64,000 nucleotides of DNA from Hirschia maritima DSM 19733. GTDB taxonomy: Bacteria > Pseudomonadota > Alphaproteobacteria > Caulobacterales > Hyphomonadaceae. Positions 1-64,000 of the stretch are shown piece after piece. The position numbers and the translations under genes were made by a program. The notes under the pieces were generated by a model. It was not told the DNA's origin and ran no database searches. It saw only the letters and a program-made list of their open reading frames with translations. Location of the stretch: positions 251,523 through 315,522 of the forward strand of contig NZ_KB899546.1 of NCBI RefSeq assembly GCF_000378345.1, in the 5' to 3' direction. Within the stretch, counting starts at the first letter, position 1. Each line of letters begins with the position of its first letter.

Positions 1-165
1 ACAGCGCTGGTTTGGAAACCACAAAACTTGATACCTGTGGAAGATGAAGAAACCGCCGGAAAAATTCTAAAACTAATCGAATTACTCGAGGATTTGGACG
101 ACGTGCAGAATGTCTACAGTAATTACGATATTTCTGACGACATAATGGAAAAAATCTTAAGCTAG
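1..165 (+). CDS. YebC/PmpR-family regulator, C-terminal end (partial)
   Basis: The reading frame is open from base 1 to a TAG at 163-165 and gives the last 54 residues of a YebC/TACO1-family protein. The motif [17 protein letters not shown] is the highly conserved C-terminal signature of this family, whose members act as DNA-binding regulators or as helpers of translation through polyproline stretches. The N-terminal part lies outside the window. In many proteobacteria yebC precedes ruvC, but here a DUF4188 gene follows 33 bp downstream instead. Confidence 0.9.
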
Positions 166-198
166 TCTATCCGCCAGAACAGACTGTGAGTGGGGATT

Positions 199-702
199 AT
201 GGTCGCAACCAATAATGATTATGTCACTGTGCAAATGGAAGACGACTTTGTTGTCTTCCTCACAGGTATGCGTATCAATAAATGGTGGAAAATATGGAAA
301 TGGCTTCCCGTTTTCATCGCTATGCCGCGCATGTGCCGCGAATTGGCGCGTCGCCCTGAACTTGGCATGATGCATTACCGGTATCACCCAGGGTTTGGCA
401 GCATGATGGTTGTTCAATATTGGAAATCATTTGAACATCTGCATGCATACGCCTCAAATAAGGGATGCGCTCATGTACCAGCTTGGCGTGCCATGAACAA
501 AGCCGTCGGCACAAATGGCGATGTCGGTACTTGGCACGAAACCTATATGGTAAAAAAATCTGGCTATGAATGCCTATATGTCAACATGCCAGATCATGGT
601 CTAGGAAATGTTGGTGAAAAAGTGATCGCCGAAGGCAAAATGCGGACTGCCAAAGGTCGCTTAGGCCAAGGCAATGATGATTGGACCGAGCTAGGTGTTT
701 GA
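199..702 (+). CDS. DUF4188 family protein
   Basis: This protein of 167 residues matches the DUF4188 (monooxygenase-like, ferredoxin-fold) family as I know it: an early MEDDFVVFLTGMRINKWW block, an RPELGMM(H)Y segment and a central block around residues 70-100 rich in aromatic residues and histidine. The biochemical role of the family is not established. ATG at 199 is preceded by a GAGTGGGG stretch; a GTG at 190 in the same frame is an alternative start that would add three residues. The 3' end overlaps the photolyase gene on the other strand by 12 bp, so the two are convergent. Confidence 0.75.
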   Translation: MVATNNDYVTVQMEDDFVVFLTGMRINKWWKIWKWLPVFIAMPRMCRELARRPELGMMHYRYHPGFGSMMVVQYWKSFEHLHAYASNKGCAHVPAWRAMNKAVGTNGDVGTWHETYMVKKSGYECLYVNMPDHGLGNVGEKVIAEGKMRTAKGRLGQGNDDWTELGV

Positions 703-2127
703 CGCCTTCATCTCTTTATATGCTGCCAAAGCTCCTAGCCTTGCTTCCTTGTGATCTACAATAGGATTAGGATAAGTCTTGCCTAGAACAACACCTGCTG
801 CCTTTAACACCAGCGAAGGTGCTTTACTTGGATCGTGAATTGATCGGTCATCTAACCGCGCCAATTCAGGTATCCATTTGCGAATGTAATCCCCTTCCCC
901 GTCAAATTTTTCAGATTGAGCTGTCGGATTAAATATTCTGAAATAAGGTGCTGCATCAGCCCCGCTGCCGGCCACCCATTGCCAACTGGCGGGGTTATTG
1001 GCGGGGCATGCGTCCAACAAAGTATCCCAAAACCATTTTTCGCCTTCTCGCCAATCAATCTGCAAATGCTTAATCAAAAAGGATGCAACAACCATCCGTA
1101 CGCGGTTATGCATATACCCTGTCTGCCAAAGCTCACGCATTCCTGCATCAACCAGCGGATAGCCTGTTTGGCCGCGTTTCCAAGCCTCTAATTTTGATGC
1201 TTCACCTTTCCACGCGAAAGCATCAAACTCAGGCCGCCAATTCTTTGCCTCCAACTGATCTGCATAGAACAAAATGGAATGTGAAAACTCTCTCCATCCA
1301 ATTTCAGCAAGAAACTTTATCCCATTGCGAGATAATTCCCCCGCCTCATGCATGTATACTGCATTCCAGATTTGACGTGGCGAAATCTCACCAAACCTCA
1401 AATAAGGCGACAAACCCGACGTGGAAGATTTTTCGGGAAAGTCCCGGCCCTCCGAATAATGTGCAAGATTATTTTCAAGAAAACGGGCTAGCTTCGTCTG
1501 CGCAGCCGCCTCTCCAACCGTCCAATGTTTCCAAAAACCAGAAGCCCAATCAGGTCGCCTAGGTAATAATTTCCATGATGATAACGATTTTTGAAACTCT
1601 TCATCTTCAACCTGAGTGGAAGTCTCAGTTTCAGGTTTGCGCAAAGGCTGCGTCACATTCTCCTTTTTCAGTGCAGCCTTCCAAAAGGGTGAGAAAACCT
1701 TGTACGGTGTACCGTTTCCAGACGATACAATTTCCCACGGTTCAAATAGCAAATTCGCTTTGAAACTTTCAACATTTATGTGTTTTTCCAGTAGAGCTGT
1801 CTTTATGTGTTTGTCTGTCTCGACATCCTTGGGATGATATCGACGATTCCAATACACATTCTCAACACCCAGTTTTTCAACCAAGTCTGGAACAATCAGC
1901 TCTGCGTCGCCTCGCGCGAGAATTAGCTTTATCCCAATATTACTCAAACTCGCCTGCAAGCTGATCAATGAATAGTGCAACCATGCTTTAGAGGCTGAAC
2001 CTAACGCCCTCGACCCATTTTTTTCTTCAAAAATATAGAGCGCCGTCGTTTTTCCACCTTTCACGGCAGAATGAAGCGCTGGGTTGTCAGAAAGACGCAA
2101 ATCGTTTCGGAACCAACACAAATTCAC
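691..2127 (-). CDS. phrB: Deoxyribodipyrimidine photolyase
   Basis: The product (478 aa) is a class I photolyase/cryptochrome that repairs cyclobutane pyrimidine dimers with blue light and FAD. The N-terminal antenna domain opens with NLCWFRNDLRLSDNPAL. The C-terminal FAD domain contains GLSPYLRFGEIS, QTGYPLVDAGMRELWQTGYM, HNRVRMVVASFL, WFWDTLLDACPANNPASWQW and GSGADAAPYFRIFNP, all typical of the catalytic half. I place the start at a GTG at 2127, five bases after an AGGAGG ribosome site; a TTG at 2142 in frame would place that ribosome site inside the gene. The gene stands alone on the minus strand. Confidence 0.95.
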   Translation of the reverse strand: MNLCWFRNDLRLSDNPALHSAVKGGKTTALYIFEEKNGSRALGSASKAWLHYSLISLQASLSNIGIKLILARGDAELIVPDLVEKLGVENVYWNRRYHPKDVETDKHIKTALLEKHINVESFKANLLFEPWEIVSSGNGTPYKVFSPFWKAALKKENVTQPLRKPETETSTQVEDEEFQKSLSSWKLLPRRPDWASGFWKHWTVGEAAAQTKLARFLENNLAHYSEGRDFPEKSSTSGLSPYLRFGEISPRQIWNAVYMHEAGELSRNGIKFLAEIGWREFSHSILFYADQLEAKNWRPEFDAFAWKGEASKLEAWKRGQTGYPLVDAGMRELWQTGYMHNRVRMVVASFLIKHLQIDWREGEKWFWDTLLDACPANNPASWQWVAGSGADAAPYFRIFNPTAQSEKFDGEGDYIRKWIPELARLDDRSIHDPSKAPSLVLKAAGVVLGKTYPNPIVDHKEARLGALAAYKEMKASNT

Positions 2128-2306
2128 ACCAACCTCCTGCAATTCAAGTATAGAATCTGTTATTCTTACGTTCCATCATTCTGTCTGGACCATGTGAGAT
2201 CACAAATCATTTCATCATCAAACCTCATTTGCCTTGACATAAAATGACGAAAAGTGTGAGTGACGGACAATTTGTCTTTACGAATCGCCTCTAAGGAGAA
2301 AAAAGA

Positions 2307-3776
2307 ATGGCCACCAGCGAACGCTATACAAATATCGACCTTATTGGCTTCAATCTAAAAATGCTATCTAAGGGCCGCGATCGAGCCCTTTTGATCAGTG
2401 CAGGTAGTCCTGACGATAAACAATTCCTCCTCGAAAGCTGCCGCAATATGGCAAACATCGGAGTGAATTTATACGCAACACCAGGCACACAACGTTTATT
2501 TGAAGCCCAAAACATCCAATCCTCTGCAGCCCACAAAATATCATCTGGTACGCAACCAAACATAAAAGACCTGATCCAAAATGGAGAGATAGATTTCGTC
2601 ATCAATATCCTGACGGGTGAGCAGGATTACGATGAAGGCTCAGATGCTAAACAAATCCGTTCCTTAGCAATTAAACACGGCATCCCTCTTATCACAGACC
2701 GCGAAGTCGCTGCGGAAACCATCGCAACAGTTATAAGTGATATCGAACAAGGCACATATGACTGGAAACGTCGTTCTGAAGAAAGACCTTGGGATTTAGA
2801 GGCAAAATTCCGTGAATTAGTTGAAGAGCGTGGCGGCTGGGCCAACCACCATGGTCATTTCGATAAGGCTTATCTCATTTCTCCAGAAAACCTGGCTCTG
2901 GGTTATGCAGACATGGAGAAAAAGTGGGAACTTTACCGCCACCTTAAGGAAAACTACACACACGAAGACCTTGTAGAACGTATATCTCGTGCTCTTGAAG
3001 CAGTGATGAAGCAAGGAGCAAAATACTGCCGCACAATGATTGATGCTGATAGTATAATTGGCCTGAAAGGTATCAAAGCAGCAGTTGAGGTTAAAGAGAA
3101 ATACAAAGATAAAATCAAATTTGAAATTGGAATTCAGCCACTTGAAGGTGTATTGGATGACAAGACACAAGCGCAATATGTTGAAGCTTGTAAAATGGCA
3201 GATTTCTGTGGCGGACTTCCATCACGAGACCGACCGCGCGAAAGCGAACACTTAGACTTCATCATGAAAACGGCCAAAGAACTTGGCAAAAATGTTGAAG
3301 TTCATGTCGACCAAGAAAACAATCCTTACCAGACAGAAACTGAACTGCTTGCCCTCAAAACAATCGAACACGGCATGCAAGGTCGCGTATACGGCATCCA
3401 CTCCATCTCAGTATCTTGTAAGGACAATTCCGAGCAGGACCGCATCATTAAACTTGTAAAAGAAGCTGATGTTGGAATCGTGATTTGTCCTTCTGCTGCG
3501 CTTTCCATGAAACAACTTCCAATGCCCGGACCACTTCACAACTCAATCGGTCCCTATGTGAAGATGAAGGATGCAGGTGTGCGTGTTTATCTTGGTATCG
3601 ACAACATCGCAGACCTTTTCATGCCAATCGTAGATGGAGACATGTGGACTGAAACACGCATGCTTATGGAAGCATGTCGTGATTATGACCTAAACGCAAT
3701 TGCTGACTGGGCAACACGTCCTCCTCTTCACCTTGAAGAAGAACTAATGGTTGTTCCTGAGAAAACAGAAGCTTAA
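2307..3776 (+). CDS. MGS-like domain fused to a CodA-type amidohydrolase
   Basis: This 489-residue protein joins two domains. Residues about 20-150 look like a methylglyoxal-synthase-like (MGS) domain, the nucleotide-sensing fold at the end of CarB: ATPGTQRLFEAQNI, GEIDFVINI, IRSLAIKHGIPLITDRE. Residues about 170-475 look like the TIM barrel of cytosine deaminase CodA: metal ligands H182, H184, H333 and D432 and the active-site H365 fall at spacings (32 and 67) equal to CodA H214-H246-D313. The general base Glu217 of CodA is Gln (Q336) here, in HVDQENNP, and CodA FPQEG reads QPLEG. The usual amidohydrolase N- and C-terminal beta-sandwich is absent. AAGGAG at 2293 and a TTGACA box at 2234 lie upstream. 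The phosphatase gene follows after 7 bp. The substrate is unknown; simple cytosine deamination is doubtful. Confidence 0.75.
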   Translation: MATSERYTNIDLIGFNLKMLSKGRDRALLISAGSPDDKQFLLESCRNMANIGVNLYATPGTQRLFEAQNIQSSAAHKISSGTQPNIKDLIQNGEIDFVINILTGEQDYDEGSDAKQIRSLAIKHGIPLITDREVAAETIATVISDIEQGTYDWKRRSEERPWDLEAKFRELVEERGGWANHHGHFDKAYLISPENLALGYADMEKKWELYRHLKENYTHEDLVERISRALEAVMKQGAKYCRTMIDADSIIGLKGIKAAVEVKEKYKDKIKFEIGIQPLEGVLDDKTQAQYVEACKMADFCGGLPSRDRPRESEHLDFIMKTAKELGKNVEVHVDQENNPYQTETELLALKTIEHGMQGRVYGIHSISVSCKDNSEQDRIIKLVKEADVGIVICPSAALSMKQLPMPGPLHNSIGPYVKMKDAGVRVYLGIDNIADLFMPIVDGDMWTETRMLMEACRDYDLNAIADWATRPPLHLEEELMVVPEKTEA

Positions 3777-3783
3777 ATTTGAT

Positions 3784-4242
3784 ATGACCCGCATTCTTTT
3801 TGTGTGCCTTGGAAATATTTGTCGTTCTCCGACAGCTGAAGGTATTTTCACTGAAAAGGCTAAGCGTGCGGGTCTTTCTCACCTCACTATCGATAGTGCT
3901 GGCACAGCCAGCTGGCACGCTGGCAAACCGCCATACGGCCCCATGCAGGCTGCCTGCGAGCTTCGCGGGTATGATCTCTCATACCTACGTGCAAGACAGT
4001 TTACTACGCAAGATTATGAAAATTTTGATCTCATCCTGGTTATGGATCAATCCAATTTCGACGATGTTGAAAATTTACGGCCTGAAGGAAGAAACACACC
4101 TGTAAAGTTATTCCTAGACTATGCAGAAGGCACAAACCTTACGGACGTACCTGATCCCTATTACACGCGCGATTTTGACCAAACAATTGATCTTGTTGAA
4201 TTGGCTTCCGAAAACCTGGTCAAACAACTTTCAGAAAACTAA
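3784..4242 (+). CDS. Low-molecular-weight protein tyrosine phosphatase
   Basis: The protein has 152 residues, the usual size of the cytoplasmic LMW-PTP family. The phosphate-binding loop VCLGNICRSPTAEG (C-x5-R) is near the N-terminus, and the general acid lies in VPDPYYTRDF near residue 129. These enzymes remove phosphate from tyrosine residues or small phosphoesters. I chose ATG 3784 because it gives the normal N-terminus (MTRILFVCLGNICR); an in-frame ATG at 3751 would start inside the preceding gene. It starts 7 bp after the MGS/amidohydrolase fusion and is probably co-transcribed with it. Confidence 0.93.
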   Translation: MTRILFVCLGNICRSPTAEGIFTEKAKRAGLSHLTIDSAGTASWHAGKPPYGPMQAACELRGYDLSYLRARQFTTQDYENFDLILVMDQSNFDDVENLRPEGRNTPVKLFLDYAEGTNLTDVPDPYYTRDFDQTIDLVELASENLVKQLSEN

Positions 4243-4952
4243 CCGATCCGTTTGGGCGAACGTGCATATTGCTTTGCGTAACTATTGGCTTTCGAAAAGC
4301 CGTGCGACAAGAATGTACTTTCCACAACATCCTCTGATCGGCGTTCGAAATAAGATAAAGTGCATTTACTCAACTTCATTCGACTAACAAGCCTCTCTGC
4401 TTCATCACCAACAAATGTTTGATTTTTTGATTTGTTTTCTGGTCCCTTTGAAATGAAGTCTGCGCATTTAACTCCAATATCAGAGCCTCTTAAGCGCGAA
4501 GGTGTTACAAGATCTATCCTTGCATCTCGCTTGTCTTGATAACGCACGCGCGGCCGCGCTGAATACGTAAGATCAAGATGAGATTTGTATTCTTCATTGC
4601 CGTTGAATGGTTGCACGGTGCAACTTGCATAAGAATTAGAAGACGTTTGAGCAAATGAGCAATCAGACATCCAGTTTCCAAAGGCAACCACATGACTATT
4701 CACCTTTGTTCCATTACTTTTCGTTTTATCTGACGCTCCGATAAGACGTTTTTCCAAGGAAAGTTTTTCAGTCAAAGGTACATTGTTGTTGGGAGTTACA
4801 CTCGAGTCCCGTAGATGAGTATCAAGCAATTTGCTGGCTTTAGATTGGTTTTGATACATTGTAAAAGCAGCAAATATAATTGCTCCAAACCCTACAATTA
4901 CCGAAACCTGCCGCACAATATACAGCGCATCATATAGATTTCGCATCTCCAC
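4239..4952 (-). CDS. Membrane-anchored protein, weakly IalB-like
   Basis: I do not firmly recognise this 237-residue protein. It begins with one hydrophobic segment (residues about 13-33, VSVIVGFGAIIFAAFTMY) and then a polar linker, so the bulk is probably periplasmic. The rest holds a spaced pair of cysteines in FGNWMSDCSFAQ...YASCTVQPF and two later cysteines (VKCADF, SKCTLSY). The W-x3-C...C arrangement recalls the IalB (invasion-associated locus B) family of alphaproteobacteria, but the match is weak. Its 3' end overlaps the LMW phosphatase gene by 4 bp, tail to tail. Confidence 0.55.
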   Translation of the reverse strand: MEMRNLYDALYIVRQVSVIVGFGAIIFAAFTMYQNQSKASKLLDTHLRDSSVTPNNNVPLTEKLSLEKRLIGASDKTKSNGTKVNSHVVAFGNWMSDCSFAQTSSNSYASCTVQPFNGNEEYKSHLDLTYSARPRVRYQDKRDARIDLVTPSRLRGSDIGVKCADFISKGPENKSKNQTFVGDEAERLVSRMKLSKCTLSYFERRSEDVVESTFLSHGFSKANSYAKQYARSPKRIG

Positions 4953-5039
4953 CCCTATTTTTCAACTCAGTAGAGGCAGACTATACATTGCTTGATAAAC
5001 ATCCGGTTTAGATCAACGATAATCTAAAGGATTACTGGA

Positions 5040-5444
5040 TTATCGTTCAACTGGTTGTGTTCGAATAAGTCTCGATGTTTCCACTGCAGCTTTCCGGTGA
5101 AAAGTAATCGCCTGATACTCAGGGTTCGTGACCATATCCAGAAATGCCTGCCCAGAAGGATAGCGCACAATGAAAGCAATATCCCAAGCTTCATCTTGAG
5201 GACCAATCATCATAAATTCAGGCGCTCCTGACCAAATAACTTTTCCGCCAACTTTCTCCAAAAACGGTGCCGTATTTTGACTATAAATCTGATAAGCTTC
5301 AGCACCTGTTGCCTCACGCCCATCATCATAGGCAGCCTTGTCGTTGAACTTGATCAAATTAATCATCTCAACGGGATAATCTTTCCCCAATCCCATCAAT
5401 TGAGTGAGTTGTTCTGGTGTGGGGTCAATAAAGTGAGCTGTCAT
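5040..5444 (-). CDS. DUF1330 family protein
   Basis: This 134-residue protein belongs to the DUF1330 group of the dimeric alpha-beta barrel superfamily: VEMINLIKFNDKA, then a GAEAYQIYS segment, KVIWSGAPEFMMIGP, and DIAFIVRYPSGQAFLDM...PEYQAI. The function of these small proteins is not established. The start is set at 5444 because a GGAGG lies eight bases upstream; the in-frame ATG at 5459 is overlapped by that ribosome site. It is a single gene upstream of the efp terminator on the same strand. Confidence 0.8.
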   Translation of the reverse strand: MTAHFIDPTPEQLTQLMGLGKDYPVEMINLIKFNDKAAYDDGREATGAEAYQIYSQNTAPFLEKVGGKVIWSGAPEFMMIGPQDEAWDIAFIVRYPSGQAFLDMVTNPEYQAITFHRKAAVETSRLIRTQPVER

Positions 5445-5534
5445 AAACGCATCCTCCAATTTTGAATTAGAGTAAGTGTCGCAACAACATCCGCAAGTGG
5501 ACCTATCTTAACGTTAAGGGTCATAAAAAGAAAA

Positions 5535-5560
5535 ATGCCCTCACAATGAAGTGAAGGCAT
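5535..5560 (-). terminator. Rho-independent terminator of efp
   Basis: ATGCC-C-TCAC pairs with GTGA-A-GGCAT around the loop AATGAA, with one internal C-A mismatch. Read on the minus strand it is followed by TTTTTCTTTTT. It lies 29 bp after the efp stop codon. Confidence 0.8.
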
Positions 5561-5588
5561 TCAACAAATTCGGCAAATTTTGACTAAC

Positions 5589-6161
5589 TTAGTCTTTCGC
5601 GCGTGTTTCGTAGGTCATTTCTTCTGTATTGATTACAACACGTGTACCCGGTCCAATGTGTGGCGGCACGGTAATACGCAAACCATTATCCAAAACGGCC
5701 GGCTTGTATGAAGAAGAAGCCGTTTGACCTTTTACAACCGGCTCAGTTTCAGCAATTTCAAATGTCATACGCGCAGGGAATTTAACTAGCACTGGCGTTT
5801 CATTAAACAACTGTAGAATTACAGTCATGTTTTCCTGAAGCAACGGCGCTGAATCTCCAATCAAGCTCGCTGGCACCATAATTTGTTCAAAATTTTCAGG
5901 GTGCATGAAGACAAAGTTTTCACCTTCTTGATAAAGGTAGGTGTAGTCCACCTCTTCCACAAAAGCTTTTTCTAGCTTTTCTTGTGTTTTGTGAGTGATC
6001 GATACTTTGATACCGTCAGAAATACGACGCATATCTATCGTTGTTGTTGGAGTTCCTTTACCCGGACGAAAAGACTCTGCTTTAAGAACAACGTATAATT
6101 GACCGTCAGTGTGCTCAATGACGTTACCTTTACGGATATTGGCTGCTGTTTCTACGGCCAC
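5589..6161 (-). CDS. efp: Elongation factor P
   Basis: EF-P (190 aa) binds ribosomes stalled at consecutive prolines and promotes peptide bond formation. The three-domain pattern is clear: an N-terminal KOW-like domain with ANIRKGNVIEHTDGQLYVV, the acceptor loop RPGKGTPTT with the modifiable Lys35 (Lys34 in E. coli), a middle OB domain, and a C-terminal domain ending with DNGLRITVPPHIGPGTRVVIN. The start is the GTG at 6161, preceded by AAGGTGA. The open frame continues upstream to 6302, but those codons are not EF-P-like. It is divergent from epmA and epmB, which encode the enzymes that place beta-lysine on Lys35. Confidence 0.97.
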   Translation of the reverse strand: MAVETAANIRKGNVIEHTDGQLYVVLKAESFRPGKGTPTTTIDMRRISDGIKVSITHKTQEKLEKAFVEEVDYTYLYQEGENFVFMHPENFEQIMVPASLIGDSAPLLQENMTVILQLFNETPVLVKFPARMTFEIAETEPVVKGQTASSSYKPAVLDNGLRITVPPHIGPGTRVVINTEEMTYETRAKD

Positions 6162-6320
6162 AATAATCACCTTTTTAGCTTTGGCGCGCCAATCAGTCCG
6201 AAGCAGTTCTCCGGTCAAGCGCAAATTGCAAGATTGACCTTTCCCATAGCCGTCTATACGCCTTTCGCCAAGTGCCAACCGCCACTCAATGAAGATTATC
6301 AAACAATCAGGACACAGAAA

Positions 6321-7352
6321 ATGAGCCAGACGAACTGGTGGAACAAAGAGCTACACCAGGATAAACGGCCATTTTTGCTGGCGCGTAATAAAATAAAGAC
6401 CTCACTTCGTCAGTGGTTTGAAAGTAATGGATTTCTGGAAGTTGAGTGCGGTACTCTTCAATTTTCTCCCGGAAATGAAACCCATCTTCATGCGTTTTCA
6501 TCTGATTTTCTCAATGAAGACGGTAGTATAAATCAAAAACTCTATTTACACACTTCACCTGAATTTGCCTGCAAAAAACTGTTGGCAGCTGGTGAAACCA
6601 AGATATTTGATTTTGCCCGTGTCTATCGCAATAGAGAAAACAGCCCGTTGCACTCCCCTGAATTTACAATGCTTGAATGGTATCGTGCGGAGGCCAGTCT
6701 AAAAGATGTTATGAATGACACCGCTAATCTTGCTAGAGCGGCACTCAACTCTACAAATGCTAACAACATGATGTGGAAAAATGAAATCTGCGATCCTCAT
6801 ATGGAACCAGACTTTCTGACGCTAACAGAGGCCTTTGAACGCTACGCAAAGATCGATCTAGAAAGCGTATTGGACGATACAAATGCTTTCTATATGGCGG
6901 CTGCTTCAGTCGGCGTAAATTTGCCAGAGAACTCAGAATGGACTGATATTTTCTCAGCAGTTTTAGTGTCTAAGATAGAGCATAAACTGGGCGAAGGTCG
7001 TCTCACATTCCTTTACAATTACCCAATCTGTGAAGCTGCATTAGCTCGCCCAAATCCTGATGATCCACGTTTTGCAGAGCGTTTTGAAATGTATGGTTGC
7101 GGTGTCGAACTCGCCAATGGATTTGGTGAACTCACCGATCCAGCAGAACAACGCAAACGCTTTGATGACGATATGGCATTGAAAGCAAAGATCTATAATG
7201 AAAAATATCCAATTGATGAGGATTTCTTGGCAGCACTACACCACATGCCTGAGGCATCAGGCGTCGCTTTGGGATTTGATCGATTAGTTATGTTATGCTC
7301 GGGTGCGCACAAAATTGAGGATGTCTTGTGGACACCATTTCCAAACCAATGA
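6321..7352 (+). CDS. epmA: EF-P--(R)-beta-lysine ligase
   Basis: EpmA (GenX/PoxA/YjeA, 343 aa here, about 325 in E. coli) is a paralogue of the catalytic core of class II lysyl-tRNA synthetase that attaches (R)-beta-lysine to EF-P. It has no N-terminal anticodon-binding OB domain, which separates it from LysS. Motif 2 is FDFARVYRNRENSPLHSPEFTM and motif 3 is ASGVALGFDRLVML near the C-terminus. An in-frame extension to 6099 exists, but ATG 6321 gives the family's normal N-terminus. The gene is divergent from efp (159-bp gap) and overlaps the start of epmB, so all three EF-P maturation genes are together. Confidence 0.95.
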   Translation: MSQTNWWNKELHQDKRPFLLARNKIKTSLRQWFESNGFLEVECGTLQFSPGNETHLHAFSSDFLNEDGSINQKLYLHTSPEFACKKLLAAGETKIFDFARVYRNRENSPLHSPEFTMLEWYRAEASLKDVMNDTANLARAALNSTNANNMMWKNEICDPHMEPDFLTLTEAFERYAKIDLESVLDDTNAFYMAAASVGVNLPENSEWTDIFSAVLVSKIEHKLGEGRLTFLYNYPICEAALARPNPDDPRFAERFEMYGCGVELANGFGELTDPAEQRKRFDDDMALKAKIYNEKYPIDEDFLAALHHMPEASGVALGFDRLVMLCSGAHKIEDVLWTPFPNQ

Positions 7353-8392
7353 CAAAAACACTTAAATCAAGACAAGACTTTATTGATGTCGGTTTAACAG
7401 ACACTACCTCACCCGACTGGTCTGCAATTTCAGAAAAATATGCAATTGCAATGACTTCAGAATTGGCTGAGTGCGTTCAATCTTCTGATGCAGATGACCC
7501 GGTGCTGCGCCAATTCCTTCCCTTGCCCGAAGAATTAAATTCCACACCAGATGAGCGCCTTGATCCAATTGGTGATTGGTCCCACTCCCCTGTTGAAGGA
7601 ATTGTGCATCGTCATAAAGATCGGGTGTTATTAAAAATTGTCTCAATCTGCCCAGTCTATTGTCGGTTTTGTTTTCGGCGTGAAATGGTCGGTCCAGACA
7701 AAGACAACATGCTGCGCCCAGAACAAGTAGACGCTGCAATTGAGTATATTTCAAATCATCCTGAAATTTGGGAAGTTATCCTCACGGGTGGCGACCCAAT
7801 GATGTTATCTGCCAAGCGCGCTGCAGAGCTCACCAAACGCCTTGAAGCTATTCCACATGTTAAAGTTATTCGGTGGCATACTCGCATGCCAGTTGCAAAA
7901 CCCAACCTAGTTACAAAAGAGTATGCGCGAGCAATCAAGAGCAACACTAAGTCTGTTTTTGTAGCGTTGCATGCCAATCATGCGAACGAGTTTTCATCAG
8001 CTGCCAAACAGGCCTGCGCCAATCTGATCGATACAGGTATAGCAATGGTGTCTCAGACAGTCCTCTTAAAGGGGGTCAATGATACACCTGAAGCCCTACA
8101 GGATCTCATGCGAACCTTTGTAGAAAACCGCATCCGTCCCTATTATTTGCACCATCCAGATTTAGCACCGGGAACATCACATTTCAGGATGAGTGTGAAA
8201 GAAGGACAAAAACTCGTGCAAAGTTTGCGAAACAATTTATCAGGCCTTTGCACACCAACCTATGTAGTAGACATTCCTGGCGGCGTTTCTAAAGCAATTG
8301 CAACACCGTCAGATGCGATTGAAATTGATGGCCAACTCGCATTTCGCGGGCAGGACGGCTCACTTCACAAATACCCTCCGATCGAAAAATAG
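7328..8392 (+). CDS. epmB: EF-P lysine 2,3-aminomutase
   Basis: EpmB (YjeK) is a radical SAM/PLP enzyme of the KamA family that makes (R)-beta-lysine from lysine for EpmA. The radical SAM cluster motif is C108-x3-C112-x2-C115 in CPVYCRFCFRRE, followed by ILTGGDPMML and the C-terminal YVVDIPGGVSKA with the PLP lysine. At 354 residues it is near the E. coli length, not the longer catabolic KamA. Two starts are possible: GTG 7328 with a GAGG eight or nine bases upstream, or ATG 7349, whose ATGA overlaps the epmA stop. Either way it is translationally linked to epmA. Confidence 0.93.
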   Translation: MDTISKPMTKTLKSRQDFIDVGLTDTTSPDWSAISEKYAIAMTSELAECVQSSDADDPVLRQFLPLPEELNSTPDERLDPIGDWSHSPVEGIVHRHKDRVLLKIVSICPVYCRFCFRREMVGPDKDNMLRPEQVDAAIEYISNHPEIWEVILTGGDPMMLSAKRAAELTKRLEAIPHVKVIRWHTRMPVAKPNLVTKEYARAIKSNTKSVFVALHANHANEFSSAAKQACANLIDTGIAMVSQTVLLKGVNDTPEALQDLMRTFVENRIRPYYLHHPDLAPGTSHFRMSVKEGQKLVQSLRNNLSGLCTPTYVVDIPGGVSKAIATPSDAIEIDGQLAFRGQDGSLHKYPPIEK

Positions 8393-8461
8393 CGGTACAC
8401 TATTTGGCCAAGCCGCAAAGCTGAATTAACACTATTAGTAATCGAGAATCAGCTCGATAGT

Positions 8462-9622
8462 TTGTGGGCACTGGCTTTTATTTTGAAGATACTTCACACA
8501 TCTGATTGGCATTTAGGACGCACTTTCAAAGGTGCATCCCTCATTGATGATCATCAGCATTTTCTCGATCAACTCATCAAGATAATCGAAACACAAAAGC
8601 CGGATGTGGTAATTATTGCAGGCGACATTTTTGATCGTGCATCTCCTCCAGCCACGGCCATAAGTCAATTTGAAGATTTTCAGCGCCACATATATTTCAA
8701 AACAAACACAGCTCTCGTTATTCTAGCTGGAAATCATGATTCTGGTGAACGTATCGGTATGAATGGAGCTTTTGCTGATCCAGAACGTGTTCTGATTAGA
8801 GGTCGCTTACAAGCTGTAGAAAAACCGCTTATTCTGAAAGATACATTTGGCGAAGTTGCGTTCAGCGCTTTGCCATATGGAGAGAATTATTCAGCTCGAG
8901 AATGTTTCAATAATAAAGAAATCTCATGTCCCGCAGACGTTATCGCTGAACAAGTCAAGGCTGCTAGGGAGTATGTCCCCAAAGGCGCAAGATGGGTAAT
9001 TTCGGCTCATGCGTTTGTGAGTGGAGCATCGACCACAGAATCCGAACGCAATCTTTGTGTGGGAGGTATAGAAACAGTTCCTGCGGATATCTTTGACGGA
9101 GCCCATTACGTTGCACTAGGACACCTTCACCGTAGTCAAAAAGTCAAACATAACCATATCAGATATAGCGGTTCTCCATTGTCATTTGCTTTTGATGAGG
9201 TTGGAAACGAAAAGTCGGTTACGCTTATTGAGTTGGGAAAAGACAAAGTCACCAACATTGACCTTATTCCCATTTTACCACTTCGAACTGTGCGTGAGAT
9301 AAAGGGCGAATTGGCTGACATTGAAAAACGAGCTGACACCACTTCCAATCAAGACTTCATTCATGTCATTCTTACGGATAAAGGCGGATTGGTGGAACCA
9401 ATGGCACGCCTGAGAAAAATCTATCCAAATGTGATGTCGCTTTCTCGTGAACACCGAACAGACATCAGCAAAAATACAAAAGGACGAGCCACAGCCAAAC
9501 TCGATAACCCACAAGACGTAGTGGAAGAGTTCATCACTCATGTACGAGAGGCTGGGCTAGAACCAAACGAGCAAAAAATCCTTGATTCCGCTTTTTCAGC
9601 AATATCTTCGGAAAGGGACTAA
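8462..9622 (+). CDS. sbcD: SbcD exonuclease subunit (Mre11 family)
   Basis: SbcD is the nuclease subunit of SbcCD, which opens DNA hairpins and trims double-strand ends. The metallophosphoesterase motifs are in order: HTSDWHLGR, AGDIFDRASPP, LAGNHDSGER, and VALGHLHRSQ. The C-terminal third is the capping domain. The start is uncertain: TTG 8462 gives 386 residues, and TTG 8483 would give the more usual N-terminus KILHTSDWHLGR. It is followed after 3 bp by sbcC. Confidence 0.95.
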   Translation: MWALAFILKILHTSDWHLGRTFKGASLIDDHQHFLDQLIKIIETQKPDVVIIAGDIFDRASPPATAISQFEDFQRHIYFKTNTALVILAGNHDSGERIGMNGAFADPERVLIRGRLQAVEKPLILKDTFGEVAFSALPYGENYSARECFNNKEISCPADVIAEQVKAAREYVPKGARWVISAHAFVSGASTTESERNLCVGGIETVPADIFDGAHYVALGHLHRSQKVKHNHIRYSGSPLSFAFDEVGNEKSVTLIELGKDKVTNIDLIPILPLRTVREIKGELADIEKRADTTSNQDFIHVILTDKGGLVEPMARLRKIYPNVMSLSREHRTDISKNTKGRATAKLDNPQDVVEEFITHVREAGLEPNEQKILDSAFSAISSERD

Positions 9623-9625
9623 GCC

Positions 9626-12600
9626 ATGCGCCCTATCCGTTTGACTTTGCAAGCCTTTGGCCCATTCGCCGCCAAACAAGTTATAGACTTCGAACAAAAT
9701 AGTTCGACTGGATTGTTCGGTATTTACGGCCCAACAGGCGCTGGAAAGACTTCCATTTTTGATGGACTATGTTTCGCCCTGTTTGGTCAGTCTGCGGGCG
9801 CACAACGTGAAGGAAAAGACTTCCGTTCCGATCATGCACACGCTGACCTTCTAACTCAAATCGAACTTATCTTCGATCTAGGAGAGAAACGTTATGTTTT
9901 GAGGCGTATTCCTGTGCAGGAACGCATTGCAAAAAGAGGCAAAAAGCCAACGCAACAGTTACACCAAGCTTGGCTATTTGATGCTACAGGAATAAATGCA
10001 AAAGACATTTCAGACGACAACTCGGGCAAACCTATTGCAGAGAAAAAAACTTCACTTGTTGAACAGGCCATACAAGATCTCCTTGGATATTCCGCTGACC
10101 AATTTCGTCAGATAATTCTTTTGCCACAAGGCCAATTTCGTAAAGTTTTGGATGCAAACACAAAAGAACGTTCTGCCATCTTACAAAACTTATTCGATGT
10201 TTCGCTTTATGAACGATTACAAGATACTCTCAAAACCAAGGCAGCGATTGAATATGAACAGATTAATGATGCGCGTATAAAGCGTGATGACCGTCTGGAA
10301 CAAAGTGGTTTTGAATCTTTTGAAGCTTTAGAGGCTGGTATCAAAGAAGTCTCAGATATTGTTGCAAAAAAGAATGATGAAGTTGAAAAACTTAAGCAAG
10401 CGCACAATATCGCACGAACAAAATTCGATATTGCAAAATCAATTAATGACCAATTTATCGAACTTGCGAAGGCAAGACAAAAACAGGATGAACTCAACAA
10501 AAATCAAAAATCGATAGATGATTTAATCGTTCAATTGGAAGCCGCCAAACTAGCGGAAAAGCTAATTGGTTTAGAAACCAATGTTTCAGCAGCAAAGCGC
10601 GACCTAAAAGAAACACATTCCCGTGTTGCACAGTCTGCCAAGCGCGTAGAAGAAACCACAATTGCTCACAAAAAAGCTCTGTCGACTTTAGATTCTGCAA
10701 AGAAAAATATCGAGAAAATAGATGGTCTCAATACAAAAAAAACGACACTCGAATCCCTTCAAGAAACACTAAACAATTCCAAAACGCTCGAATCTGAAGT
10801 TCGTTTAAAAGCTGATAAATTAAAAAGTTCGCAAACCAAATCCACAGCACTCAAGGCTCAAATAAGCTCTGTTAAAGACAAAATAAAATCATGTCAGCTT
10901 CAAGCCAAATCCGCCATTGAAAGTTCAAAAGAGTTTGTGCAGTTGGAAAAGGAACTTGCCAAAATAGATACGGACTTGGAACTCCTAACTAAGTATGCCT
11001 CAGCTGTCGAAAAACAGTCTGCATTGGCAGAAAAAACCAAAATTACAGAAGAAAAGCATGGCTTAGCCAAGTCGGAGCTTAGAGACTCTGAAAACAAATT
11101 ACAGGCAGCTGAAAAAGCTCTTTCCAATGTGCAAGCGATACATCTGGCAAATCATCTGAAAGCAGGAGAGGAATGCCCTGTTTGTGGAAGTGAAGCACAC
11201 CCCAATCCTGCTACCGGAGACGCGAGCTCAAAGGGTTTAAATCAGGTATTTGAAACCTCCCGAGAAGCTTTCTTGCAGGCACAAAAACTTGAACGAGAGC
11301 AAGGCAACACACTAATCAGTTTTAAAGAACAACTGAAGCTGGCCAAAAGTAATCTAGACCAGATTGAAAAGCCGGACAAAAACATCAGCGCAATTAATGC
11401 TCACAAAGAAACAATTGAAAATAAAATCAAAAATTTCAAAGCTCTGCCAACACTGGAATCAATTGAAGATCAGCAAACAAAGCTTGAGGTCGAAGAATCT
11501 AATCTCATCATTCAATTAGAGGAATTGTCTCAAAATCTCTTGTTAAATCAGAGTGCATATGATTCGGCTAAAGCATTGTATGACGACGCGATAAACAAGT
11601 TGCCTCCCCAATATCAAAAGAGCGGCGCAATAAAAACTGAGTTGGATGCAATTTCCCAAGACATCGAAAACCTCAAACGTTCTCACGAAAATGCTCTCAA
11701 CAATGAACGAGAAGCTTCAACTTCATTAACCAATGCCAAGACGTCTCAGATTGAAATCAATGATGTGTCCATAAAAGCGGAAAAAAGATTTAGAGCTGAA
11801 TTAGCAACATTTGAAGCTTCACTTCAAAAAACTGGGTTTGATGCAGATAGCTTTAACACTGCTAAGTCCTATCTGAGTAAGAAAGATGAACTTGAAGAAC
11901 AAATTGATGCTCACAAATCAGCGCACCTCATTGTGAAAACTCAGATTGAGCAAGCAATCAAAGCTACGGCAAACACCGAACAACAAGACCTCACCGACCT
12001 TAGCAAAGAAATGACAATGGCAGAAGAGTCACTTGATGCCAGCACTGGGGAACTTAACAATTCAAATCACCAACTCAGAGAATTGAACACTGCCCTAAAA
12101 TCTGTCGAGACTGCTTCTGAGGAAATAACAAAACTCAATCAAGCTTACGCACCGCTCGGTGAAATGGCTGAACTGACAAATGGAACCAATCCTTTCAAAC
12201 TAAAACTCGTCGATTTCGCCATAGCTGCTATGTATGACGATGTCTTAGCCGCTGCAAACCGTCGTCTTGGTCCCATGACAGATGGTCGTTTTGAGTTGCA
12301 AAGAGAGGCCGGTGTTCAAGGTGGACGCGCTTATCGCGGGCTGGATACTCTAATTTTCGACGCGCACACAGAAACACTTAGACCAACTTCCTCTTTGTCT
12401 GGGGGAGAAGGCTTTCTTGCATCGCTTGCGCTTGCACTAGGTCTATCAGATGTTGTTCAAGCCCAATCTGGAGGTGTTAGATTAGATGCACTTTTCATTG
12501 ATGAAGGATTTGGAAGTCTCGACCCAGATTCGCTAGATTTGGCTTTAGAAACTTTACAATCGTTGGCAGACAATAACCGTATGGTTGGAATTATTTCGCA

Positions 12601-12694
12601 CGTAGAAGAAGTCAAACGCACAATTCCAAATGGCTTCTCTATTGTGCCATCTCCTTCGGGTAGTCATATACACATCAGAAATTCAATGAGTTGA
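9626..12694 (+). CDS. sbcC: SbcC ATPase subunit (Rad50 family)
   Basis: SbcC (1022 aa) is the SMC-like ATPase partner of SbcD. The N-terminal ATPase half has Walker A GPTGAGKTS near residue 34-42 and the Q-loop region LLPQGQFRK. Two long charged coiled-coil arms flank the zinc hook C517-P-V-C520 at the middle of the protein. The C-terminal half has the ABC signature LSGGEGF (about residue 925) and Walker B ALFIDEGFGSLD. It starts 3 bp after sbcD, so the two subunits are co-translated. Codon use is A-rich in the coiled coils, as expected from their Lys/Glu/Asn content. Confidence 0.96.
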   Translation: MRPIRLTLQAFGPFAAKQVIDFEQNSSTGLFGIYGPTGAGKTSIFDGLCFALFGQSAGAQREGKDFRSDHAHADLLTQIELIFDLGEKRYVLRRIPVQERIAKRGKKPTQQLHQAWLFDATGINAKDISDDNSGKPIAEKKTSLVEQAIQDLLGYSADQFRQIILLPQGQFRKVLDANTKERSAILQNLFDVSLYERLQDTLKTKAAIEYEQINDARIKRDDRLEQSGFESFEALEAGIKEVSDIVAKKNDEVEKLKQAHNIARTKFDIAKSINDQFIELAKARQKQDELNKNQKSIDDLIVQLEAAKLAEKLIGLETNVSAAKRDLKETHSRVAQSAKRVEETTIAHKKALSTLDSAKKNIEKIDGLNTKKTTLESLQETLNNSKTLESEVRLKADKLKSSQTKSTALKAQISSVKDKIKSCQLQAKSAIESSKEFVQLEKELAKIDTDLELLTKYASAVEKQSALAEKTKITEEKHGLAKSELRDSENKLQAAEKALSNVQAIHLANHLKAGEECPVCGSEAHPNPATGDASSKGLNQVFETSREAFLQAQKLEREQGNTLISFKEQLKLAKSNLDQIEKPDKNISAINAHKETIENKIKNFKALPTLESIEDQQTKLEVEESNLIIQLEELSQNLLLNQSAYDSAKALYDDAINKLPPQYQKSGAIKTELDAISQDIENLKRSHENALNNEREASTSLTNAKTSQIEINDVSIKAEKRFRAELATFEASLQKTGFDADSFNTAKSYLSKKDELEEQIDAHKSAHLIVKTQIEQAIKATANTEQQDLTDLSKEMTMAEESLDASTGELNNSNHQLRELNTALKSVETASEEITKLNQAYAPLGEMAELTNGTNPFKLKLVDFAIAAMYDDVLAAANRRLGPMTDGRFELQREAGVQGGRAYRGLDTLIFDAHTETLRPTSSLSGGEGFLASLALALGLSDVVQAQSGGVRLDALFIDEGFGSLDPDSLDLALETLQSLADNNRMVGIISHVEEVKRTIPNGFSIVPSPSGSHIHIRNSMS

Positions 12695-12762
12695 TATTTA
12701 ATCATTGCTCAATCCATCTGAATTTAGATCATTTCAAATATTCAATTTAAACCGGACTCAAA

Positions 12763-13530
12763 ATGACTGACAATAAATCTAGACCCGCCAATATGGATTC
12801 AACCGCTTATCGTTTGGCTGCGTTAGATGATGATTTCTTACTTGGAGATAGCATGCGCGGTGTGCGCTTCATGCTTGAATATGCAAAATCCGAGGAATTA
12901 TTACGGGAATGGGGGGTTGCCTCCACAGTCGTTGTCTTTGGCTCTGCGCGGTTCAAACCCGATGGACCAGACAATCATGCACGCTGGTACAATGCAGCGC
13001 GCGAATTAGGTAAAATCGTATCCCAACGCGGTGGTGCTCTAAAAAAGAAACAAGACCCACGCCACAACGTCATTGCAACTGGCGGAGGCCCAGGCATTAT
13101 GGAGGCCGCCAACCGCGGCGCGCATGATGTTGGGGCACCCAATATTGGCTTCAACATTACGTTGCCACACGAGCAAGAACCAAACCCCTACTCAACGCCC
13201 GAACTCACATTTCAATTTCACTATTTTGCTATGCGCAAGATGCATTTAGCCATGCGCGCAAATGCTCTCATCGTATTTCCTGGCGGATTCGGAACCATGG
13301 ACGAATTGTTCGAAATTTTATGTTTGAGACAAACTTTAAAAATCACATCGGATTTACCCATTATCCTGTTTGACAAAGAATTTTGGGAAACAACTTTTAA
13401 CTTCCAGCATTTAATCGATGTCGGCACAATCAATCCGGATGATGTAAATCTATTCAGCTACGCCAATACTGCCGAAGAAGCTTGGCAAATCATGTTGGAC
13501 AAAGGACTAAAATCAGTGCCAGCGAAGTAA
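12763..13530 (+). CDS. LOG family (TIGR00730-like) protein
   Basis: This 255-residue protein is a Rossmann-fold member of the LOG/lysine-decarboxylase-like family, whose plant and some bacterial members release cytokinin bases from nucleoside monophosphates; many bacterial members act on other purine nucleotides. Visible motifs are VVFGSARF, ATGGGPGIMEAANRGA and the diagnostic FPGGFGTMDELFE. It has a longer N-terminal region (about 55 residues) than plant LOG, which fits the larger bacterial subgroup. It ends in a terminator shared with the convergent aminotransferase gene. Confidence 0.9.
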   Translation: MTDNKSRPANMDSTAYRLAALDDDFLLGDSMRGVRFMLEYAKSEELLREWGVASTVVVFGSARFKPDGPDNHARWYNAARELGKIVSQRGGALKKKQDPRHNVIATGGGPGIMEAANRGAHDVGAPNIGFNITLPHEQEPNPYSTPELTFQFHYFAMRKMHLAMRANALIVFPGGFGTMDELFEILCLRQTLKITSDLPIILFDKEFWETTFNFQHLIDVGTINPDDVNLFSYANTAEEAWQIMLDKGLKSVPAK

Positions 13531-13536
13531 AAAAAA

Positions 13537-13561
13537 GCGCCGGATTTATTCCATCCGGCGC
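13537..13561. terminator. Bidirectional terminator between convergent genes
   Basis: A perfect 9-bp stem GCGCCGGAT / ATCCGGCGC encloses a 7-base loop. It is preceded on the plus strand by an A-run (so the minus-strand transcript gets a U-run) and followed by AATTTCTT. It lies 6 bp from both the LOG-family stop and the aminotransferase stop. Confidence 0.85.
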
Positions 13562-13567
13562 AATTTC

Positions 13568-14788
13568 TTAAAACAAATACGGGGCCATGCATTTGGCTAC
13601 ATATTTTATGTTTTCAGACTTTAGACCTGCCACATTGATACGCCCTGAACCCGGCAAATAGATTGCATGGTCTTCACGTAATTTTTCTGCAGCCCCATCT
13701 TTCAATTTCATGAGAGAGAACATCCCTTTTTGACGCAGAATACGGTTTGCAGCTTCATCTTTTCCATGAGAACGAAGTGCTTCAGCCATTTCAGAACGCA
13801 ATGATTTAATGCGATCTCGCATTTCATCTAATTCATTGATCCACTCTGTTTTTAATTCATCATTTTCCAATATCGTTGCAACAATCGCCGCGCCGTGAGC
13901 TGGTGGCATTGAATAGCTAGCACGGGCAATATCAGCTAGATGAGAAGCAACAATTGGAGTTTGCTCCGCATTTTGACTTTGCGCCACCAAACAACCTGTT
14001 CTTTCGCGATAAAGCCCGAAATTTTTAGAGCATGAATATGAGATCAAAGCTTCAGGAGCGAGCTCTAGGAATTCGCGTACACCAACCAAGTCTTCATCTA
14101 ATGAAGCACCAAACCCGTGATAGGCGATATCTACAATAGGAAAGATGGATTTTTCGGTACATAGACGCGCGAACAATTTCCATTGCTCATTTGTTAGATC
14201 CATTCCTGTCGGATTGTGACATGGCCCCTGAATAATTATTCCATCGCCTGGTTCAGCTTTATCCAAAGAACATTTGATGGCCTCAAAATCTATTTGCCCA
14301 GCATTCTCTCCATCTTGAATTTCGTCATATGAATAACTGTCCGTTTTCATGCCCATAGCGCGAACAACGTGTGCATGATTTGGCCAAGATGGATTACTCA
14401 CCCAAACAACACCATCAGCTTTCAAACGTTTAACAAAGCCAACAGCTACGCTTAATGCCCCACATCCACCGGGAGATGCAAAAGAAGTAATTCTACCAGA
14501 AGACACTGTATCAGATTTTGATCCAAACAATTGCTTCTCAACTGCATTATCGAAAACTTGGTTTCCGCGTGGACCTTCATAAGCCTTAGACGTTACACTA
14601 GTGAGCAGCACTTTTTCTGCAGACTTTACAGAACGCAAAACGGGTGTTGCACCGCTTGCGTCTTTATAAATACCAACGCCCAAATCAACTTTGATTTCCC
14701 GTGTATCTTCTTTATACGCCGCCATCAGCCCCAATAAAGCATCAGGAGGCAGAAGAGACAGATTAGAAATGAGATTTTTTTGCATCAT
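13568..14788 (-). CDS. Aromatic/aspartate aminotransferase (class I)
   Basis: A PLP enzyme of 406 residues in the AspC/TyrB branch. Diagnostic parts are VDLGVGIYKDASGATPVLRSVKSAE near the N-terminus, AYEGPRGNQVF, the GPCHNPTGMDLT substrate loop, PIVDIAYHGFG, and the Schiff-base lysine in SYSCSKNFGLYRERTG. It transfers amino groups between aspartate or aromatic amino acids and 2-oxoglutarate. Aspartate versus tyrosine preference cannot be decided from sequence alone. The start is ATG 14788 or 14785. It is a single gene with an AT-rich 130-bp upstream gap. Confidence 0.92.
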   Translation of the reverse strand: MMQKNLISNLSLLPPDALLGLMAAYKEDTREIKVDLGVGIYKDASGATPVLRSVKSAEKVLLTSVTSKAYEGPRGNQVFDNAVEKQLFGSKSDTVSSGRITSFASPGGCGALSVAVGFVKRLKADGVVWVSNPSWPNHAHVVRAMGMKTDSYSYDEIQDGENAGQIDFEAIKCSLDKAEPGDGIIIQGPCHNPTGMDLTNEQWKLFARLCTEKSIFPIVDIAYHGFGASLDEDLVGVREFLELAPEALISYSCSKNFGLYRERTGCLVAQSQNAEQTPIVASHLADIARASYSMPPAHGAAIVATILENDELKTEWINELDEMRDRIKSLRSEMAEALRSHGKDEAANRILRQKGMFSLMKLKDGAAEKLREDHAIYLPGSGRINVAGLKSENIKYVAKCMAPYLF

Positions 14789-14920
14789 TATTAGTCCCGA
14801 AATCGAAATGTCAGATATTTTATTCAGGCTAATATAAACAAATGCATCAATAATTCAACTTTTTCAATTATATAGAAATAACCATCTATTTCTCAAGGAA
14901 CTCGTACAACTCGTGATGAT

Positions 14921-15391
14921 TTATTGCACTCGTTTTTCATCGCACAATGTACGTTTATATAATTTGCCCTCAGCATTAAACCATTGCCATACTCGGCCTC
15001 GATATTCGCTACTATCTCCCAACGAAATCATTTCGTAAAAGCGTGATCCCGGCTCATCTTTGCGATCTAAATTCAATAAGATTTGACCGTATTCGCTTTC
15101 CCAAGAACACCCGCTAAAGCTATCATTATCCCACCAAAGTTTGTTACCTTTTAGCGTTCCCAATAACTCCACTTTATACTCTTTCCCGTCAGTCCAGATA
15201 AAGTGGTTTTTCTGAATGTAAGCATATTCACCTTCATCCGGAAAAATGCATTCAACCCGTGTTCTATGTTGATCTATGATCTGGGCTTCGGTGTTTAGAT
15301 GAGTATACAGCCCTTCCCAAACCCCTTCATGTTGAAGCATTGTGGGCATAATTTCGGAAAGCTGGGCACGAAGATTTGTATTTTCAATCAA
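14921..15391 (-). CDS. DUF3598-like (lipocalin-type) hypothetical protein
   Basis: A soluble protein of 156 residues with no signal peptide. It reads like a small beta-barrel: LQHEGVWEGLYTHLN, then alternating aromatic and polar strands and a GRVWQWFNAEGKLYKRTLC end. I compare it with the DUF3598/lipocalin-like group but cannot confirm the family. The start overlaps the stop of the upstream carboxymuconolactone-decarboxylase-like gene by 8 bp, so the two are probably translated together and act in the same process. Confidence 0.65.
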   Translation of the reverse strand: MIENTNLRAQLSEIMPTMLQHEGVWEGLYTHLNTEAQIIDQHRTRVECIFPDEGEYAYIQKNHFIWTDGKEYKVELLGTLKGNKLWWDNDSFSGCSWESEYGQILLNLDRKDEPGSRFYEMISLGDSSEYRGRVWQWFNAEGKLYKRTLCDEKRVQ

Positions 15392-15977
15392 CGCTTGGAT
15401 CCTTCCAGTGCTTCGAGTTTATATTTTCCTGAGCAAAACTTAGTGGAACAGCCTCTAAATCTGTTTTTACTGTGTCATTCCAACGATTTAGAAGTCCGAA
15501 TAGCGAAATCATCCCCATCATTTCCATGATCTGGGTTTCTGAGTAATACTTTTTCACATTATCAAAATGCTCATCTGTAGCGGAGTTTGGTTGTGTTCCA
15601 GCCGCCATTGCGAGGCTCAAAGCTGCTTTTTCAGCAACCGAAAATAATGAATTTGTTTCATACTCCCAAACACGATTGACTTTTTCAGCATCTGCGCCAG
15701 CCATTTTAACTGCTCCATGAGCGGTATGAGCCTGACAATAAACACATCCAGCCGCACCACTGACCACTGTTGCAATCATTCGTTTTAGACCTGCATCAAG
15801 TTCACCAGGTGCGTAAACAACGCTAACTAAATTTTTTACTGCATCTAAAAAAGAGGGCCACTTCGCCATTGTCAAAACATCATTCGGGACAAAGCCCATC
15901 AATTGTTCCGCATATGCTAAATCTGATTTGGCCTGATCAGAAAGTTGATCAACCTTCAAGGGATCAAGTCTTGCCAT
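15384..15977 (-). CDS. Carboxymuconolactone decarboxylase/AhpD-like protein
   Basis: This 197-residue protein has the CMD-family core: an all-helical fold with the redox motif CVYCQAHTAHGAVKMAG (C-x2-C...H) typical of AhpD-like peroxidase-associated members, followed by EKAALSLAMAAG and a helix-rich end. It may reduce peroxides or lipid hydroperoxides, or carry out an aromatic-degradation step; the sequence does not decide. ATG 15977 is chosen because of AGGA upstream and the normal N-terminus MARLDPL. A terminator for the TonB receptor gene lies just upstream, so this gene probably has its own promoter or receives read-through. Confidence 0.85.
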   Translation of the reverse strand: MARLDPLKVDQLSDQAKSDLAYAEQLMGFVPNDVLTMAKWPSFLDAVKNLVSVVYAPGELDAGLKRMIATVVSGAAGCVYCQAHTAHGAVKMAGADAEKVNRVWEYETNSLFSVAEKAALSLAMAAGTQPNSATDEHFDNVKKYYSETQIMEMMGMISLFGLLNRWNDTVKTDLEAVPLSFAQENINSKHWKDPSVD

Positions 15978-15997
15978 TTTACTTATCCTAAAAAAAA

Positions 15998-16028
15998 GCC
16001 GCCTGATGAGCCTCACCCATCAGACGGC
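15998..16028 (-). terminator. Rho-independent terminator of the TonB receptor gene
   Basis: GCCG-C-CTGATG pairs with CATCAG-A-CGGC around a 9-base loop, with one C-A mismatch. On the minus strand the stem is followed by a run of eight T. It lies 23 bp after the receptor's stop codon. Confidence 0.85.
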
Positions 16029-16050
16029 ACGAGGAAGAATTATTAAAAGT

Positions 16051-18258
16051 TTAGAAGCTTACGCCGAAATCAACGCCCCAAGTTAAAGGCAACTCGGGAT
16101 AAACGTGATTTACGTTTGCAGTTGATCGGTAATACTCTTTATCTGTGAGGTTTTTACCCCAAAGAGACACACGCCATCCCTTGTCATGTGGAGCATAAGC
16201 AATTCGGCCGTTCACTCGGGTTCCTGGTTCGATTAGTGATCCAGGGTTGTTCGCAATTAGAGCAAATGAATCTGATTCATACGCAACATCACCTCCAAAG
16301 GTAACTTCCCCTTCCCAAGCAGGAATAGAATAGTCAAATCCAGCAGTCACTTTGCGTTCAGGAGCATTTTTCAATTCTAGACCTTCAGCACATGCAATTG
16401 TCGCAACACCATTCGGACAAGAAGCTCCACCATTTGTTATTGTTCCAGCATCGGCATCTGTCAGATCTTTGTATTCAGCGTCGAGCCAACTAGCGTTCAT
16501 GTGGAATTGAAGAGCATCCGTTGCATGCAGCACTGTTTCCAATTCAAGTCCCTGAATCGCTGCACCCGATATATTGGAACGCGTGAAACCTCGGCCAGGC
16601 ACTGTTGCTGAGAATTGAAGATCTTCATAATCATTGTTGAAGTAGGTCAAATTGAAGCGAAGAGTGTCATTAAACAAATCACTGCGCAGGCCAGTTTCAA
16701 AAGAAAGCAAGTCTTCTTGAGTTACAGGTAAAAAACACGCCGCTGCTGCAAAACAGTCTGGTGATACACCTGCACTCTTAAAGCCGTTAGCAACAGAACC
16801 ATAAACCATCACATCATCTGAGATCTGATAGCTTACCTTTGCAGAGTAAGTAAGGTTACCCTCGTCGCTTTCTAGAATAACAGGAAAGTTTACAGATGCC
16901 GCTCCAGGAGCGCCAGAAGTACCAGTTACATCACGCTTTTCCTGAGTATAACGAAGACCACCCGTCAATGTTAGCGCGTCTGTCGCTTCCAAAGTGGCTT
17001 GAGTGAATATTGCTGCTGACTGAGTGTCGACATTTACGCTGAAAGGAAAGAAAAACACAGAATCGAGCGTAACTTCTTCATCATATAAGAACACACCAGC
17101 CATGTAGTTAAACGGCCCCTCAAATGCAGAAGAAATAGTGAATTCCTGACTTAACTGCGTTTGATCGGTTTCTTGAGAGAATGGGAAAGAAATATGAGAC
17201 GCTAAATCGTCTTTCATAGCTCTGTACCCTGTTAAAGAACTAAAATCATAGTCCCCAAAAGCACCATCAATTTTTAAAGATGCACCTGACACCTTAACTT
17301 CACTGCGATAGCCAGCAAAACATCCTACTTGCTGGAATATTTGTGGAGCACCAGAACAAGTGGCCCCCGGCACAGGCTCAATAGTATATAGATCATTATC
17401 TACGTCAGTTACTACCGATGGATCTCCATGAGAATCTACAATTGTGCTTGGAAGCGGGTCGGAATTATCAACTGTATGATCAGCGGAAATCAACATAGAC
17501 CAATTGTCATTGAAATTATGCTTCAGTGCGATGCGTGCGGCTGAAACTTCTTCCTTGCCAATATTATCGCGCGCTAATCCAGCTGCTGCACCATTTGGAT
17601 TTAGGTCAAACAATCCATCACGCTTTTTGTGAAGACCCGAAACACGAATGGCTGTGTTATCACCTAGAGCAAAGTTTCCCATGCCTTTTATATTGAATGA
17701 ACCGAAATTGCCTAAACCAGCAGACAAATCACCTGCATTCTCATCCTGAGGAGACACACTTACGAGTTTAATGGCTCCACCATTGGTGTTCCGTCCATAC
17801 AGAGTACCTTGCGGTCCACGCAATACCTCAACACGCTCGGTATCAACGAGGTCAACAAGTGATCCAACTGTACGACCAAGATAAATGCCATCCAGATAAA
17901 TTCCGACCGCAGGGTCTACCGCGCCACGAGATTCATCTTCACCAATTCCGCGGAAATACACGCGTGCCGAACTTGAAGTTCCACCACCCGTTACAATCAC
18001 TGCATTAGGAATTTGCGCCGCAATATCATTTACATCAGCAATCTGGCGATCTGCTAATTGATCTGCAGAAAATGCGGTTACAGCTACAGGAACATCCTGC
18101 AGGTTTTGCTCTCTACGCTGTGCTGTCACTGTTACAACACCAAGAGTTTTCTTGTTTTGGACTTCCTGCTCATCGGTAGCTTGATCCTGTGCCACGCCCA
18201 TAGGACTTGCAAAAGACGTTGCACCGGCAAGAAGCGCAAATTTCAATAAGGTTTTCAT
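16051..18258 (-). CDS. TonB-dependent outer-membrane receptor
   Basis: The protein (735 aa) has a signal peptide of about 23 residues ending near MGVAQ, a TonB-box-like segment (GVVTVTAQRREQ), a plug domain with VYFRGIG, PAVGIYLDGIYLGR and ERVEVLRGPQGTLYGRNTNGGAI, then a 22-strand-type barrel. It ends in phenylalanine (DFGVSF), the usual C-terminus of outer-membrane barrels. Receptors of this Sphingomonad/Caulobacter type import siderophores, sugars or aromatic compounds; the substrate here is unknown. Two cysteine pairs appear in extracellular-loop positions. An AraC-type gene is divergent from it across a 263-bp gap and may regulate it. Confidence 0.95.
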   Translation of the reverse strand: MKTLLKFALLAGATSFASPMGVAQDQATDEQEVQNKKTLGVVTVTAQRREQNLQDVPVAVTAFSADQLADRQIADVNDIAAQIPNAVIVTGGGTSSSARVYFRGIGEDESRGAVDPAVGIYLDGIYLGRTVGSLVDLVDTERVEVLRGPQGTLYGRNTNGGAIKLVSVSPQDENAGDLSAGLGNFGSFNIKGMGNFALGDNTAIRVSGLHKKRDGLFDLNPNGAAAGLARDNIGKEEVSAARIALKHNFNDNWSMLISADHTVDNSDPLPSTIVDSHGDPSVVTDVDNDLYTIEPVPGATCSGAPQIFQQVGCFAGYRSEVKVSGASLKIDGAFGDYDFSSLTGYRAMKDDLASHISFPFSQETDQTQLSQEFTISSAFEGPFNYMAGVFLYDEEVTLDSVFFFPFSVNVDTQSAAIFTQATLEATDALTLTGGLRYTQEKRDVTGTSGAPGAASVNFPVILESDEGNLTYSAKVSYQISDDVMVYGSVANGFKSAGVSPDCFAAAACFLPVTQEDLLSFETGLRSDLFNDTLRFNLTYFNNDYEDLQFSATVPGRGFTRSNISGAAIQGLELETVLHATDALQFHMNASWLDAEYKDLTDADAGTITNGGASCPNGVATIACAEGLELKNAPERKVTAGFDYSIPAWEGEVTFGGDVAYESDSFALIANNPGSLIEPGTRVNGRIAYAPHDKGWRVSLWGKNLTDKEYYRSTANVNHVYPELPLTWGVDFGVSF

Positions 18259-18464
18259 TTTATTCCTCTCCCCGAAATATAATCAAAATCACTAAATTTA
18301 GGACGCAGCTATTTGGTATAGTTAGTTTTAAGCGTCAAAATTCATGATCGTTCTGCCAAATCGCCACTTCAAGTGGAATTCTAATGGATTTAATCAGAAT
18401 CTAACATACCATCAGAACATATTTGGACGACTTCACAATTTAATGATATATCTTTTGAACTGCA

Positions 18465-18492
18465 AAATCCGATCATATTTGCGATCGGATTT
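18465..18492. repeat. Perfect 10-bp dyad upstream of the AraC gene
   Basis: AAATCCGATC and GATCGGATTT form a perfect inverted repeat with an 8-base spacer, ending 29 bp before the AraC start codon in the gap shared with the TonB receptor gene. It may be an operator for a dimeric regulator or a hairpin in the leader. There is no T-run, so it is not a terminator. Confidence 0.6.
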
Positions 18493-18521
18493 ATGAAACT
18501 GATGGCGAATAGGATGGAAGA

Positions 18522-19256
18522 ATGAAACCTTTTGTATCAGAACGCCTCAAAAATGCTGGCGTAAGTCCTTCGTCTATCGGCGTTCTACAAGGAAAATATC
18601 CCGTTACATTTGCACACACAAACTTCCCCCCAGGAGGTGTGGAGCGTTCACCCGTTGAATATTTTGATATCTACTGTCCCACGCGTCCCGCGAATATCTA
18701 TGAAGTAAGTGGAACGATTCAACGAAAATATTTCGATTATCGAACTGGATTTATATCTTTTAATCCACCAATGAGCACATGGACGGCGAGATGGGATACG
18801 CGAGTAGAGGGGTTTGGTTTATACATTCAACCTCCAATACTTGAAAAAGCAGCATTTGATTTGTTTGGTGAAACACCAGATGAATTAAGTTGGAGATTGG
18901 TCTTAGGTGATTACGCGCCGTCTATTGCGTTTCTAGCACTTGATATTGGAAGTCAGGCACTCAACAAATACCCTGCTGGCGTTGAAATCGTTGAACAACA
19001 AATGACAACACTTCTCAATTTGCTCGTAAGACGATTTAGCTCCTCACCCAAACGGGACACATCTCTAGTTGGAATACATAGTTCGCAGGTTCTTAGAGCC
19101 GTTCAATACATATCAGACAATCTTGATAACAAGATTTCAGTTCAATCTATTGCAGATGCGGCCGCATCATCACCACCACATTTAAATCGACTGTTCCGAG
19201 CTGAACTTGGTACAAGTGTTTGGAAATACGTACAAAAAATGCGACGTACAGCCTAA
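18522..19256 (+). pseudogene. AraC-family regulator, truncated in the second HTH
   Basis: The 244-residue product has an N-terminal sensing domain of about 180 residues and then the first helix-turn-helix of an AraC DNA-binding domain (VQYISDNLDNKISVQSIADAAASSPPHLNRLF, split over residues 193-224). The linker SVWKYVQKMRRTA follows, and the frame stops there with TAATAA. A full AraC domain needs about 45 more residues forming the second HTH; none of the three forward frames downstream supplies them. The gene ends 46 bp from the 3' end of tRNA-Gly. It has a good ribosome site (AGGATGG). It may be a decayed regulator of the divergent TonB receptor, or still bind DNA through one HTH. It could be annotated as an ordinary CDS. 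Confidence 0.7.
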
Positions 19257-19301
19257 TAAAAGCGTCATTTATTGGTTTAAAAAAATTTTAAAGAGAATAT
19301 C

Positions 19302-19376
19302 TGGAGCGGGTGAAGAGATTCGAACTCTCGACATTTACCTTGGCAAGGTAACGCTCTACCCCTGAGCTACACCCGC
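19302..19376 (-). tRNA. tRNA-Gly (GCC)
   Basis: The minus strand folds as a full cloverleaf: acceptor GCGGGTG paired with CACCCGC, a D-arm with AGCTCAGGGGTAGAGC, the anticodon arm TTACCTTGCCAAGGTAA with anticodon GCC, and the T-arm with GTTCGAATC. CCA is encoded at the 3' end (19302-19304). GCC decodes GGC/GGT glycine codons. No second tRNA is nearby. Confidence 0.97.
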
Positions 19377-19499
19377 ATCCGATAGTGCTAACGAACACAT
19401 TGTGTCCGTTGGAGGCGCTGTTAAACAGCAAACTAAGTTTCTATGCAAGTAAAAAATTCAAAGAATCTCAGAATTTTTCACATTCCATAATTTCACACA

Positions 19500-20249
19500 T
19501 TACAAGCCTGGCAATGGAGGCTTGGGTTCTTTCATTTTTCTTTTTGTGACGTGCACATCCGCCGCTTCACCACTAGTATTCTCACCACGCATGTAATGGC
19601 GCTGCCATTTTTGACGAAGCGCAGTTGTTTCGCCGGAGCTCAGTCTATCAATGAAATTGCCTCGTGATTTTGCCCACTCGTCATATTCCTGTTTAAGCAC
19701 TTCATTATCGTCAAGCATACGCAGCACTGGCTGAACATTTTCCGCCATTTTATTGTGCTCAATCAGATTGATAAATGCGAAGGCCTCACCCTTTTCAAAC
19801 CTCACTTTGCATGGTCGAGTAAATTTCCAATTCATTGTGAATGGAAATGGCAACCAGTCAGTTTCAACTAGACCCGATAGTGGATAAATCCCATCTTTAG
19901 GTGCGTTCGGTGGGCCTTGCACCCACACTCCCCAACCCGGGGGGGTTCGAAACAAGTAACCTGTGTGAAAAGTTAAAACCCCTTCGCGAAAATGGCTGTC
20001 TGCTACATTTTCAACAGGTGGCCATTCTTCATCAGCAGTAATTTTAATGCTTTCAGCACCCAGCCCACCATCCCATTCCACAGTGAGACCCACCTGACTA
20101 ACAATCTCCCAGCCCGTGGAGTTGGCCATTGTTAAAGGCAAGCAACGATAAGGATGACGATCTGTAAACTTATCCATCCAATCACGTCGCGGTCTGGCGG
20201 AGATGAGCTCCGGCACATATTCATGCAATTTGTAGCAATCAAGTTTCAT
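19500..20249 (-). CDS. DUF6065 family protein
   Basis: A soluble 249-residue protein that I match to DUF6065. It has a compact, tryptophan- and proline-rich core: LTMANSTGWEI, HTGYLFRTPPGWGVWVQGPPN, DWLPFPFTMNWKFTRP and FAFINLIEH, followed by a helical tail and a basic, proline-rich C-terminus. The function of this family is not known to me. ATG 20249 follows GGAGGT at 5 bp, so the upstream in-frame ATG at 20303 is unlikely. It lies between the tRNA and the divergent prolyl-tRNA editing gene. Confidence 0.75.
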   Translation of the reverse strand: MKLDCYKLHEYVPELISARPRRDWMDKFTDRHPYRCLPLTMANSTGWEIVSQVGLTVEWDGGLGAESIKITADEEWPPVENVADSHFREGVLTFHTGYLFRTPPGWGVWVQGPPNAPKDGIYPLSGLVETDWLPFPFTMNWKFTRPCKVRFEKGEAFAFINLIEHNKMAENVQPVLRMLDDNEVLKQEYDEWAKSRGNFIDRLSSGETTALRQKWQRHYMRGENTSGEAADVHVTKRKMKEPKPPLPGL

Positions 20250-20422
20250 GAATACCTCCGTACAAACAAGCTTAGTGAGCAACAGATCCATTGGACAACA
20301 CAACGTCCACGATCCATTTTATTGATTGATTAGCTTATTCGAATACAACTGCCAACGGACCACTTTCACTTCCTTTGCAAGACATTTGCCTTAAGAGAAG
20401 ACAGTTTTACAGAGCCTAACAC

Positions 20423-20965
20423 ATGAGTGACACTACGAGCCCAAACTATCCCGATCCGAACGATTTTTCCCGATTACCTGAAAAAGACGTTTTCAATTGG
20501 CTAGTCCAACATGAATTAGCTCACCATACAGTGACACATGCTCCAACGCATTCTGTTAAGGAATCCAGCGAACTAAAGTCAGATATTATAGGCGGACACA
20601 CGAAAAACCTGTTCCTGAAAGACAAAAAGGGGCAGATCGTTCTTGTTAGCGCATGGGCTCATGCAGAATTGCGCCTAAACCAATTACACAAAATCATACA
20701 AACACAGCGATTGTCTTTTGCTAAACCTGAATTGTTATGGGAAACACTAAAAGTAACACCTGGTTCAGTCTCAGCGTTCAGCTTATTACACGACACAGAA
20801 AAGCGTGTCAGATTTCTGGCAGATAACAAATTGCAGCAATATGAAGTTTTAAACTTTCACCCACTTAGAAATGATATGACGACATCAATTTCTCAAAATG
20901 ACTTCGCTAAATTTGTAGAAACCACGGATCATTCATTAGAATGGATTGATTTTACTGAAATTTAG
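20423..20965 (+). CDS. Prolyl-tRNA editing protein (YbaK/ProX family)
   Basis: This 180-residue protein is a stand-alone aminoacyl-tRNA deacylase of the YbaK/PrdX group that hydrolyses mischarged tRNA (typically Ala-tRNA-Pro). The key parts are the HTVTHAPTHSVKES segment, GGHTKNLFLKDKKGQIVLVSA with the catalytic lysine, ELLWETLKVTPGSVSAFSLLHD, and the closing FHPLRNDMTTSIS. It stands alone on its strand, with no proS nearby. Confidence 0.9.
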   Translation: MSDTTSPNYPDPNDFSRLPEKDVFNWLVQHELAHHTVTHAPTHSVKESSELKSDIIGGHTKNLFLKDKKGQIVLVSAWAHAELRLNQLHKIIQTQRLSFAKPELLWETLKVTPGSVSAFSLLHDTEKRVRFLADNKLQQYEVLNFHPLRNDMTTSISQNDFAKFVETTDHSLEWIDFTEI

Positions 20966-21088
20966 ATGCAAATCCTGCGCTTTCTCTAGTTTCAACTGTT
21001 GCAGCATGGCGAATTGGCAACCATGTAGTATGATAGACTAAGAATTACCTGCGACACTCAACAAGATACAAAGATTAGGACGACTTTC

Positions 21089-22003
21089 ATGGATATTTCT
21101 TCTGGCTCTTTTCCACCTTCTGGCGAAGATTCACAATGGATCGTTGAAGGTTCTGATCAAACATTTATGCAAGATGTAATCGAAGCATCTAAACATTCAC
21201 TGGTGTTGGTAGACTTTTGGGCTCCTTGGTGTGGGCCATGTAAAACACTCATTCCAAACCTTGAGAAAGTCGTAAATCAAGCTGCAGGTGAAGTTAAGCT
21301 TGTTAAAATTAACATTGATGAAAACCAAGGCGTCGCTGGCCAGTTGGGTGTGCGCTCGGTTCCCACTGTGTTTGCGTTTAAAGACGGACAACCTGTTGAT
21401 GGCTTCCAAGGCGCTATTCCTGAAACTCAAATTGTTGCGTTTATCAAAAAAGCTGGCGCTGGCGGCGCTCTTGAACAAATAGAGCAAGCGCTAGCAGCCG
21501 CCTCTCAAGCATTTCAGGATGGCGAACTAGATCAATCCGCGAGTATTTATGCTCAAATCCTTCAAGCCATGCCAGACAATTCCGATGCAATGATTGGTAT
21601 TGCGCGATGTTTTGTGGCGAAAGGCGAGTACAATAAGGCAAAAGACACAATCAATGCCATGCCACCTGAAATGCAAAAACTTCCTCAGGTTAAGTCCATT
21701 CTTACAGCTATAGAACTTTCTGACGATGGCTCATCATCGGACGATCAATCATCCGAATTGGAAGCAAAAATTTCAGCAGAGCCAGATAATTTCGAAGCGA
21801 AGTTCGATTTTGCAAAGTCTCTTTCCGCACAAGGCGACCATCAGAAAGCGGCTGATCAATTGCTGGAAATATTAGAAAAAGACCTAGAATGGAATGAAGG
21901 TGCGGCGAAAGAGCAATTGCTCAAAATCTTTGAAGCAGCAGGCCCAACCGCTGAAGTATCAAAAACAGGGCGCAGACGCCTTTCCTCGCTTTTATTCTCG
22001 TAA
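21089..22003 (+). CDS. Thioredoxin-TPR protein (YbbN/CnoX-like)
   Basis: The protein has 304 residues. The N-terminal thioredoxin domain has the active site WAPWCGPCK and the cis-proline segment SVPTVFAFKDG. The C-terminal part is TPR-like helices (ASQAFQDGELDQSASIYAQIL and similar repeats, about residues 140-290). This is the architecture of YbbN/CnoX, a chaperedoxin that holds unfolded proteins and hands them to DnaK or GroEL. It differs from E. coli YbbN in keeping a full CGPC site, so it can be redox-active. It heads a same-strand run of four genes. Confidence 0.93.
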   Translation: MDISSGSFPPSGEDSQWIVEGSDQTFMQDVIEASKHSLVLVDFWAPWCGPCKTLIPNLEKVVNQAAGEVKLVKINIDENQGVAGQLGVRSVPTVFAFKDGQPVDGFQGAIPETQIVAFIKKAGAGGALEQIEQALAAASQAFQDGELDQSASIYAQILQAMPDNSDAMIGIARCFVAKGEYNKAKDTINAMPPEMQKLPQVKSILTAIELSDDGSSSDDQSSELEAKISAEPDNFEAKFDFAKSLSAQGDHQKAADQLLEILEKDLEWNEGAAKEQLLKIFEAAGPTAEVSKTGRRRLSSLLFS

Positions 22004-22027
22004 TCTTTCACCTTAAAGGAAAATCAT

Positions 22028-22699
22028 TTGTCACCACCCATATTCAGAATAGCCGAAGACTTACCTTCAGTGGTTCCTATATTCCCCTTGGAAAGCGCCA
22101 TCGTGTTTCCAAGAGGAAATTTACCACTGAACATATTCGAGCCGCGCTATTTGAATATGGTAGATGATGCGATGTATTCTGATCGTGTAATTGGAATGAT
22201 CCAGCCTTACATGCCTAAGAGCGATCAAGATCAGAAAATAATTGAAAATCCACCCATAATGAAAGTGGGTTGCATAGGCCGTATAAATTCCTATTCCGAA
22301 ACGGACGACGGAAGATATATGATCAACCTCAGAGGTATGTGCCGTTTCCATATTGTTGAAGAACAGGAAATGTCAAAACCTTATCGCACCGCTAATGTCC
22401 TATATGATAATTATGCTGCCGATATGAAGCCAAACAGCCCTGCGGATCCCGATATTTCGAGAGATGGCTTGATTGATGCTCTAAAAACATATCTCGCCAA
22501 TAATGCTATAAAAACAGACTGGGATGCTGTTAAGGATGCTCCAATGGAGACATTGATCAATGCCCTTGCGTCGGGATGTCCCTTTTCCACAATGGAAAAA
22601 CAAATGCTATTAGAAATGCACTCTCTTCAGGAACGTGGCGAAGCTCTTGTTTCTCTACTTCTCATGGACGCATCTGGAAATAGCGGGTTATTACAATGA
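22028..22699 (+). CDS. LON substrate-binding (N-terminal) domain protein
   Basis: This 223-residue protein is only the LON N-terminal domain, without the AAA+ and protease parts. It has [30 protein letters not shown] and, later, [27 protein letters not shown]. These stand-alone LON-domain proteins are common in alphaproteobacteria; their role is not established. The start is a TTG at 22028 after AAGGA. The gene overlaps the Trm112-like gene by an ATGA. Confidence 0.9.
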
Positions 22700-22896
22700 C
22701 AAATTCTAAAGACTCAAAATCAGGCATTGATCCAAGATTGTTAGAAGTGCTTATCTGTCCCGCATCTCGCGGTCCTCTGTCCTTTGATAAAGAAAATAAT
22801 GAGCTAGTCTCTAAAAAAGCGGGGCTCGCCTATCCCATTCGTGACGGCGTGCCAATTATGTTGATTGATGAAGCTCGTGAGCTTGAAGAAAACTAA
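22696..22896 (+). CDS. Trm112 family protein
   Basis: The product is 66 residues: [16 protein letters not shown], then [28 protein letters not shown]. This is the small zinc-ribbon-like Trm112/YcaR fold. Eukaryotic Trm112 activates several methyltransferases; the bacterial role is not settled. Only one cysteine is left (CPAS instead of CP-x-C), so the zinc site is degenerate, as is common in bacterial members. Its ATG overlaps the stop of the LON-domain gene and it ends 2 bp before the DUF971 gene. Confidence 0.9.
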
Positions 22897-22898
22897 CG

Positions 22899-23279
22899 AT
22901 GTTTAAAAAACAACGTCCATCTGATGACGGTAGTTGGCCGGTTGAGATCCGGTTTAACAAAGCCAAAGCAATAGTCTCACTCGAATATGATGACGGGTTT
23001 AAGGGCGAAATTCCTTATGAACTGCTACGAGTGGAAAGCCCTAGTGCTGAAACACGCGGCCATAGCGGACAAACACCCGTTCCCGTTGCCGGAAAAAAGG
23101 ATGTGTCTGTTATCGGTGCTGACCCGGTTGGTCGTTACGCATTACGAATAAGTTTTTCAGACGGCCACGATTCAGGTTTGTATAGCTGGCCATTCCTCAA
23201 AGATCTCTCAGCAAACCAAAAGTCTCACATGAAAGCTTATCAAAAACGTTTAAAGGAACACGGTCTCAATAGAGATTAA
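22899..23279 (+). CDS. DUF971 (gamma-butyrobetaine hydroxylase-like) protein
   Basis: A 126-residue protein with the DUF971/GBBH-like N-terminal domain: WPVEIRFNKAKAIVSLEYDDGF, IPYELLRVESPSAETRGH and the YALRISFSDGHDSGLYSW end. Such proteins sit next to Fe-S or apbC/mrp genes in other bacteria; here it closes the thioredoxin-LON-Trm112 run. It has no visible cysteines. The 3' end overlaps the convergent ubiH-like gene by 4 bp. Confidence 0.88.
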   Translation: MFKKQRPSDDGSWPVEIRFNKAKAIVSLEYDDGFKGEIPYELLRVESPSAETRGHSGQTPVPVAGKKDVSVIGADPVGRYALRISFSDGHDSGLYSWPFLKDLSANQKSHMKAYQKRLKEHGLNRD

Positions 23280-24517
23280 AACCGTATAGCTTCGCCTTTT
23301 AGCAATTGAGGTGTTTGAGAACCCTCAGCTCCGCTTATTTCTTTGCTTAGAATAGATCTAACCTTATCACTCTTGCCAAGTGATGACATGCCAAAGCCTG
23401 CCAACCCGCGCAGAGGCGCAGGTGCTTTGAACAATTTATCCAAAATATCCACACCCGCTGCCATAGAAACTGTGTCGGCGCGGCGCCATTCTTCATACGG
23501 CTCTAACGCGAGCGGAGAACCGATGTCTAATCCGACATGCGCTGCTTTCGCAATCACCTCTGCCAACGTGGCAACATCTTTCAGTCCAAGGTTTAACCCC
23601 TGTCCCGCCAATGGATGTACCGCATGCGCTGCATCACCAGCCAATGCCACTCTCTCAGAGACAAAGCTATCTGCCACTCTCATTTTTAATGGGTAAGCAA
23701 AGCGTGCACTATGCATGGTGAACTCTCCAAGAAAGTCACCGGTTTTCTCTCTTAATTCAAGGCCAAAGTCTCTATCATTGAGAGCCATTAGAGAGTCTGC
23801 TACCGCCGAACGTTCAGTCCAAACCAAACTCGCCATATTGTTTTTAAGTGGGAGAACCGCAAACGGGCCGCCTTGTAAAAAGATTTGGCGTGCAACACCA
23901 TTGTGCGGCTGATCTAGTTTTATGGTCGCAACTATTCCTTTGGCTCCATAATCATGGCCGGGATATTTTATACCCACGGATTTTCGTACGAAACTTTCAC
24001 GACCATCACACCCGACAAGAAGCTTACAGGCATATTCTTCTTTTTCTCCTTCGATATGGAGAATTGCACGATCAGAATGCGTCTCTATGCCGCGCAAATT
24101 TTGGTGTGTTTTTATCGTCAAATTTGGAGCAGCTTTTGCTTTTTTCCAAAGCGATGCCAAAATTGCATGCGCTTCGACCAAATACCCTAATGGCTCACCC
24201 TCTTCACCTGCATCTTCTAAATCAAAACTTAGGGGTGCAAAACTTGCTGCTTCTGCCTCTACTTTTGAGACAGGTTGTACAAAAGGCTCAAGCAGTTCAG
24301 TAATTCCAAAACTACGCCACATTTGCCAACAAGTTGGCGTAATTGTATAAGCGCGCCCGTCAAAATCACCTTTTTGGGGTTCAAATTCCCCCTCTTTGCA
24401 CATTACCATGCAATTGAAATCAAGTTCACTCAGTGCAATTGCCAGACTCAGTCCCACAGGACCGGCACCAGAAATTATAATCTCATGATCAGCGTTTATC
24501 GGAAGATGTTTTGTCAT
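23276..24517 (-). CDS. UbiH/UbiF-family FAD monooxygenase
   Basis: This 413-residue flavoprotein belongs to the ubiquinone-ring hydroxylase group. It has the N-terminal dinucleotide-binding motif ISGAGPVGLSLAIALSEL, the DG motif LVGCDGRES, and the second FAD motif ALAGDAAHAVHPLAGQGLNLGLKD. Members hydroxylate C1, C5 or C6 of the ubiquinone precursor; which position is served here is not decided. The gene has its own AGGATGA ribosome site. It is convergent with the DUF971 gene. Confidence 0.9.
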   Translation of the reverse strand: MTKHLPINADHEIIISGAGPVGLSLAIALSELDFNCMVMCKEGEFEPQKGDFDGRAYTITPTCWQMWRSFGITELLEPFVQPVSKVEAEAASFAPLSFDLEDAGEEGEPLGYLVEAHAILASLWKKAKAAPNLTIKTHQNLRGIETHSDRAILHIEGEKEEYACKLLVGCDGRESFVRKSVGIKYPGHDYGAKGIVATIKLDQPHNGVARQIFLQGGPFAVLPLKNNMASLVWTERSAVADSLMALNDRDFGLELREKTGDFLGEFTMHSARFAYPLKMRVADSFVSERVALAGDAAHAVHPLAGQGLNLGLKDVATLAEVIAKAAHVGLDIGSPLALEPYEEWRRADTVSMAAGVDILDKLFKAPAPLRGLAGFGMSSLGKSDKVRSILSKEISGAEGSQTPQLLKGEAIRF

Positions 24518-24679
24518 GAATTCATCCTACGCTTCACATTAAAATGCGTCTAGACTCGCACAGGAATTGTGCGAATTGCTAAAACCCTGCTCGACACTTG
24601 CCCACTTTTGCACTGATTCTGTTCCCACCCCCCCGAAAACTTGTCGAATTAGCCCCTCACCAATTTTCTAGGGCTCGAT

Positions 24680-24698
24680 TGCACTTTTTTGGGGTGCT
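24680..24698. promoter_or_regulatory. NtrC-like dyad upstream of amt
   Basis: TGCACT and GGTGCT half-sites face each other across 7 bases, 33 bp before the amt start codon. The NtrC consensus has the same half-sites but a spacing of about 5 bases, so this is an imperfect match. No clear sigma-54 promoter follows. Confidence 0.3.
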
Positions 24699-24730
24699 GA
24701 CTTGTTCTTAATAGAGAGGGGTTCAGATCG

Positions 24731-26050
24731 ATGAGATCCGGAATTACAGGCAAATTGGCGGGGCTCGCCACCTTTGCTGCCTTATCAACTGGTATGGCAG
24801 CCTTAGCACAGGAGGCTGAAATTCCATCGGCTTCTGACGTTTCAGCTTATGTGGACAACACATACTTGTTCCTAGTGGGTGGTTTGATCGTAATGTTCAT
24901 GTCCGCTGGTTTCTGTATGTTGGAAGCAGGACTTGTGCGTTCTAAAAACGCAGCGACTCAGGTTACTAAAAACATCGCTCTATACTCAATTGCTGGTTTG
25001 ATGTTCTGGCTTGTTGGATACAACCTTCTATACCCTGGGGACGGTAATTGGTTAGTTGAAGGTTATATCGGTGCATTTGCTCCATGGGAAACAGCTGACG
25101 ATCTAGGAACAGGTTACTCTTCTGGTTCTGACCACTTCTTCCAAATGGTGTTTGTGGCTGCAACAGCGTCTATCGTATCTGGAACAGTTGCTGAACGTAT
25201 CAAACTATGGCCTTTCCTTATCTTCACAGCTGTACTGACTGGTATCATCTACCCGATCCAGTGTTCATGGCAGTGGGGTGGCGGTTTCCTTTCAGCCGCT
25301 GGTTTCTCTGACTTTGCTGGTTCTACACTAGTACACTCAACAGGTGGTTGGGCAGCTCTTGTGGGTGCTATCATTCTTGGACCTCGTCTAGGGAAGTATG
25401 TAGATGGCCGCGTAGTACCAATGCCAGGTTCAAACATTCCATTGGCAGCACTAGGTACGTTCATCCTATGGTTTGGTTGGTTCGGATTTAACGGTGGATC
25501 ACAGCTAGCTGCTGGAACATTTGACGACATCAACGCTGTTTCAACAATTTTCTTGAACACAAACCTTGCCGCAGCTGCAGGTACTGTTGCAGCAATGATC
25601 CTGACAACTATTTTGTACAAGAAAACTGATGCGACGATGGCATTCAACGGTGCTCTTGGTGGTCTAGTATCAATCACAGCTGGTCCTCTAGACCCAAGCT
25701 TCCCAGTTGCAATACTAATTGGTGCAATCGGTGGTGTTCTAGTTGTTCTAACAATCCCACTACTCGACAAATTCAAAATCGATGATGTTGTTGGTGCGAT
25801 CCCAGTTCACCTTGTCTGTGGTATCTGGGGAACAATGATTGTTCCTCTTTCAACTGAAGGTACAAGCTTCGCTGTTCAAGCTCTTGGTGTTGTATCTGTA
25901 GGTGCTTTTGTATCAGCTGCCTCAGCTATTGTTTGGATTATCCTGAAAGTAACAATGGGCTTAAGAGTATCTGAAGAAGAAGAAATGGAAGGTCTAGACC
26001 TGAACGAAACAGGTGTGGCTGCATACCCAGACTTCAACAAACAGCACTAA
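24731..26050 (+). CDS. amt: Ammonium transporter (Amt/MEP)
   Basis: The protein (439 aa) has a cleavable N-terminal signal sequence (to about AALAQ) and eleven hydrophobic segments. The family signatures are MLEAGLVRSKNA, LVHSTGGWAALVGA with the first pore histidine, and IPVHLVCGIWGT with the second. It conducts ammonium across the inner membrane when ammonium is scarce. No glnK/PII gene precedes it, unlike in most proteobacteria. A strong terminator follows at 26083. It has a GAGAGGGG ribosome site. Confidence 0.96.
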   Translation: MRSGITGKLAGLATFAALSTGMAALAQEAEIPSASDVSAYVDNTYLFLVGGLIVMFMSAGFCMLEAGLVRSKNAATQVTKNIALYSIAGLMFWLVGYNLLYPGDGNWLVEGYIGAFAPWETADDLGTGYSSGSDHFFQMVFVAATASIVSGTVAERIKLWPFLIFTAVLTGIIYPIQCSWQWGGGFLSAAGFSDFAGSTLVHSTGGWAALVGAIILGPRLGKYVDGRVVPMPGSNIPLAALGTFILWFGWFGFNGGSQLAAGTFDDINAVSTIFLNTNLAAAAGTVAAMILTTILYKKTDATMAFNGALGGLVSITAGPLDPSFPVAILIGAIGGVLVVLTIPLLDKFKIDDVVGAIPVHLVCGIWGTMIVPLSTEGTSFAVQALGVVSVGAFVSAASAIVWIILKVTMGLRVSEEEEMEGLDLNETGVAAYPDFNKQH

Positions 26051-26082
26051 TTTCACTTTAAAGCAAAATTTGTAAAATGATT

Positions 26083-26110
26083 AATCCCTAACGAGAAATT
26101 GTTAGGGATT
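26083..26110 (+). terminator. Rho-independent terminator of amt
   Basis: A perfect 10-bp stem AATCCCTAAC / GTTAGGGATT with an 8-base loop is followed by TTTCTTTCTT. It lies 33 bp after the amt stop. Confidence 0.92.
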
Positions 26111-26256
26111 TTTCTTTCTTCATTTACCAAAACAAAAACACTGAAAAAAAACCGAAAAAACACGAAGAAATCACATTCCGTTTGCGCCTCGTTAAGAGGC
26201 CGGCGTCAAGGTAGTGGCAAACCAGTAACAATACTTTGCCATTAGGACGCCGAAAA

Positions 26257-28881
26257 ATGCCATCAACGCAAATTTCAACTCGCGTACAGCATCAACAACA
26301 TATCGATGCCGATTATCAGGTTCCAGGCCGCAGACCCAGCGGTTTCAACCGAATGATGACTGGAATGATGGCCTTTGCCTTAGGTGTATTCATTTGTGGG
26401 GCCTATGGTTCCCACTCCCCCACTGACCCGAGTTTGAACGTTGCATCTGATGCCACGACATCAAACCTTTTTGGATCAACAGGTGCAGTTGCAGCTGATC
26501 TATTGATGCAGTCTTTTGGTTGGACAGCATGGCTAGCTGGTTTTGGTCTTATGATTGGCGGCGTTTATCGCACATTCGGCATTGGTCCACGTCGTCCCTC
26601 TCGCTGGTTTTGGGGCATGATGGCAATTAGCATGACGTGTATTTGTTTGGCAGGCTGGCCTATTCCGAGTAATTGGCCTTTGGCCACAGGACTTGGTGGC
26701 ATGGCTGGTGAAAGACTAAACGCTATTGCATCTATTCCTTTTGCAGCATTTGGTGCTCCTGACCCGGTTTTGTTGGCATCTATCACCACTGGAATTGCAG
26801 GAGTTTTATTTGCTGCCATAGCTATGGGGCTTGGTGCAGATGACGGCATCGCAGTTTTCCGCACAATTGGACAACTTTGGAATTCCTTTAGACATGGCCG
26901 CGCAACACCAATGGAAGTTGTGGCTGAAGAAGAACATCATGAAGACGTTCGAGATGTTGCTGGGTTACGTGATCGCGCCAACTCTTTCTTCGAAAACATG
27001 AGAAGCAAAAACCAACAACCTGCAGCACTTCCTCACCCAGAAGAAGAAGAAGCAAACCTTCAAGAAACTGAGGAAAGCTTTCTCAAAGGTATTGAGAACT
27101 CAGAGCGCCCAGTCATTCCAGTTCGCCAGCGCCTAGCAGAAAAGGTAGTTGAAGCACCACAACCTACAGCTCAACAACCTGCTACAACTAATAAATCTTC
27201 GTTATTTGGCAACAGAAACCCAGCAGTATCACCGCAGCCTGCACCACAAGCACCTCAGGCTCCCGTACCTGCACCAGCGCCAGTTTCCGTTAAACCTGTT
27301 CAACCTGCTCCACCAGCAGCGCCAGCGACAACTACTCAAACAGCAATTTCTACAAACGCTCCAAATGATGGAAGTCGTTTGCCTCCAATAGACCTCTTGC
27401 AATTGCCTCCAGAGCGTCGCTCAGATCATGATGAGGCGAAGTTGCTAGAAATGGCAGAACTTCTGCAAGTCGTTCTTGGCGACTTTGGAGTTAAAGGCCG
27501 AATTGCTGAAGTTCGCCCTGGTCCGGTTGTAACACTTTTTGAATTTGAGCCGGCACCCGGAACAAAATCATCACGCGTTATTTCTCTGGCTGAAGATATT
27601 GCCCGTTCAATGAGTGCGACCGCTGCCCGTGTTGCTGTTGTACCTGGCCGTAATGCTATCGGTATCGAGCTTCCAAATGATGATCGTGAAACAGTTTACT
27701 TCCGTGATCTACTATCGTCCAAGGCATTCACAAGGTCTCGCGCAGCTCTTCCACTTGCTCTTGGTGAAGATATTGGTGGTGAATCCACAATTGCAGACCT
27801 CGCAAAAATGCCTCACCTATTGATAGCTGGTACAACAGGTTCTGGTAAATCTGTTGGTATCAACGCGATGATCCTTTCATTGCTCTACAAGCTGACGCCT
27901 GAAGAATGTCGCTTCATTATGATCGACCCGAAAATGCTTGAATTGTCGATCTATGAAGGCATCCCTCACCTTTTGTCTCCAGTGGTTATTGATCCAAACA
28001 AAGCTGTTGCAGCTTTAAAATGGACCGTACGTGAGATGGAAAGCCGCTATGAAGTCATGTCCAAGATGGGTGTGAGAAACATTTCCGGTTTCAACAAGAA
28101 AGCTAAAGAAGCACGAGAAAGCGGTGAAGTTTATACGCGCCCTATACAAACTGGTTATGACAGTGATAGCGGCGAACCGATCTGGGAAAACGAAGTCATC
28201 GACATGAGCCCAATGCCGCACATTGTTGTGGTGATCGATGAGATGGCCGACTTGATGATTGTGGCAGGTAAAGAAATTGAAGCCCTCATCCAACGTCTTG
28301 CGCAAATGGCACGTGCTGCGGGTATTCACTTGATTACAGCAACACAACGTCCATCTGTTGATGTTATTACTGGTACAATTAAAGCCAACTTCCCTACTCG
28401 TATTTCATATATGGTAACGACAAAAATCGACTCCCGTACAATTTTGGGAGAGCAAGGCGCTGAACAACTGCTTGGAATGGGTGACCTTTTATACCAGGCA
28501 TCAGGTGGAAAACTAAACCGTGTTCACGGTCCTTTCGTCTCGGATGAAGAAGTTGAATCAGTTGTGAATTTCCTGAAAGACACCGGTGAACCAGCTTACA
28601 TTGAAGGTCTAACAGACGAACAAGAAGAAGATACACCAGTTGCTGACAATACGAGCATGGGAACATCGTCTGGAGATGTCGAGGAAGACCTGTATCGCGA
28701 AGCCATTAATGTTGTACGCCGTGATAAGCGCGCTTCAACTTCATATATCCAACGTAAGCTACGCATAGGATATAACAGAGCAGCATCTCTCATTGAACGC
28801 ATGGAAGCCGAAGGCCTTGTTAGCCCCGCCAACCATGCTGGGAAACGTGAAATTCTCATGCCTGAAGATTCAGCGGCATAG
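26257..28881 (+). CDS. ftsK: DNA translocase FtsK
   Basis: FtsK (874 aa) pumps the chromosome termini through the closing septum and activates XerCD at dif. The N-terminus (residues about 25-200) contains four hydrophobic segments. A Pro/Gln/Ala-rich linker (about residues 275-380) joins it to the motor, which has Walker [14 protein letters not shown], Walker [14 protein letters not shown] and [14 protein letters not shown]. The C-terminal gamma domain ([25 protein letters not shown]) is the winged helix that reads KOPS. ATG 26257 follows AGGA; a TTG at 26236 in frame lacks support. lolA and xthA follow, an order I know from other alphaproteobacteria. Confidence 0.96.
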
Positions 28882-28907
28882 CTCTCGTCTATATTTTAAA
28901 CGCCTTT

Positions 28908-28940
28908 AAGGGTTCGGTTTTTTACTTAAGCTGAACCCTT
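28908..28940 (+). terminator. Possible terminator/attenuator after ftsK
   Basis: AAGGGTTC pairs with GAACCCTT (extendable by G-T and G-C pairs) around a T-rich loop, 26 bp after the ftsK stop. The sequence after it is only ATTCATTT, so termination may be partial. Confidence 0.5.
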
Positions 28941-29021
28941 ATTCATTTAAAGTTGGCAAATAAGGCAATAAAACCCCATGACTGTCTTGTTTTTGACGAC
29001 CCGAAGTTTAAGTCTGAAATC

Positions 29022-29708
29022 ATGATTATTGCATCCTCCATATTATCGCTTTTTGTTGCTTTAGATGCCCAAGGCATTGCTCAGCTTCCTGAAGAACTGC
29101 CTGTAGAGCAGGTTGTTGAAAGCCCTGAAAATACTTCAACAACCTTGCCAACTGAGTTTGATGGAGAGGCTCTTCTTTCAAAGATAAATTCCCGAATGGA
29201 AGAAGCAAAAACTGCCCGCGGTGGTTTCAAACAGATTGATGCGATGGGCGAAGTTACGACAGGGGACTTCTTTATTCGCCGTCCAGGACGCATTAGATTT
29301 GAGTACAACGCCCCTGCCCCGTACTTAATCGTTTCAGATGGAACAACAGTTGCGATAGAAGACAAAGAGTTGGAAACAATAGATCGTGCTCCACTTTCAG
29401 CTACGCCTCTGAAACATTTCCTAAAAAAGAAACTCGACCTTGCCAACGACACAAAAATTTTGGACGCAAAAACTCTTCCTGAATTCCATTTGATAGTGAT
29501 TGAAGACAACCCCCAAAATGGTGAAGATGCTTTAGATGGCGTAATGTTTTTGAAATTCGATTTGAATACCTATGACCTTATAGGTTGGGTTACTTATGAT
29601 GGTCTTGGAAATGAAACACGCGTTGACCTCATCGATATGGAAATGAATGTTAAAATTAGTCCTCGTCTTTTTGTATTAGAAGAAGATGATGATCGTGATC
29701 GCCGTTAG
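29022..29708 (+). CDS. Outer-membrane lipoprotein carrier LolA-like protein
   Basis: A secreted protein of 228 residues with a signal peptide (MIIASSILSLFVALDAQG). The mature part has the LolA fold signature: ARGGFKQIDAMGEVTTGDFFIRRPGRIRFEYNAP, a YLIVSDGTTVAIEDKEL strand pair, and a GLGNETRVDLIDMEMN end. LolA ferries lipoproteins through the periplasm from LolCDE to the outer membrane. An in-frame TTG at 28953 would add a hydrophilic stretch before the signal sequence, so the ATG at 29022 is preferred. The ftsK-lolA-xthA order supports the call. Confidence 0.85.
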   Translation: MIIASSILSLFVALDAQGIAQLPEELPVEQVVESPENTSTTLPTEFDGEALLSKINSRMEEAKTARGGFKQIDAMGEVTTGDFFIRRPGRIRFEYNAPAPYLIVSDGTTVAIEDKELETIDRAPLSATPLKHFLKKKLDLANDTKILDAKTLPEFHLIVIEDNPQNGEDALDGVMFLKFDLNTYDLIGWVTYDGLGNETRVDLIDMEMNVKISPRLFVLEEDDDRDRR

Positions 29709-29837
29709 AATTTGATCACTTCACGCGTGGGACTAGATCTGTAACATATTGTTTTTATAACACACCCATAAATAAACATTTTGTGTATTGAACTTTATAG
29801 TTTTATGTGTCAAATTTATCACGTCAACCAAAGTTGG

Positions 29838-29963
29838 ATCGCTTGATTTCCCCCCGCAAGCAAACACTGGCTGACTAAGGTGGATTAGGAGCTATCCCCT
29901 CCTAGCAACCACAAACTCTTCAAGCGCTCGATTGTTCCCCGCAGTCGGGCGCATTTGTTTTTG
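29838..29963 (+). ncRNA. Candidate structured RNA in the lolA-xthA gap
   Basis: The 329-bp gap 29709-30037 has no gene. Within it CGCTTGA (29841) pairs with TCAAGCG (29921), enclosing a hairpin TAGGAG / CTCCTA (29887/29900) inside GTGG / CCAC. A short CCCG / CGGG stem followed by CGCATTTGTTTTT (29939-29963) could end a transcript. An AT-rich stretch lies upstream. I do not recognise an RNA family; 4.5S, tmRNA and the riboswitches I know do not match. Confidence 0.3.
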
Positions 29964-30037
29964 GGTGATCCAAAATTTGTCAGCAATCATTTCAATCCGA
30001 CTTGCCAATTTTGGCGACGCTCCATAGAGCTAGACTT

Positions 30038-30853
30038 ATGACAAATCTTCGCCTTACTTCTTGGAATATCAATTCCGTTCGTTTGCGTATGCCGCGTGTT
30101 GCTGATTTTATCGCTCGTGAGAAACCAGATATTCTGTGTCTTCAGGAAATTAAATGCCGTGAAGCAGAATTTCCGCTAAAAGCATTTGAGGAAGCCGGCC
30201 TCCCACATGTGGAGATAGCTGGGCAAAAAGGCATGCACGGCGTGGCGATAGGGTCTCGTTATCCGTTGGAAAGATTAGAAACACCAGATTTCTGTATGCG
30301 TGAAGAAGCGCGCGTTATATCTGTCCGTGTCGCCGGAATAGACGTCCACAATTTATATGTACCTGCTGGTGGCGACGAACCTGACCCCAAAATAAATGAT
30401 AAATTTGCGCACAAACTTGAATATCTTGCTCGCATGGAAAAAAGCTACAAAGCACGCGCTGAAGATAATCAACCGCTCATCATCGTTGGAGACATCAATG
30501 TCGCACCCGGTGAACATGATGTTTGGTCCCACAAGCAATTGCTTAAGGTTGTTAGTCACACACCAGTTGAAACTGACGCGCTCGGACGAATCCTGCAAGA
30601 TGGACAATTATCTGACATCGCTCGCATGAAACATGATGAAAAAGAAAAACTCTATTCATGGTGGAGCTATCGCGCACGCGATTGGGAAAAATCAAACCGC
30701 GGGCGCCGTCTAGATCACATTTGGGCAAACAAGGCCGCCACTCCCCTTACTGATCCTGAGAGTTATGTTATTCACAAATCAGATCGTGGTGGTGAAAAAC
30801 CTTCTGACCACGCACCCATAACCATAAACCTGAAAGCCGCGGCAGCTCTTTAA
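30038..30853 (+). CDS. xthA: Exodeoxyribonuclease III
   Basis: XthA (271 aa) is a Mg-dependent AP endonuclease and 3' exonuclease of base excision repair. The endonuclease/exonuclease/phosphatase motifs are in order: SWNINSVRLRM, DILCLQEIKC with the metal-binding Glu, HNLYVPAGGDE, IVGDINVAPGEHD, RGRRLDHIWA and the catalytic GGEKPSDHAPI. ATG 30038 gives the normal N-terminus; an in-frame TTG at 30002 adds twelve residues with no ribosome site. It ends 1 bp before the convergent response-regulator gene. Confidence 0.95.
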   Translation: MTNLRLTSWNINSVRLRMPRVADFIAREKPDILCLQEIKCREAEFPLKAFEEAGLPHVEIAGQKGMHGVAIGSRYPLERLETPDFCMREEARVISVRVAGIDVHNLYVPAGGDEPDPKINDKFAHKLEYLARMEKSYKARAEDNQPLIIVGDINVAPGEHDVWSHKQLLKVVSHTPVETDALGRILQDGQLSDIARMKHDEKEKLYSWWSYRARDWEKSNRGRRLDHIWANKAATPLTDPESYVIHKSDRGGEKPSDHAPITINLKAAAAL

Positions 30854-30854
30854 A

Positions 30855-31541
30855 CTAGAGCTGCAAACGATATCCACCTGTCTCTGTGATAAGCAAATAG
30901 GCATGTTGAGGATCTGGTTCGATCTTCTGACGAAGGCGGTAAATATGAGTTTCCAATGTGTGTGTCGTCACATTGGCATTATAGCCCCACACTTCTGACA
31001 GCAATTCATCACGAGCAACAGGCTTGCCTTCTGCACGATACAAATATTTCAGGATATTTGTTTCTTTTTCAGTAAGACGAATCTTCTTGCCGGCTTCGTC
31101 CGTCAATGACTTCATAGACGGACGGAATTCATAAGGCCCAACTTTGAAAGTCGCATCTTCGCTCTGCTCAAAAGTGCGCAAATGCGCTCTCACCCGTGCG
31201 AGCAATACTGTAAATTTAAAGGGCTTGGCTACGTAATCATTCGCTCCTGAATCAAGCCCGAGAACCATATCAGCATCAGAATCTTGTCCTGTCAGCATTA
31301 TAACGGGCACGCGCAAACCATGCTTACGCATAAGCTTACAGGCGTCTCGACCATCCATATCTGGCATATCTACGTCTAAGATAACCAAATCAGGTTTATC
31401 CGCTTCCGCTCTATTCATTCCTTCAATAGCATTTGGTGCCTGAATAATTGAAAAACCTTCGTGTCTCTCAAACTGCTCAGCCAATGCTTCTCGAAGGTCA
31501 TTATCATCATCTACGATAAGGATGGTCTTGTTCTGCGACAC
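30855..31541 (-). CDS. OmpR-family response regulator
   Basis: The protein (228 aa) has an N-terminal receiver domain (ILIVDDDNDLREALAEQF, phosphate acceptor in LVILDVDMPDMDG, switch residues MLTGQDSD and KPFKFTVLL) and a C-terminal winged-helix DNA-binding domain (RLTEKETNILKYLYR, VTTHTLETHIYRLRQKIE). No sensor kinase gene is beside it, so it is an orphan here. The start is GTG 31541, six bases after GAGGAG; the ATG at 31583 lacks such a site. The target genes are unknown. Confidence 0.93.
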   Translation of the reverse strand: MSQNKTILIVDDDNDLREALAEQFERHEGFSIIQAPNAIEGMNRAEADKPDLVILDVDMPDMDGRDACKLMRKHGLRVPVIMLTGQDSDADMVLGLDSGANDYVAKPFKFTVLLARVRAHLRTFEQSEDATFKVGPYEFRPSMKSLTDEAGKKIRLTEKETNILKYLYRAEGKPVARDELLSEVWGYNANVTTHTLETHIYRLRQKIEPDPQHAYLLITETGGYRLQL

Positions 31542-31651
31542 GTTTTTCTCCTCGCACTGGGGGTCGTTAAAGAGTTTGGTCACAAATATAAGGCCAAATT
31601 CTGTATACTATATTACAATGTAAGCGCGGATGACCTCAGGTGGAAGAGAAG

Positions 31652-32176
31652 ATGACCCCAGATCACATGATTTTTAACGCCCATGAGAATTGCGTGATCA
31701 CGTGGAAAGGTTTTAAATATCAGTGCGCATTAGGAAAACAGGGCGTGATCTCGGCAGATAAAAAACGAGAAGGTGATAACAAAAGTCCGATTGGTCACTG
31801 GCCTATGCGACGAGTATTTTACCGTCCTGACCGAGTTTCCTGTCCAGAAACTGAACTAGAAACCGTTGCCATAAAGAATGATATGGGATGGAGTGATGAC
31901 GCCAAAGATACCAAAAATTACAATAAGTTGGTGGCACTTCCCTATTCATTCAGTCATGAAAAGCTATGGCGAGACGACCATGTCTACGATATTGTTGTCG
32001 AACTGGGCTACAATGATGACCCTCCAATTGCCGGCAAAGGAAGTGCCATCTTTATGCACGTAAAACGCAATGATTACGAAGGCACCGAAGGGTGTGTCGC
32101 TTTAGATATAAATCACTTAAAGCAATTGCTCAAAGACGCGAAACCCGGTGATGTTGTAAGTATAGGATCATCCTAA
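31652..32176 (+). CDS. L,D-transpeptidase catalytic-domain protein
   Basis: This 174-residue protein is a YkuD-type domain alone. It has CALGKQGVISADKKREGDNKSPIGHWPMR and the catalytic stretch IFMHVKRNDYEGTEGCVAL, where the H and the C of the H...GC signature are present but the usual SHGCxR reads TEGCVA. No clear signal peptide is visible, which is odd for an enzyme that crosslinks peptidoglycan in the periplasm. It may be exported another way or have a different acyl-transfer role. ATG 31652 is preferred over GTG 31640. Confidence 0.85.
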   Translation: MTPDHMIFNAHENCVITWKGFKYQCALGKQGVISADKKREGDNKSPIGHWPMRRVFYRPDRVSCPETELETVAIKNDMGWSDDAKDTKNYNKLVALPYSFSHEKLWRDDHVYDIVVELGYNDDPPIAGKGSAIFMHVKRNDYEGTEGCVALDINHLKQLLKDAKPGDVVSIGSS

Positions 32177-32178
32177 AA

Positions 32179-32862
32179 CTACTTATTTTCTCGATCACCG
32201 AATAATGCAGATCCGACTCGAACATGGGTCGCTCCAAAAGCAATTGCTGTTTCGAAATCTTCGCTCATCCCCATAGAAAGTTTCTCAATGCTATTTTTAG
32301 CAGCTAACTTTCTCAATAGTGCAAAATGAGGCCCCGCTGGCTCGTCAGCTGGAGGAATACACATCAGTCCAGATATTTTTAACCCGAAATTCTCGGTCGC
32401 CAATTTTAAGAAGGTATCCAATTCAGAGGGTTTAACGCCCGCTTTTTGTTCTTCTTCACCCGTATTCACCTGCACAAATATCTCAGGGGTTTTTCCGTTT
32501 TTTTTGATAGCTCTAGCAAGGTGTTCAGCAAGTTTTGGCCTATCCAGCGTTTCAATAACATCAAATAGTTGCACAGCTGCTTCTACTTTATTGGTTTGTA
32601 ATGGGCCAATCAAACGCAACTCTAAATCTGAATGAATTTCTTTTCGTTGAGTCCAACGTTCTTGTGCTTCTTGCACACGATTTTCACCAAATATCTTTTG
32701 GCCTGTTTTTAACATCTCATCGACGCGATCATCAGATTGCACCTTGGAAACTGCTGTTAAAGTGATAGTTTCCAAAACTCGCTCGGATTTTTGAGCAGCT
32801 TTACCGATACGCTTCAAAATATCAGCGCGGCGTTCAGAAATAGAAAGATTAGGTGTTTGCAT
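32179..32862 (-). CDS. YggS-family PLP homeostasis protein
   Basis: The product (227 aa) is a PLP-binding TIM-barrel protein of the PLPBP/YggS/COG0325 family that balances vitamin B6 pools. It has TLTAVSKVQSDDRVDEML with the PLP lysine, FGENRVQEAQERW, LIGPLQTNKV, VQVNTGEEEQKAGV and the phosphate site LSMGMSEDFETAI. The start is ATG 32862 or 32865. It overlaps or abuts the start of the divergent ThiE-like gene. Its 3' end is 3 bp from the L,D-transpeptidase stop. Confidence 0.92.
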   Translation of the reverse strand: MQTPNLSISERRADILKRIGKAAQKSERVLETITLTAVSKVQSDDRVDEMLKTGQKIFGENRVQEAQERWTQRKEIHSDLELRLIGPLQTNKVEAAVQLFDVIETLDRPKLAEHLARAIKKNGKTPEIFVQVNTGEEEQKAGVKPSELDTFLKLATENFGLKISGLMCIPPADEPAGPHFALLRKLAAKNSIEKLSMGMSEDFETAIAFGATHVRVGSALFGDRENK

Positions 32863-32863
32863 C

Positions 32864-33490
32864 ATGCATAATGTTGAACCGCAAACAAACGCACGTCGCA
32901 AGCTTTTGATGGCGTACAGAGCTCATTTTCTTTCAAGAACATTTAGAGAAACAGTTTCAAACCTTCCAGCAGCATTCTTTTTAACAGATCCTGAGAGAAC
33001 GCCGGACCCGATTGCTACCATTGAGAACCTCCCCGCCCACACTGGTGTTATCTATAGACATTTCGGGCTAGAAGATCGTTTCAAGATCGGAAAAGAGATA
33101 AAAGAAGCCTGCAAACATAAAAACCTACTTTTCTTTATTTCAAGGGATGAACAGTTGGAGCGGTTTCTTGAACCTGACGGAGTACATTGGCCCAAATCTC
33201 AACTACCTGTTTTTCGGAAATCCGGCCTACGCAGAGCGTTCAATACTTCATCCGCACATTCATTTTCTCATATATCTAAAGCTCAAAATCTTGGATTAGA
33301 CGCTTGTTTCCTGTCTGCCATTTTTCCGAGCAACAGTCCCTCTGCTCCATCTGCAATGGGAAACATCAGGTTAAGAACACTATCAAGCCAATCCAAAATC
33401 CAATTATATGGATTGGGCGGAGTTAATGTTCACAATGCAGGAAGTATCGCTAAACACACGGGCCTAGCGGCAGTCAGCAATCTATTTTAA
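32864..33490 (+). CDS. Thiamine-phosphate synthase-like (TMP/TENI) protein
   Basis: The 208-residue protein has a TMP-TENI type barrel: FFLTDPERTPDPIATIENLP, GVIYRHFG near residue 62, NLLFFISRDEQ, DGVHWP and, at the end, IQLYGLGGVNVHNAGSIAKHTGLAAVS. In ThiE it couples the thiazole and pyrimidine halves of thiamine. Several phosphate-binding residues look changed, so it may be a divergent ThiE-like protein. The first ATG (32864) overlaps the yggS start codon; a second ATG at 32909 leaves a short gap and may be the real start. Confidence 0.75.
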   Translation: MHNVEPQTNARRKLLMAYRAHFLSRTFRETVSNLPAAFFLTDPERTPDPIATIENLPAHTGVIYRHFGLEDRFKIGKEIKEACKHKNLLFFISRDEQLERFLEPDGVHWPKSQLPVFRKSGLRRAFNTSSAHSFSHISKAQNLGLDACFLSAIFPSNSPSAPSAMGNIRLRTLSSQSKIQLYGLGGVNVHNAGSIAKHTGLAAVSNLF

Positions 33491-33500
33491 GGAAAAGATA

Positions 33501-33956
33501 CTAAAAAGAGAAAGCGGATTCTATACGGACGCCAGTTTCATTTTCTTGGTCATCCCAACGAGATGAATTTTGAGACAACTTTTCGCCACCTATACTAATT
33601 CCACCACCAATTCTAAATCGTGGAGAGAATTGATAATAAGCACCAGCGGAAATTTCTTCCTCGGGCAAAATGCTAACATGGTCACCAGAACGACGGGTCA
33701 TATCCAATGTAAGACCCCAACGCCCATTATTATTCCATGATAATGCAAACTGATCTGTCTCTGTCGTTGGTGCAACTAGAAAAGACTCTTTGTCTTTGTC
33801 TTCACCAATTTTCTGAACAAAGTTTTCATACCATTTAATGGGAGCAACGCTTGTCTCTATTTCAGCTGCAACTGCACCATCAACTTGAGGCTCTTCAGCC
33901 CAAGCAGGTGCCGCACATAACGCAGCAGATAATAAAAGACCGGCGAATTTTTTCAT
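33501..33956 (-). CDS. ntrZ: NtrZ-family periplasmic regulator
   Basis: A secreted 151-residue protein with a signal peptide (to about PAWA). The mature part reads WYENFVQKIGED, WGLTLDMTRRSGD, ISAGAYYQFSPRFRIGGGISIGG and ends ETGVRIESAFSF, matching the NtrZ family as I remember it. In Caulobacter NtrZ is a periplasmic inhibitor of the sensor kinase NtrY. No ntrY/ntrX genes are in this window. A TTAA-N7-TTAA motif lies about 95 bp upstream. Confidence 0.72.
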   Translation of the reverse strand: MKKFAGLLLSAALCAAPAWAEEPQVDGAVAAEIETSVAPIKWYENFVQKIGEDKDKESFLVAPTTETDQFALSWNNNGRWGLTLDMTRRSGDHVSILPEEEISAGAYYQFSPRFRIGGGISIGGEKLSQNSSRWDDQENETGVRIESAFSF

Positions 33957-34050
33957 TTCAACCCATAAACAGAACGCTTTATCAAAATTCTATGTACTAC
34001 CTCGAGTACGGTTCGAAAAGTGCAATTGGCTGAAAACTAGGAAAATAAAC

Positions 34051-34065
34051 TTAAATTTTCATTAA
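34051..34065. promoter_or_regulatory. CtrA-type motif upstream of ntrZ
   Basis: The sequence TTAA-N7-TTAA matches the full CtrA-binding consensus of Caulobacterales. It sits between the porin stop and the ntrZ start, 95-109 bp before ntrZ. A motif of eight fixed AT bases is expected by chance at least once in a window of this size, so support is modest. Confidence 0.4.
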
Positions 34066-34068
34066 GTG

Positions 34069-35250
34069 TTACTTATAACGCACAACCAACTCAAACATCA
34101 CGCCTTTTCCGCTGACGGAATGATCAAAGTGTTTTGTATCAGTAGAAATTAAAGAAACGCCGATTTTAGCATGTTCATTGACATCACGTGCGATCCCAAA
34201 ACCTATATTTTCGCCCCTTAGTTTAAGAATTTTATCAATCGCATGTCCGTATTCAAGACCAACAGTCCAATCCATGAGATCTCTGGTCAGTCCCATTTCC
34301 AGTGCTGTATATTTACCTACATTTCCGTCTATTGCATTGTTTGAATGAAGATAACGGCTACCAAATTTCCATGGACCTTTTTCGAACTCTGAACCGATAC
34401 CGACAGCTCTATATTCGCTGAAACCTACATTTTCGTTCGAAGATTCAGCCGCCGTACCAGTCAAACCAAATCGAACCCGTACATCTTGTTGTCGAAATAA
34501 ATGCGAAAATGAAACCCCTGATTCAATAACGTTTTCAAGATCTGCATTTTGAACGCCTAAAACTCCAGTTCCAGAGTTAAAATCTATCCCTCTTGATTTT
34601 GTATTTGGCGTGAATGAAACACCAGCTTTCAATCCTAAAATTCTGGGGGTTGTGTAGGATAGTTTTGAATTTGGTCCCGTAACATCATTTTTCGATCTAA
34701 CAATTGATGAGGACAAAACGTTCAATCGAGAGCTGTTAACACTCCCAAAATCTAATACTTTGGGCGCTCTAGCATCCAAACGTGTCGCCACGCCGATGTC
34801 CCGCCCCAAACTGAACTCACCCCATCCAGTTTTTAAATATACAAAAGCTTGCTCGACACTGGCATAGGGTCCGTATTTAACGTCCTGGTCGGATACAACT
34901 ATTCCCGTAGTCGGAGAACGTAAATCTGCAAAACTAGTATTTTGATATTCTGGAATAGAAATTCTTCCCGCAAATCCCTGTTTTTCTTCATTATCCAATT
35001 GCCCACGAATTTCCCCAACAAACCCTAAGGACATCCCGTTATCAAAATAATGTTCTCTTTCAATTTCAATCCCTAATTCAGTTGTAAAGGGAGCTTTTTT
35101 AGACGCTCCATCAACTTCCATTGCGCTAGCGATAAAAACTGCATCAGCTTTGATAATAAAGGAATTTTCTTCAGAGAAAGCAGGTAAACATGTAAGACCA
35201 CTTCCGATGAAGCTGCCTAATAATTTGGTGATAACATTATGAAATTTCAT
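34069..35250 (-). CDS. Outer-membrane porin-like barrel protein
   Basis: A 393-residue protein with a signal peptide (to about PAFS) and a repeated amphipathic-strand pattern typical of general porins (porin_4-like): ELGIEIEREHYFDNGMS, AFVYLKTGWGEFSLGRDIG, GLKAGVSFTPN, RYLHSNNA, and a closing strand MFELVVRYK. The FVYLKTGWGEFSLG stretch is the family's best-conserved strand. It probably forms a passive outer-membrane channel. It is divergent from the DUF3576 lipoprotein gene. Confidence 0.85.
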   Translation of the reverse strand: MKFHNVITKLLGSFIGSGLTCLPAFSEENSFIIKADAVFIASAMEVDGASKKAPFTTELGIEIEREHYFDNGMSLGFVGEIRGQLDNEEKQGFAGRISIPEYQNTSFADLRSPTTGIVVSDQDVKYGPYASVEQAFVYLKTGWGEFSLGRDIGVATRLDARAPKVLDFGSVNSSRLNVLSSSIVRSKNDVTGPNSKLSYTTPRILGLKAGVSFTPNTKSRGIDFNSGTGVLGVQNADLENVIESGVSFSHLFRQQDVRVRFGLTGTAAESSNENVGFSEYRAVGIGSEFEKGPWKFGSRYLHSNNAIDGNVGKYTALEMGLTRDLMDWTVGLEYGHAIDKILKLRGENIGFGIARDVNEHAKIGVSLISTDTKHFDHSVSGKGVMFELVVRYK

Positions 35251-35430
35251 GTTCTCACAGTCCCTATTTCGGGTAGAAACAAAACTAAATTTGTTTGAAG
35301 AAGGCTTACTTCCGTCAAACTTATATTGAAGAGCTTACATCTCAACACTTGCGCCCTAGCACTTCTGGCAGTTAATGAAGTAAAAGGAAATGGTGAAATG
35401 CACCGCACCTTTAAGATGGAGTAAAGGCAT

Positions 35431-35883
35431 ATGGCCTCTGTAAAGATCACCGGCTTAGCAATTCTAGCAGCATCACTAGCAGCAACTGGCTGTTCATCTA
35501 GTGGTGGTTCTGACCAAGCTTCAGTTAGAAAAGTAAGCCTAAGTGGCAAACAACAAGCTGGTATCGGCGTGAACGCTTATCTCTGGAGAGCATCGCTCGA
35601 CACTATCAGCTTCATGCCACTAAACTCTGCAGACCCTTATGGCGGAATTATCAATTCTGACTGGTATGCAAATCCTGAACTTCCTGACGAACGTTTTAAA
35701 ACAACAGTCTATATTCTGGACACACGTCTTCGCGCTGACGGTGTTAAAGTGGCTGTTCAAAAAGAAGTATTAGTCAACGGAAACTGGCAGACAGCAAGTG
35801 TGGATGAAGGCACGGGTGCAGCGCTGGAAAATGCTATCTTAAGCCGTGCACGTGAACTGCGTCTCTCATCAATAGACGAATAA
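35431..35883 (+). CDS. DUF3576 lipoprotein
   Basis: A 150-residue lipoprotein: signal peptide with lipobox LAATGC (Cys about residue 21), then a domain with GIGVNAYLWRASLDTISFMPL, DPYGGIINSDWYANP, DERFKTTVYILDTRLRADGV and ILSRARELR. DUF3576 proteins are alphaproteobacterial and regularly precede leuS, as here; I infer an envelope role but the function is not established. A terminator separates it from leuS. Confidence 0.9.
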   Translation: MASVKITGLAILAASLAATGCSSSGGSDQASVRKVSLSGKQQAGIGVNAYLWRASLDTISFMPLNSADPYGGIINSDWYANPELPDERFKTTVYILDTRLRADGVKVAVQKEVLVNGNWQTASVDEGTGAALENAILSRARELRLSSIDE

Positions 35884-35930
35884 ACAGAACAAAACAGTTA
35901 TCGACTGTTATAAAACAATCAAAACAAGAA

Positions 35931-35957
35931 AGCGCCGAAATCTCTGATTCCGGCGTT
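35931..35957 (+). terminator. Terminator between DUF3576 gene and leuS
   Basis: AGCGCCG-A-AATC pairs with GATT-C-CGGCGTT around the loop TCT, with one A-C mismatch and a G-T pair, followed by AAATTG. The stem is strong but the T-run is poor. Confidence 0.6.
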
Positions 35958-36010
35958 AAATTGTGAAATAATATAAGAGACTGGTTTCCCCCAGTTCATG
36001 GAATACTGTA

Positions 36011-38593
36011 ATGGCTACGCGATATAACGCACGTGAAGTTGAACCAAAATGGCAAAAAGCTTGGGACGACGCTAAAGTATTTGAAGCGAAATCCCCTTCC
36101 GAAGCTGGAGACATGCCCAAAGCATACGTGCTTGAGATGTTTCCATATCCATCTGGTCGTCTCCACATGGGTCACGTACGAAATTACGCAATGGGGGACG
36201 TTGTAGCCCGCTTCCATAAATCAAAAGGATACAATGTTCTTCATCCAATGGGTTGGGATGCGTTTGGCATGCCAGCAGAAAATGCAGCCATGGAGAAAGG
36301 TGCGCAACCAGGAATATGGACGCACGAGAACATCGACGCAATGAAAGAGCAATTTGCTCCACTTGGGCTTTCGTTTGATTGGAACCGTGAATTCGCTACC
36401 TGTGATGCCGAATACTATGGTCATCAACAAAAAATCTTTTTGAAATTTTGGGAGAACGACCTCGTTTTCCGTAAAAAGTCTAAAGTCAATTGGGATCCGG
36501 TCGACAATACCGTGCTCGCTAATGAGCAAGTCATTGATGGCAAAGGTTGGCGCTCAGGTGCGGAAGTTGAACAAAAAGAATTAGAACAGTGGACAATGAA
36601 GATCACCAAATATGCTGATGATCTTCTATCTGGCCTTCAAAACTTGGATAAATGGCCAGAAAAAGTACGCACTATGCAGGCCAATTGGATTGGCAAAAGC
36701 ATCGGCGCTACCTTTAAATGGCCGTACGCTGGTGATGTCCCCGCTGGTGGTGATGAAAACGGAATTGAAGTTTTCACAACCCGACCAGACACTTTATTTG
36801 GTGCGAGCTTCGTAGCTCTTGCACCTGATCACCCAATTACGAAAGAATTGGCAAAAACGAACACGAAAATCGCTGAATTTATCGTCGAAGCAGCCAAAGG
36901 TGGTACAACAGAAGAAGCCATCGAAAAAGCTCCCAAATTGGGAGTAGATCTCGGTTTCAAAGTAAAGCACCCTTTCAATCCAGATTGGAAAATTCCTGTT
37001 TGGTCAGCTAATTTTGTCTTGTCTACCTACGGTTCAGGTGCCGTGTTTGGTTCTCCTGCAGGTGATCAACGAGATCTAGATTTCGCACGTAAATATGATC
37101 TTCCCGTTATTCCTGTTGTGCTCCCAACAAATACTGATGAAGCTAGCTATTCGATTGAAAATGAAGCGTACACCGGTAATGGGACGTTGATTAATTCTGA
37201 GTTCCTAAATGGAATGGACAGCAATGGTGCCATAAAAGCTGCCATAGCTAAACTAGAAGAATTGGGTCTTGGGACATCCTCCACCACTTACAGATTGAGA
37301 GACTGGGGAATATCTCGCCAACGCTATTGGGGTTGCCCAATCCCAGCTATTCGATGTGATAATTGTGGTGTTGTACCTGTTCCTGAAGACCAACTCCCGA
37401 TCGAACTTCCTGAAGATCCAGACTTTTCAGAACCAGGCAATCCGTTGGACCGTCACCCCACGTGGAAACACACTTCTTGCCCTAAGTGTGGGAAAGACGC
37501 AGTTCGTGAAACCGATACGATGGATACCTTTATGGATTCATCTTGGTATTTCGCAAGATTCTGCGACACTCAAACTGGTGAGCCAGTAAATAAAGAGGCT
37601 GTGGGCTACTGGTTGCCAGTAGATCAATATATTGGCGGCGTTGAACATGCTATTTTACACTTGCTGTATTCTCGCTTTTTCACACGCGCCTTGCACGACT
37701 GCGATTTAATTGACTTGCCGAATGGAGAGCCTTTTGCTGGTCTATTCACGCAGGGCATGGTTACGCATGAGACATACAAATCATTAAAAGGACAATGGTT
37801 GTCTCCAGACGACATCGACGAGAAAGATGGTTCTTATTTTGAAATAGCTACTGGAGAGCCTGTCTCTGTTGGTTCTATCGAAAAAATGTCGAAGTCCAAA
37901 AAGAATGTTGTGGATCCATCTGTCATCATTGGAGATTATGGTGCGGATGTTGCGCGTTGGTTTGTTCTATCAGATTCACCACCTGAGCGTGACGTTGAAT
38001 GGACACAATCTGGAGCAGAAGGATCATGGAAATTCATTCAAAAATTGTGGTCTTTAGCTGAGGCTGCACCTTCGGATGATGACGGTGAGATCAAAGACGG
38101 TCCGGCGATGGACTTATTAAGAACAACTCACAAAACAATTGATGGTGTGACGCGCGGTATCACAGAATTTCGATTCAACACCTCAGTGGCGCAAATCCAC
38201 GAATTTGCAAATGCTCTTAAAAAGGCAGAAAACGCTAAAGGACCTGGAATTGCGACTGCAAGACGTTTTGCTTTAAAAACACTTGCTCAATTGATTTCAC
38301 CGTTCGCACCTCACATCGCTGAAGAAAGCTGGGCGACACTAGGTGGCGAAGGCTTAGTCACTTTGGCACCTTGGCCAATTGCTGATGAAAAACTCATGTC
38401 ATCGGATACATTGACCCTACCCGTTCAGGTTAATGGTAAAAAGCGCGGGGAAATCCAAGTTGATAAATCTGCTTCGAAAGAAGACGTTGAGAAGATCGCT
38501 CTGGCAGACCCAAAAGTATCTTCCTTCTTGGCAGACACCCAAATTAAAAAGATAATTGTTGTGCCCGGTAGAATTGTGAACATTGTGATATAG
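36011..38593 (+). CDS. leuS: Leucyl-tRNA synthetase
   Basis: LeuRS (860 aa, the usual bacterial length) charges tRNA-Leu. Class I signatures: [21 protein letters not shown] (HIGH form), the CP1 editing domain with [20 protein letters not shown], the zinc-binding pairs CDNCG and CPKCG, and the KMSKSKKN loop near residue 625. It ends with the C-terminal tRNA-binding domain. It starts the leuS-lptE-holA run. Confidence 0.98.
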
Positions 38594-38598
38594 TGACC

Positions 38599-39183
38599 AT
38601 GAAACATCTCTTTGCATCTTGTCTAATACTAGGAATTTCATCTGCCACATTATCTTCATGTGGATTTCAACCAGTGTATGGAAATGCAGATGCATTGAGC
38701 GGTCCTATCGCCATCAACCAGATTGATGGCCGTATAGGACATAGATTGCGTCAGGAATTGGCTAGAACACTCCGCTCGGGCCTCCCTGGTGTATCAGAAG
38801 GCGCTTTTCTTACAGTGACGGCATCTGAATCAATTCAACGCTTAAATCTGCAAGCCAATGCCAGTGTTTCAAGGACCACAATCGTCGCCGCTGCAAACTA
38901 CACACTGCGTGATGCTGACGGACAAACTCTATTGTTTGGAAAAGTAAAAACCCAAACTGATTATGATGTAGCCGTTTCCGAATATGGAGATATCGCTCTT
39001 CAAACTGACGCTAGAGAGCGTGTAGCACTACTTTTGGCAAGACGACTGCAGGAACAACTTACACTTGACGCATCCTCTGCACGCCAAACTGCCCAAATGA
39101 AAAAAGCCGAAGAATTGAATCAGGATATTCCTCTAGAAAAAACAATCGAGGAAGAATTAAACGAGCTGGATAGAATTCGTTGA
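38599..39183 (+). CDS. lptE: LPS-assembly lipoprotein LptE
   Basis: A lipoprotein of 194 residues with lipobox LSSC (Cys about residue 22) followed by GFQPVYG, the canonical LptE start. The rest has the RLRQELARTLRSGLPG helix and alternating strands. LptE plugs the LptD barrel that inserts lipopolysaccharide in the outer membrane. ATG 38599 is preferred; a GTG at 38593 overlaps the leuS stop. Its 3' end overlaps holA by a TTGA. Confidence 0.9.
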   Translation: MKHLFASCLILGISSATLSSCGFQPVYGNADALSGPIAINQIDGRIGHRLRQELARTLRSGLPGVSEGAFLTVTASESIQRLNLQANASVSRTTIVAAANYTLRDADGQTLLFGKVKTQTDYDVAVSEYGDIALQTDARERVALLLARRLQEQLTLDASSARQTAQMKKAEELNQDIPLEKTIEEELNELDRIR

Positions 39184-40184
39184 TCGTATCTGGTGAAAAA
39201 GCGCTCTCATTCACACAAAGGCCCAAAGCTGGCATAAATACAGTTCTCGCATTTGGTCAAGATGCTGGTGTTGTATCTGATACTATTCAATCTCTCATTT
39301 CAAAATGGAAAAAACTTGAAAAAGGCGATTTGGAAATTGTTAGATTGCAGGAAGAAGAGCTTAAAAAAGATCCCACCTTATTAGCGGAAACACTAACAGC
39401 CGTATCCCTACTTGGCTCAAAACAATGTATCAGAGTTAGATTGTCCAATGAATCACTATCTAAGCAATTCATCAATTTAATCGAAGATATTAGCAAGGGA
39501 ATAATCTATCCAGAAAACTATCTCGCAATTGAAGCTCCTGATCTAAAAAAGAAATCGAAACTCAGGGAATGTTTCTCTTCGTCACCAGATGCTGCATGTT
39601 TGCATTTGTTCGCTGACACCGAAGACCAAATTGCAGACTACATTAAAACCCAATTGAGCAATCATAATATTCTGATTGATGATTTAGCTTTGGAATTATT
39701 CGCATCAGATCTTCCAGGCGATAGGAGACTTGCCAATTCTGAAATTGAAAAATTGAGTCTTTATGCTCATGAATTGGATCGTTCTATAAACGAAGAAGAT
39801 ATCAAGCAAATTGCAGCAACTGAACAACCAAGAGGAGCTGATGACGCCGCTGATGCTGCTCTTGCTGGAAATGCGGGATCAGCAAATCAAGCATTAGACA
39901 GATATCTTGATGCGGGTGGTTCTGCGATTTCAGCTCTTCGAACATTGCATTTTAGGCTTTTGCGGGTGATCGATGCTCAATCAGGAGCGCGTTTTCTTCG
40001 GCCACCTGTGTTCGACAAAGAAAGACCAGCCTTCAATAAAATGCTTAAAGATTGGAATTCCACGCGATCCAATCGTGCTCTATCTATGCTCTACGCAGCT
40101 GAGAAATCCTGTAAACAAGCCGGAATCTCAACAGAAGCGATACTGAAAATAGTCATCGACCGTATTAGTCGACGACTATTTTAG
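39180..40184 (+). CDS. holA: DNA polymerase III subunit delta
   Basis: HolA (334 aa) is the clamp-loader wrench that opens the beta sliding clamp. The family pattern is present: NTVLAFGQDAGVVSDTI near the N-terminus, LTAVSLLGSKQCIRVR, YLAIEAPDLKKKSKLR, DLPGDRRLANSEIEKLSLYA and AALAGNAGSANQALDRYLDAGGSAISALRTLHF. The start is the TTG in TTGA overlapping the lptE stop, so they are translationally coupled. It converges on parB with a 7-bp gap. Confidence 0.93.
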   Translation: MIVSGEKALSFTQRPKAGINTVLAFGQDAGVVSDTIQSLISKWKKLEKGDLEIVRLQEEELKKDPTLLAETLTAVSLLGSKQCIRVRLSNESLSKQFINLIEDISKGIIYPENYLAIEAPDLKKKSKLRECFSSSPDAACLHLFADTEDQIADYIKTQLSNHNILIDDLALELFASDLPGDRRLANSEIEKLSLYAHELDRSINEEDIKQIAATEQPRGADDAADAALAGNAGSANQALDRYLDAGGSAISALRTLHFRLLRVIDAQSGARFLRPPVFDKERPAFNKMLKDWNSTRSNRALSMLYAAEKSCKQAGISTEAILKIVIDRISRRLF

Positions 40185-40191
40185 TTTAACA

Positions 40192-41157
40192 TTACCGAGT
40201 AGTTCTCGCTGAGGTCAGTCTTCTACACACATCATCCAATTGCTCTAGCTGCGTGTACTGAATTCTGATCTCACCACCTTTGGTGCCCTTATGCTTAATA
40301 TCAACATTCAAGCCCAAGGCATGAGCGAGATCAGATTCCAAAGCTTCAGTATCTACATCCTTGTGTCCTGAAGCTTTAGGTTTGGATTTTTCTTTAGTGC
40401 CGTTTTCTTCCAGCATACGGAATTTATGAGACAGTTTTTCAGCATCTCTAACCGAAAGTCCATTCTTCATAACGCGCTCAACGACCAACATAGGGTCTGG
40501 CGCACCCAATGCAGCGCGTGCGTGCCCGGCACTTAATTGACCTTCACGTACCAAATCTCGTGCTTCATCGGGCAAGTTGAGCAGACGAAGAGTATTTGCA
40601 ATATGTGGACGGCTTTTTCCAACATGCTCAGCCAGCATATCTTGGGTTCGGCCAAAACGTTTAATCAAAGATTGGTAAGCTTCAGCTTCTTCGAGCGGGT
40701 TTAAATCTGCACGCTGAACATTCTCGATCACACCGATTTCAAGAACTTCCAATTCATCAAGTTCTTTGATTACTGCCGGAACTGACTTCAAACCTGCACG
40801 CGTAGCTGCACGCCAGCGGCGCTCACCTGCAACGATTTGATATTTACCATCCACCTTTGGATCAGGCCGAACAAGGATTGCTTGTAAAACACCCTTAGTC
40901 CTGATGGAAGCTTCCAGTTCAGCCAAGTCTTCTTCTTTGAAAGTTTGACGAGGTTGATTTGGGTTTCCTGAAATAGATTTGATTGGTATTTCAGAAGCAT
41001 TCAATTTTTTATGGCTGGAAGTTGATCCACTTGTTTTCTTGGATGCACTGGTCTCAGGTTGAAGCGCTTGCTCACCAATGAGGTCCATAAGACCACGACC
41101 TAAACGCGAAGGTTTGGCTTTAGATGGCGCTTCTTCTTTTTTTTCTTCTTTCGCCAT
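40192..41157 (-). CDS. parB: Chromosome partitioning protein ParB
   Basis: ParB (321 aa) is a CTP-dependent clamp that loads on parS and spreads over nearby DNA. The N-terminal domain has ISGNPNQPRQTF and the CTP-binding GERRWRAATRAG, plus VIENVQRADLNPLEEAEAYQSL. The helix-turn-helix (GRTQDMLAEHVGKSRPHIANTLRLLNLP) reads parS, and a C-terminal dimer domain follows a basic linker. It lies 2 bp after parA, and four parS-type sites lie within 5 kb upstream. Confidence 0.97.
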   Translation of the reverse strand: MAKEEKKEEAPSKAKPSRLGRGLMDLIGEQALQPETSASKKTSGSTSSHKKLNASEIPIKSISGNPNQPRQTFKEEDLAELEASIRTKGVLQAILVRPDPKVDGKYQIVAGERRWRAATRAGLKSVPAVIKELDELEVLEIGVIENVQRADLNPLEEAEAYQSLIKRFGRTQDMLAEHVGKSRPHIANTLRLLNLPDEARDLVREGQLSAGHARAALGAPDPMLVVERVMKNGLSVRDAEKLSHKFRMLEENGTKEKSKPKASGHKDVDTEALESDLAHALGLNVDIKHKGTKGGEIRIQYTQLEQLDDVCRRLTSARTTR

Positions 41158-41159
41158 GC

Positions 41160-41960
41160 TTATGCGCGCTCCTTCTCACGTTGTATGACTTCACTCGCAA
41201 GCTTTATATAAGCTTCACTACCAGAACACTTATGGTCATACAGTAGTGCTGGCTTACCAAACCCTGGGGCTTCCGATAGCCTTACATTGCGCGGTATAAC
41301 CGTCTCATAAACTTTAGATCCAAAGAATGACCGAACATCAGCTTCAACCTGAGACGACTGAGCTTGTCGCTTATCGTACATAGTTAGAACGATGCCTTGT
41401 ATTTCCAAATCAGCATTCAACGCACCGCGCACGACTTCAATCGTTCTCAAAAGCTGACTAAGGCCTTCCATGGCAAAGAACTCAGTTTGCAGAGGTACTA
41501 GAACCGCATCGCATCCCGTCATTGCATTGATAGTTAAGGAACTTAGCGAAGGCGGACAGTCAATGAGAACAAAATCATACTTAACGCACTCACCATTTTC
41601 TGCTGCCTCGCGATATGTCTCCATTGCATCTTTAAATCGATAAGAACGTCTAGGATCATCAGAAAGCTTTGTCTCCACACCTGAGAGGTTTTCATCTCCA
41701 GGAATGATGTGGAGACGAGGAATAACTGTTTCCTTACACGCAGCCTGTATCTCTGCTCCATCTATGACCACGTCATAGCTTGTAAGATCACGCTCTGATG
41801 GAGGAATACCCAATCCTGTCGAGGCATTACCTTGAGGGTCAAAATCGATAAGAAGAACTGATCTTCCAGCGGCTGCTAGAGCTGTTCCTAAATTAATAGA
41901 GGTCGTGGTTTTCCCAACGCCTCCTTTTTGGTTCGCGACTGCGATTATCCGTGTGTTCAT
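41160..41960 (-). CDS. parA: Chromosome partitioning ATPase ParA
   Basis: ParA (266 aa) is the deviant Walker ATPase that pulls the ParB-parS complex to the new pole. The deviant Walker A is NQKGGVGKTTTSINLG, with the signature lysine; LLIDFDPQGNASTGLG and FVLIDCPPSLSSLTINAM follow, and YETVIPRNVRLSEAPGFGKPA is the typical C-terminal end. No N-terminal DNA-binding extension is present, as usual for chromosomal ParA. Its start overlaps the rsmG stop by 1 bp. Confidence 0.97.
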   Translation of the reverse strand: MNTRIIAVANQKGGVGKTTTSINLGTALAAAGRSVLLIDFDPQGNASTGLGIPPSERDLTSYDVVIDGAEIQAACKETVIPRLHIIPGDENLSGVETKLSDDPRRSYRFKDAMETYREAAENGECVKYDFVLIDCPPSLSSLTINAMTGCDAVLVPLQTEFFAMEGLSQLLRTIEVVRGALNADLEIQGIVLTMYDKRQAQSSQVEADVRSFFGSKVYETVIPRNVRLSEAPGFGKPALLYDHKCSGSEAYIKLASEVIQREKERA

Positions 41961-42607
41961 TAGTTTCGCCGGTTAAGCCCTTTAACAACCAAAATACGAC
42001 CTTCGGTATGACTGAAACTCTCGTGTAGTTCGTAATCGAATTCCCAGTCAGACTGAGCTGATTCGATCTCTTGCAACACTTCTTTTCCTTTTAGGAATAT
42101 ACAACTCGCCGTTTTGGCGAGAAACTTCTCACTATATTCGTAGAGTTGGGGCAAAGATGCAAGCGCTCTGGACGTGACATGATCGTAAGTTTCACGTGAA
42201 ACACTCTCAATTCTGCAGTTTTCTACAGTTAAATTGAGTTTCGCCTCTCGTCCAGCGGCACGCAAGAACGCGCATTTCTTACCAACAGCTTCTACGAGCG
42301 TGAATTTCTCGTTAGATTCTTCCGATGCACATGCCATAATGAGTGCAGGAAATCCTGCTCCCGATCCAAGATCTATCCACCTAGATGCATGCTCCGAGCG
42401 ATACTGATAAACCTGCAATGAATCTAAAATATGACGACGCCACAAACGGTCACGCTCAGACGGGCCAATTAAATTATGGGTCTTGCGCCACTTATCCAAG
42501 ACCTGAACAACAACTTCGATCTTTTGTAATGTTTCACGTGAAACAGATAAGTAATCTGAAAGGTCAGACGAACGAAATCCATCTTCATCAATAAGAGGGC
42601 TAATCAT
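41960..42607 (-). CDS. rsmG: 16S rRNA m7G527 methyltransferase
   Basis: RsmG (GidB, 215 aa) methylates N7 of G527 in 16S rRNA. The SAM site is WIDLGSGAGFPALIMA and other conserved parts are NLIGPSERDRLWRRHILDSL and VTSRALASLPQLYEY. It overlaps mnmG by 1 bp (TAATG) and parA by 1 bp, so mnmG-rsmG-parA-parB are translated as one tight block. Two parS-type sites lie inside the coding sequence and encode part of the protein (SVSRETY and VSRETL). Confidence 0.96.
   Translation of the reverse strand: MISPLIDEDGFRSSDLSDYLSVSRETLQKIEVVVQVLDKWRKTHNLIGPSERDRLWRRHILDSLQVYQYRSEHASRWIDLGSGAGFPALIMACASEESNEKFTLVEAVGKKCAFLRAAGREAKLNLTVENCRIESVSRETYDHVTSRALASLPQLYEYSEKFLAKTASCIFLKGKEVLQEIESAQSDWEFDYELHESFSHTEGRILVVKGLNRRN
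42188..42203. other. parS-type site 1 (inside rsmG)
   Basis: AGTTTCACGTGAAACA differs from the canonical TGTTTCACGTGAAACA at the first base only. The inner 14 bp palindrome is perfect. Confidence 0.9.
42530..42545. other. parS-type site 2 (inside rsmG)
   Basis: TGTTTCACGTGAAACA, a perfect 16-bp match to the ParB-binding parS palindrome. It lies in the first 30 codons of rsmG. Confidence 0.97.
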
Positions 42608-44481
42608 TATCTAGCAGCTGCTTTCTGTGAGCGTTTTACATAAGCAAGAAGCGCGGTGATTGCGCCAGGTGTGACACCTTCAATTCGACTTGCTTGACCT
42701 AGTGTTGATGGACGAACATCCTCTAACTTTGATCTGACCTCATTTGATAGGCCTCCAACACTAGCATAATCGATATCCAAAGGCAGACGCAGTCTTTCAT
42801 CTTTTCGGAAGGATTCAATGTCGGCCTGCTGTCGTTCCAAATAGCCTGCATAAATTGCTTCAATAGCCAGTTGTTCTTTCACAGCAACACCAAGTGTTTC
42901 TAACTCAGGCCATTTCTTAGTTAGCAACTCATAATCAACATGAGGAAATGCCAGTATTTCATAAGCAGTGCGACGCCGTCCATCTTGTGTAATCTTAATC
43001 CCGACAGCCCCAGCTTCATTTGGGGTCATAGAGAGTGATTGTAGAAGTTCTCGGCCTTTGCTTAGGTCCTTAAGTTTTTCACTAAATGCAAACTGTCTCT
43101 CTTCGCTGATGATATTCCATTCATCACCGAGTGGTGTCAGTCGTTGATCTGCATTATCGGAGCGCAGGGATAGGCGGTATTCAGCACGGGAAGTAAACAT
43201 TCGATAGGGTTCAGATACACCACGCGTTACCAAATCATCTATCATCACACCGATGTAAGCTTGCGAACGGTCTAGAGTTACAGCATCCAATCCTTGAACC
43301 TTGCGTGCTGCATTCACCCCTGCAATCAATCCCTGTGCTCCAGCTTCTTCATAACCTGTTGTCCCATTAATCTGGCCAGCTAGATACAGAGATGGAACTT
43401 TTTTCAATTGAAGGTCAGATGTCAGCTCGCGTGGATCTACATAATCATACTCGATAGCATATCCATATTGCGCTATTTCAACATTCTCCAAACCTTTCAT
43501 AGTCCGTAGAAACTTATCTTGCACGTCAGCAGGCAATGACGTCGAGATGCCATTTGGATAGACTAAATCATCATCCAGCCCTTCAGGTTCTAGGAAAACT
43601 TGGTGCTGATTTTTGTCGGCAAAACGTGTCACTTTATCTTCAATAGACGGACAATACCGGGGGCCTTTTCCAGAGATGGCTCCTGAGTATACGGCTGACT
43701 GCTCTATATTCGCATTGATAACTTTATGTGTCTCTACATTGGTATAAGTCATCCCGCATTCAATTTGCGGAACTTCAATCTTATCCGTTAGAAACGAGAA
43801 AGGAATGGGTTCGACATCAGCTGGCTGCATTTCTAAGACTGACCAGTCTATACTGGACTTCTTCAAACGCGCAGGTGTGCCGGTCTTGAGACGCCCCATC
43901 TCTAGATCAAGAGAATAAAGGCGTTTGGACAATTCCTTCGCCGGCTGATCTCCAACGCGACCAGCTGGAATTCTTTCATCACCGCGATGGATGATGCCAT
44001 CAAGGAAGGTTCCTGTCGTTAAAACAACAGCACCTGATCTATAGACTTTACCAGTCTCTCCAATGACACCAGATAGTTTGTTATCCACAAACATCAGGTC
44101 ATCAATACCATCTTCTATAACTGTTAGATTGTCCTGGGCTGCTACGGCTTTTTGAACCGCATTGCGATAGAGCTTACGATCTGCTTGCGTACGAGGCCCT
44201 TGTACGGCTGGTCCTTTGGAGCGATTTAGCAAACGAAATTGAATACCACCTTGATCAGCAGCTTGCCCCATTATTCCGCCCAGTGCGTCAATCTCTCGAA
44301 CAAGATGACCTTTACCTAATCCACCGATAGCTGGATTACATGACATCTCGCCAATGGTAGATGCTTTATGAGTAATAAGGGCAGTACTCGCGCCTGCGCG
44401 TGCTGATGCCGAAGCAGCTTCTACACCTGCATGGCCACCACCGACAATTATGACATCAAACTCTAAATTCATGCTTTTCAT
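42607..44481 (-). CDS. mnmG: tRNA U34 carboxymethylaminomethyl-modification enzyme MnmG
   Basis: MnmG (GidA, 624 aa) is the FAD subunit that, with MnmE, adds the carboxymethylaminomethyl group to wobble U34 of some tRNAs. The N-terminal dinucleotide motif is [45 protein letters not shown]-like TTGTFLDG and the C-terminal [10 protein letters not shown] and [22 protein letters not shown] stretches are family signatures. The start is ATG 44481, with ATG 44472 possible. It lies 88 bp after mnmE, with a parS-type site in the gap. Confidence 0.97.
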
Positions 44482-44553
44482 CCGTTCAAGAGGATATGCA
44501 TGTAATTAGAATAAGCGCATTCGTCGAGTGTTCATAGTGAGATTTGAATAAGG

Positions 44554-44569
44554 TGTTTCACATGAAACA
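44554..44569. other. parS-type site 3 (next to the mnmE stop)
   Basis: TGTTTCACATGAAACA, one mismatch to canonical parS at the ninth base. It abuts the mnmE stop codon in the short mnmE-mnmG gap. Confidence 0.82.
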
Positions 44570-45925
44570 CTATTTTCCGATGCAAAATTCACCGAAAATG
44601 CGGTCCAAGATATCTTCTGAATCAATCTCGCCTGTGATCTTTCCAATATCTCTTGCTGCCAATCGAATGTCTTCTGCGATGAGATCTGATGAGAAATCAT
44701 TCTCCATTGCCAAAACAGCGTGATTGAGATTATCCAAAGTAGAAAGCAAAAGATGCTTATGACGTTGACGAGATACCAAAGGCGCTGAACCACTGGTTGA
44801 CATCCGATCAACAACTATCGCGCTTAGCAATTCTTTGACCATCAAAACATCATTGTCATTTTTCAAACTGATGTGACGATGCTCCAACTCAGTAGCTGTT
44901 GATTGTAAAGCTTGATATTCTACATTCAATTCGGATTTATTGGTAAGTAGCAGATCACCGTTCACCGCAGTGGACACATCCGGCGGAGTTTGATCCTTTG
45001 CATGAAGGAATATTCTGAAGTCGCTTTCCTCAGCACGTGCTAAAGCTCTTTTGACGCCTTCAGCCTCAATGGCATCAGCGGTATCTCGAAGGCCTGCAGT
45101 ATCTGAAAGCCATACTATATATCCAGCAAGCTCAAGTCTGACCTCGACAATATCTCTAGTCGTGCCAGCAATATCAGACACAATTGCTGCATCTCTACCA
45201 GCCAGCGCATTCATAAGTGTAGACTTACCAGCGTTTGGTGGACCGATAATCGCAACCTTGAAACCATCTCGAACAGCCAAACCAGCGTTAGAATTATCTA
45301 AAGCTTGTTGGATAGATTCAACCAAATCTTGGACTAACGGATAGGCCCGACTGTCAATTCCACTAGGAACATCTTCTTCATCTGGAAAATCAATGGACGC
45401 ATCTAAAGCAGCCATTGCGTTTATAAGCGTCGATTTCCAATTCTGACATTGCTCATAGAAAGCACCATCATATTGTTTGATGGCTTGCTGGCGCTGTGCC
45501 TCTGTCTCAGCATCAATGAGATCTCCTACAGCTTCAGCTTTGGTGAGATCCATTCGACCATTTTCAAAAGCACGCCGCGTATATTCACCAGGTTCAGCTA
45601 GACGACATTTTTTTGTCGAAAGACAAGCATCCAACACTGCTGAAACAATAGCTGTTCCACCATGAAGATGAAGCTCGACAACGTCTTCACCTGTGAAACT
45701 ATTTGGACCAGGCATACATACGGCTAAAGCTTCATCTAAAGGATCGTCCTTAGATTTATCTTCAGGTCGATAAATAGATCTGAGACCCAATATTCGATTT
45801 GCTGGAAGATCTTTGAATGTGATGAGTTTTAAAATGTTGGTTGCTTGTTCACCAGACAATCGAATGACCGAAACACCCGCTTTTCCTGACGCGCTAGCTA
45901 GAGCGCAAATCGTATCATTCAACAT
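44570..45925 (-). CDS. mnmE: tRNA U34 modification GTPase MnmE
   Basis: MnmE (TrmE, 451 aa) is the GTPase partner of MnmG. It has the N-terminal folate-binding domain (DTICALASASGKAGVSVIRLSG, GGTAIVSAVLDACL), the G domain with GPPNAGKSTLMNAL, IAGTTRDIVE, DTAGLRDT and TNKSE, and the diagnostic C-terminal end ..GEFCIGK with the catalytic Cys of the C-x-G-K motif. It lies between two parS-type sites: one abuts its stop codon and one is 23 bp upstream of its start. Confidence 0.97.
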   Translation of the reverse strand: MLNDTICALASASGKAGVSVIRLSGEQATNILKLITFKDLPANRILGLRSIYRPEDKSKDDPLDEALAVCMPGPNSFTGEDVVELHLHGGTAIVSAVLDACLSTKKCRLAEPGEYTRRAFENGRMDLTKAEAVGDLIDAETEAQRQQAIKQYDGAFYEQCQNWKSTLINAMAALDASIDFPDEEDVPSGIDSRAYPLVQDLVESIQQALDNSNAGLAVRDGFKVAIIGPPNAGKSTLMNALAGRDAAIVSDIAGTTRDIVEVRLELAGYIVWLSDTAGLRDTADAIEAEGVKRALARAEESDFRIFLHAKDQTPPDVSTAVNGDLLLTNKSELNVEYQALQSTATELEHRHISLKNDNDVLMVKELLSAIVVDRMSTSGSAPLVSRQRHKHLLLSTLDNLNHAVLAMENDFSSDLIAEDIRLAARDIGKITGEIDSEDILDRIFGEFCIGK

Positions 45926-45947
45926 AAACTCATCACCAAACTCGCTT

Positions 45948-45963
45948 GTTTCACGTGAAACAA
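45948..45963. other. parS-type site 4 (mnmE / arsC-like gap)
   Basis: TGTTTCACGTGAAACA, a perfect parS palindrome in the 39-bp gap between mnmE and the ArsC-like gene. It is the site nearest the origin, about 4.5 kb from the first DnaA box. Confidence 0.97.
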
Positions 45964-45964
45964 A

Positions 45965-46315
45965 CTATTTTAAAGACAAAATTTCTTCTTTTTGGGCGTC
46001 TCTAAAACCAAGAACTAGTTTATCGCCAATTTCAAAAAGAGGGCGTTTCATAAGGCTTGGATTATCTTGAAGCAAGGCCACAGCTTTACTTGCATCGATA
46101 TCAGATTTCTGATCGTCATTTAATTCACGCCATGTCTTGCTAGCCTTATTGATAACTTTTTCCCAACCAAGCTCAGCAACATATTTCTCAAGATCTTGAA
46201 CAGGAACACCATCGGCTTTGACGTCTCTATAGGAAAACTCCAATTCATTTTCCTTTAGCCACTTTTGAGCCTTACGGCATGTATCGCAAGATTTAAGTCC
46301 AGTCATTTTGATCAT
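45965..46315 (-). CDS. ArsC/Spx-family (YffB-like) reductase
   Basis: This 116-residue protein is an ArsC-fold, thioredoxin-like protein of the YffB/Spx branch: MTGLKSCDTCRKAQKWLKEN has a C-x2-C pair, and LMKRPLFEIGDKLVLGFRDAQKE is the diagnostic end. YffB-type members probably act as glutathione-dependent thiol reductases; RNA-polymerase binding as in Spx is unlikely in proteobacteria. The start is ATG 46315 or 46306; upstream in-frame codons to 46363 are not family-like. A parS-type site overlaps its downstream gap. Confidence 0.85.
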   Translation of the reverse strand: MIKMTGLKSCDTCRKAQKWLKENELEFSYRDVKADGVPVQDLEKYVAELGWEKVINKASKTWRELNDDQKSDIDASKAVALLQDNPSLMKRPLFEIGDKLVLGFRDAQKEEILSLK

Positions 46316-46353
46316 GAAAGAAGTCCCAAATAGATTCAATTGAACACAAAAAA

Positions 46354-46379
46354 GGGATGACACACTTTGTTGCCATCCC
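46354..46379 (-). terminator. Rho-independent terminator after rho
   Basis: GGGATG and CATCCC (extendable by three pairs including one G-U) form a stem, followed on the minus strand by TTTTTTGTG. It lies 23 bp after the rho stop codon. Confidence 0.75.
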
Positions 46380-46402
46380 CAATATTGATTTGGTTTTGAA
46401 AC

Positions 46403-47686
46403 CTAGTTTTTCATAGATTCGAAGAACTCTGAATTGTTCTTGGTCTGTTTGAGTTTATCCAGCAAAAACTCGATAGCATCCTGTGCACCCATTGGGTTGA
46501 GGATTTTACGCAGAATATAAGTTTTCTGTAGATCTTTTTGATCCATAAGTAGTTCTTCTTTACGAGTACCAGACTTAAGAATGTCGATTGCAGGGAAGAC
46601 ACGCTTATCAGCAATCTTACGCTCAAGAACGATCTCAGAGTTACCAGTACCTTTAAATTCTTCAAAGATCACTTCGTCCATGCGTGATCCAGTATCGATC
46701 AAAGCAGTTGCAATGATTGTTAGAGAACCACCTTCTTCAATGTTTCTAGCAGCACCGAAGAAACGCTTAGGACGTTGCAATGCGTTTGCATCGACACCAC
46801 CTGTAAGAACTTTACCAGAAGAAGGAACAACTGTGTTGTAAGCACGACCAAGACGCGTGATTGAATCGAGAAGAATTACAACATCACGACCATGTTCAGA
46901 AAGACGCTTTGCTTTTTCAATAACCATCTCAGCAACTTGTACGTGACGCGTAGCCGGTTCATCAAACGTCGATGAAATAACCTCACCGCGTACAGAACGT
47001 TGCATGTCCGTTACCTCTTCAGGACGTTCATCAATTAGAAGAACGAGCAGATAACATTCTGGGTGATTTTCAGCGATTGATTGAGCGATGTTTTGAAGAA
47101 GAACTGTTTTACCCGTACGTGGCGGAGCAACAATCAAAGAACGCTGACCTTTACCAATAGGTGCAACAATATCGATTACGCGACCTGAACGGTCTTTGCG
47201 AGTAGGGTCTTCAATTTCAATATTGAAACGTTCTTCGGGGTAAAGAGGTGTCAGGTTATCGAAGTGAACCTTATGTCTAACTTTCTCTGGTTCTTCAAAA
47301 TTGACTGATTCCACTTTAACAAGCGCAAAATAACGCTCATCATTGCGGGGGCCTCTGATTTCACCTTCAACAGTATCACCAGTTCTTAAACCCATACGGC
47401 GAATTTGTTGTGGGCTGACATAAATATCATCTGGTCCGGGAAGGTAATTTGATTGTGGAGATCTCAGAAAACCAAATCCGTCAGAGAGAACTTCTACAAC
47501 TCCGCCACCGATAATCTCGATATCTTTTTCTGATAATTCTTTCAGAATAGCGAAGAGTAATTCTTGCGTACGCAGTGAAGAGGCATTTTCCACTTCAAGC
47601 TGTTCAGCGAAAGCGAGCAGATCAGTGGGTGATTTTTGCTTAAGTTCTTCAAGCGTTATACGCTCAAGGGTTTCAGTCTCTGACAT
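46403..47686 (-). CDS. rho: Transcription termination factor Rho
   Basis: Rho (427 aa) is the hexameric RNA helicase that ends untranslated transcripts. It has the N-terminal helix bundle ([20 protein letters not shown]), the RNA-binding cold-shock-like domain ([36 protein letters not shown]), the Walker [34 protein letters not shown] and the Q/R-loop region [26 protein letters not shown] (split). The length and order are standard. Its own 173-bp upstream gap is AT-rich with no recognised element; Rho commonly autoregulates in its leader. Confidence 0.98.
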
Positions 47687-47859
47687 GAACCAAATTCTTT
47701 TCTATGAATATCTAATAACGGAATTAGTAGAATAGTTGAGCAAAGCCCAGACAAGATTCTCAACGGACAGAACACCCGCTAATCTTTCTCCACCATGAAA
47801 AGCAAAAAAAGTCAAGTAAAACTAGTTAACAAGACCTTTAACAAATAGATAAAATTTAC

Positions 47860-48303
47860 CTATCTAGCGAATGGTTCCACAACAACCATAATGATCGCTA
47901 TAATCGCCAGCATAAATGGTGCTTCGTTTAGAAATCTAAGTTTCTTGGAAGACATGGTTAGATTGTCAGACAATTCTTTCTTAAAAAGACTTACAAACAT
48001 GCCATGCGTGCCGGTAATTAATATAACAGCCAATATTTTAACCCAAAACCAAGGTTGTCCTATGAAAGCTTCCCAATTGAAATGAGCTAATGCCAATCCA
48101 AAGAGCCACGTTAGAACCAGCATGGGTGTTAAAATTATACGACGAAGACGTGCAATAGCGGAATCCATTGCTTGAACCAGCTGTTCGTTTTCGCGGCCTT
48201 CAATTCGATAAACCAACAAACGTGGCAACATAAGTAATCCTGCCATCCAAGCGATCACACAAATGATGTGTCCGGCACGAAACCATTCATAATGTGACAT
48301 CAA
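47860..48303 (-). CDS. hemJ: Protoporphyrinogen oxidase HemJ
   Basis: HemJ (147 aa) is a small four-helix membrane protein that oxidises protoporphyrinogen IX late in heme synthesis. It has EWFRAGHIICVIAWMAGLLMLPRLLVYR with the conserved histidine, LTWLFGLALAHFN, WVKILAVILITGTHGMFV and a final helix. It abuts hemH (1 bp apart) and together with hemE forms a leftward heme block beside the origin. Confidence 0.93.
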   Translation of the reverse strand: MMSHYEWFRAGHIICVIAWMAGLLMLPRLLVYRIEGRENEQLVQAMDSAIARLRRIILTPMLVLTWLFGLALAHFNWEAFIGQPWFWVKILAVILITGTHGMFVSLFKKELSDNLTMSSKKLRFLNEAPFMLAIIAIIMVVVEPFAR

Positions 48304-49332
48304 TTATCCTATGTTTTCAAATTTAGTGTTTGGACAAGCAGACCAAGATTTCGGACAAATTCTATACTCTCCAGAATTTAATATGCTTTCCTTATTAAGT
48401 GCTGCTTTTCGTACAAGTCCTGCAAGACCAGAGATAAACTCATCTGAAATTCCTAGCGCAGGAGCTCTTAGATAAGTTGTCACCCCATTTTCATGGGCTA
48501 ATTCAGCATACTCATCATCTAATTCCACGAGCGTTTCGATATGTTCGGAAACAAAAGCTATCGGACTGACCAAAACATTCTTACCGTCAGCACCAGCCTT
48601 TTGGATGCTATCATCAGTAGACGGTCCAATCCATTCAAGAGGTCCTACCTTGGATTGATAACAAATCTCTACCTCCCAATCGCTAGGCAGTTTTGCTTTC
48701 ACCGCAGCACAAGATTGTTCCACTTGCCATTGATAGGGGTCGCCTGCATCAACGACCTTTTTAGGCAAACCATGTGCTGACAATAAAACGCGTAAGTTAT
48801 CCGGTGCGCCATTGTCTTTCCAAGTTGAAATCAATTTATCAACATGTGCGCTAATCAAACCTTCTTCCGTTGGATAACAACAAATACTAGCAGCGTCGCC
48901 GCCGCCGCATTTTTTCCACTCCAACAAAGAAGATGCGGTAGTTGTAGTTGAAAACTGAGGATAGAGCGGCAGCAAAACGATTTTATCTGGAGCAAATTCT
49001 TTTACTGCGTTTACTGCGTCTTTGGTAAACGGTTTCCAATATCGCATTGCTAGAAAACAACGCGCATCAATTCCTGTTTCCTTTAAAGCTTTTTCCAACC
49101 CATCAGCTTGTTTTTGCGTTTCGTTTAAAAGAGGGGAAGCTCCCCCCATTTTTGCGTAGTTTTTTTTGGCTTCTTTTGCGCGCGTAGAAGAAATAAATTT
49201 AGCTAATGCCCAGCGAATGGGATTTGGCGCACCAATGATAGCTTTATCGCTAAACAAATTAAATAAAAACGGTTGCACAGCATCCAAATTGTCTGGACCA
49301 CCCAGATTAAATAAAACGACAGCTACACGCAT
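48304..49332 (-). CDS. hemH: Ferrochelatase
   Basis: HemH (342 aa) inserts ferrous iron into protoporphyrin IX. It has VVLFNLGGPDNLDAVQPFLFNLF at the N-terminus, KIVLLPLYPQFSTTTTAS, the metal-site histidine in LLSAHGLPKKVVDAGDPYQWQ, CYQSKVGPLEWIGPSTDD and VSPIAFVSEHIETLVELD. The C-terminal tail has several cysteines (RICPKSWSACPN), which may hold an Fe-S cluster as in some bacterial ferrochelatases (inference). It lies between hemE and hemJ. Confidence 0.96.
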   Translation of the reverse strand: MRVAVVLFNLGGPDNLDAVQPFLFNLFSDKAIIGAPNPIRWALAKFISSTRAKEAKKNYAKMGGASPLLNETQKQADGLEKALKETGIDARCFLAMRYWKPFTKDAVNAVKEFAPDKIVLLPLYPQFSTTTTASSLLEWKKCGGGDAASICCYPTEEGLISAHVDKLISTWKDNGAPDNLRVLLSAHGLPKKVVDAGDPYQWQVEQSCAAVKAKLPSDWEVEICYQSKVGPLEWIGPSTDDSIQKAGADGKNVLVSPIAFVSEHIETLVELDDEYAELAHENGVTTYLRAPALGISDEFISGLAGLVRKAALNKESILNSGEYRICPKSWSACPNTKFENIG

Positions 49333-49343
49333 TGATTCAAACC

Positions 49344-50378
49344 TTAAATTTCCCGAATTACACGCACTGCGCGTTCAACGTTTTTGATGGGAGTTTGTGG
49401 TGTTACACCATGACCCAAATTGAAAATATGTGGTCGATCTTTCAAAGCTGATTTGATTTCGCGAATTCGATTATCCATTTCATCTCCGCCAGCAATAAGC
49501 CTCAACGGATCTAAATTACCTTGAACTGGAAAACCTGTCGGTAGTGCTTCATTTACCCACTTTACCGGTAGTGCGGTATCAAGTCCTACCGCTGTAACAC
49601 CTGTTTCTTTAGCGTAAGGCGCTAGCATGGCGCCTGATCCACGTGGAAAACCTATTATAGGTTGGGTTACACCTAACTCCCGAACGCGCTGTATGAGCTT
49701 CTGTGTGGGTTTAATAACCAATCTTAACATACTATCCTCAGCCAATCCTTCAGCCCAACTATCGAAGATCATTAATGCATCCGCGCCTGCATCTGCTTGT
49801 GCTTTAAGATAATGCGCCGTAGTTTCTACCAATATATCTAGCATTGCATCTAGATCTTCTGGTTCTTGATACGCTTTGAGACGAGAAACGGATTTATCAG
49901 TGCCACCTTTTCCTTCAACAGCATATACCGCGACAGTCCAGGGTGCGCCAGCAAATCCTATTAACGTCGTTTCCGGTGGCAACTGCGTTTTCACACGAGA
50001 AACTGTTTCATAAACAGGCGACATTCGATCCAACAACTTTTCTAAAGGAAATTTATCTAGGTCTGCTGCATTAGATGCCGGATCTAATTGAGGACCTTCG
50101 CCTTTAACAAAACGAACGTTACGGCCCATCGCATCTAAAATAAGTAGAATATCTGCAAACAATATGGCGCCATCCATATTGTATCTTCTAATAGGTTGTA
50201 GTGTCGCTTCAGTAGCTAAAGAAGGAGAGTAACAAAAATCCAGAAAATCTTTAGCACGAGCACGTAATTCAAGATACTCAGGCAAATGTCTTCCAGCCTG
50301 ACGCATCATCCATACAGGAGGCGCCTCATAGATTTTGCCATTTAGTGTATTAAGCAATTTTTTTTCAGGCTGTGCCAC
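49344..50378 (-). CDS. hemE: Uroporphyrinogen decarboxylase
   Basis: HemE (344 aa) removes four carboxyl groups from uroporphyrinogen III. Family motifs: PPVWMMRQAGRHLPEYLELR, ATLQPIRRYNMDGAILFADILLILDAMG (split), GFAGAPWTVAVYAVEG, DALMIFDSWAEGL and FNLGHGVTPQTP. In Caulobacter hemE borders the replication origin; here the 420 bp upstream of its start hold the origin-like elements, so its promoter lies inside that region. Confidence 0.97.
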   Translation of the reverse strand: MAQPEKKLLNTLNGKIYEAPPVWMMRQAGRHLPEYLELRARAKDFLDFCYSPSLATEATLQPIRRYNMDGAILFADILLILDAMGRNVRFVKGEGPQLDPASNAADLDKFPLEKLLDRMSPVYETVSRVKTQLPPETTLIGFAGAPWTVAVYAVEGKGGTDKSVSRLKAYQEPEDLDAMLDILVETTAHYLKAQADAGADALMIFDSWAEGLAEDSMLRLVIKPTQKLIQRVRELGVTQPIIGFPRGSGAMLAPYAKETGVTAVGLDTALPVKWVNEALPTGFPVQGNLDPLRLIAGGDEMDNRIREIKSALKDRPHIFNLGHGVTPQTPIKNVERAVRVIREI

Positions 50379-50470
50379 GTACTCTCATTCCTTTAAATTC
50401 TATTATTAAGTTTAGATTCTTCTATTGTTATAAGACCGTTGGTAACGGGGACAAATTAAGGTTTGAACTT

Positions 50471-50479
50471 TTATCCACA
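50471..50479 (+). other. DnaA box (TTATCCACA)
   Basis: A perfect match to the high-affinity DnaA box, in the left half of the predicted origin. Confidence 0.85.
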
Positions 50480-50577
50480 CACTATCAACAGCCAATGTGG
50501 CATTAATTCACATCGCCTTCATTAATCTTAATTACGGTTCATTAAGGTTAACGCTCTTGTTAATAAGGGTTAATTTT

Positions 50578-50617
50578 GAGTCGAGTCTAAATTAACTGGA
50601 TTCCAGTGGAAAGAATC
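50578..50617. other. Cluster of four GANTC sites in oriC
   Basis: GAGTC (50578), GAGTC (50583), GATTC (50599) and GAATC (50613) fall in 40 bp; about 0.16 would be expected by chance. GANTC is the target of the cell-cycle methylase CcrM in Caulobacter and relatives. A fifth site is at 50415. Confidence 0.75.
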
Positions 50618-50655
50618 TAAAAAATTTCATCGAATTTCTAGCCTGTAGATAGAAT

Positions 50656-50664
50656 TGTGAATAA
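50656..50664 (-). other. DnaA box (TTATTCACA, minus strand)
   Basis: TGTGAATAA on the plus strand is the complement of TTATTCACA, a common DnaA-box variant with one difference from the consensus. Confidence 0.7.
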
Positions 50665-50701
50665 AGGTGAGTAAAGTTAACCAAAAATCACTCCTAACAG
50701 G

Positions 50702-50710
50702 TTTTCCACA
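50702..50710 (+). other. DnaA box variant (TTTTCCACA)
   Basis: One mismatch from TTATCCACA, in the right half of the predicted origin. Confidence 0.55.
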
Positions 50711-50728
50711 GTTGGCTGGGGGAAACTT

Positions 50729-50768
50729 GGTAATACCCAGTATTACTTAAAGAAAATCAGGTAATACC
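50729..50768. repeat. GGTAATACC direct repeats with an inverted copy
   Basis: GGTAATACC occurs at 50729 and 50760, exactly 31 bp apart (about three helical turns). An inverted copy GTATTAC at 50740 forms a perfect 7-bp dyad with the first (GTAATAC-CCA-GTATTAC). The group sits just before the PPSR-type gene, at the right edge of oriC. It may be an operator for that gene or a site for an origin-binding protein. Confidence 0.7.
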
Positions 50769-50798
50769 TTATTTAGAGGACGGCGGCGCCGATAATAT

Positions 50799-51614
50799 AT
50801 GGACATCTATTTTAACGTCCACCTTCTATCAGATTCGACTGGTGAAACACTAAATGCTGTGATGCGAGCTGCATGTGCCCAATTTGAAGGAATATCGCCT
50901 TTAGAACACAATTATTATTTAGTCCGTTCTCAGAGGCAATTGGACAGAGCGCTTCAAGAAATAGAAAGTGCTCCGGGTATCGTACTTTACACGATATCTG
51001 ATGAAGGATTGAGAAAAACACTTGAGGATTGGTGCTCTCAAACGCATACACCAGTTCTTCCAGTGATTGATCCTGCTGTGGATGTCTTAAGTCGCTATCT
51101 CGGTTTGCGTTCAAATCGTTCAGTTGCTGGCCAATATAAAGTCGATTCAACGTATTTTAGCAGAATTGAAGCTTTAAATTATACGTTGGCACATGATGAC
51201 GGACAGGGTGTTGAGGATTTACACGAGGCAGATGTAGCACTCGTAGGGGTAAGTAGAACATCTAAAACGCCAACTTGTGTTTATCTTGGAAATAGAGGGA
51301 TTAAAGCTGCTAATGTACCGTTGGTTCCTGGTGTAGATCCTCCAGAAATTTTGTTAGGGCCCAATGCACCACTCGTAATCGCATTGAAAATATCACCAAA
51401 GCGATTGGTCGATATCCGCAGACAGCGCCTTATTTCTATCAAAGAAGATCCAAATACAACGTATGCTTCTGAAGAATCTATTCGAGAAGAATTGACATGG
51501 GCGAATAGATTATTCGCACGTATGAAGTGGAAAACCATTGATGTATCACGTCGATCCGTTGAAGAAACTGCAGCTGCGATTTTAAATACACTTTCAGAAA
51601 CTGGACGAGGCTAA
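50799..51614 (+). CDS. PEP synthetase/PPDK regulatory protein (DUF299)
   Basis: This 271-residue protein is a bifunctional ADP-dependent kinase/Pi-dependent phosphorylase that switches phosphoenolpyruvate synthase or pyruvate phosphate dikinase on and off. It has NVHLLSDSTGETLNAVMRA, the P-loop-like GVSRTSKTPTCVYLGNRGIKAANVPL (split) and the LTWANRLFARMKWKTIDVSRRSVEETAA end. It is the first gene right of the origin and heads the run with maf, aroE, coaE and dnaQ. No ppsA or ppdK gene is in the window. Confidence 0.93.
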   Translation: MDIYFNVHLLSDSTGETLNAVMRAACAQFEGISPLEHNYYLVRSQRQLDRALQEIESAPGIVLYTISDEGLRKTLEDWCSQTHTPVLPVIDPAVDVLSRYLGLRSNRSVAGQYKVDSTYFSRIEALNYTLAHDDGQGVEDLHEADVALVGVSRTSKTPTCVYLGNRGIKAANVPLVPGVDPPEILLGPNAPLVIALKISPKRLVDIRRQRLISIKEDPNTTYASEESIREELTWANRLFARMKWKTIDVSRRSVEETAAAILNTLSETGRG

Positions 51615-51622
51615 GTGCTCAA

Positions 51623-52222
51623 GTGGTAAAAACTAGGATTATTCTTGCATCTCAGAGCAAATCTCGTGGAGATTTAATGCGTGGAGCTGGTTTGCAATTT
51701 GAACAAATGGCTTCTTATGTCGATGAAGATGCAATTAAAGCCGCAATGCGTGCTGACGGGGAGAATACACAAAGACAAGCTGAAACGCTTGCTGAAATGA
51801 AAGCACTTAAAATCTCATTGAATCAAACCGGTATAGTGCTTGGTGCCGACCAGATGTTAGATTTGGAAGGGCGTCAATTTGACAAACCAAAGTCGTTGAA
51901 AGAAGCACGAGAAAATCTATTGGAGATGAGAGGTAAAACTCATACATTAGAAACTGCGCTTGTGGCTTGTGAAAATGGACAACCAATTTGGCGAACAACA
52001 GCCAAACCGCGTTTAACAATGCGAAATTTTTCTGAAGAGTTTCTAGATAGTTATCTGAAGGGTGAGGATGAATTAGCGCTTACAACGGTCGGTGCTTATA
52101 GATTGGAAGCTCCGGGAGCTCAATTGTTTTCAAAAATTGAGGGAGATTACTTTTCTATACTTGGTTTGCCACTTATCCAGCTTCTCAATTGGTTGCAGGA
52201 TAGGGGAGTTATAATCAAATGA
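51623..52222 (+). CDS. maf: Maf-family nucleotide pyrophosphatase
   Basis: The protein (199 aa) is a Maf/YceF-type nucleoside triphosphate pyrophosphatase. It has ILASQSKSRGDLMRGAGL at the N-terminus, VLGADQMLDLEGRQFDKPKSL with the metal-binding residues and GAYRLEAPGAQLFSKIEGDYFSILGLPL near the end. The start is GTG 51623; no good ribosome site is visible. It overlaps aroE by 4 bp. Confidence 0.92.
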   Translation: MVKTRIILASQSKSRGDLMRGAGLQFEQMASYVDEDAIKAAMRADGENTQRQAETLAEMKALKISLNQTGIVLGADQMLDLEGRQFDKPKSLKEARENLLEMRGKTHTLETALVACENGQPIWRTTAKPRLTMRNFSEEFLDSYLKGEDELALTTVGAYRLEAPGAQLFSKIEGDYFSILGLPLIQLLNWLQDRGVIIK

Positions 52223-53046
52223 AAGAGATTTCCAATATCAAAGCTTTTGGAGTTATTGGAGATCCAATCGCACAATCTCTATCACCAGATATTCATAATT
52301 TTTGGATCAAAAAATCAAATATTTCAGCATATTATAATAAATTCCATTTACAGACTAAATGTGCGACGGAAGATATAAAAGCTTTGCAGCGCTTTGATGT
52401 GCAAGGGCTAAATGTGACCATGCCGTATAAGGAATATGCAATTAGAGCTGCTGTTAATGTAAGTGAAACGGCTGAGAAAATTGGTGTTGCAAATACTCTA
52501 AAATCAACACCGTTAGGTTGGTATGCGGATAACACGGATGCAGTCGGATTTTTAAATGCGTTACTCTCTTGTCTCGAAAATAAAGACCTGACTGGGAAGG
52601 CAATTCTTTTAATTGGTGCTGGTGGTGCCGCACGGGCTGTTGCGTATATTTTAAGCAAACAAAATGTTGATCTAACGATCGTAAACCGTACCGTTTCAAA
52701 GGTCGATGATCTCATAACCGAATTAGCCCCGGCAGCTAAATCAAATAGTCTTTCGGATTTAACAAATGATATGGATGCAGCTGACATTGTGGTGAACGCC
52801 ACAAGTTTGAAAGCAGGGCTTGTCGATTCAATAGAATTTCCTGATGGAAATGGGCGGTTGTTTTTCGATTTATCCTATGGAAAAGCGCCAGAAGAAATAC
52901 TTCGGAAAGCATCTCAATCTGGTTGGCAGACTGAAGATGGTTTACGCATGTTGGTTGAACAAGCTGCTCTTTCACATGAACTTTGGCACGGTGAAACACC
53001 CGATGTCGAAGCAGCTTACCAAATGTGCCAGGAGAAAATCAGATAA
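52219..53046 (+). CDS. aroE: Shikimate dehydrogenase
   Basis: AroE (275 aa) reduces 3-dehydroshikimate with NADPH. It has the substrate-binding [31 protein letters not shown] with the catalytic lysine, [12 protein letters not shown], the Rossmann motif [15 protein letters not shown] and [12 protein letters not shown] near the C-terminus. Its ATG overlaps the maf stop, and its TAA overlaps the coaE ATG (TAATG). Confidence 0.96.
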
Positions 53047-53648
53047 TGGTAATTTTGGGTCTGACAGGTTCAATAGGCATGGGAAAATCCACCACAGCTA
53101 ACTTGTTTAAGGAGGAGGGCATACCGGTTTATGATTCTGATGCATCAGTTCATGCACTGTATGCTGTCGGCGGTAAAGCTGTTGATCTTTTAGAAGATGA
53201 ATTTCCGGGTGTGAAAAATGCTAACGGGGCAATAGACCGTCAAAAACTTAGTTCTTATGTTATTGGGGATGACGCAGCTTTAAAAAAGCTTGAGCAGATA
53301 GTTCATCCTCTTGTTTTTCAAACACGTCTAGATTTTTTAGATTATCAAAGAGAACAAGAATCAACACTTGTCGTTTTTGATATTCCATTGCTGTTTGAAA
53401 CAGGTTCTGAAGCTGCTGTTGATAAAGTCATAGTTGTAACTGCACCTTTTGAAGTACAAAAAGAACGCGTGTTAGGCCGCGAAGGTATGACAGAAGAAAA
53501 GTTTGAAACTATTTTGCAAAAGCAAATGCCAGACTCTGAAAAACGTAAGCGTGCAGATTTTGTAATTGATACCAGCCTTGGAATAGAAAAAGCGCGTGAA
53601 TCTGTAAAACAAATAATATCCATATTGATGAAGTCTAAGGAATCTTAG
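53046..53648 (+). CDS. coaE: Dephospho-CoA kinase
   Basis: CoaE (200 aa) phosphorylates dephospho-CoA at the 3' hydroxyl, the last step of coenzyme A synthesis. It has the P-loop [32 protein letters not shown], the VHPLVFQTR segment and [31 protein letters not shown] 53046 overlaps the aroE stop; the earlier ATG at 53025 in frame lies inside aroE and adds no family-like residues. Confidence 0.96.
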
Positions 53649-54350
53649 ATGCGTGAAATTGTTTTTGATACTGAGACTACAGGCCTAAACGCAAAAGACG
53701 GCGATCGCATAATTGAATTGGGTGCGGTTGAAATCGTGAATTTGCTGCCGACAGGCCGCGAATTTCATCGTCTTATTTATCCAGAACGTGCGGTTAGTGA
53801 TGATACGGTTCGCATTACTGGGATTACAGATGAGATGCTAAAGGGTAAACCTCTCTTTAGTGATCCGAGCGTGTATCAGGAGTTTATTGATTTTATTGAA
53901 GATTCTCCACTAGTTGCGCACAATGCTGAATTTGACCGTGGCTTTTTGAATGAAGAAATGCGTCGAATAGGAATGCCCGAATTTCCTAAGGAGCGTTGTG
54001 TCGACACACTAGCAATAGCAAAAGCAAAATTTCCTGGTGCCTCTGCCACTCTGGATGCGTTGTGTAAACGCTTTGATATTTCGTTGGCCAAGCGTGATGT
54101 CCACACCGCTGTAGTGGACTCCCAACTGCTTGCTTCAGTATATTTGGAATTGCGAGGAGGGCGCGCGCACTCTTTTGAATTTGAAGATGCTGTTCAGAAG
54201 AAAGAGGCAGTTGCTTATAAAAGAACACCGCGTGCACAGCGTTCAAAGAAACTATCCCCGTTGATAACCGTTGAGGAAAATACAGCTCATAGAGAGTTCG
54301 TCGCAACGTTGGGAGATGAACCTGTTTGGCAACGTATTTTAGAAGAATAA
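53649..54350 (+). CDS. dnaQ: DNA polymerase III epsilon subunit (proofreading exonuclease)
   Basis: DnaQ (233 aa) is the 3'-5' proofreading subunit of the replicative polymerase. Exo I is VFDTETTGLNAKDGDRIIELGAVE, Exo II is VAHNAEFDRGFLNEEM and Exo III is HTAVVDSQLLA, so all four metal-binding acidic residues and the catalytic His are present. The C-terminal tail should bind the alpha subunit. It is the last gene of the rightward run and ends in a strong terminator shared with secB. Confidence 0.97.
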   Translation: MREIVFDTETTGLNAKDGDRIIELGAVEIVNLLPTGREFHRLIYPERAVSDDTVRITGITDEMLKGKPLFSDPSVYQEFIDFIEDSPLVAHNAEFDRGFLNEEMRRIGMPEFPKERCVDTLAIAKAKFPGASATLDALCKRFDISLAKRDVHTAVVDSQLLASVYLELRGGRAHSFEFEDAVQKKEAVAYKRTPRAQRSKKLSPLITVEENTAHREFVATLGDEPVWQRILEE

Positions 54351-54381
54351 AAAAAGCGACGTTTTATAAACGTCGCTTTTT
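54351..54381. terminator. Strong bidirectional terminator between dnaQ and secB
   Basis: A perfect 14-bp stem, AAAAAGCGACGTTT paired with AAACGTCGCTTTTT around the loop TAT. The A-run and T-run at its ends serve both strands. It starts at the dnaQ stop and lies 19 bp from the secB stop. Confidence 0.95.
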
Positions 54382-54399
54382 ATTGAATGTGTTTTCTAA

Positions 54400-54924
54400 T
54401 TAAGCTTGTTCAGTCGGTGCAGCATCTTGTTGCCCTGCTACCTGTTGTGCTTTTTGAGCTTTATAAAGCCCTATAAAATCAATTGGGTCGATGAGTAGTG
54501 GTGGATATCCACCTTCACGCGTAACTTCAGCCATTACACGACGCGCGAATGGGAAAAGTAGACGAGGACATTCGATCAATAGAAGTGGTTCAACGTCATT
54601 TTGTTGAGCGTTTTTCAATTCGAAAAGGCCTGAATAAACGAGCTCAGCAATAAAGACGACTTTGTCTTCACGTTTGGCTTGAGCAGAAAGTCTCAGGTTA
54701 ACTTCAAAAATACCTTGTTGGTTTGGCTGTGGGTCGGCTTTAACATCAATACCCAATTCAATAGCAGGTGCGTTTTGGCCAGCACCAGCTGTAAGCGGGT
54801 GTGGGTTTTCAAAAGACAAGTCTTTTATGTATTGCGCAAGAACGCGAATTGATGGACCAGATTCAGCAGCTGCTTGCGCTGGATCTGTTGTTGGTTGGCC
54901 TTCTGGTGAGGGCGTGTCATTCAT
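54400..54924 (-). CDS. secB: Protein-export chaperone SecB
   Basis: SecB (174 aa) is a tetrameric chaperone that keeps preproteins unfolded and hands them to SecA. It has IRVLAQYIKDLSFENPHPL, ELGIDVKADPQPN, EVNLRLSAQAKREDKVVFIAELVYSGLFEL and CPRLLFPFARRVMAEVTREGGYPPLLIDPIDF (split), which is the typical C-terminal core. A Gln/Ala-rich tail follows. It is convergent with dnaQ and divergent from the Tim44-like gene. Confidence 0.96.
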   Translation of the reverse strand: MNDTPSPEGQPTTDPAQAAAESGPSIRVLAQYIKDLSFENPHPLTAGAGQNAPAIELGIDVKADPQPNQQGIFEVNLRLSAQAKREDKVVFIAELVYSGLFELKNAQQNDVEPLLLIECPRLLFPFARRVMAEVTREGGYPPLLIDPIDFIGLYKAQKAQQVAGQQDAAPTEQA

Positions 54925-55065
54925 ATCTTATACATCCGTTTGGTACGGGGAACTGGTTGCCAGCTAGCATGAGCTGGTTAAGCAGACAAGTTAGGTGGTT
55001 TAAAACAGTGATTTGTCAACATATATATGTGGCAAGAAATAAAATGATACTTTATAAGAACTGAT

Positions 55066-55668
55066 ATGGATATTGAACTCTTAATTTTCGCAGCCGTCGC
55101 ATTTTTTGTGCTCTACAGGCTATATAATGTTCTCGGCACGAAAACTGGTGCTGAACCTCCGCCTTCAGTTGTTCGAGAAGCGACTCAAAATCGTAAAGAT
55201 CGAGAAGAGACTGAAGAAGATAATGTTACTTCGTTCAGACCGACTTTTACCGGTCCGGGCGCAGATGCAATGGAAGCAATATCAAAAATTGATAATAGCT
55301 TTTCATCAGCAGATTTTACACGAAAATCTAAGAAAGCTTACGAAATGATCGTCGAGGCTTTCGCGGAAGGCGATAAATCAACATTATCAAATCTTCTAGC
55401 TGATGATGTTTATGAAGCATATGTTTCTGCGATAGATGCTAGAGAGCAAAGTGGAGCTGATCCTCTCCGTCTTATGAGACTTAAATCAGCTGAAATTGCT
55501 GATGCTGAACTTCTTGATGGTGATTTGGGACAAGTTTCTGTATCGTTTGAAGCGCAGCTTAGTGATGGTGAGAATTTAAGAACGGCAAAAGAGATATGGA
55601 CTTTCGAACGCAGTCTAAAATCGTCAAATCCGGCTTGGCTTCTCGCAGGGGTTTCCGAAGCTTCCTAG
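55066..55668 (+). CDS. Tim44-like domain protein
   Basis: This 200-residue protein has one N-terminal hydrophobic segment (IELLIFAAVAFFVLYRLYNVLG), a charged linker, and a Tim44/MBA1-like domain (residues about 75-200): FTRKSKKAYEMIVEAFAEGDKSTLSNLLADDVYEAY, LKSAEIADAELL and EIWTFERS. In alphaproteobacteria this family (TimA) is membrane-anchored beside secB and may help insert or export proteins. The mltA gene begins inside its last 73 bases. Confidence 0.9.
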   Translation: MDIELLIFAAVAFFVLYRLYNVLGTKTGAEPPPSVVREATQNRKDREETEEDNVTSFRPTFTGPGADAMEAISKIDNSFSSADFTRKSKKAYEMIVEAFAEGDKSTLSNLLADDVYEAYVSAIDAREQSGADPLRLMRLKSAEIADAELLDGDLGQVSVSFEAQLSDGENLRTAKEIWTFERSLKSSNPAWLLAGVSEAS

Positions 55669-56948
55669 GCAGTATTGTTTCTGTATTTGCAGTCACGGCT
55701 TATGGATGTGCGACAACAGATGTTTCTTCGCCAAAAGAAGCATCTGCTGAACCAGAGATTGTCACTACAATAACCGGACCTAATACTCCGGTAGAGATTG
55801 TAACAGGTGCTGGGTATTCTCTCATACCCAAAAACTTTTCTGAATTGCCTGCATGGCAATCAACTAATTTTTCTTCTGCCCGTTTGTCATTTTTAGCTAG
55901 TTGCAAAAAGTGGTCAAAACAGAACACCGAAAAACAATTATCGAAATCAGCACCTTATGGCGGAATTATATCTGATTGGATGGGTGCCTGTTTGGGTTTA
56001 AAAGCAGTGGTGGAACCAGATGCCATTGCAGATGTGTTTCAAACAGAATTCACTCCTTACCTTATTAAGCCAAAAAATGATTCTTCAAAACTAACCGGAT
56101 ATTTTGAACCTGAGCTGGAAGCAAAATATTCACCTCAAGGTAAATTTACTAAATCTGTTCCTGGTATTCCCGAAGATTTAGTCAGAGTTGATCCTTCTAA
56201 ATTTGAGAAGAAGTTTTCCAGTGGAAAAGTATGGGGCCGCGTAAAAGATGGAGAATTGGAACTTTATCCAGACCGCAAAGATATTATTGATGATCCAAAG
56301 AAGGCGCTTGGCTTTGTAACACCAGGTGAACTTTTTTACTTACAAATTCAGGGGTCTGGTAGAATAAAATTTCCAGATGGTCGCGTAATTCGAGCTGCGT
56401 TTGCGGCTCACAATCACAAATCATTTGTATCAATCGCTCGGCATTTAATTGATTCAGGTCAAATTCAACCTCATCAAGCAGGCATGGGATCAATTTTAAA
56501 ATGGATGGATGAAGTTGGACCGAAAAAAGCGCAGGATGCTATGAATGTAAATCCGCGTTATGTTTGGTTTACTCCACAAGAATTGTTAGATCCAAACAAA
56601 GGGCCCAATGGTGCGCAGGGTGTTGCGTTAACTCCAATGGCTTCGATGGCAGTTGATCCTCGGTATCATCCATACGGTGCCCCGATTTTTATTGATACAC
56701 GCATCCCAAGCGAACCAGGAGACTGGAAAGGCACTGAATTTTCCAGTTTGGTAATTGCACAGGACACGGGTGGTGCGATTAAGGGTATTTTGCGAGGTGA
56801 TTTGTTTTTTGGCTGGGGACATAAAGCAGGTGGCCGCGCTGCAAGTATGAATCATGATGTTGATATGTGGGTGTTATTGCCCAAAAGGTTAGCAGAAAAG
56901 ATGGCTAACGCACAAATTCGTAAGAACTCCGAGATGTCAAATGGCTAA
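55596..56948 (+). CDS. mltA: Membrane-bound lytic murein transglycosylase A
   Basis: MltA (450 aa) cleaves peptidoglycan glycan strands. The N-terminus is a lipoprotein signal ending in the lipobox AYGC (Cys about residue 38), and it holds SRRGFRSFL, which resembles a Tat twin-arginine motif. The catalytic barrel has LTGYFEPELEAKYSPQG and FYLQIQGSGRIKFPDGRVIRAAF (split), and the 3D domain has VIAQDTGGAIKG and DLFFGWGHKAG with the catalytic aspartates. It overlaps the Tim44-like gene by 73 bp; the signal sequence lies mostly in that overlap, which supports this start. Its 3' end overlaps the Smr gene by 8 bp. Confidence 0.93.
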   Translation: MDFRTQSKIVKSGLASRRGFRSFLGSIVSVFAVTAYGCATTDVSSPKEASAEPEIVTTITGPNTPVEIVTGAGYSLIPKNFSELPAWQSTNFSSARLSFLASCKKWSKQNTEKQLSKSAPYGGIISDWMGACLGLKAVVEPDAIADVFQTEFTPYLIKPKNDSSKLTGYFEPELEAKYSPQGKFTKSVPGIPEDLVRVDPSKFEKKFSSGKVWGRVKDGELELYPDRKDIIDDPKKALGFVTPGELFYLQIQGSGRIKFPDGRVIRAAFAAHNHKSFVSIARHLIDSGQIQPHQAGMGSILKWMDEVGPKKAQDAMNVNPRYVWFTPQELLDPNKGPNGAQGVALTPMASMAVDPRYHPYGAPIFIDTRIPSEPGDWKGTEFSSLVIAQDTGGAIKGILRGDLFFGWGHKAGGRAASMNHDVDMWVLLPKRLAEKMANAQIRKNSEMSNG

Positions 56949-57516
56949 ACGGCCAATTACGGATGCTGAAAAGCGTTTGTGGGAAAAAATAACCAAAACA
57001 GTCAATCCTCTGAAAGGCCCGGTTTCTGCACCAAAGGTTGATAATGAGGACTTCGGAAAGCTATTGGCATCACACACTCATTTGAACGTGCAGCCAAAAG
57101 CAATCGAAAAATTAAAAACCACAAAAGGTACTGTGACAGGCGTTCAACGCAAACTGCTAGACAGTATTCCGGAAAAGATTCCGCAAACACCATTGGAAAA
57201 TAAAGAGACTGATCGCAAAGTAAGACGTGGCCAAACTTATGTTGATGCAACAATAGATTTACACGGTTTTACCCAGTCAGCAGCGCGTTCAGCATTGTCT
57301 GCATTTTTAATGCATCACAGATATGATGGTTCAAAATGCGTATTGGTTATTACTGGAAAAGGTAAAGCTGGAGGCGGCGTAATAAAAAGTCGCTTAGTCG
57401 ATTGGTTGTCCCAGCCTGATATCCGTAAACATGTTAGTTCTTATTCAATCTCCCACCAAAAACATGGAGGAGAGGGGGCTTATTATGTGTTTCTTAGAAA
57501 ACTTGAACGCTTATAA
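56941..57516 (+). CDS. Smr domain protein
   Basis: A 191-residue protein with a C-terminal Smr domain (residues about 100-191): DATIDLHGFTQSAARSALSAFL, CVLVITGKGKAGGGVIKSRLVDWLSQ and SISHQKHGGEGAYYVFLRK. The DLHG and TGKG motifs are complete, so nicking or RNA-endonuclease activity as in MutS2/SmrA is possible. The N-terminal 90 residues are basic and look disordered. It is convergent with hisE and overlaps mltA. Confidence 0.9.
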   Translation: MAKRPITDAEKRLWEKITKTVNPLKGPVSAPKVDNEDFGKLLASHTHLNVQPKAIEKLKTTKGTVTGVQRKLLDSIPEKIPQTPLENKETDRKVRRGQTYVDATIDLHGFTQSAARSALSAFLMHHRYDGSKCVLVITGKGKAGGGVIKSRLVDWLSQPDIRKHVSSYSISHQKHGGEGAYYVFLRKLERL

Positions 57517-57523
57517 TATTGGC

Positions 57524-57877
57524 TCAATTGTTTTTTCGGCTGTTTTTTTCAACAATGCCGGAAACACCCTGTCGTTTTGCCAGTGCTTCCCCGACTAAAT
57601 CCAATGCAACGCCACGTGAACGTAATGCTACGAACAAGTGATAGAGAAGGTCAGCTGTTTCTGCGGCTACTTCCTCATCACTCTCAGAAGCTATAGCCAA
57701 CACGGTTTCAACAGCTTCCTCACCTAGTTTTTTTGCGCATTTATGTGGACCAGCAGATAAAAGTTTCTCTGTGTATGATGGATCATTCCCAGATTTTCCA
57801 TTCGCTCGGTCATCAATAGTTTCTGCAAGATGAGTAAGTGCACTTAGAAGTGAATTGGTCGGCATGAGATTAGCCAT
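57524..57877 (-). CDS. hisE: Phosphoribosyl-ATP diphosphatase
   Basis: HisE (117 aa) hydrolyses phosphoribosyl-ATP to phosphoribosyl-AMP, step two of histidine synthesis. It has the MazG-like helices LLSALTHLAETIDDRA, SYTEKLLSAGPHKCAKKLGEEAVE (with the metal-binding Glu residues in KKLGEEAVETV) and ETADLLYHLFVAL. It is 15 bp downstream of hisF. HisI is not in the window, so the cyclohydrolase is elsewhere. Confidence 0.95.
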   Translation of the reverse strand: MANLMPTNSLLSALTHLAETIDDRANGKSGNDPSYTEKLLSAGPHKCAKKLGEEAVETVLAIASESDEEVAAETADLLYHLFVALRSRGVALDLVGEALAKRQGVSGIVEKNSRKNN

Positions 57878-57892
57878 GGTGTAATCCTTCGC

Positions 57893-58663
57893 TTAGTCAG
57901 CCAATGGGCGCACAAATGCGCCGGCTTCGTTGAGTGCGTGTCTTGCATCAGCGATACTAGCTTCGCCAAAGTGAAAAATTGAAGCAGCTAAAACAGCGCT
58001 TGCTCCACCTTCCAAAATAGCGGGCGCTAAATGATCAACATGTCCAGCACCACCGGACGCGATAACCGGTATGGAAACTGCTTCAGTGATCCGTTTTAAT
58101 AGTTCAATATCATAACCGGATTTTGTACCATCGCGATCCATTGAAGTTAGTAAGATCTCTCCGGCACCTTTAGTTTCGACGAGTTTAGCAAATTCGATTG
58201 CATCACGACCGGAGGATTTTTTTCCACCGTGAGTGAATACACCCCAACTATCGCCTTCTCGGCGGGCATCTATGGCAACAACAACAGCCTGCGCGCCCAC
58301 TTTTAATGAACAAGCTTTAACGAGGTCAGGGTCTGCGACCGCAGCGGAATTTACGCCACATTTATCTGCGCCAGCTGAAAGTAATGTGACCATATCATCA
58401 GGAGATCGAACACCACCACCAACTGTAACAGGCATAAAACACTGATCTGCTGTGCGTTCTATCACGTCGAGCATAGAACCTCGACCTTCATTGGTTGCTG
58501 TTATATCGAGAAAACAAAGTTCGTCTGCGCCTTGTTCATCATAGGCTTTTGCGAGCGCGACCGGATCTCCTGCATCACGTAGATCAACGAAGTTTACACC
58601 TTTTACGGTGCGGCCATTTTTGACGTCGAGACATGGAATAATTCGATTTTTTAACATGCTCAA
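57893..58663 (-). CDS. hisF: Imidazole glycerol phosphate synthase, cyclase subunit
   Basis: HisF (256 aa) is the cyclase half of the HisHF complex. The catalytic aspartates are in [18 protein letters not shown] and [17 protein letters not shown], with the phosphate sites [13 protein letters not shown] and [12 protein letters not shown]. The start is ATG 58663 or 58657. hisF and hisE are split from hisB-hisH-hisA by the S9 peptidase and EVE genes; a terminator lies upstream of hisF, so it probably has its own promoter in the 97-bp gap. Confidence 0.96.
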
Positions 58664-58707
58664 TCGTTTAAGCTAGTGGCGCTTAAGGAGCAAGTTAGAA
58701 TAAAAAT

Positions 58708-58736
58708 AAAGCGCCCTTCATATACAAGGGCGCTTT
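58708..58736 (-). terminator. Rho-independent terminator of the S9 peptidase gene
   Basis: A perfect 11-bp stem, AAAGCGCCCTT / AAGGGCGCTTT, with a 7-base loop. On the minus strand it is followed by TATTTTTATT. It lies 24 bp after the S9 peptidase stop and 45 bp before hisF. Confidence 0.9.
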
Positions 58737-58759
58737 GTCGATGAGCTATCTTTGCTGCT

Positions 58760-60694
58760 TTAGTTTGCAGGATTGTGTTTTGCAATGAAGCTATCAATTG
58801 CCTGTAAGGTCTCAAGACGTGTTTCACTGGTAGATAACCAATGATCACCACCTTTAACCTTCACAAATTCGACTTCTTTACCAGCCTTTTTAAGGGCGTT
58901 ATTCATAACAGAACTTTGCCTAATTTTCACTACGGTGTCGTCATTTCCGTGAACGAGTAGAACGGGGGCTTTAAAAGCGTCAGCAAAATTAACAGGAGAG
59001 ATGTCTTTCAATTTTTGTTTATGCTTTTTTGGGTCTCCAATCACTCGGTGCCAATATTCAACTACCCAGCTACCTCTTTGGTTTTCTCGTTTTTCTGTGG
59101 TTAGCAGTCTTGGGAGATCAGAAACCGGTGCGACGGCAATAACACATTTGTATAGATCTGGTGTGAATGCACCTCCTGCAAGTGCAGAATAGCCTCCATA
59201 GCTTGCGCCAACTATGCATATTCTATCAGAGTCAGAAAATCCGCCATCTATCAGTGCTTTGACGCCATCTGATACATCATCTTGCATGAGGCCTGCCCAC
59301 TCCCCACGTCCTTGTTTCTTAAATTTCCAGCCAAATCCAGTAGATCCTCTAAAGTTAGGTTGTAGAACTAAATATCCGCGACTGGAAAAGTATTGGGCCA
59401 GCCAATCATAACTCAGTTGGTCATAGCTTTCTGGGCCACCATGAGGAAGAATGATTGTTGGAAGATTTTTCTGATTTTCTACATTTGCAGGCGTTGTAAG
59501 AACAGCTGGAATTTTTGTTCCGTCTTTTGCTTTGTACTCAATGGTTTGAGTATTTCCTATCCATTCACGTGGTATATCGACCGGTTGTCCCAACTTAGAC
59601 AATTGTTCTGATCTTGGTTCGTAAAGGTAGAAGCCCCCAGATTCTTTACCACCCGACGCTTTGATGACAATTTTTGACCAATCATTAGTCCAATCAACAA
59701 TACTGATTGCCAGAGTAGGGTAGGAATCTATTAGTTTCTGAATAGATTTATCGAGTTCTTCATCAAAAAACTTGTAACTCGGCCGCATCCCTGAATAACG
59801 AACGCCAAATACAAATCGATTTTGATCCTTTAAGGTTGAATCTATTTCAGCGTTGTCTTTGACGTGGAACGGGCCAGAAATTTCACCGTTCCAATCTAAT
59901 TCGTAGATTCCTTCACCAGTGCCATCGGGGAGATCGTCAATCAAGATGAGAGCTGATTTATCTGCTTTTACGCCTACAAGATTAAATGGTCTTAACGGTG
60001 AATCAGATTTTGTGTAGATTTTTTCCCATTTGCCGGTTCGTTTTGTAAAAATGGAGTAGCGATCATCTTTTTGGTGGTGGTCTTCTCGTGCCAGTATGGT
60101 GCCGTCTCGGTCAACAAACCAATCAATGGTGGCATGTTTTCCTTTTGAAAAGACCCTCCCGCGTCCATTTTTAGGATCTACTGAGAATAGATGGTAATCG
60201 GGTGAGTCATCATATCTTGATCCAACATAGGCAGGCATCAATACTCGCCCTTTTTTTGTAAGATTTCCAATAATGTAACCAATGCCAGATTGTCCGGGGA
60301 ACAAGCTTTCTTCGTTACGCAACAGCTGTCTTATTTTTTTGTCTTTAGTGTTGAAAGCAAAAGAACCTGTATATTCGATTTTTCCTCTATAACCAAAAAT
60401 CTTCGTTGTTTCAGAAGCGGAAAGAACGGAAAATTGATCGTTTATGAAAGAAGTGTTGCGAGTTTTAAGGTTGGTTGTGTCAACTGCCTTGATATCGTCG
60501 CTATCTATCTCTTTTACAACAAAATACTCTTTTTCTTCTTGGCTTATAATGTAAGAAATTTTGTTCCCAGTGGGGGATATAGACAATCCTCTTATCTTGG
60601 GCAGTTCACCATAAGCTTCAATTGGTGGCATCGGCGTTTCTGCCAACGCGATAGAACTAGATATTAAAAAAAAATACAGAAGTAATGAGCGCAT
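58760..60694 (-). CDS. S9 (prolyl oligopeptidase-like) peptidase
   Basis: This 644-residue secreted protein has a signal peptide (MRSLLLYFFLISSSIALAE), a beta-propeller N-terminal region (about residues 25-390) and an alpha/beta-hydrolase domain. The catalytic Ser is in CIVGASYGGYSA, the Asp in LVHGNDDTVVK and the His in KGGDHWLS, in the order of acylaminoacyl-peptidase/DPP-like S9 enzymes. It should cut short peptides in the periplasm. ATG 60694 follows a GGGGGA ribosome site; the in-frame extension to 60733 is not a signal sequence. It sits inside the his locus with its own terminator. Confidence 0.92.
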   Translation of the reverse strand: MRSLLLYFFLISSSIALAETPMPPIEAYGELPKIRGLSISPTGNKISYIISQEEKEYFVVKEIDSDDIKAVDTTNLKTRNTSFINDQFSVLSASETTKIFGYRGKIEYTGSFAFNTKDKKIRQLLRNEESLFPGQSGIGYIIGNLTKKGRVLMPAYVGSRYDDSPDYHLFSVDPKNGRGRVFSKGKHATIDWFVDRDGTILAREDHHQKDDRYSIFTKRTGKWEKIYTKSDSPLRPFNLVGVKADKSALILIDDLPDGTGEGIYELDWNGEISGPFHVKDNAEIDSTLKDQNRFVFGVRYSGMRPSYKFFDEELDKSIQKLIDSYPTLAISIVDWTNDWSKIVIKASGGKESGGFYLYEPRSEQLSKLGQPVDIPREWIGNTQTIEYKAKDGTKIPAVLTTPANVENQKNLPTIILPHGGPESYDQLSYDWLAQYFSSRGYLVLQPNFRGSTGFGWKFKKQGRGEWAGLMQDDVSDGVKALIDGGFSDSDRICIVGASYGGYSALAGGAFTPDLYKCVIAVAPVSDLPRLLTTEKRENQRGSWVVEYWHRVIGDPKKHKQKLKDISPVNFADAFKAPVLLVHGNDDTVVKIRQSSVMNNALKKAGKEVEFVKVKGGDHWLSTSETRLETLQAIDSFIAKHNPAN

Positions 60695-60809
60695 ACTGTC
60701 CCCCGAAAAAATGCTTCGAAAACAGATTTGCACAAAGATTTCGGTTAAGTAAAGTCAATTGAAAAAAAACACGCTGTAAAAAATATTCAACTTTAAGATG
60801 ATAACAAAA

Positions 60810-61223
60810 TCATCGTTGGGATAATTCTAAAACTATTTTCCATTCAGCGTGAGTTACGGGTTGAACAGATAGGCGAGAGCTCTTTACGAGGGCCATGTTC
60901 GACAGACGTTCGTCAGTTTTTATTGTGCTCAACGTAACGGGTGAGGGGAGTGTATCGAGTGCTTTAATATCAACGCAGTCCCAGCGTTCATCGTCAGTAG
61001 TACTGTCTTGGTGCGCTTCAGCACATATTTCAATAATACCGACAATTTCTTTGGCTTTACCTGAATGATAGAAGAAGCCTTTGTCTCCCAGTTTCATTTC
61101 TCGCATGAAATTCCGGGCCTGATAATTACGAACTCCATCCCATTCTTCGCCTACATCACCTTTTGCCACTTGGTCTTCCCAAGACCAAGTTTCAGGTTCA
61201 GATTTGAAGAGCCAGTAATTCAT
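60810..61223 (-). CDS. EVE domain protein
   Basis: A 137-residue protein consisting of one EVE (PUA-like) domain: MNYWLFKSEPETWSWEDQ, EWDGVRNYQARNFMREMKLGDKGFFYHSG and LVKSSRLSVQPVTHAEW. EVE domains bind modified bases in DNA or RNA. The single-domain bacterial form is widespread, often near stress genes. It starts 2 bp after hisA, so it is probably transcribed with hisB-hisH-hisA. Confidence 0.93.
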   Translation of the reverse strand: MNYWLFKSEPETWSWEDQVAKGDVGEEWDGVRNYQARNFMREMKLGDKGFFYHSGKAKEIVGIIEICAEAHQDSTTDDERWDCVDIKALDTLPSPVTLSTIKTDERLSNMALVKSSRLSVQPVTHAEWKIVLELSQR

Positions 61224-61225
61224 GT

Positions 61226-61954
61226 TTATTCCGCCGCGATTTGGACCGCCTCAGCTGGGTCAATATCACCATCATACAATGCGCGGCCAAGAATTGAACC
61301 AAAGATGGCGTTTTTCCCGGTTCTGACCTTCAATGCGTTAATATCTTCAACGCCTTTTACACCACCAGATGCTATAACAGGGATATTCACTGTATCAGCA
61401 AGTGAACCAGTGAATTCCACATTTACACCTGTCTTCATACCATCGCGACCAATGTCAGTTGCAATGATTGCGCATACACCAGAATCCTCAAATTTCTTAG
61501 CAAGGTCGGCAGCGGCCATATCAGTTGTTTCCGCCCAACCTTCTACAGCCACCATGCCATTAATTGCATCTATGCCGACAGCGATTTTATTTGGAAATTC
61601 TTTAGCAGCAGATTTCACAAATTCGGGATCACGTACTGCAGCGGTTCCTAAGATTACTCTTGAAATACCGGCATTTATCCATCGTTCTATGCCAACCAAA
61701 TCTCGAATACCCCCACCAAGCTGAACAGGTGATCGAGTAGCTGAAAGAATAGCTTTCACCGCTTCCTCATTTGTAGAGCGACCATCAAATGCACCATTTA
61801 GATCTACTACGTGAAGGTTTTTAAATCCCATCGCTTCAAATTTGGCCGCTTGATCGCCTGGATCATCATTAAACTTCGTTGATTGATCCATATCACCTTT
61901 AATGAGGCGAACACAGGCTCCATCTTTGAGATCTATTGCAGGGAATAGTTGCAT
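61226..61954 (-). CDS. hisA: ProFAR isomerase
   Basis: HisA (242 aa) converts ProFAR to PRFAR in histidine synthesis. It has [20 protein letters not shown] with the catalytic Asp, [36 protein letters not shown] (split), VAVGIDA-like [21 protein letters not shown] with the second Asp and [16 protein letters not shown] 61954 gives the normal start (MQLFPAID); an ATG at 61972 would overlap the hisH end by 13 bp. It is downstream of hisH. Confidence 0.96.
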
Positions 61955-61959
61955 GTATT

Positions 61960-62601
61960 TTACGGCTTCCATTTTAGAAAGTTGGCAAGCAATTTCTGAC
62001 CAATTTTTTGACTTTTTTCCGGATGAAACTGCGTACCAAATATATTGTTGCGTGCCACAGCGGCGGTGAAGTCACCGCCATAGTTAAAATGGGCAACAGA
62101 CTGTTGTGAGTCATCTGTTTCAAACACATATGAGTGAGTGAAATAGAGATGAGGATTTTCTCCCAGATCAGATAAAATGGGGTGGTTCAAATTTTGAATT
62201 TCATTCCAGCCCATGTGCGGGATGGCAAGTGAACTTGGTTCGGGTGTGATCCGTTTCACTGTGCCGGGGATCCAATTGAGGCCTAGCGTGTCACCGTCTT
62301 CCAGACCTATTGACGCCAAAAGTTGCATACCTACGCAGATACCCATAAATGGGGTGCCTTTTGCGATGACGGCTTGCGTTAAAGCGTCGTGTAGACCTTC
62401 ACGTTTCAACAGCCCGTTCATACAGTCAGCATAATGACCAACACCCGGAAGGAAAATACAATCGGCTCTTTCAATGACATCTGGATTAGATGTTATATCA
62501 ATTTGTAGGTCAATTTCAGCAAGTTTTGCTGCTTCAGCCAGCGCACGTGATGCCGAGCGGATATTGCCTGAACCATAATCTATGAGAGCAAGTGTTTTCA
62601 T
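61960..62601 (-). CDS. hisH: Imidazole glycerol phosphate synthase, glutaminase subunit
   Basis: HisH (213 aa) is the glutaminase half of the HisHF complex. It has [18 protein letters not shown], the [12 protein letters not shown] oxyanion strand, the nucleophile in [12 protein letters not shown], and the His/Glu pair in [17 protein letters not shown]. It lies between hisB (57-bp gap) and hisA. Confidence 0.96.
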
Positions 62602-62658
62602 GTGGGCCTTCTAGCGTGACAAAGATGCTGATGTCACGCTTTGTGTATAGGATTTTTC

Positions 62659-63270
62659 CTACAGACTTCCTTTAGTGGATGCGGCTTGTCCGGCGAGTCT
62701 TGGATCATTTTCTCCAGCCATTCGAACGGCACGAGCGAGTGCTTTAAAGCAAGCTTCTGCGATATGGTGTGTGTTGACGCCATAAAGACATTCGATGTGA
62801 AGACATGCGCCGGAGCTCATGGCAAAAGCATGGAAAAATTCTTTGAACAATTCAGTATCAACTTCACCGACTTTGTCGCGAGTAAACTCAACTTTCCAGA
62901 CAAGGTAGGGGCGGTTGCACAAATCGATACTGGCTCGGGCTAGGGTTTCATCCATCGGAATGTAGGCGTGACCAAAGCGCGTTATTCCCGTGAAACCGCC
63001 TGTTTCTTTTGTCAGTGCATCTTTAATTGCACCTCCGAGCACAATACCAACATCCTCCATTGTGTGGTGCATATCTATGTGTAGATCGCCCTTACATTTA
63101 ACATCTAGATCGATGGCGGAGTGCTTGGCAAAACTTTCCAGCATGTGGTCAAAAAAACCAATTCCTGTGTCGATTTTGGATTTACCAACGCCGTCCACAT
63201 TCACTTTTACTGTGATCTTGGTTTCCTTCGTTTCGCGAGATTTTTCCGCACTTCTTGGACTATCCGCCAT
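62659..63270 (-). CDS. hisB: Imidazoleglycerol-phosphate dehydratase
   Basis: HisB (203 aa) is the monofunctional dehydratase, without the phosphatase domain of enterobacterial HisB. It has the metal-binding histidine pairs [35 protein letters not shown] and [35 protein letters not shown] (split). It is the first gene of the minus-strand his block, so its promoter should be in the 147-bp divergent gap before the GGDEF gene. Confidence 0.97.
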
Positions 63271-63417
63271 TCAAAACTCCGGTTATCGTTAACAAAGTGA
63301 TTACAACTAATAATTAGTTTGTAGCTTATTAGTGTAATTCTCTTAATATGTAGTGCAAATTGCCTTGTTTTTGGTTGATAAAAAGCACTTTTGACGGAGT
63401 AAATAAAGCAATAAGTG

Positions 63418-64000
63418 ATGACATCAAACCAAAAGATTTCCTCAAAGCGTATTAAATTGCCGCTTCGCATAACGTTTGTGAGTGTTATTGCGTCTTTTCT
63501 TGCTGGTTTGGGTGTTCTTGTTTTTGAGATTGTGGTTGCTGGATTCCCTGCATCTGTATTCAATATAGTTGTGTGCATTTTAGTGACAATGCTGATTTCG
63601 TCGGCGATTGGTTATGTCACTTATCGTATTACTGAGAAATTATTAGGGCCTATAAACACTCTCGCAAAAGAAATACGGCGTCTGCGTCCCGGACAGGGAG
63701 ATGGGCTAACGTCTTCGGTCAGAAAAGTATCTGATGAGTTAGCGGATGCTGTGCATGATATGACAGCTAAATATGATGCAATTATTCGTAAAACTTATCA
63801 GATGTCTATTTCAGATCCGCTGACGGGTTTGATAAATAGGGCTCACTTTTTAAAGAAAACAGAAGCATATATTCTTTCGGGAGGGGAGCGGACCGTAAGT
63901 GTCGTTATTGTGGACTTGGACAGATTTAGCCGGGTTAATGACAAATTTGGCCCCCAATTAGCCGACGAGTTGTTGGTAATGGTAGGTGCGCGGTTAAAAG
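63418..64000 (+). CDS. Membrane-bound GGDEF (diguanylate cyclase) protein, partial
   Basis: The frame opens at ATG 63418 and runs off the window. The first part has two hydrophobic segments (residues about 18-42 and 47-65), then a HAMP-like stretch (TEKLLGPINTLAKEIRRLRPG), a helix, and the start of a GGDEF domain with SDPLTGLINRAHFLKK and VVIVDLDRFSRVNDKFGPQLADELL (split). The GGDEF motif itself is beyond the end, so whether it makes cyclic-di-GMP cannot be seen. It is divergent from hisB. Confidence 0.9.
   Translation, partial: MTSNQKISSKRIKLPLRITFVSVIASFLAGLGVLVFEIVVAGFPASVFNIVVCILVTMLISSAIGYVTYRITEKLLGPINTLAKEIRRLRPGQGDGLTSSVRKVSDELADAVHDMTAKYDAIIRKTYQMSISDPLTGLINRAHFLKKTEAYILSGGERTVSVVIVDLDRFSRVNDKFGPQLADELLVMVGARLK

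Follow-up and report, generated by a model that had tools for sequence, protein, structure and literature searches.

The carbamoyl phosphate, carbamoyl aspartate and dihydroorotate steps of pyrimidine synthesis are taught as near universal, and a carbamoyl phosphate route to pyrimidines still needs a transcarbamylase. In Thermococcus kodakarensis, according to the accessible text of one source (PMC13260591), arginine-fed carbamoyl phosphate synthesis joins arginine metabolism to pyrimidine synthesis, a route found in organisms without carbamoyl phosphate synthetase. That route runs via carbamoyl phosphate, whereas several of the genomes considered here show no transcarbamylase. At the protein level, the closest described systems are AtzC (N-isopropylammelide isopropylaminohydrolase; PDB 2qt3 and 4cqb), which hydrolyses an amine off a six-membered nitrogen-containing ring in herbicide breakdown; the cytosine deaminase CodA; the MGS domain of CarB, which serves regulation by UMP, IMP and ornithine; and NF005365/PRK06886, a family model without an MGS domain and without an assigned function, whose stand-alone members occur in Pasteurellaceae and Patescibacteria. 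PRK06886 is named in no paper of the open-licence literature searched, and among the matches listed there we found no description of the family, of a fusion or of an argininosuccinate route.

In the window, by which we mean the entire 64,000-nucleotide stretch of Hirschia maritima DNA analysed, a barrel of this family is fused behind an MGS domain. The relevant features are:

2307 to 3776, + strand: MGS-amidohydrolase fusion gene, an open reading frame of 489 aa plus stop with an ATG start
2293 to 2299, + strand: Shine-Dalgarno-like AAGGAGA 5' of the ATG, read directly from the sequence
2427 to 2696, + strand: MGS domain, proposed nucleotide sensor (PF02142, residues 41-130)
2790 to 3740, + strand: amidohydrolase barrel, residues 162-478 (NF005365/PRK06886 match; AtzC/CodA fold)
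3312 to 3314, + strand: codon of Gln336, at the position of CodA Glu217 (Gln in 36/36 aligned barrels)
3784 to 4242, + strand: low-molecular-weight protein tyrosine phosphatase gene (PF01451, 129.6 bits)

We propose, with a probability of roughly 70%, that the barrel converts argininosuccinate to dihydroorotate and ornithine in place of PyrB and PyrC, with the MGS domain providing nucleotide feedback; the pathway role, replacement of PyrB and PyrC, is well supported by genome context, and we infer the substrate, product, mechanism and ligand. The sequence-only reading had suggested an allosterically controlled or non-canonical hydrolase with a pyrimidine-linked substrate, which pointed in the right direction, but the context speaks for de novo synthesis from argininosuccinate and not for nucleobase deamination.

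Both parts of the protein, first recognised from the sequence alone, are borne out by profile searches. The PF02142 match at residues 41-130 scores 71.4 bits (Pfam gathering cut-off 24.1), and the barrel is a full member of NF005365/PRK06886, annotated as 'hypothetical protein', with 566.9 bits against an NCBIfam cut-off of 340 and a weak additional match to PF01979 (29.4 bits, cut-off 25). PyrC models give no match to a protein whose pathway position and product we propose to match those of PyrB and PyrC: the dihydroorotase models TIGR00857 and TIGR00856 are not among its 12 NCBIfam matches (E up to 1). A fusion copy 94% identical across residues 1-486 is present in a second genome of the genus, and searches of plasmid and phage collections returned 586 and 6 records, respectively, all below 60% identity and none covering 80% of the protein. 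An Rfam scan of the window found one tRNA.

The closest solved relatives of the barrel are AtzC and CodA, and alignment with the latter (numbered from Met1) places H182, H184, H333, H365 and D432 on H62, H64, H215, H247 and D314, the same HxH, H, H, D metal-ligand pattern; Q336 on E218 (Glu217 in the usual numbering); and QPLEG at 277-281 on the FPQEG stretch, all as originally read. The comparison of an AlphaFold model with CodA that had been suggested alongside that reading returns the barrel fold: the model (mean pLDDT 72.7, built from 11 sequences) matches AtzC best (Foldseek rank 1, E 1.2e-18) and cytosine deaminases next. The claimed loss of CodA's beta-sandwich parts fits these results, in that the alignments to the solved CodA and AtzC structures cover residues 176-461 only, the best PDB matches of the model align about 300 columns, and no counterpart of the sandwich is seen in sequence or model alignments. 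AtzC, the best match in both sequence and fold, is only about 25% identical and has no MGS domain, but it also lacks the CodA glutamate, with Asp aligned to the place of Gln336, and its reaction offers an analogy for the chemistry we propose.

The Glu-to-Gln change, originally taken as an altered active site, is real but not peculiar to the window protein. We aligned 36 family barrels with CodA, tallying 35 together (5 fused, 8 from Pasteurellaceae, 18 from Patescibacteria and 4 from divergent Patescibacteria) and reading the 36th, L021, separately; this set excludes L022 with its split frame, L024 and L026, which are both partial, and 16 of the 24 Pasteurellaceae barrels collected. H182, H184, D186, H333, D335, Q336, N338 and H365 are invariant in 35/35 tallied barrels; D432, D436 and E449 are kept in every row that is readable there, which excludes one or two with a gap or unread sequence; and in L021 the His, Gln and Asp residues at 182, 184, 333, 336, 365 and 432 are unchanged. 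Because Gln336 is invariant in 36/36 aligned barrels, it is, judged from the alignment, a family signature and not the mark of a broken site. The family-wide conservation of the metal ligands and of this Gln rules out an inactivated enzyme, and a simple CodA-like cytosine deaminase is ruled out as well, the Glu always being Gln and the scores falling far under the cut-offs (PRK07572 90.2 bits against 438, PRK07583 82.3 against 403, PRK09230 74.1 against 483).

The MGS domain had been called CarB-type, which stands for its family and compared site residues but not for its closest kin. K38 (just before the Pfam stretch), T58, T61, K77 and N100 align with E. coli CarB K954, T974, T977, K993 and N1015, and these positions are the same in all 24 MGS copies aligned (6 on barrels, 8 on ArgG, 2 on AsnRS-like proteins and 8 from CarB); the position of CarB T1017 is Leu in the barrel copies, which we count against the proposed pathway, and Pro in the ArgG and AsnRS-like ones. 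We take the compared CarB residues to be the UMP/IMP-binding positions. In the midpoint-rooted MGS tree, where L088 sits on a long branch, the 16 non-CarB copies split from the 8 CarB copies with support 100/100, placing CarB MGS in a separate, well-supported group, and the barrel-fused copies group together at 100/100 within a 95/95 clade that contains most of the ArgG copies. The window genome has a CarB with its own MGS, and borrowing of the domain from this resident CarB is ruled out by the tree, given its midpoint root. Since the fused domain is kin to ArgG-MGS and not to CarB, the sensor probably arrived together with the pathway, ArgG carrying it in one group and the barrel in the other. 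That UMP is its ligand is a guess from the pathway.

The downstream phosphatase gene is present as described, starting at 3784, 7 bp past the fusion stop codon, and a phosphatase neighbour, recognised by eye, recurs at the same-genus copy L003. The linkage does not extend further: it is absent at the fused-gene loci L014, L015, L016 and L022, and because other genes stand there it is probably incidental and outside the system. As a functional partner the phosphatase is ruled out, the neighbour not being kept outside the genus.

The full-length fused gene occurs in 3 of the 41 genomes drawn as the window's relatives, namely the window genome itself (G000), one of the same genus (G001) and one of the same family (G020), and also at L014, L015 and L016 (Henriciella MAGs and an alphaproteobacterial MAG), of which L014 is the same contig as G020, L015 is G775 and L016 is G776; at L022 (Euryhalocaulis MAG, G432) it is split between two frames. 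Of the other 38 relatives, one gives no match at all, and in the remaining 37 the match is confined to an MGS-like stretch, which in almost every case lies in a frame of CarB length. Stand-alone barrels are found in 18 of 286 Patescibacteria genomes (E up to 1e-40), with the family cut-off exceeded in 11, and in 56 of 61 genomes (2-Mb) of a single proteobacterial family; an even draw of 398 Pseudomonadota yields six matches (E up to 1e-60), of which five come from this family and one is the window's. We identified the family as Pasteurellaceae because one of two 9-base uptake-signal words typical of Pasteurellaceae far exceeds expectation at 10 of 12 of its loci (4 to 33 occurrences, about 0.1 expected), with one copy each at L082 and L086.

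In the barrel tree, calculated without L099, whose barrel runs into unread bases, the Pasteurellaceae barrels group together at 100/100 and, at 100/99, with the Patescibacterial L088 and L092, which come from argG/barrel gene groups, and the fused alphaproteobacterial barrels form a separate 100/100 set of unsure placement. This suggests that Pseudomonadota gained the barrel on two separate occasions, each time in genomes that lack pyrB and, to the extent observed, pyrC.

We scanned 68 genomes for aspartate transcarbamylase (ATCase) and 57 for dihydroorotase, PyrD and ArgG, taking in 5 of the 38 barrel-less relatives, 15 of the 61 Pasteurellaceae, 22 barrel-positive Patescibacteria and 20 (ATCase) or 9 (other scans) barrel-less ones; ATCase exceeds its cut-off in 14/14 control genomes. 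Among the Alphaproteobacteria, none of the five genomes with an intact fusion (G000, G001, G020, G775, G776) has an ATCase over the TIGR00670 cut-off or any match to the dihydroorotase models TIGR00857 and TIGR00856, against five of five barrel-less relatives (G002 of the same genus, G004, G006, G013, G014) over the cut-offs for both TIGR00670 and TIGR00857; PyrD and ArgG matches are present in all ten. In the three relatives whose locus was read (G002, G014, G004), pyrB-pyrC sits between gatA and plsY-dprA, with one extra ORF before plsY in G014. In 5/5 fused genomes gatA, plsY and dprA have stayed within a few genes of one another, and the ORFs between gatA and plsY-dprA there show no pyrB or pyrC match, which rules out an assembly gap as the cause of the absence, the matching locus being read through in all five. 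The exception is G432, with the split barrel frame, where pyrB- and pyrC-like genes stand before plsY at 189 and 219 bits, under the cut-offs; we count it against the pathway, together with the eight of 22 barrel-positive Patescibacteria that keep pyrB/pyrC genes.

The barrel could instead be a non-orthologous dihydroorotase and nothing more, with carbamoyl-aspartate coming from another transcarbamylase. The barrel shares its superfamily with dihydroorotase, and pyrC is indeed absent, but so is pyrB, and the sole transcarbamylase left in G000, G001 and G020 is ornithine carbamoyltransferase (353-369 bits, cut-off 281). Add to this that 8 of 10 non-divergent, barrel-positive, pyrB-less Patescibacteria, several of them drafts, have no transcarbamylase match (E up to 1e-10), and a role limited to ring closure seems quite improbable.

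In Pasteurellaceae the barrel gene goes with PyrD. All ten barrel-positive genomes examined (of 56) have a strong PyrD (>250 bits; 258-277 bits) and ArgG, and none has ATCase or dihydroorotase over cut-off; among the five barrel-negative ones ATCase is again absent (0/5), ArgG is present in four and strong PyrD in one, G772, which keeps it without ATCase, G754 having a 79-bit PyrD match. It is from this 10/10 versus 1/5 that the association is drawn (Fisher p 0.004, with kinship ignored, related genomes treated as independent and presence coded by hand). The 12 loci read show no operon link of the barrel to pyrimidine genes; a pyrE-like gene, called by BLAST clustering with the L092 pyrE, which passes TIGR00336, lies 2.0-3.3 kb from the barrel in four of them, on the other strand in three. 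TIGR00857 matches in G750 and G774 reach 254-270 bits, just under the cut-off of 279, and the barrel gene of G722 has an in-frame stop. These matches, the stop, the missing operon and the PyrD of G772 are all counted against the pathway.

The accessible part of a 2026 review (PMC13328217) terms Haemophilus influenzae a pyrimidine auxotroph, a label we also count against the pathway, and at the same time describes it as lacking three early enzymes and yet surviving pyrimidine-restricted settings, how being unclear. Taken together with the CodA-like fold, the label would suit a nucleobase or nucleoside salvage deaminase or hydrolase, with loss of pyrB and pyrC simply amounting to auxotrophy; nevertheless PyrD is kept in 5/5 fused genomes and in 10/10 barrel-positive Pasteurellaceae examined, the deaminase Glu is Gln in 36/36 barrels, and gene groups tie the barrel to argG, argH and pyrD, which together make a salvage role very improbable.

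Those gene groups are found in the Patescibacteria. Of the 22 barrel-positive genomes, eight have ATCase over cut-off as well as dihydroorotase matches and 14 have neither. ATCase is present in 8/22 genomes with the barrel and in 4/20 without, so the barrel as such is not tied to ATCase loss in this phylum; the dividing line follows the type of gene group. Four of the 14 (G433, G484, G544, G697) carry barrels of a divergent clade, and no neighbouring arg or pyr gene was recognised at their loci. In eight of the other ten an ArgG of 535-548 aa is encoded next to the barrel or close by, and all eight of these barrel-linked copies, from genomes without pyrB and pyrC, end in an MGS domain (Pfam, 51.5-69.5 bits). 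The ArgG found in four barrel-bearing genomes with pyrB and pyrC are ordinary frames of 419-432 aa, and the one scanned, that of L020, has no MGS.

In the gene orders of the eight given here, names without a family scan were recognised by eye. G601 reads argG-MGS, barrel, pyrD, a pyrE-like gene (133 bits, cut-off 150), two further genes and pyrF, with gaps of -4 and +1 bp around the barrel, and shows no match to ATCase, another transcarbamylase or dihydroorotase. In G481 argG-MGS, barrel and pyrD follow one another with gaps of 2 and 3 bp; G448 has barrel, argG-MGS and pyrD; G705 has barrel, argG-MGS, an aspartase-like gene, pyrD and a fused pyrE-pyrF; and G492 has barrel, one gene, argG-MGS, an AsnRS-like-MGS gene and pyrD. 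G633 runs from argG-MGS through the barrel (into unread bases) and AsnRS-like-MGS to pyrD and, farther on, pyrF; G583 has argG-MGS, an arginine-dihydrolase-like gene and the barrel, with pyrD (on the other strand), pyrF and pyrE beyond; and in the fragmented G454 argG-MGS and barrel lie near a contig end. In the remaining two of the ten, G670 and G434, the barrel is paired with argH (by cut-off in G670, as an argH-like gene in two frames in G434), PyrD is present and no argG match is found. PyrD matches thus occur in nine of the ten (48-307 bits), G454 having none, and missing contigs are an unlikely cause of the absent genes in G601 and G633 because their contigs are of about a megabase.

In seven of the eight Patescibacteria with pyrB and pyrC the barrel adjoins argH, and in the eighth, G428, a purF-looking gene. 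The argH call rests on the curated cut-off in L017 and L093 and elsewhere on BLAST clustering with these; a purB-like gene of L023 falls into the same cluster. Such genomes may keep the barrel for another reason, for example the use of scavenged arginine. The argH-barrel pairs would also fit an enzyme acting throughout on some other arginine-linked compound, its link to pyrimidine genes being indirect, but this leaves unexplained why two Pseudomonadota clades, placed apart from each other, both lack pyrB together with pyrC and yet retain PyrD, and we consider it improbable.

The proposed conversion of argininosuccinate draws on both kinds of neighbour: ArgG makes argininosuccinate and ArgH makes or breaks it, and we favour it as the substrate because it is the metabolite common to the two. 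Its aspartate part already contains the carbon and nitrogen atoms that match those in the ring of dihydroorotate, whose C2 would correspond to the guanidino carbon. Argininosuccinate would be supplied by ArgG from citrulline, aspartate and ATP or, alternatively, by ArgH in reverse from arginine and fumarate, and may close through its beta-carboxylate to a six-membered cyclic form. Metal-activated water would then hydrolyse the exocyclic C2-N bond to ornithine, by analogy with AtzC acting on a triazine isopropylamine, to give L-dihydroorotate and L-ornithine, the ornithine amine on C2 being replaced by oxygen. PyrD, PyrE and PyrF would take dihydroorotate to UMP, and ornithine could become citrulline again where ornithine carbamoyltransferase is present, which would make it the carrier of the carbamoyl carbon. 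The fused MGS domain would sense a nucleotide, most likely UMP, and exert feedback on this first committed step, a task that in Patescibacteria would fall to the MGS domain on ArgG instead. Argininosuccinate is reported to form anhydrides by water loss, and as the ring described in the accessible parts of the sources is five-membered (PMC4987396, PMC6918381), the six-membered one is what we infer.

Hydrolysis at the guanidino group with loss of ornithine yields exactly N-carbamoyl-L-aspartate, so that the barrel might release this compound and ornithine only and leave the dihydroorotase step to an unrecognised enzyme. The genome context fits equally; we nonetheless regard this as unlikely, given that pyrC is gone together with pyrB in 5/5 intact fused genomes and that no second new amidohydrolase was noticed among the 45 most shared gene clusters at barrel loci.

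Returning to direct formation of dihydroorotate, we lean, at somewhat better than even odds, towards a second de novo pyrimidine route in which one enzyme closes argininosuccinate and frees ornithine, so that ornithine would act as a catalytic carrier and PyrB and PyrC would be unneeded. The route would have its greatest variety in Patescibacteria and would have been transferred to Pasteurellaceae and a few Hyphomonadaceae-like bacteria, with the MGS domain moving between ArgG and the barrel. If this is true, arginine and pyrimidine synthesis would have a common intermediate, a link that we did not find in the literature searched. The survival of H. influenzae in pyrimidine-restricted settings, as reported in the accessible part of the review (PMC13328217), would become a testable question, should this species carry the barrel seen in its family. 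Both the 'hypothetical protein' family NF005365 and the MGS domain on ArgG would gain a function, and auxotrophy predictions for Patescibacteria and Pasteurellaceae would be corrected.

A further type of MGS fusion occurs within the barrel/argG/pyrD gene groups, in which an asparaginyl-tRNA-synthetase-like protein carries the domain at its C-terminus, as detected with Pfam at two loci:

L099:9180-10598, asparaginyl-tRNA-synthetase-like protein with C-terminal MGS domain
L094:11471-12970, asparaginyl-tRNA-synthetase-like protein with C-terminal MGS domain

Both genes are placed with the barrel and argG on one side and pyrD on the other. The genome harboring the first of these loci (G633) encodes two argG genes, where the MGS-bearing copy adjoins the barrel and the other, a frame of 470 aa, lies at a separate place.

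Additional genes near barrels may have a supply role:

L096:5054-6373, aspartase-like gene (509.5 bits; cut-off 510)
L092:9224-10027, arginine-dihydrolase/DDAH/ADI-like gene (scanned)
L090:4805-5650, arginine-dihydrolase/DDAH/ADI-like gene (BLAST cluster)
L024:3529-4401, arginine-dihydrolase/DDAH/ADI-like gene (scanned)

The aspartase-like gene, flanked by ArgG-MGS and PyrD genes, is positioned as if for aspartate supply, and the other three may provide citrulline or ornithine.

In the window itself, an EF-P-like gene and an EpmA-/EpmB-like pair were recognized by eye at 5589-8392. A search of the plasmid collection retrieved a protein 29% identical to the window protein and annotated as hypothetical, encoded on a Gemmobacter aquarius plasmid (NZ_CP028919.1:90306-91373).

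Two barrel genes are interrupted. The fused gene of a Euryhalocaulis MAG (L022/L110), which also features pyrB- and pyrC-like genes, is split over two frames, reflecting either decay or an assembly error, and a Pasteurellaceae barrel (L086:8465-9451) contains an in-frame stop in a 1.6 Mb genome that retains PyrD. Lastly, the barrels of four loci in Kaiserbacteria-like genomes (L025, L101, L102 and L103) form a divergent clade with no arg or pyr genes recognized beside them; they retain the HxH/Gln signature of metal-ligand histidines and invariant glutamine, and their function probably differs from that of the other barrels.
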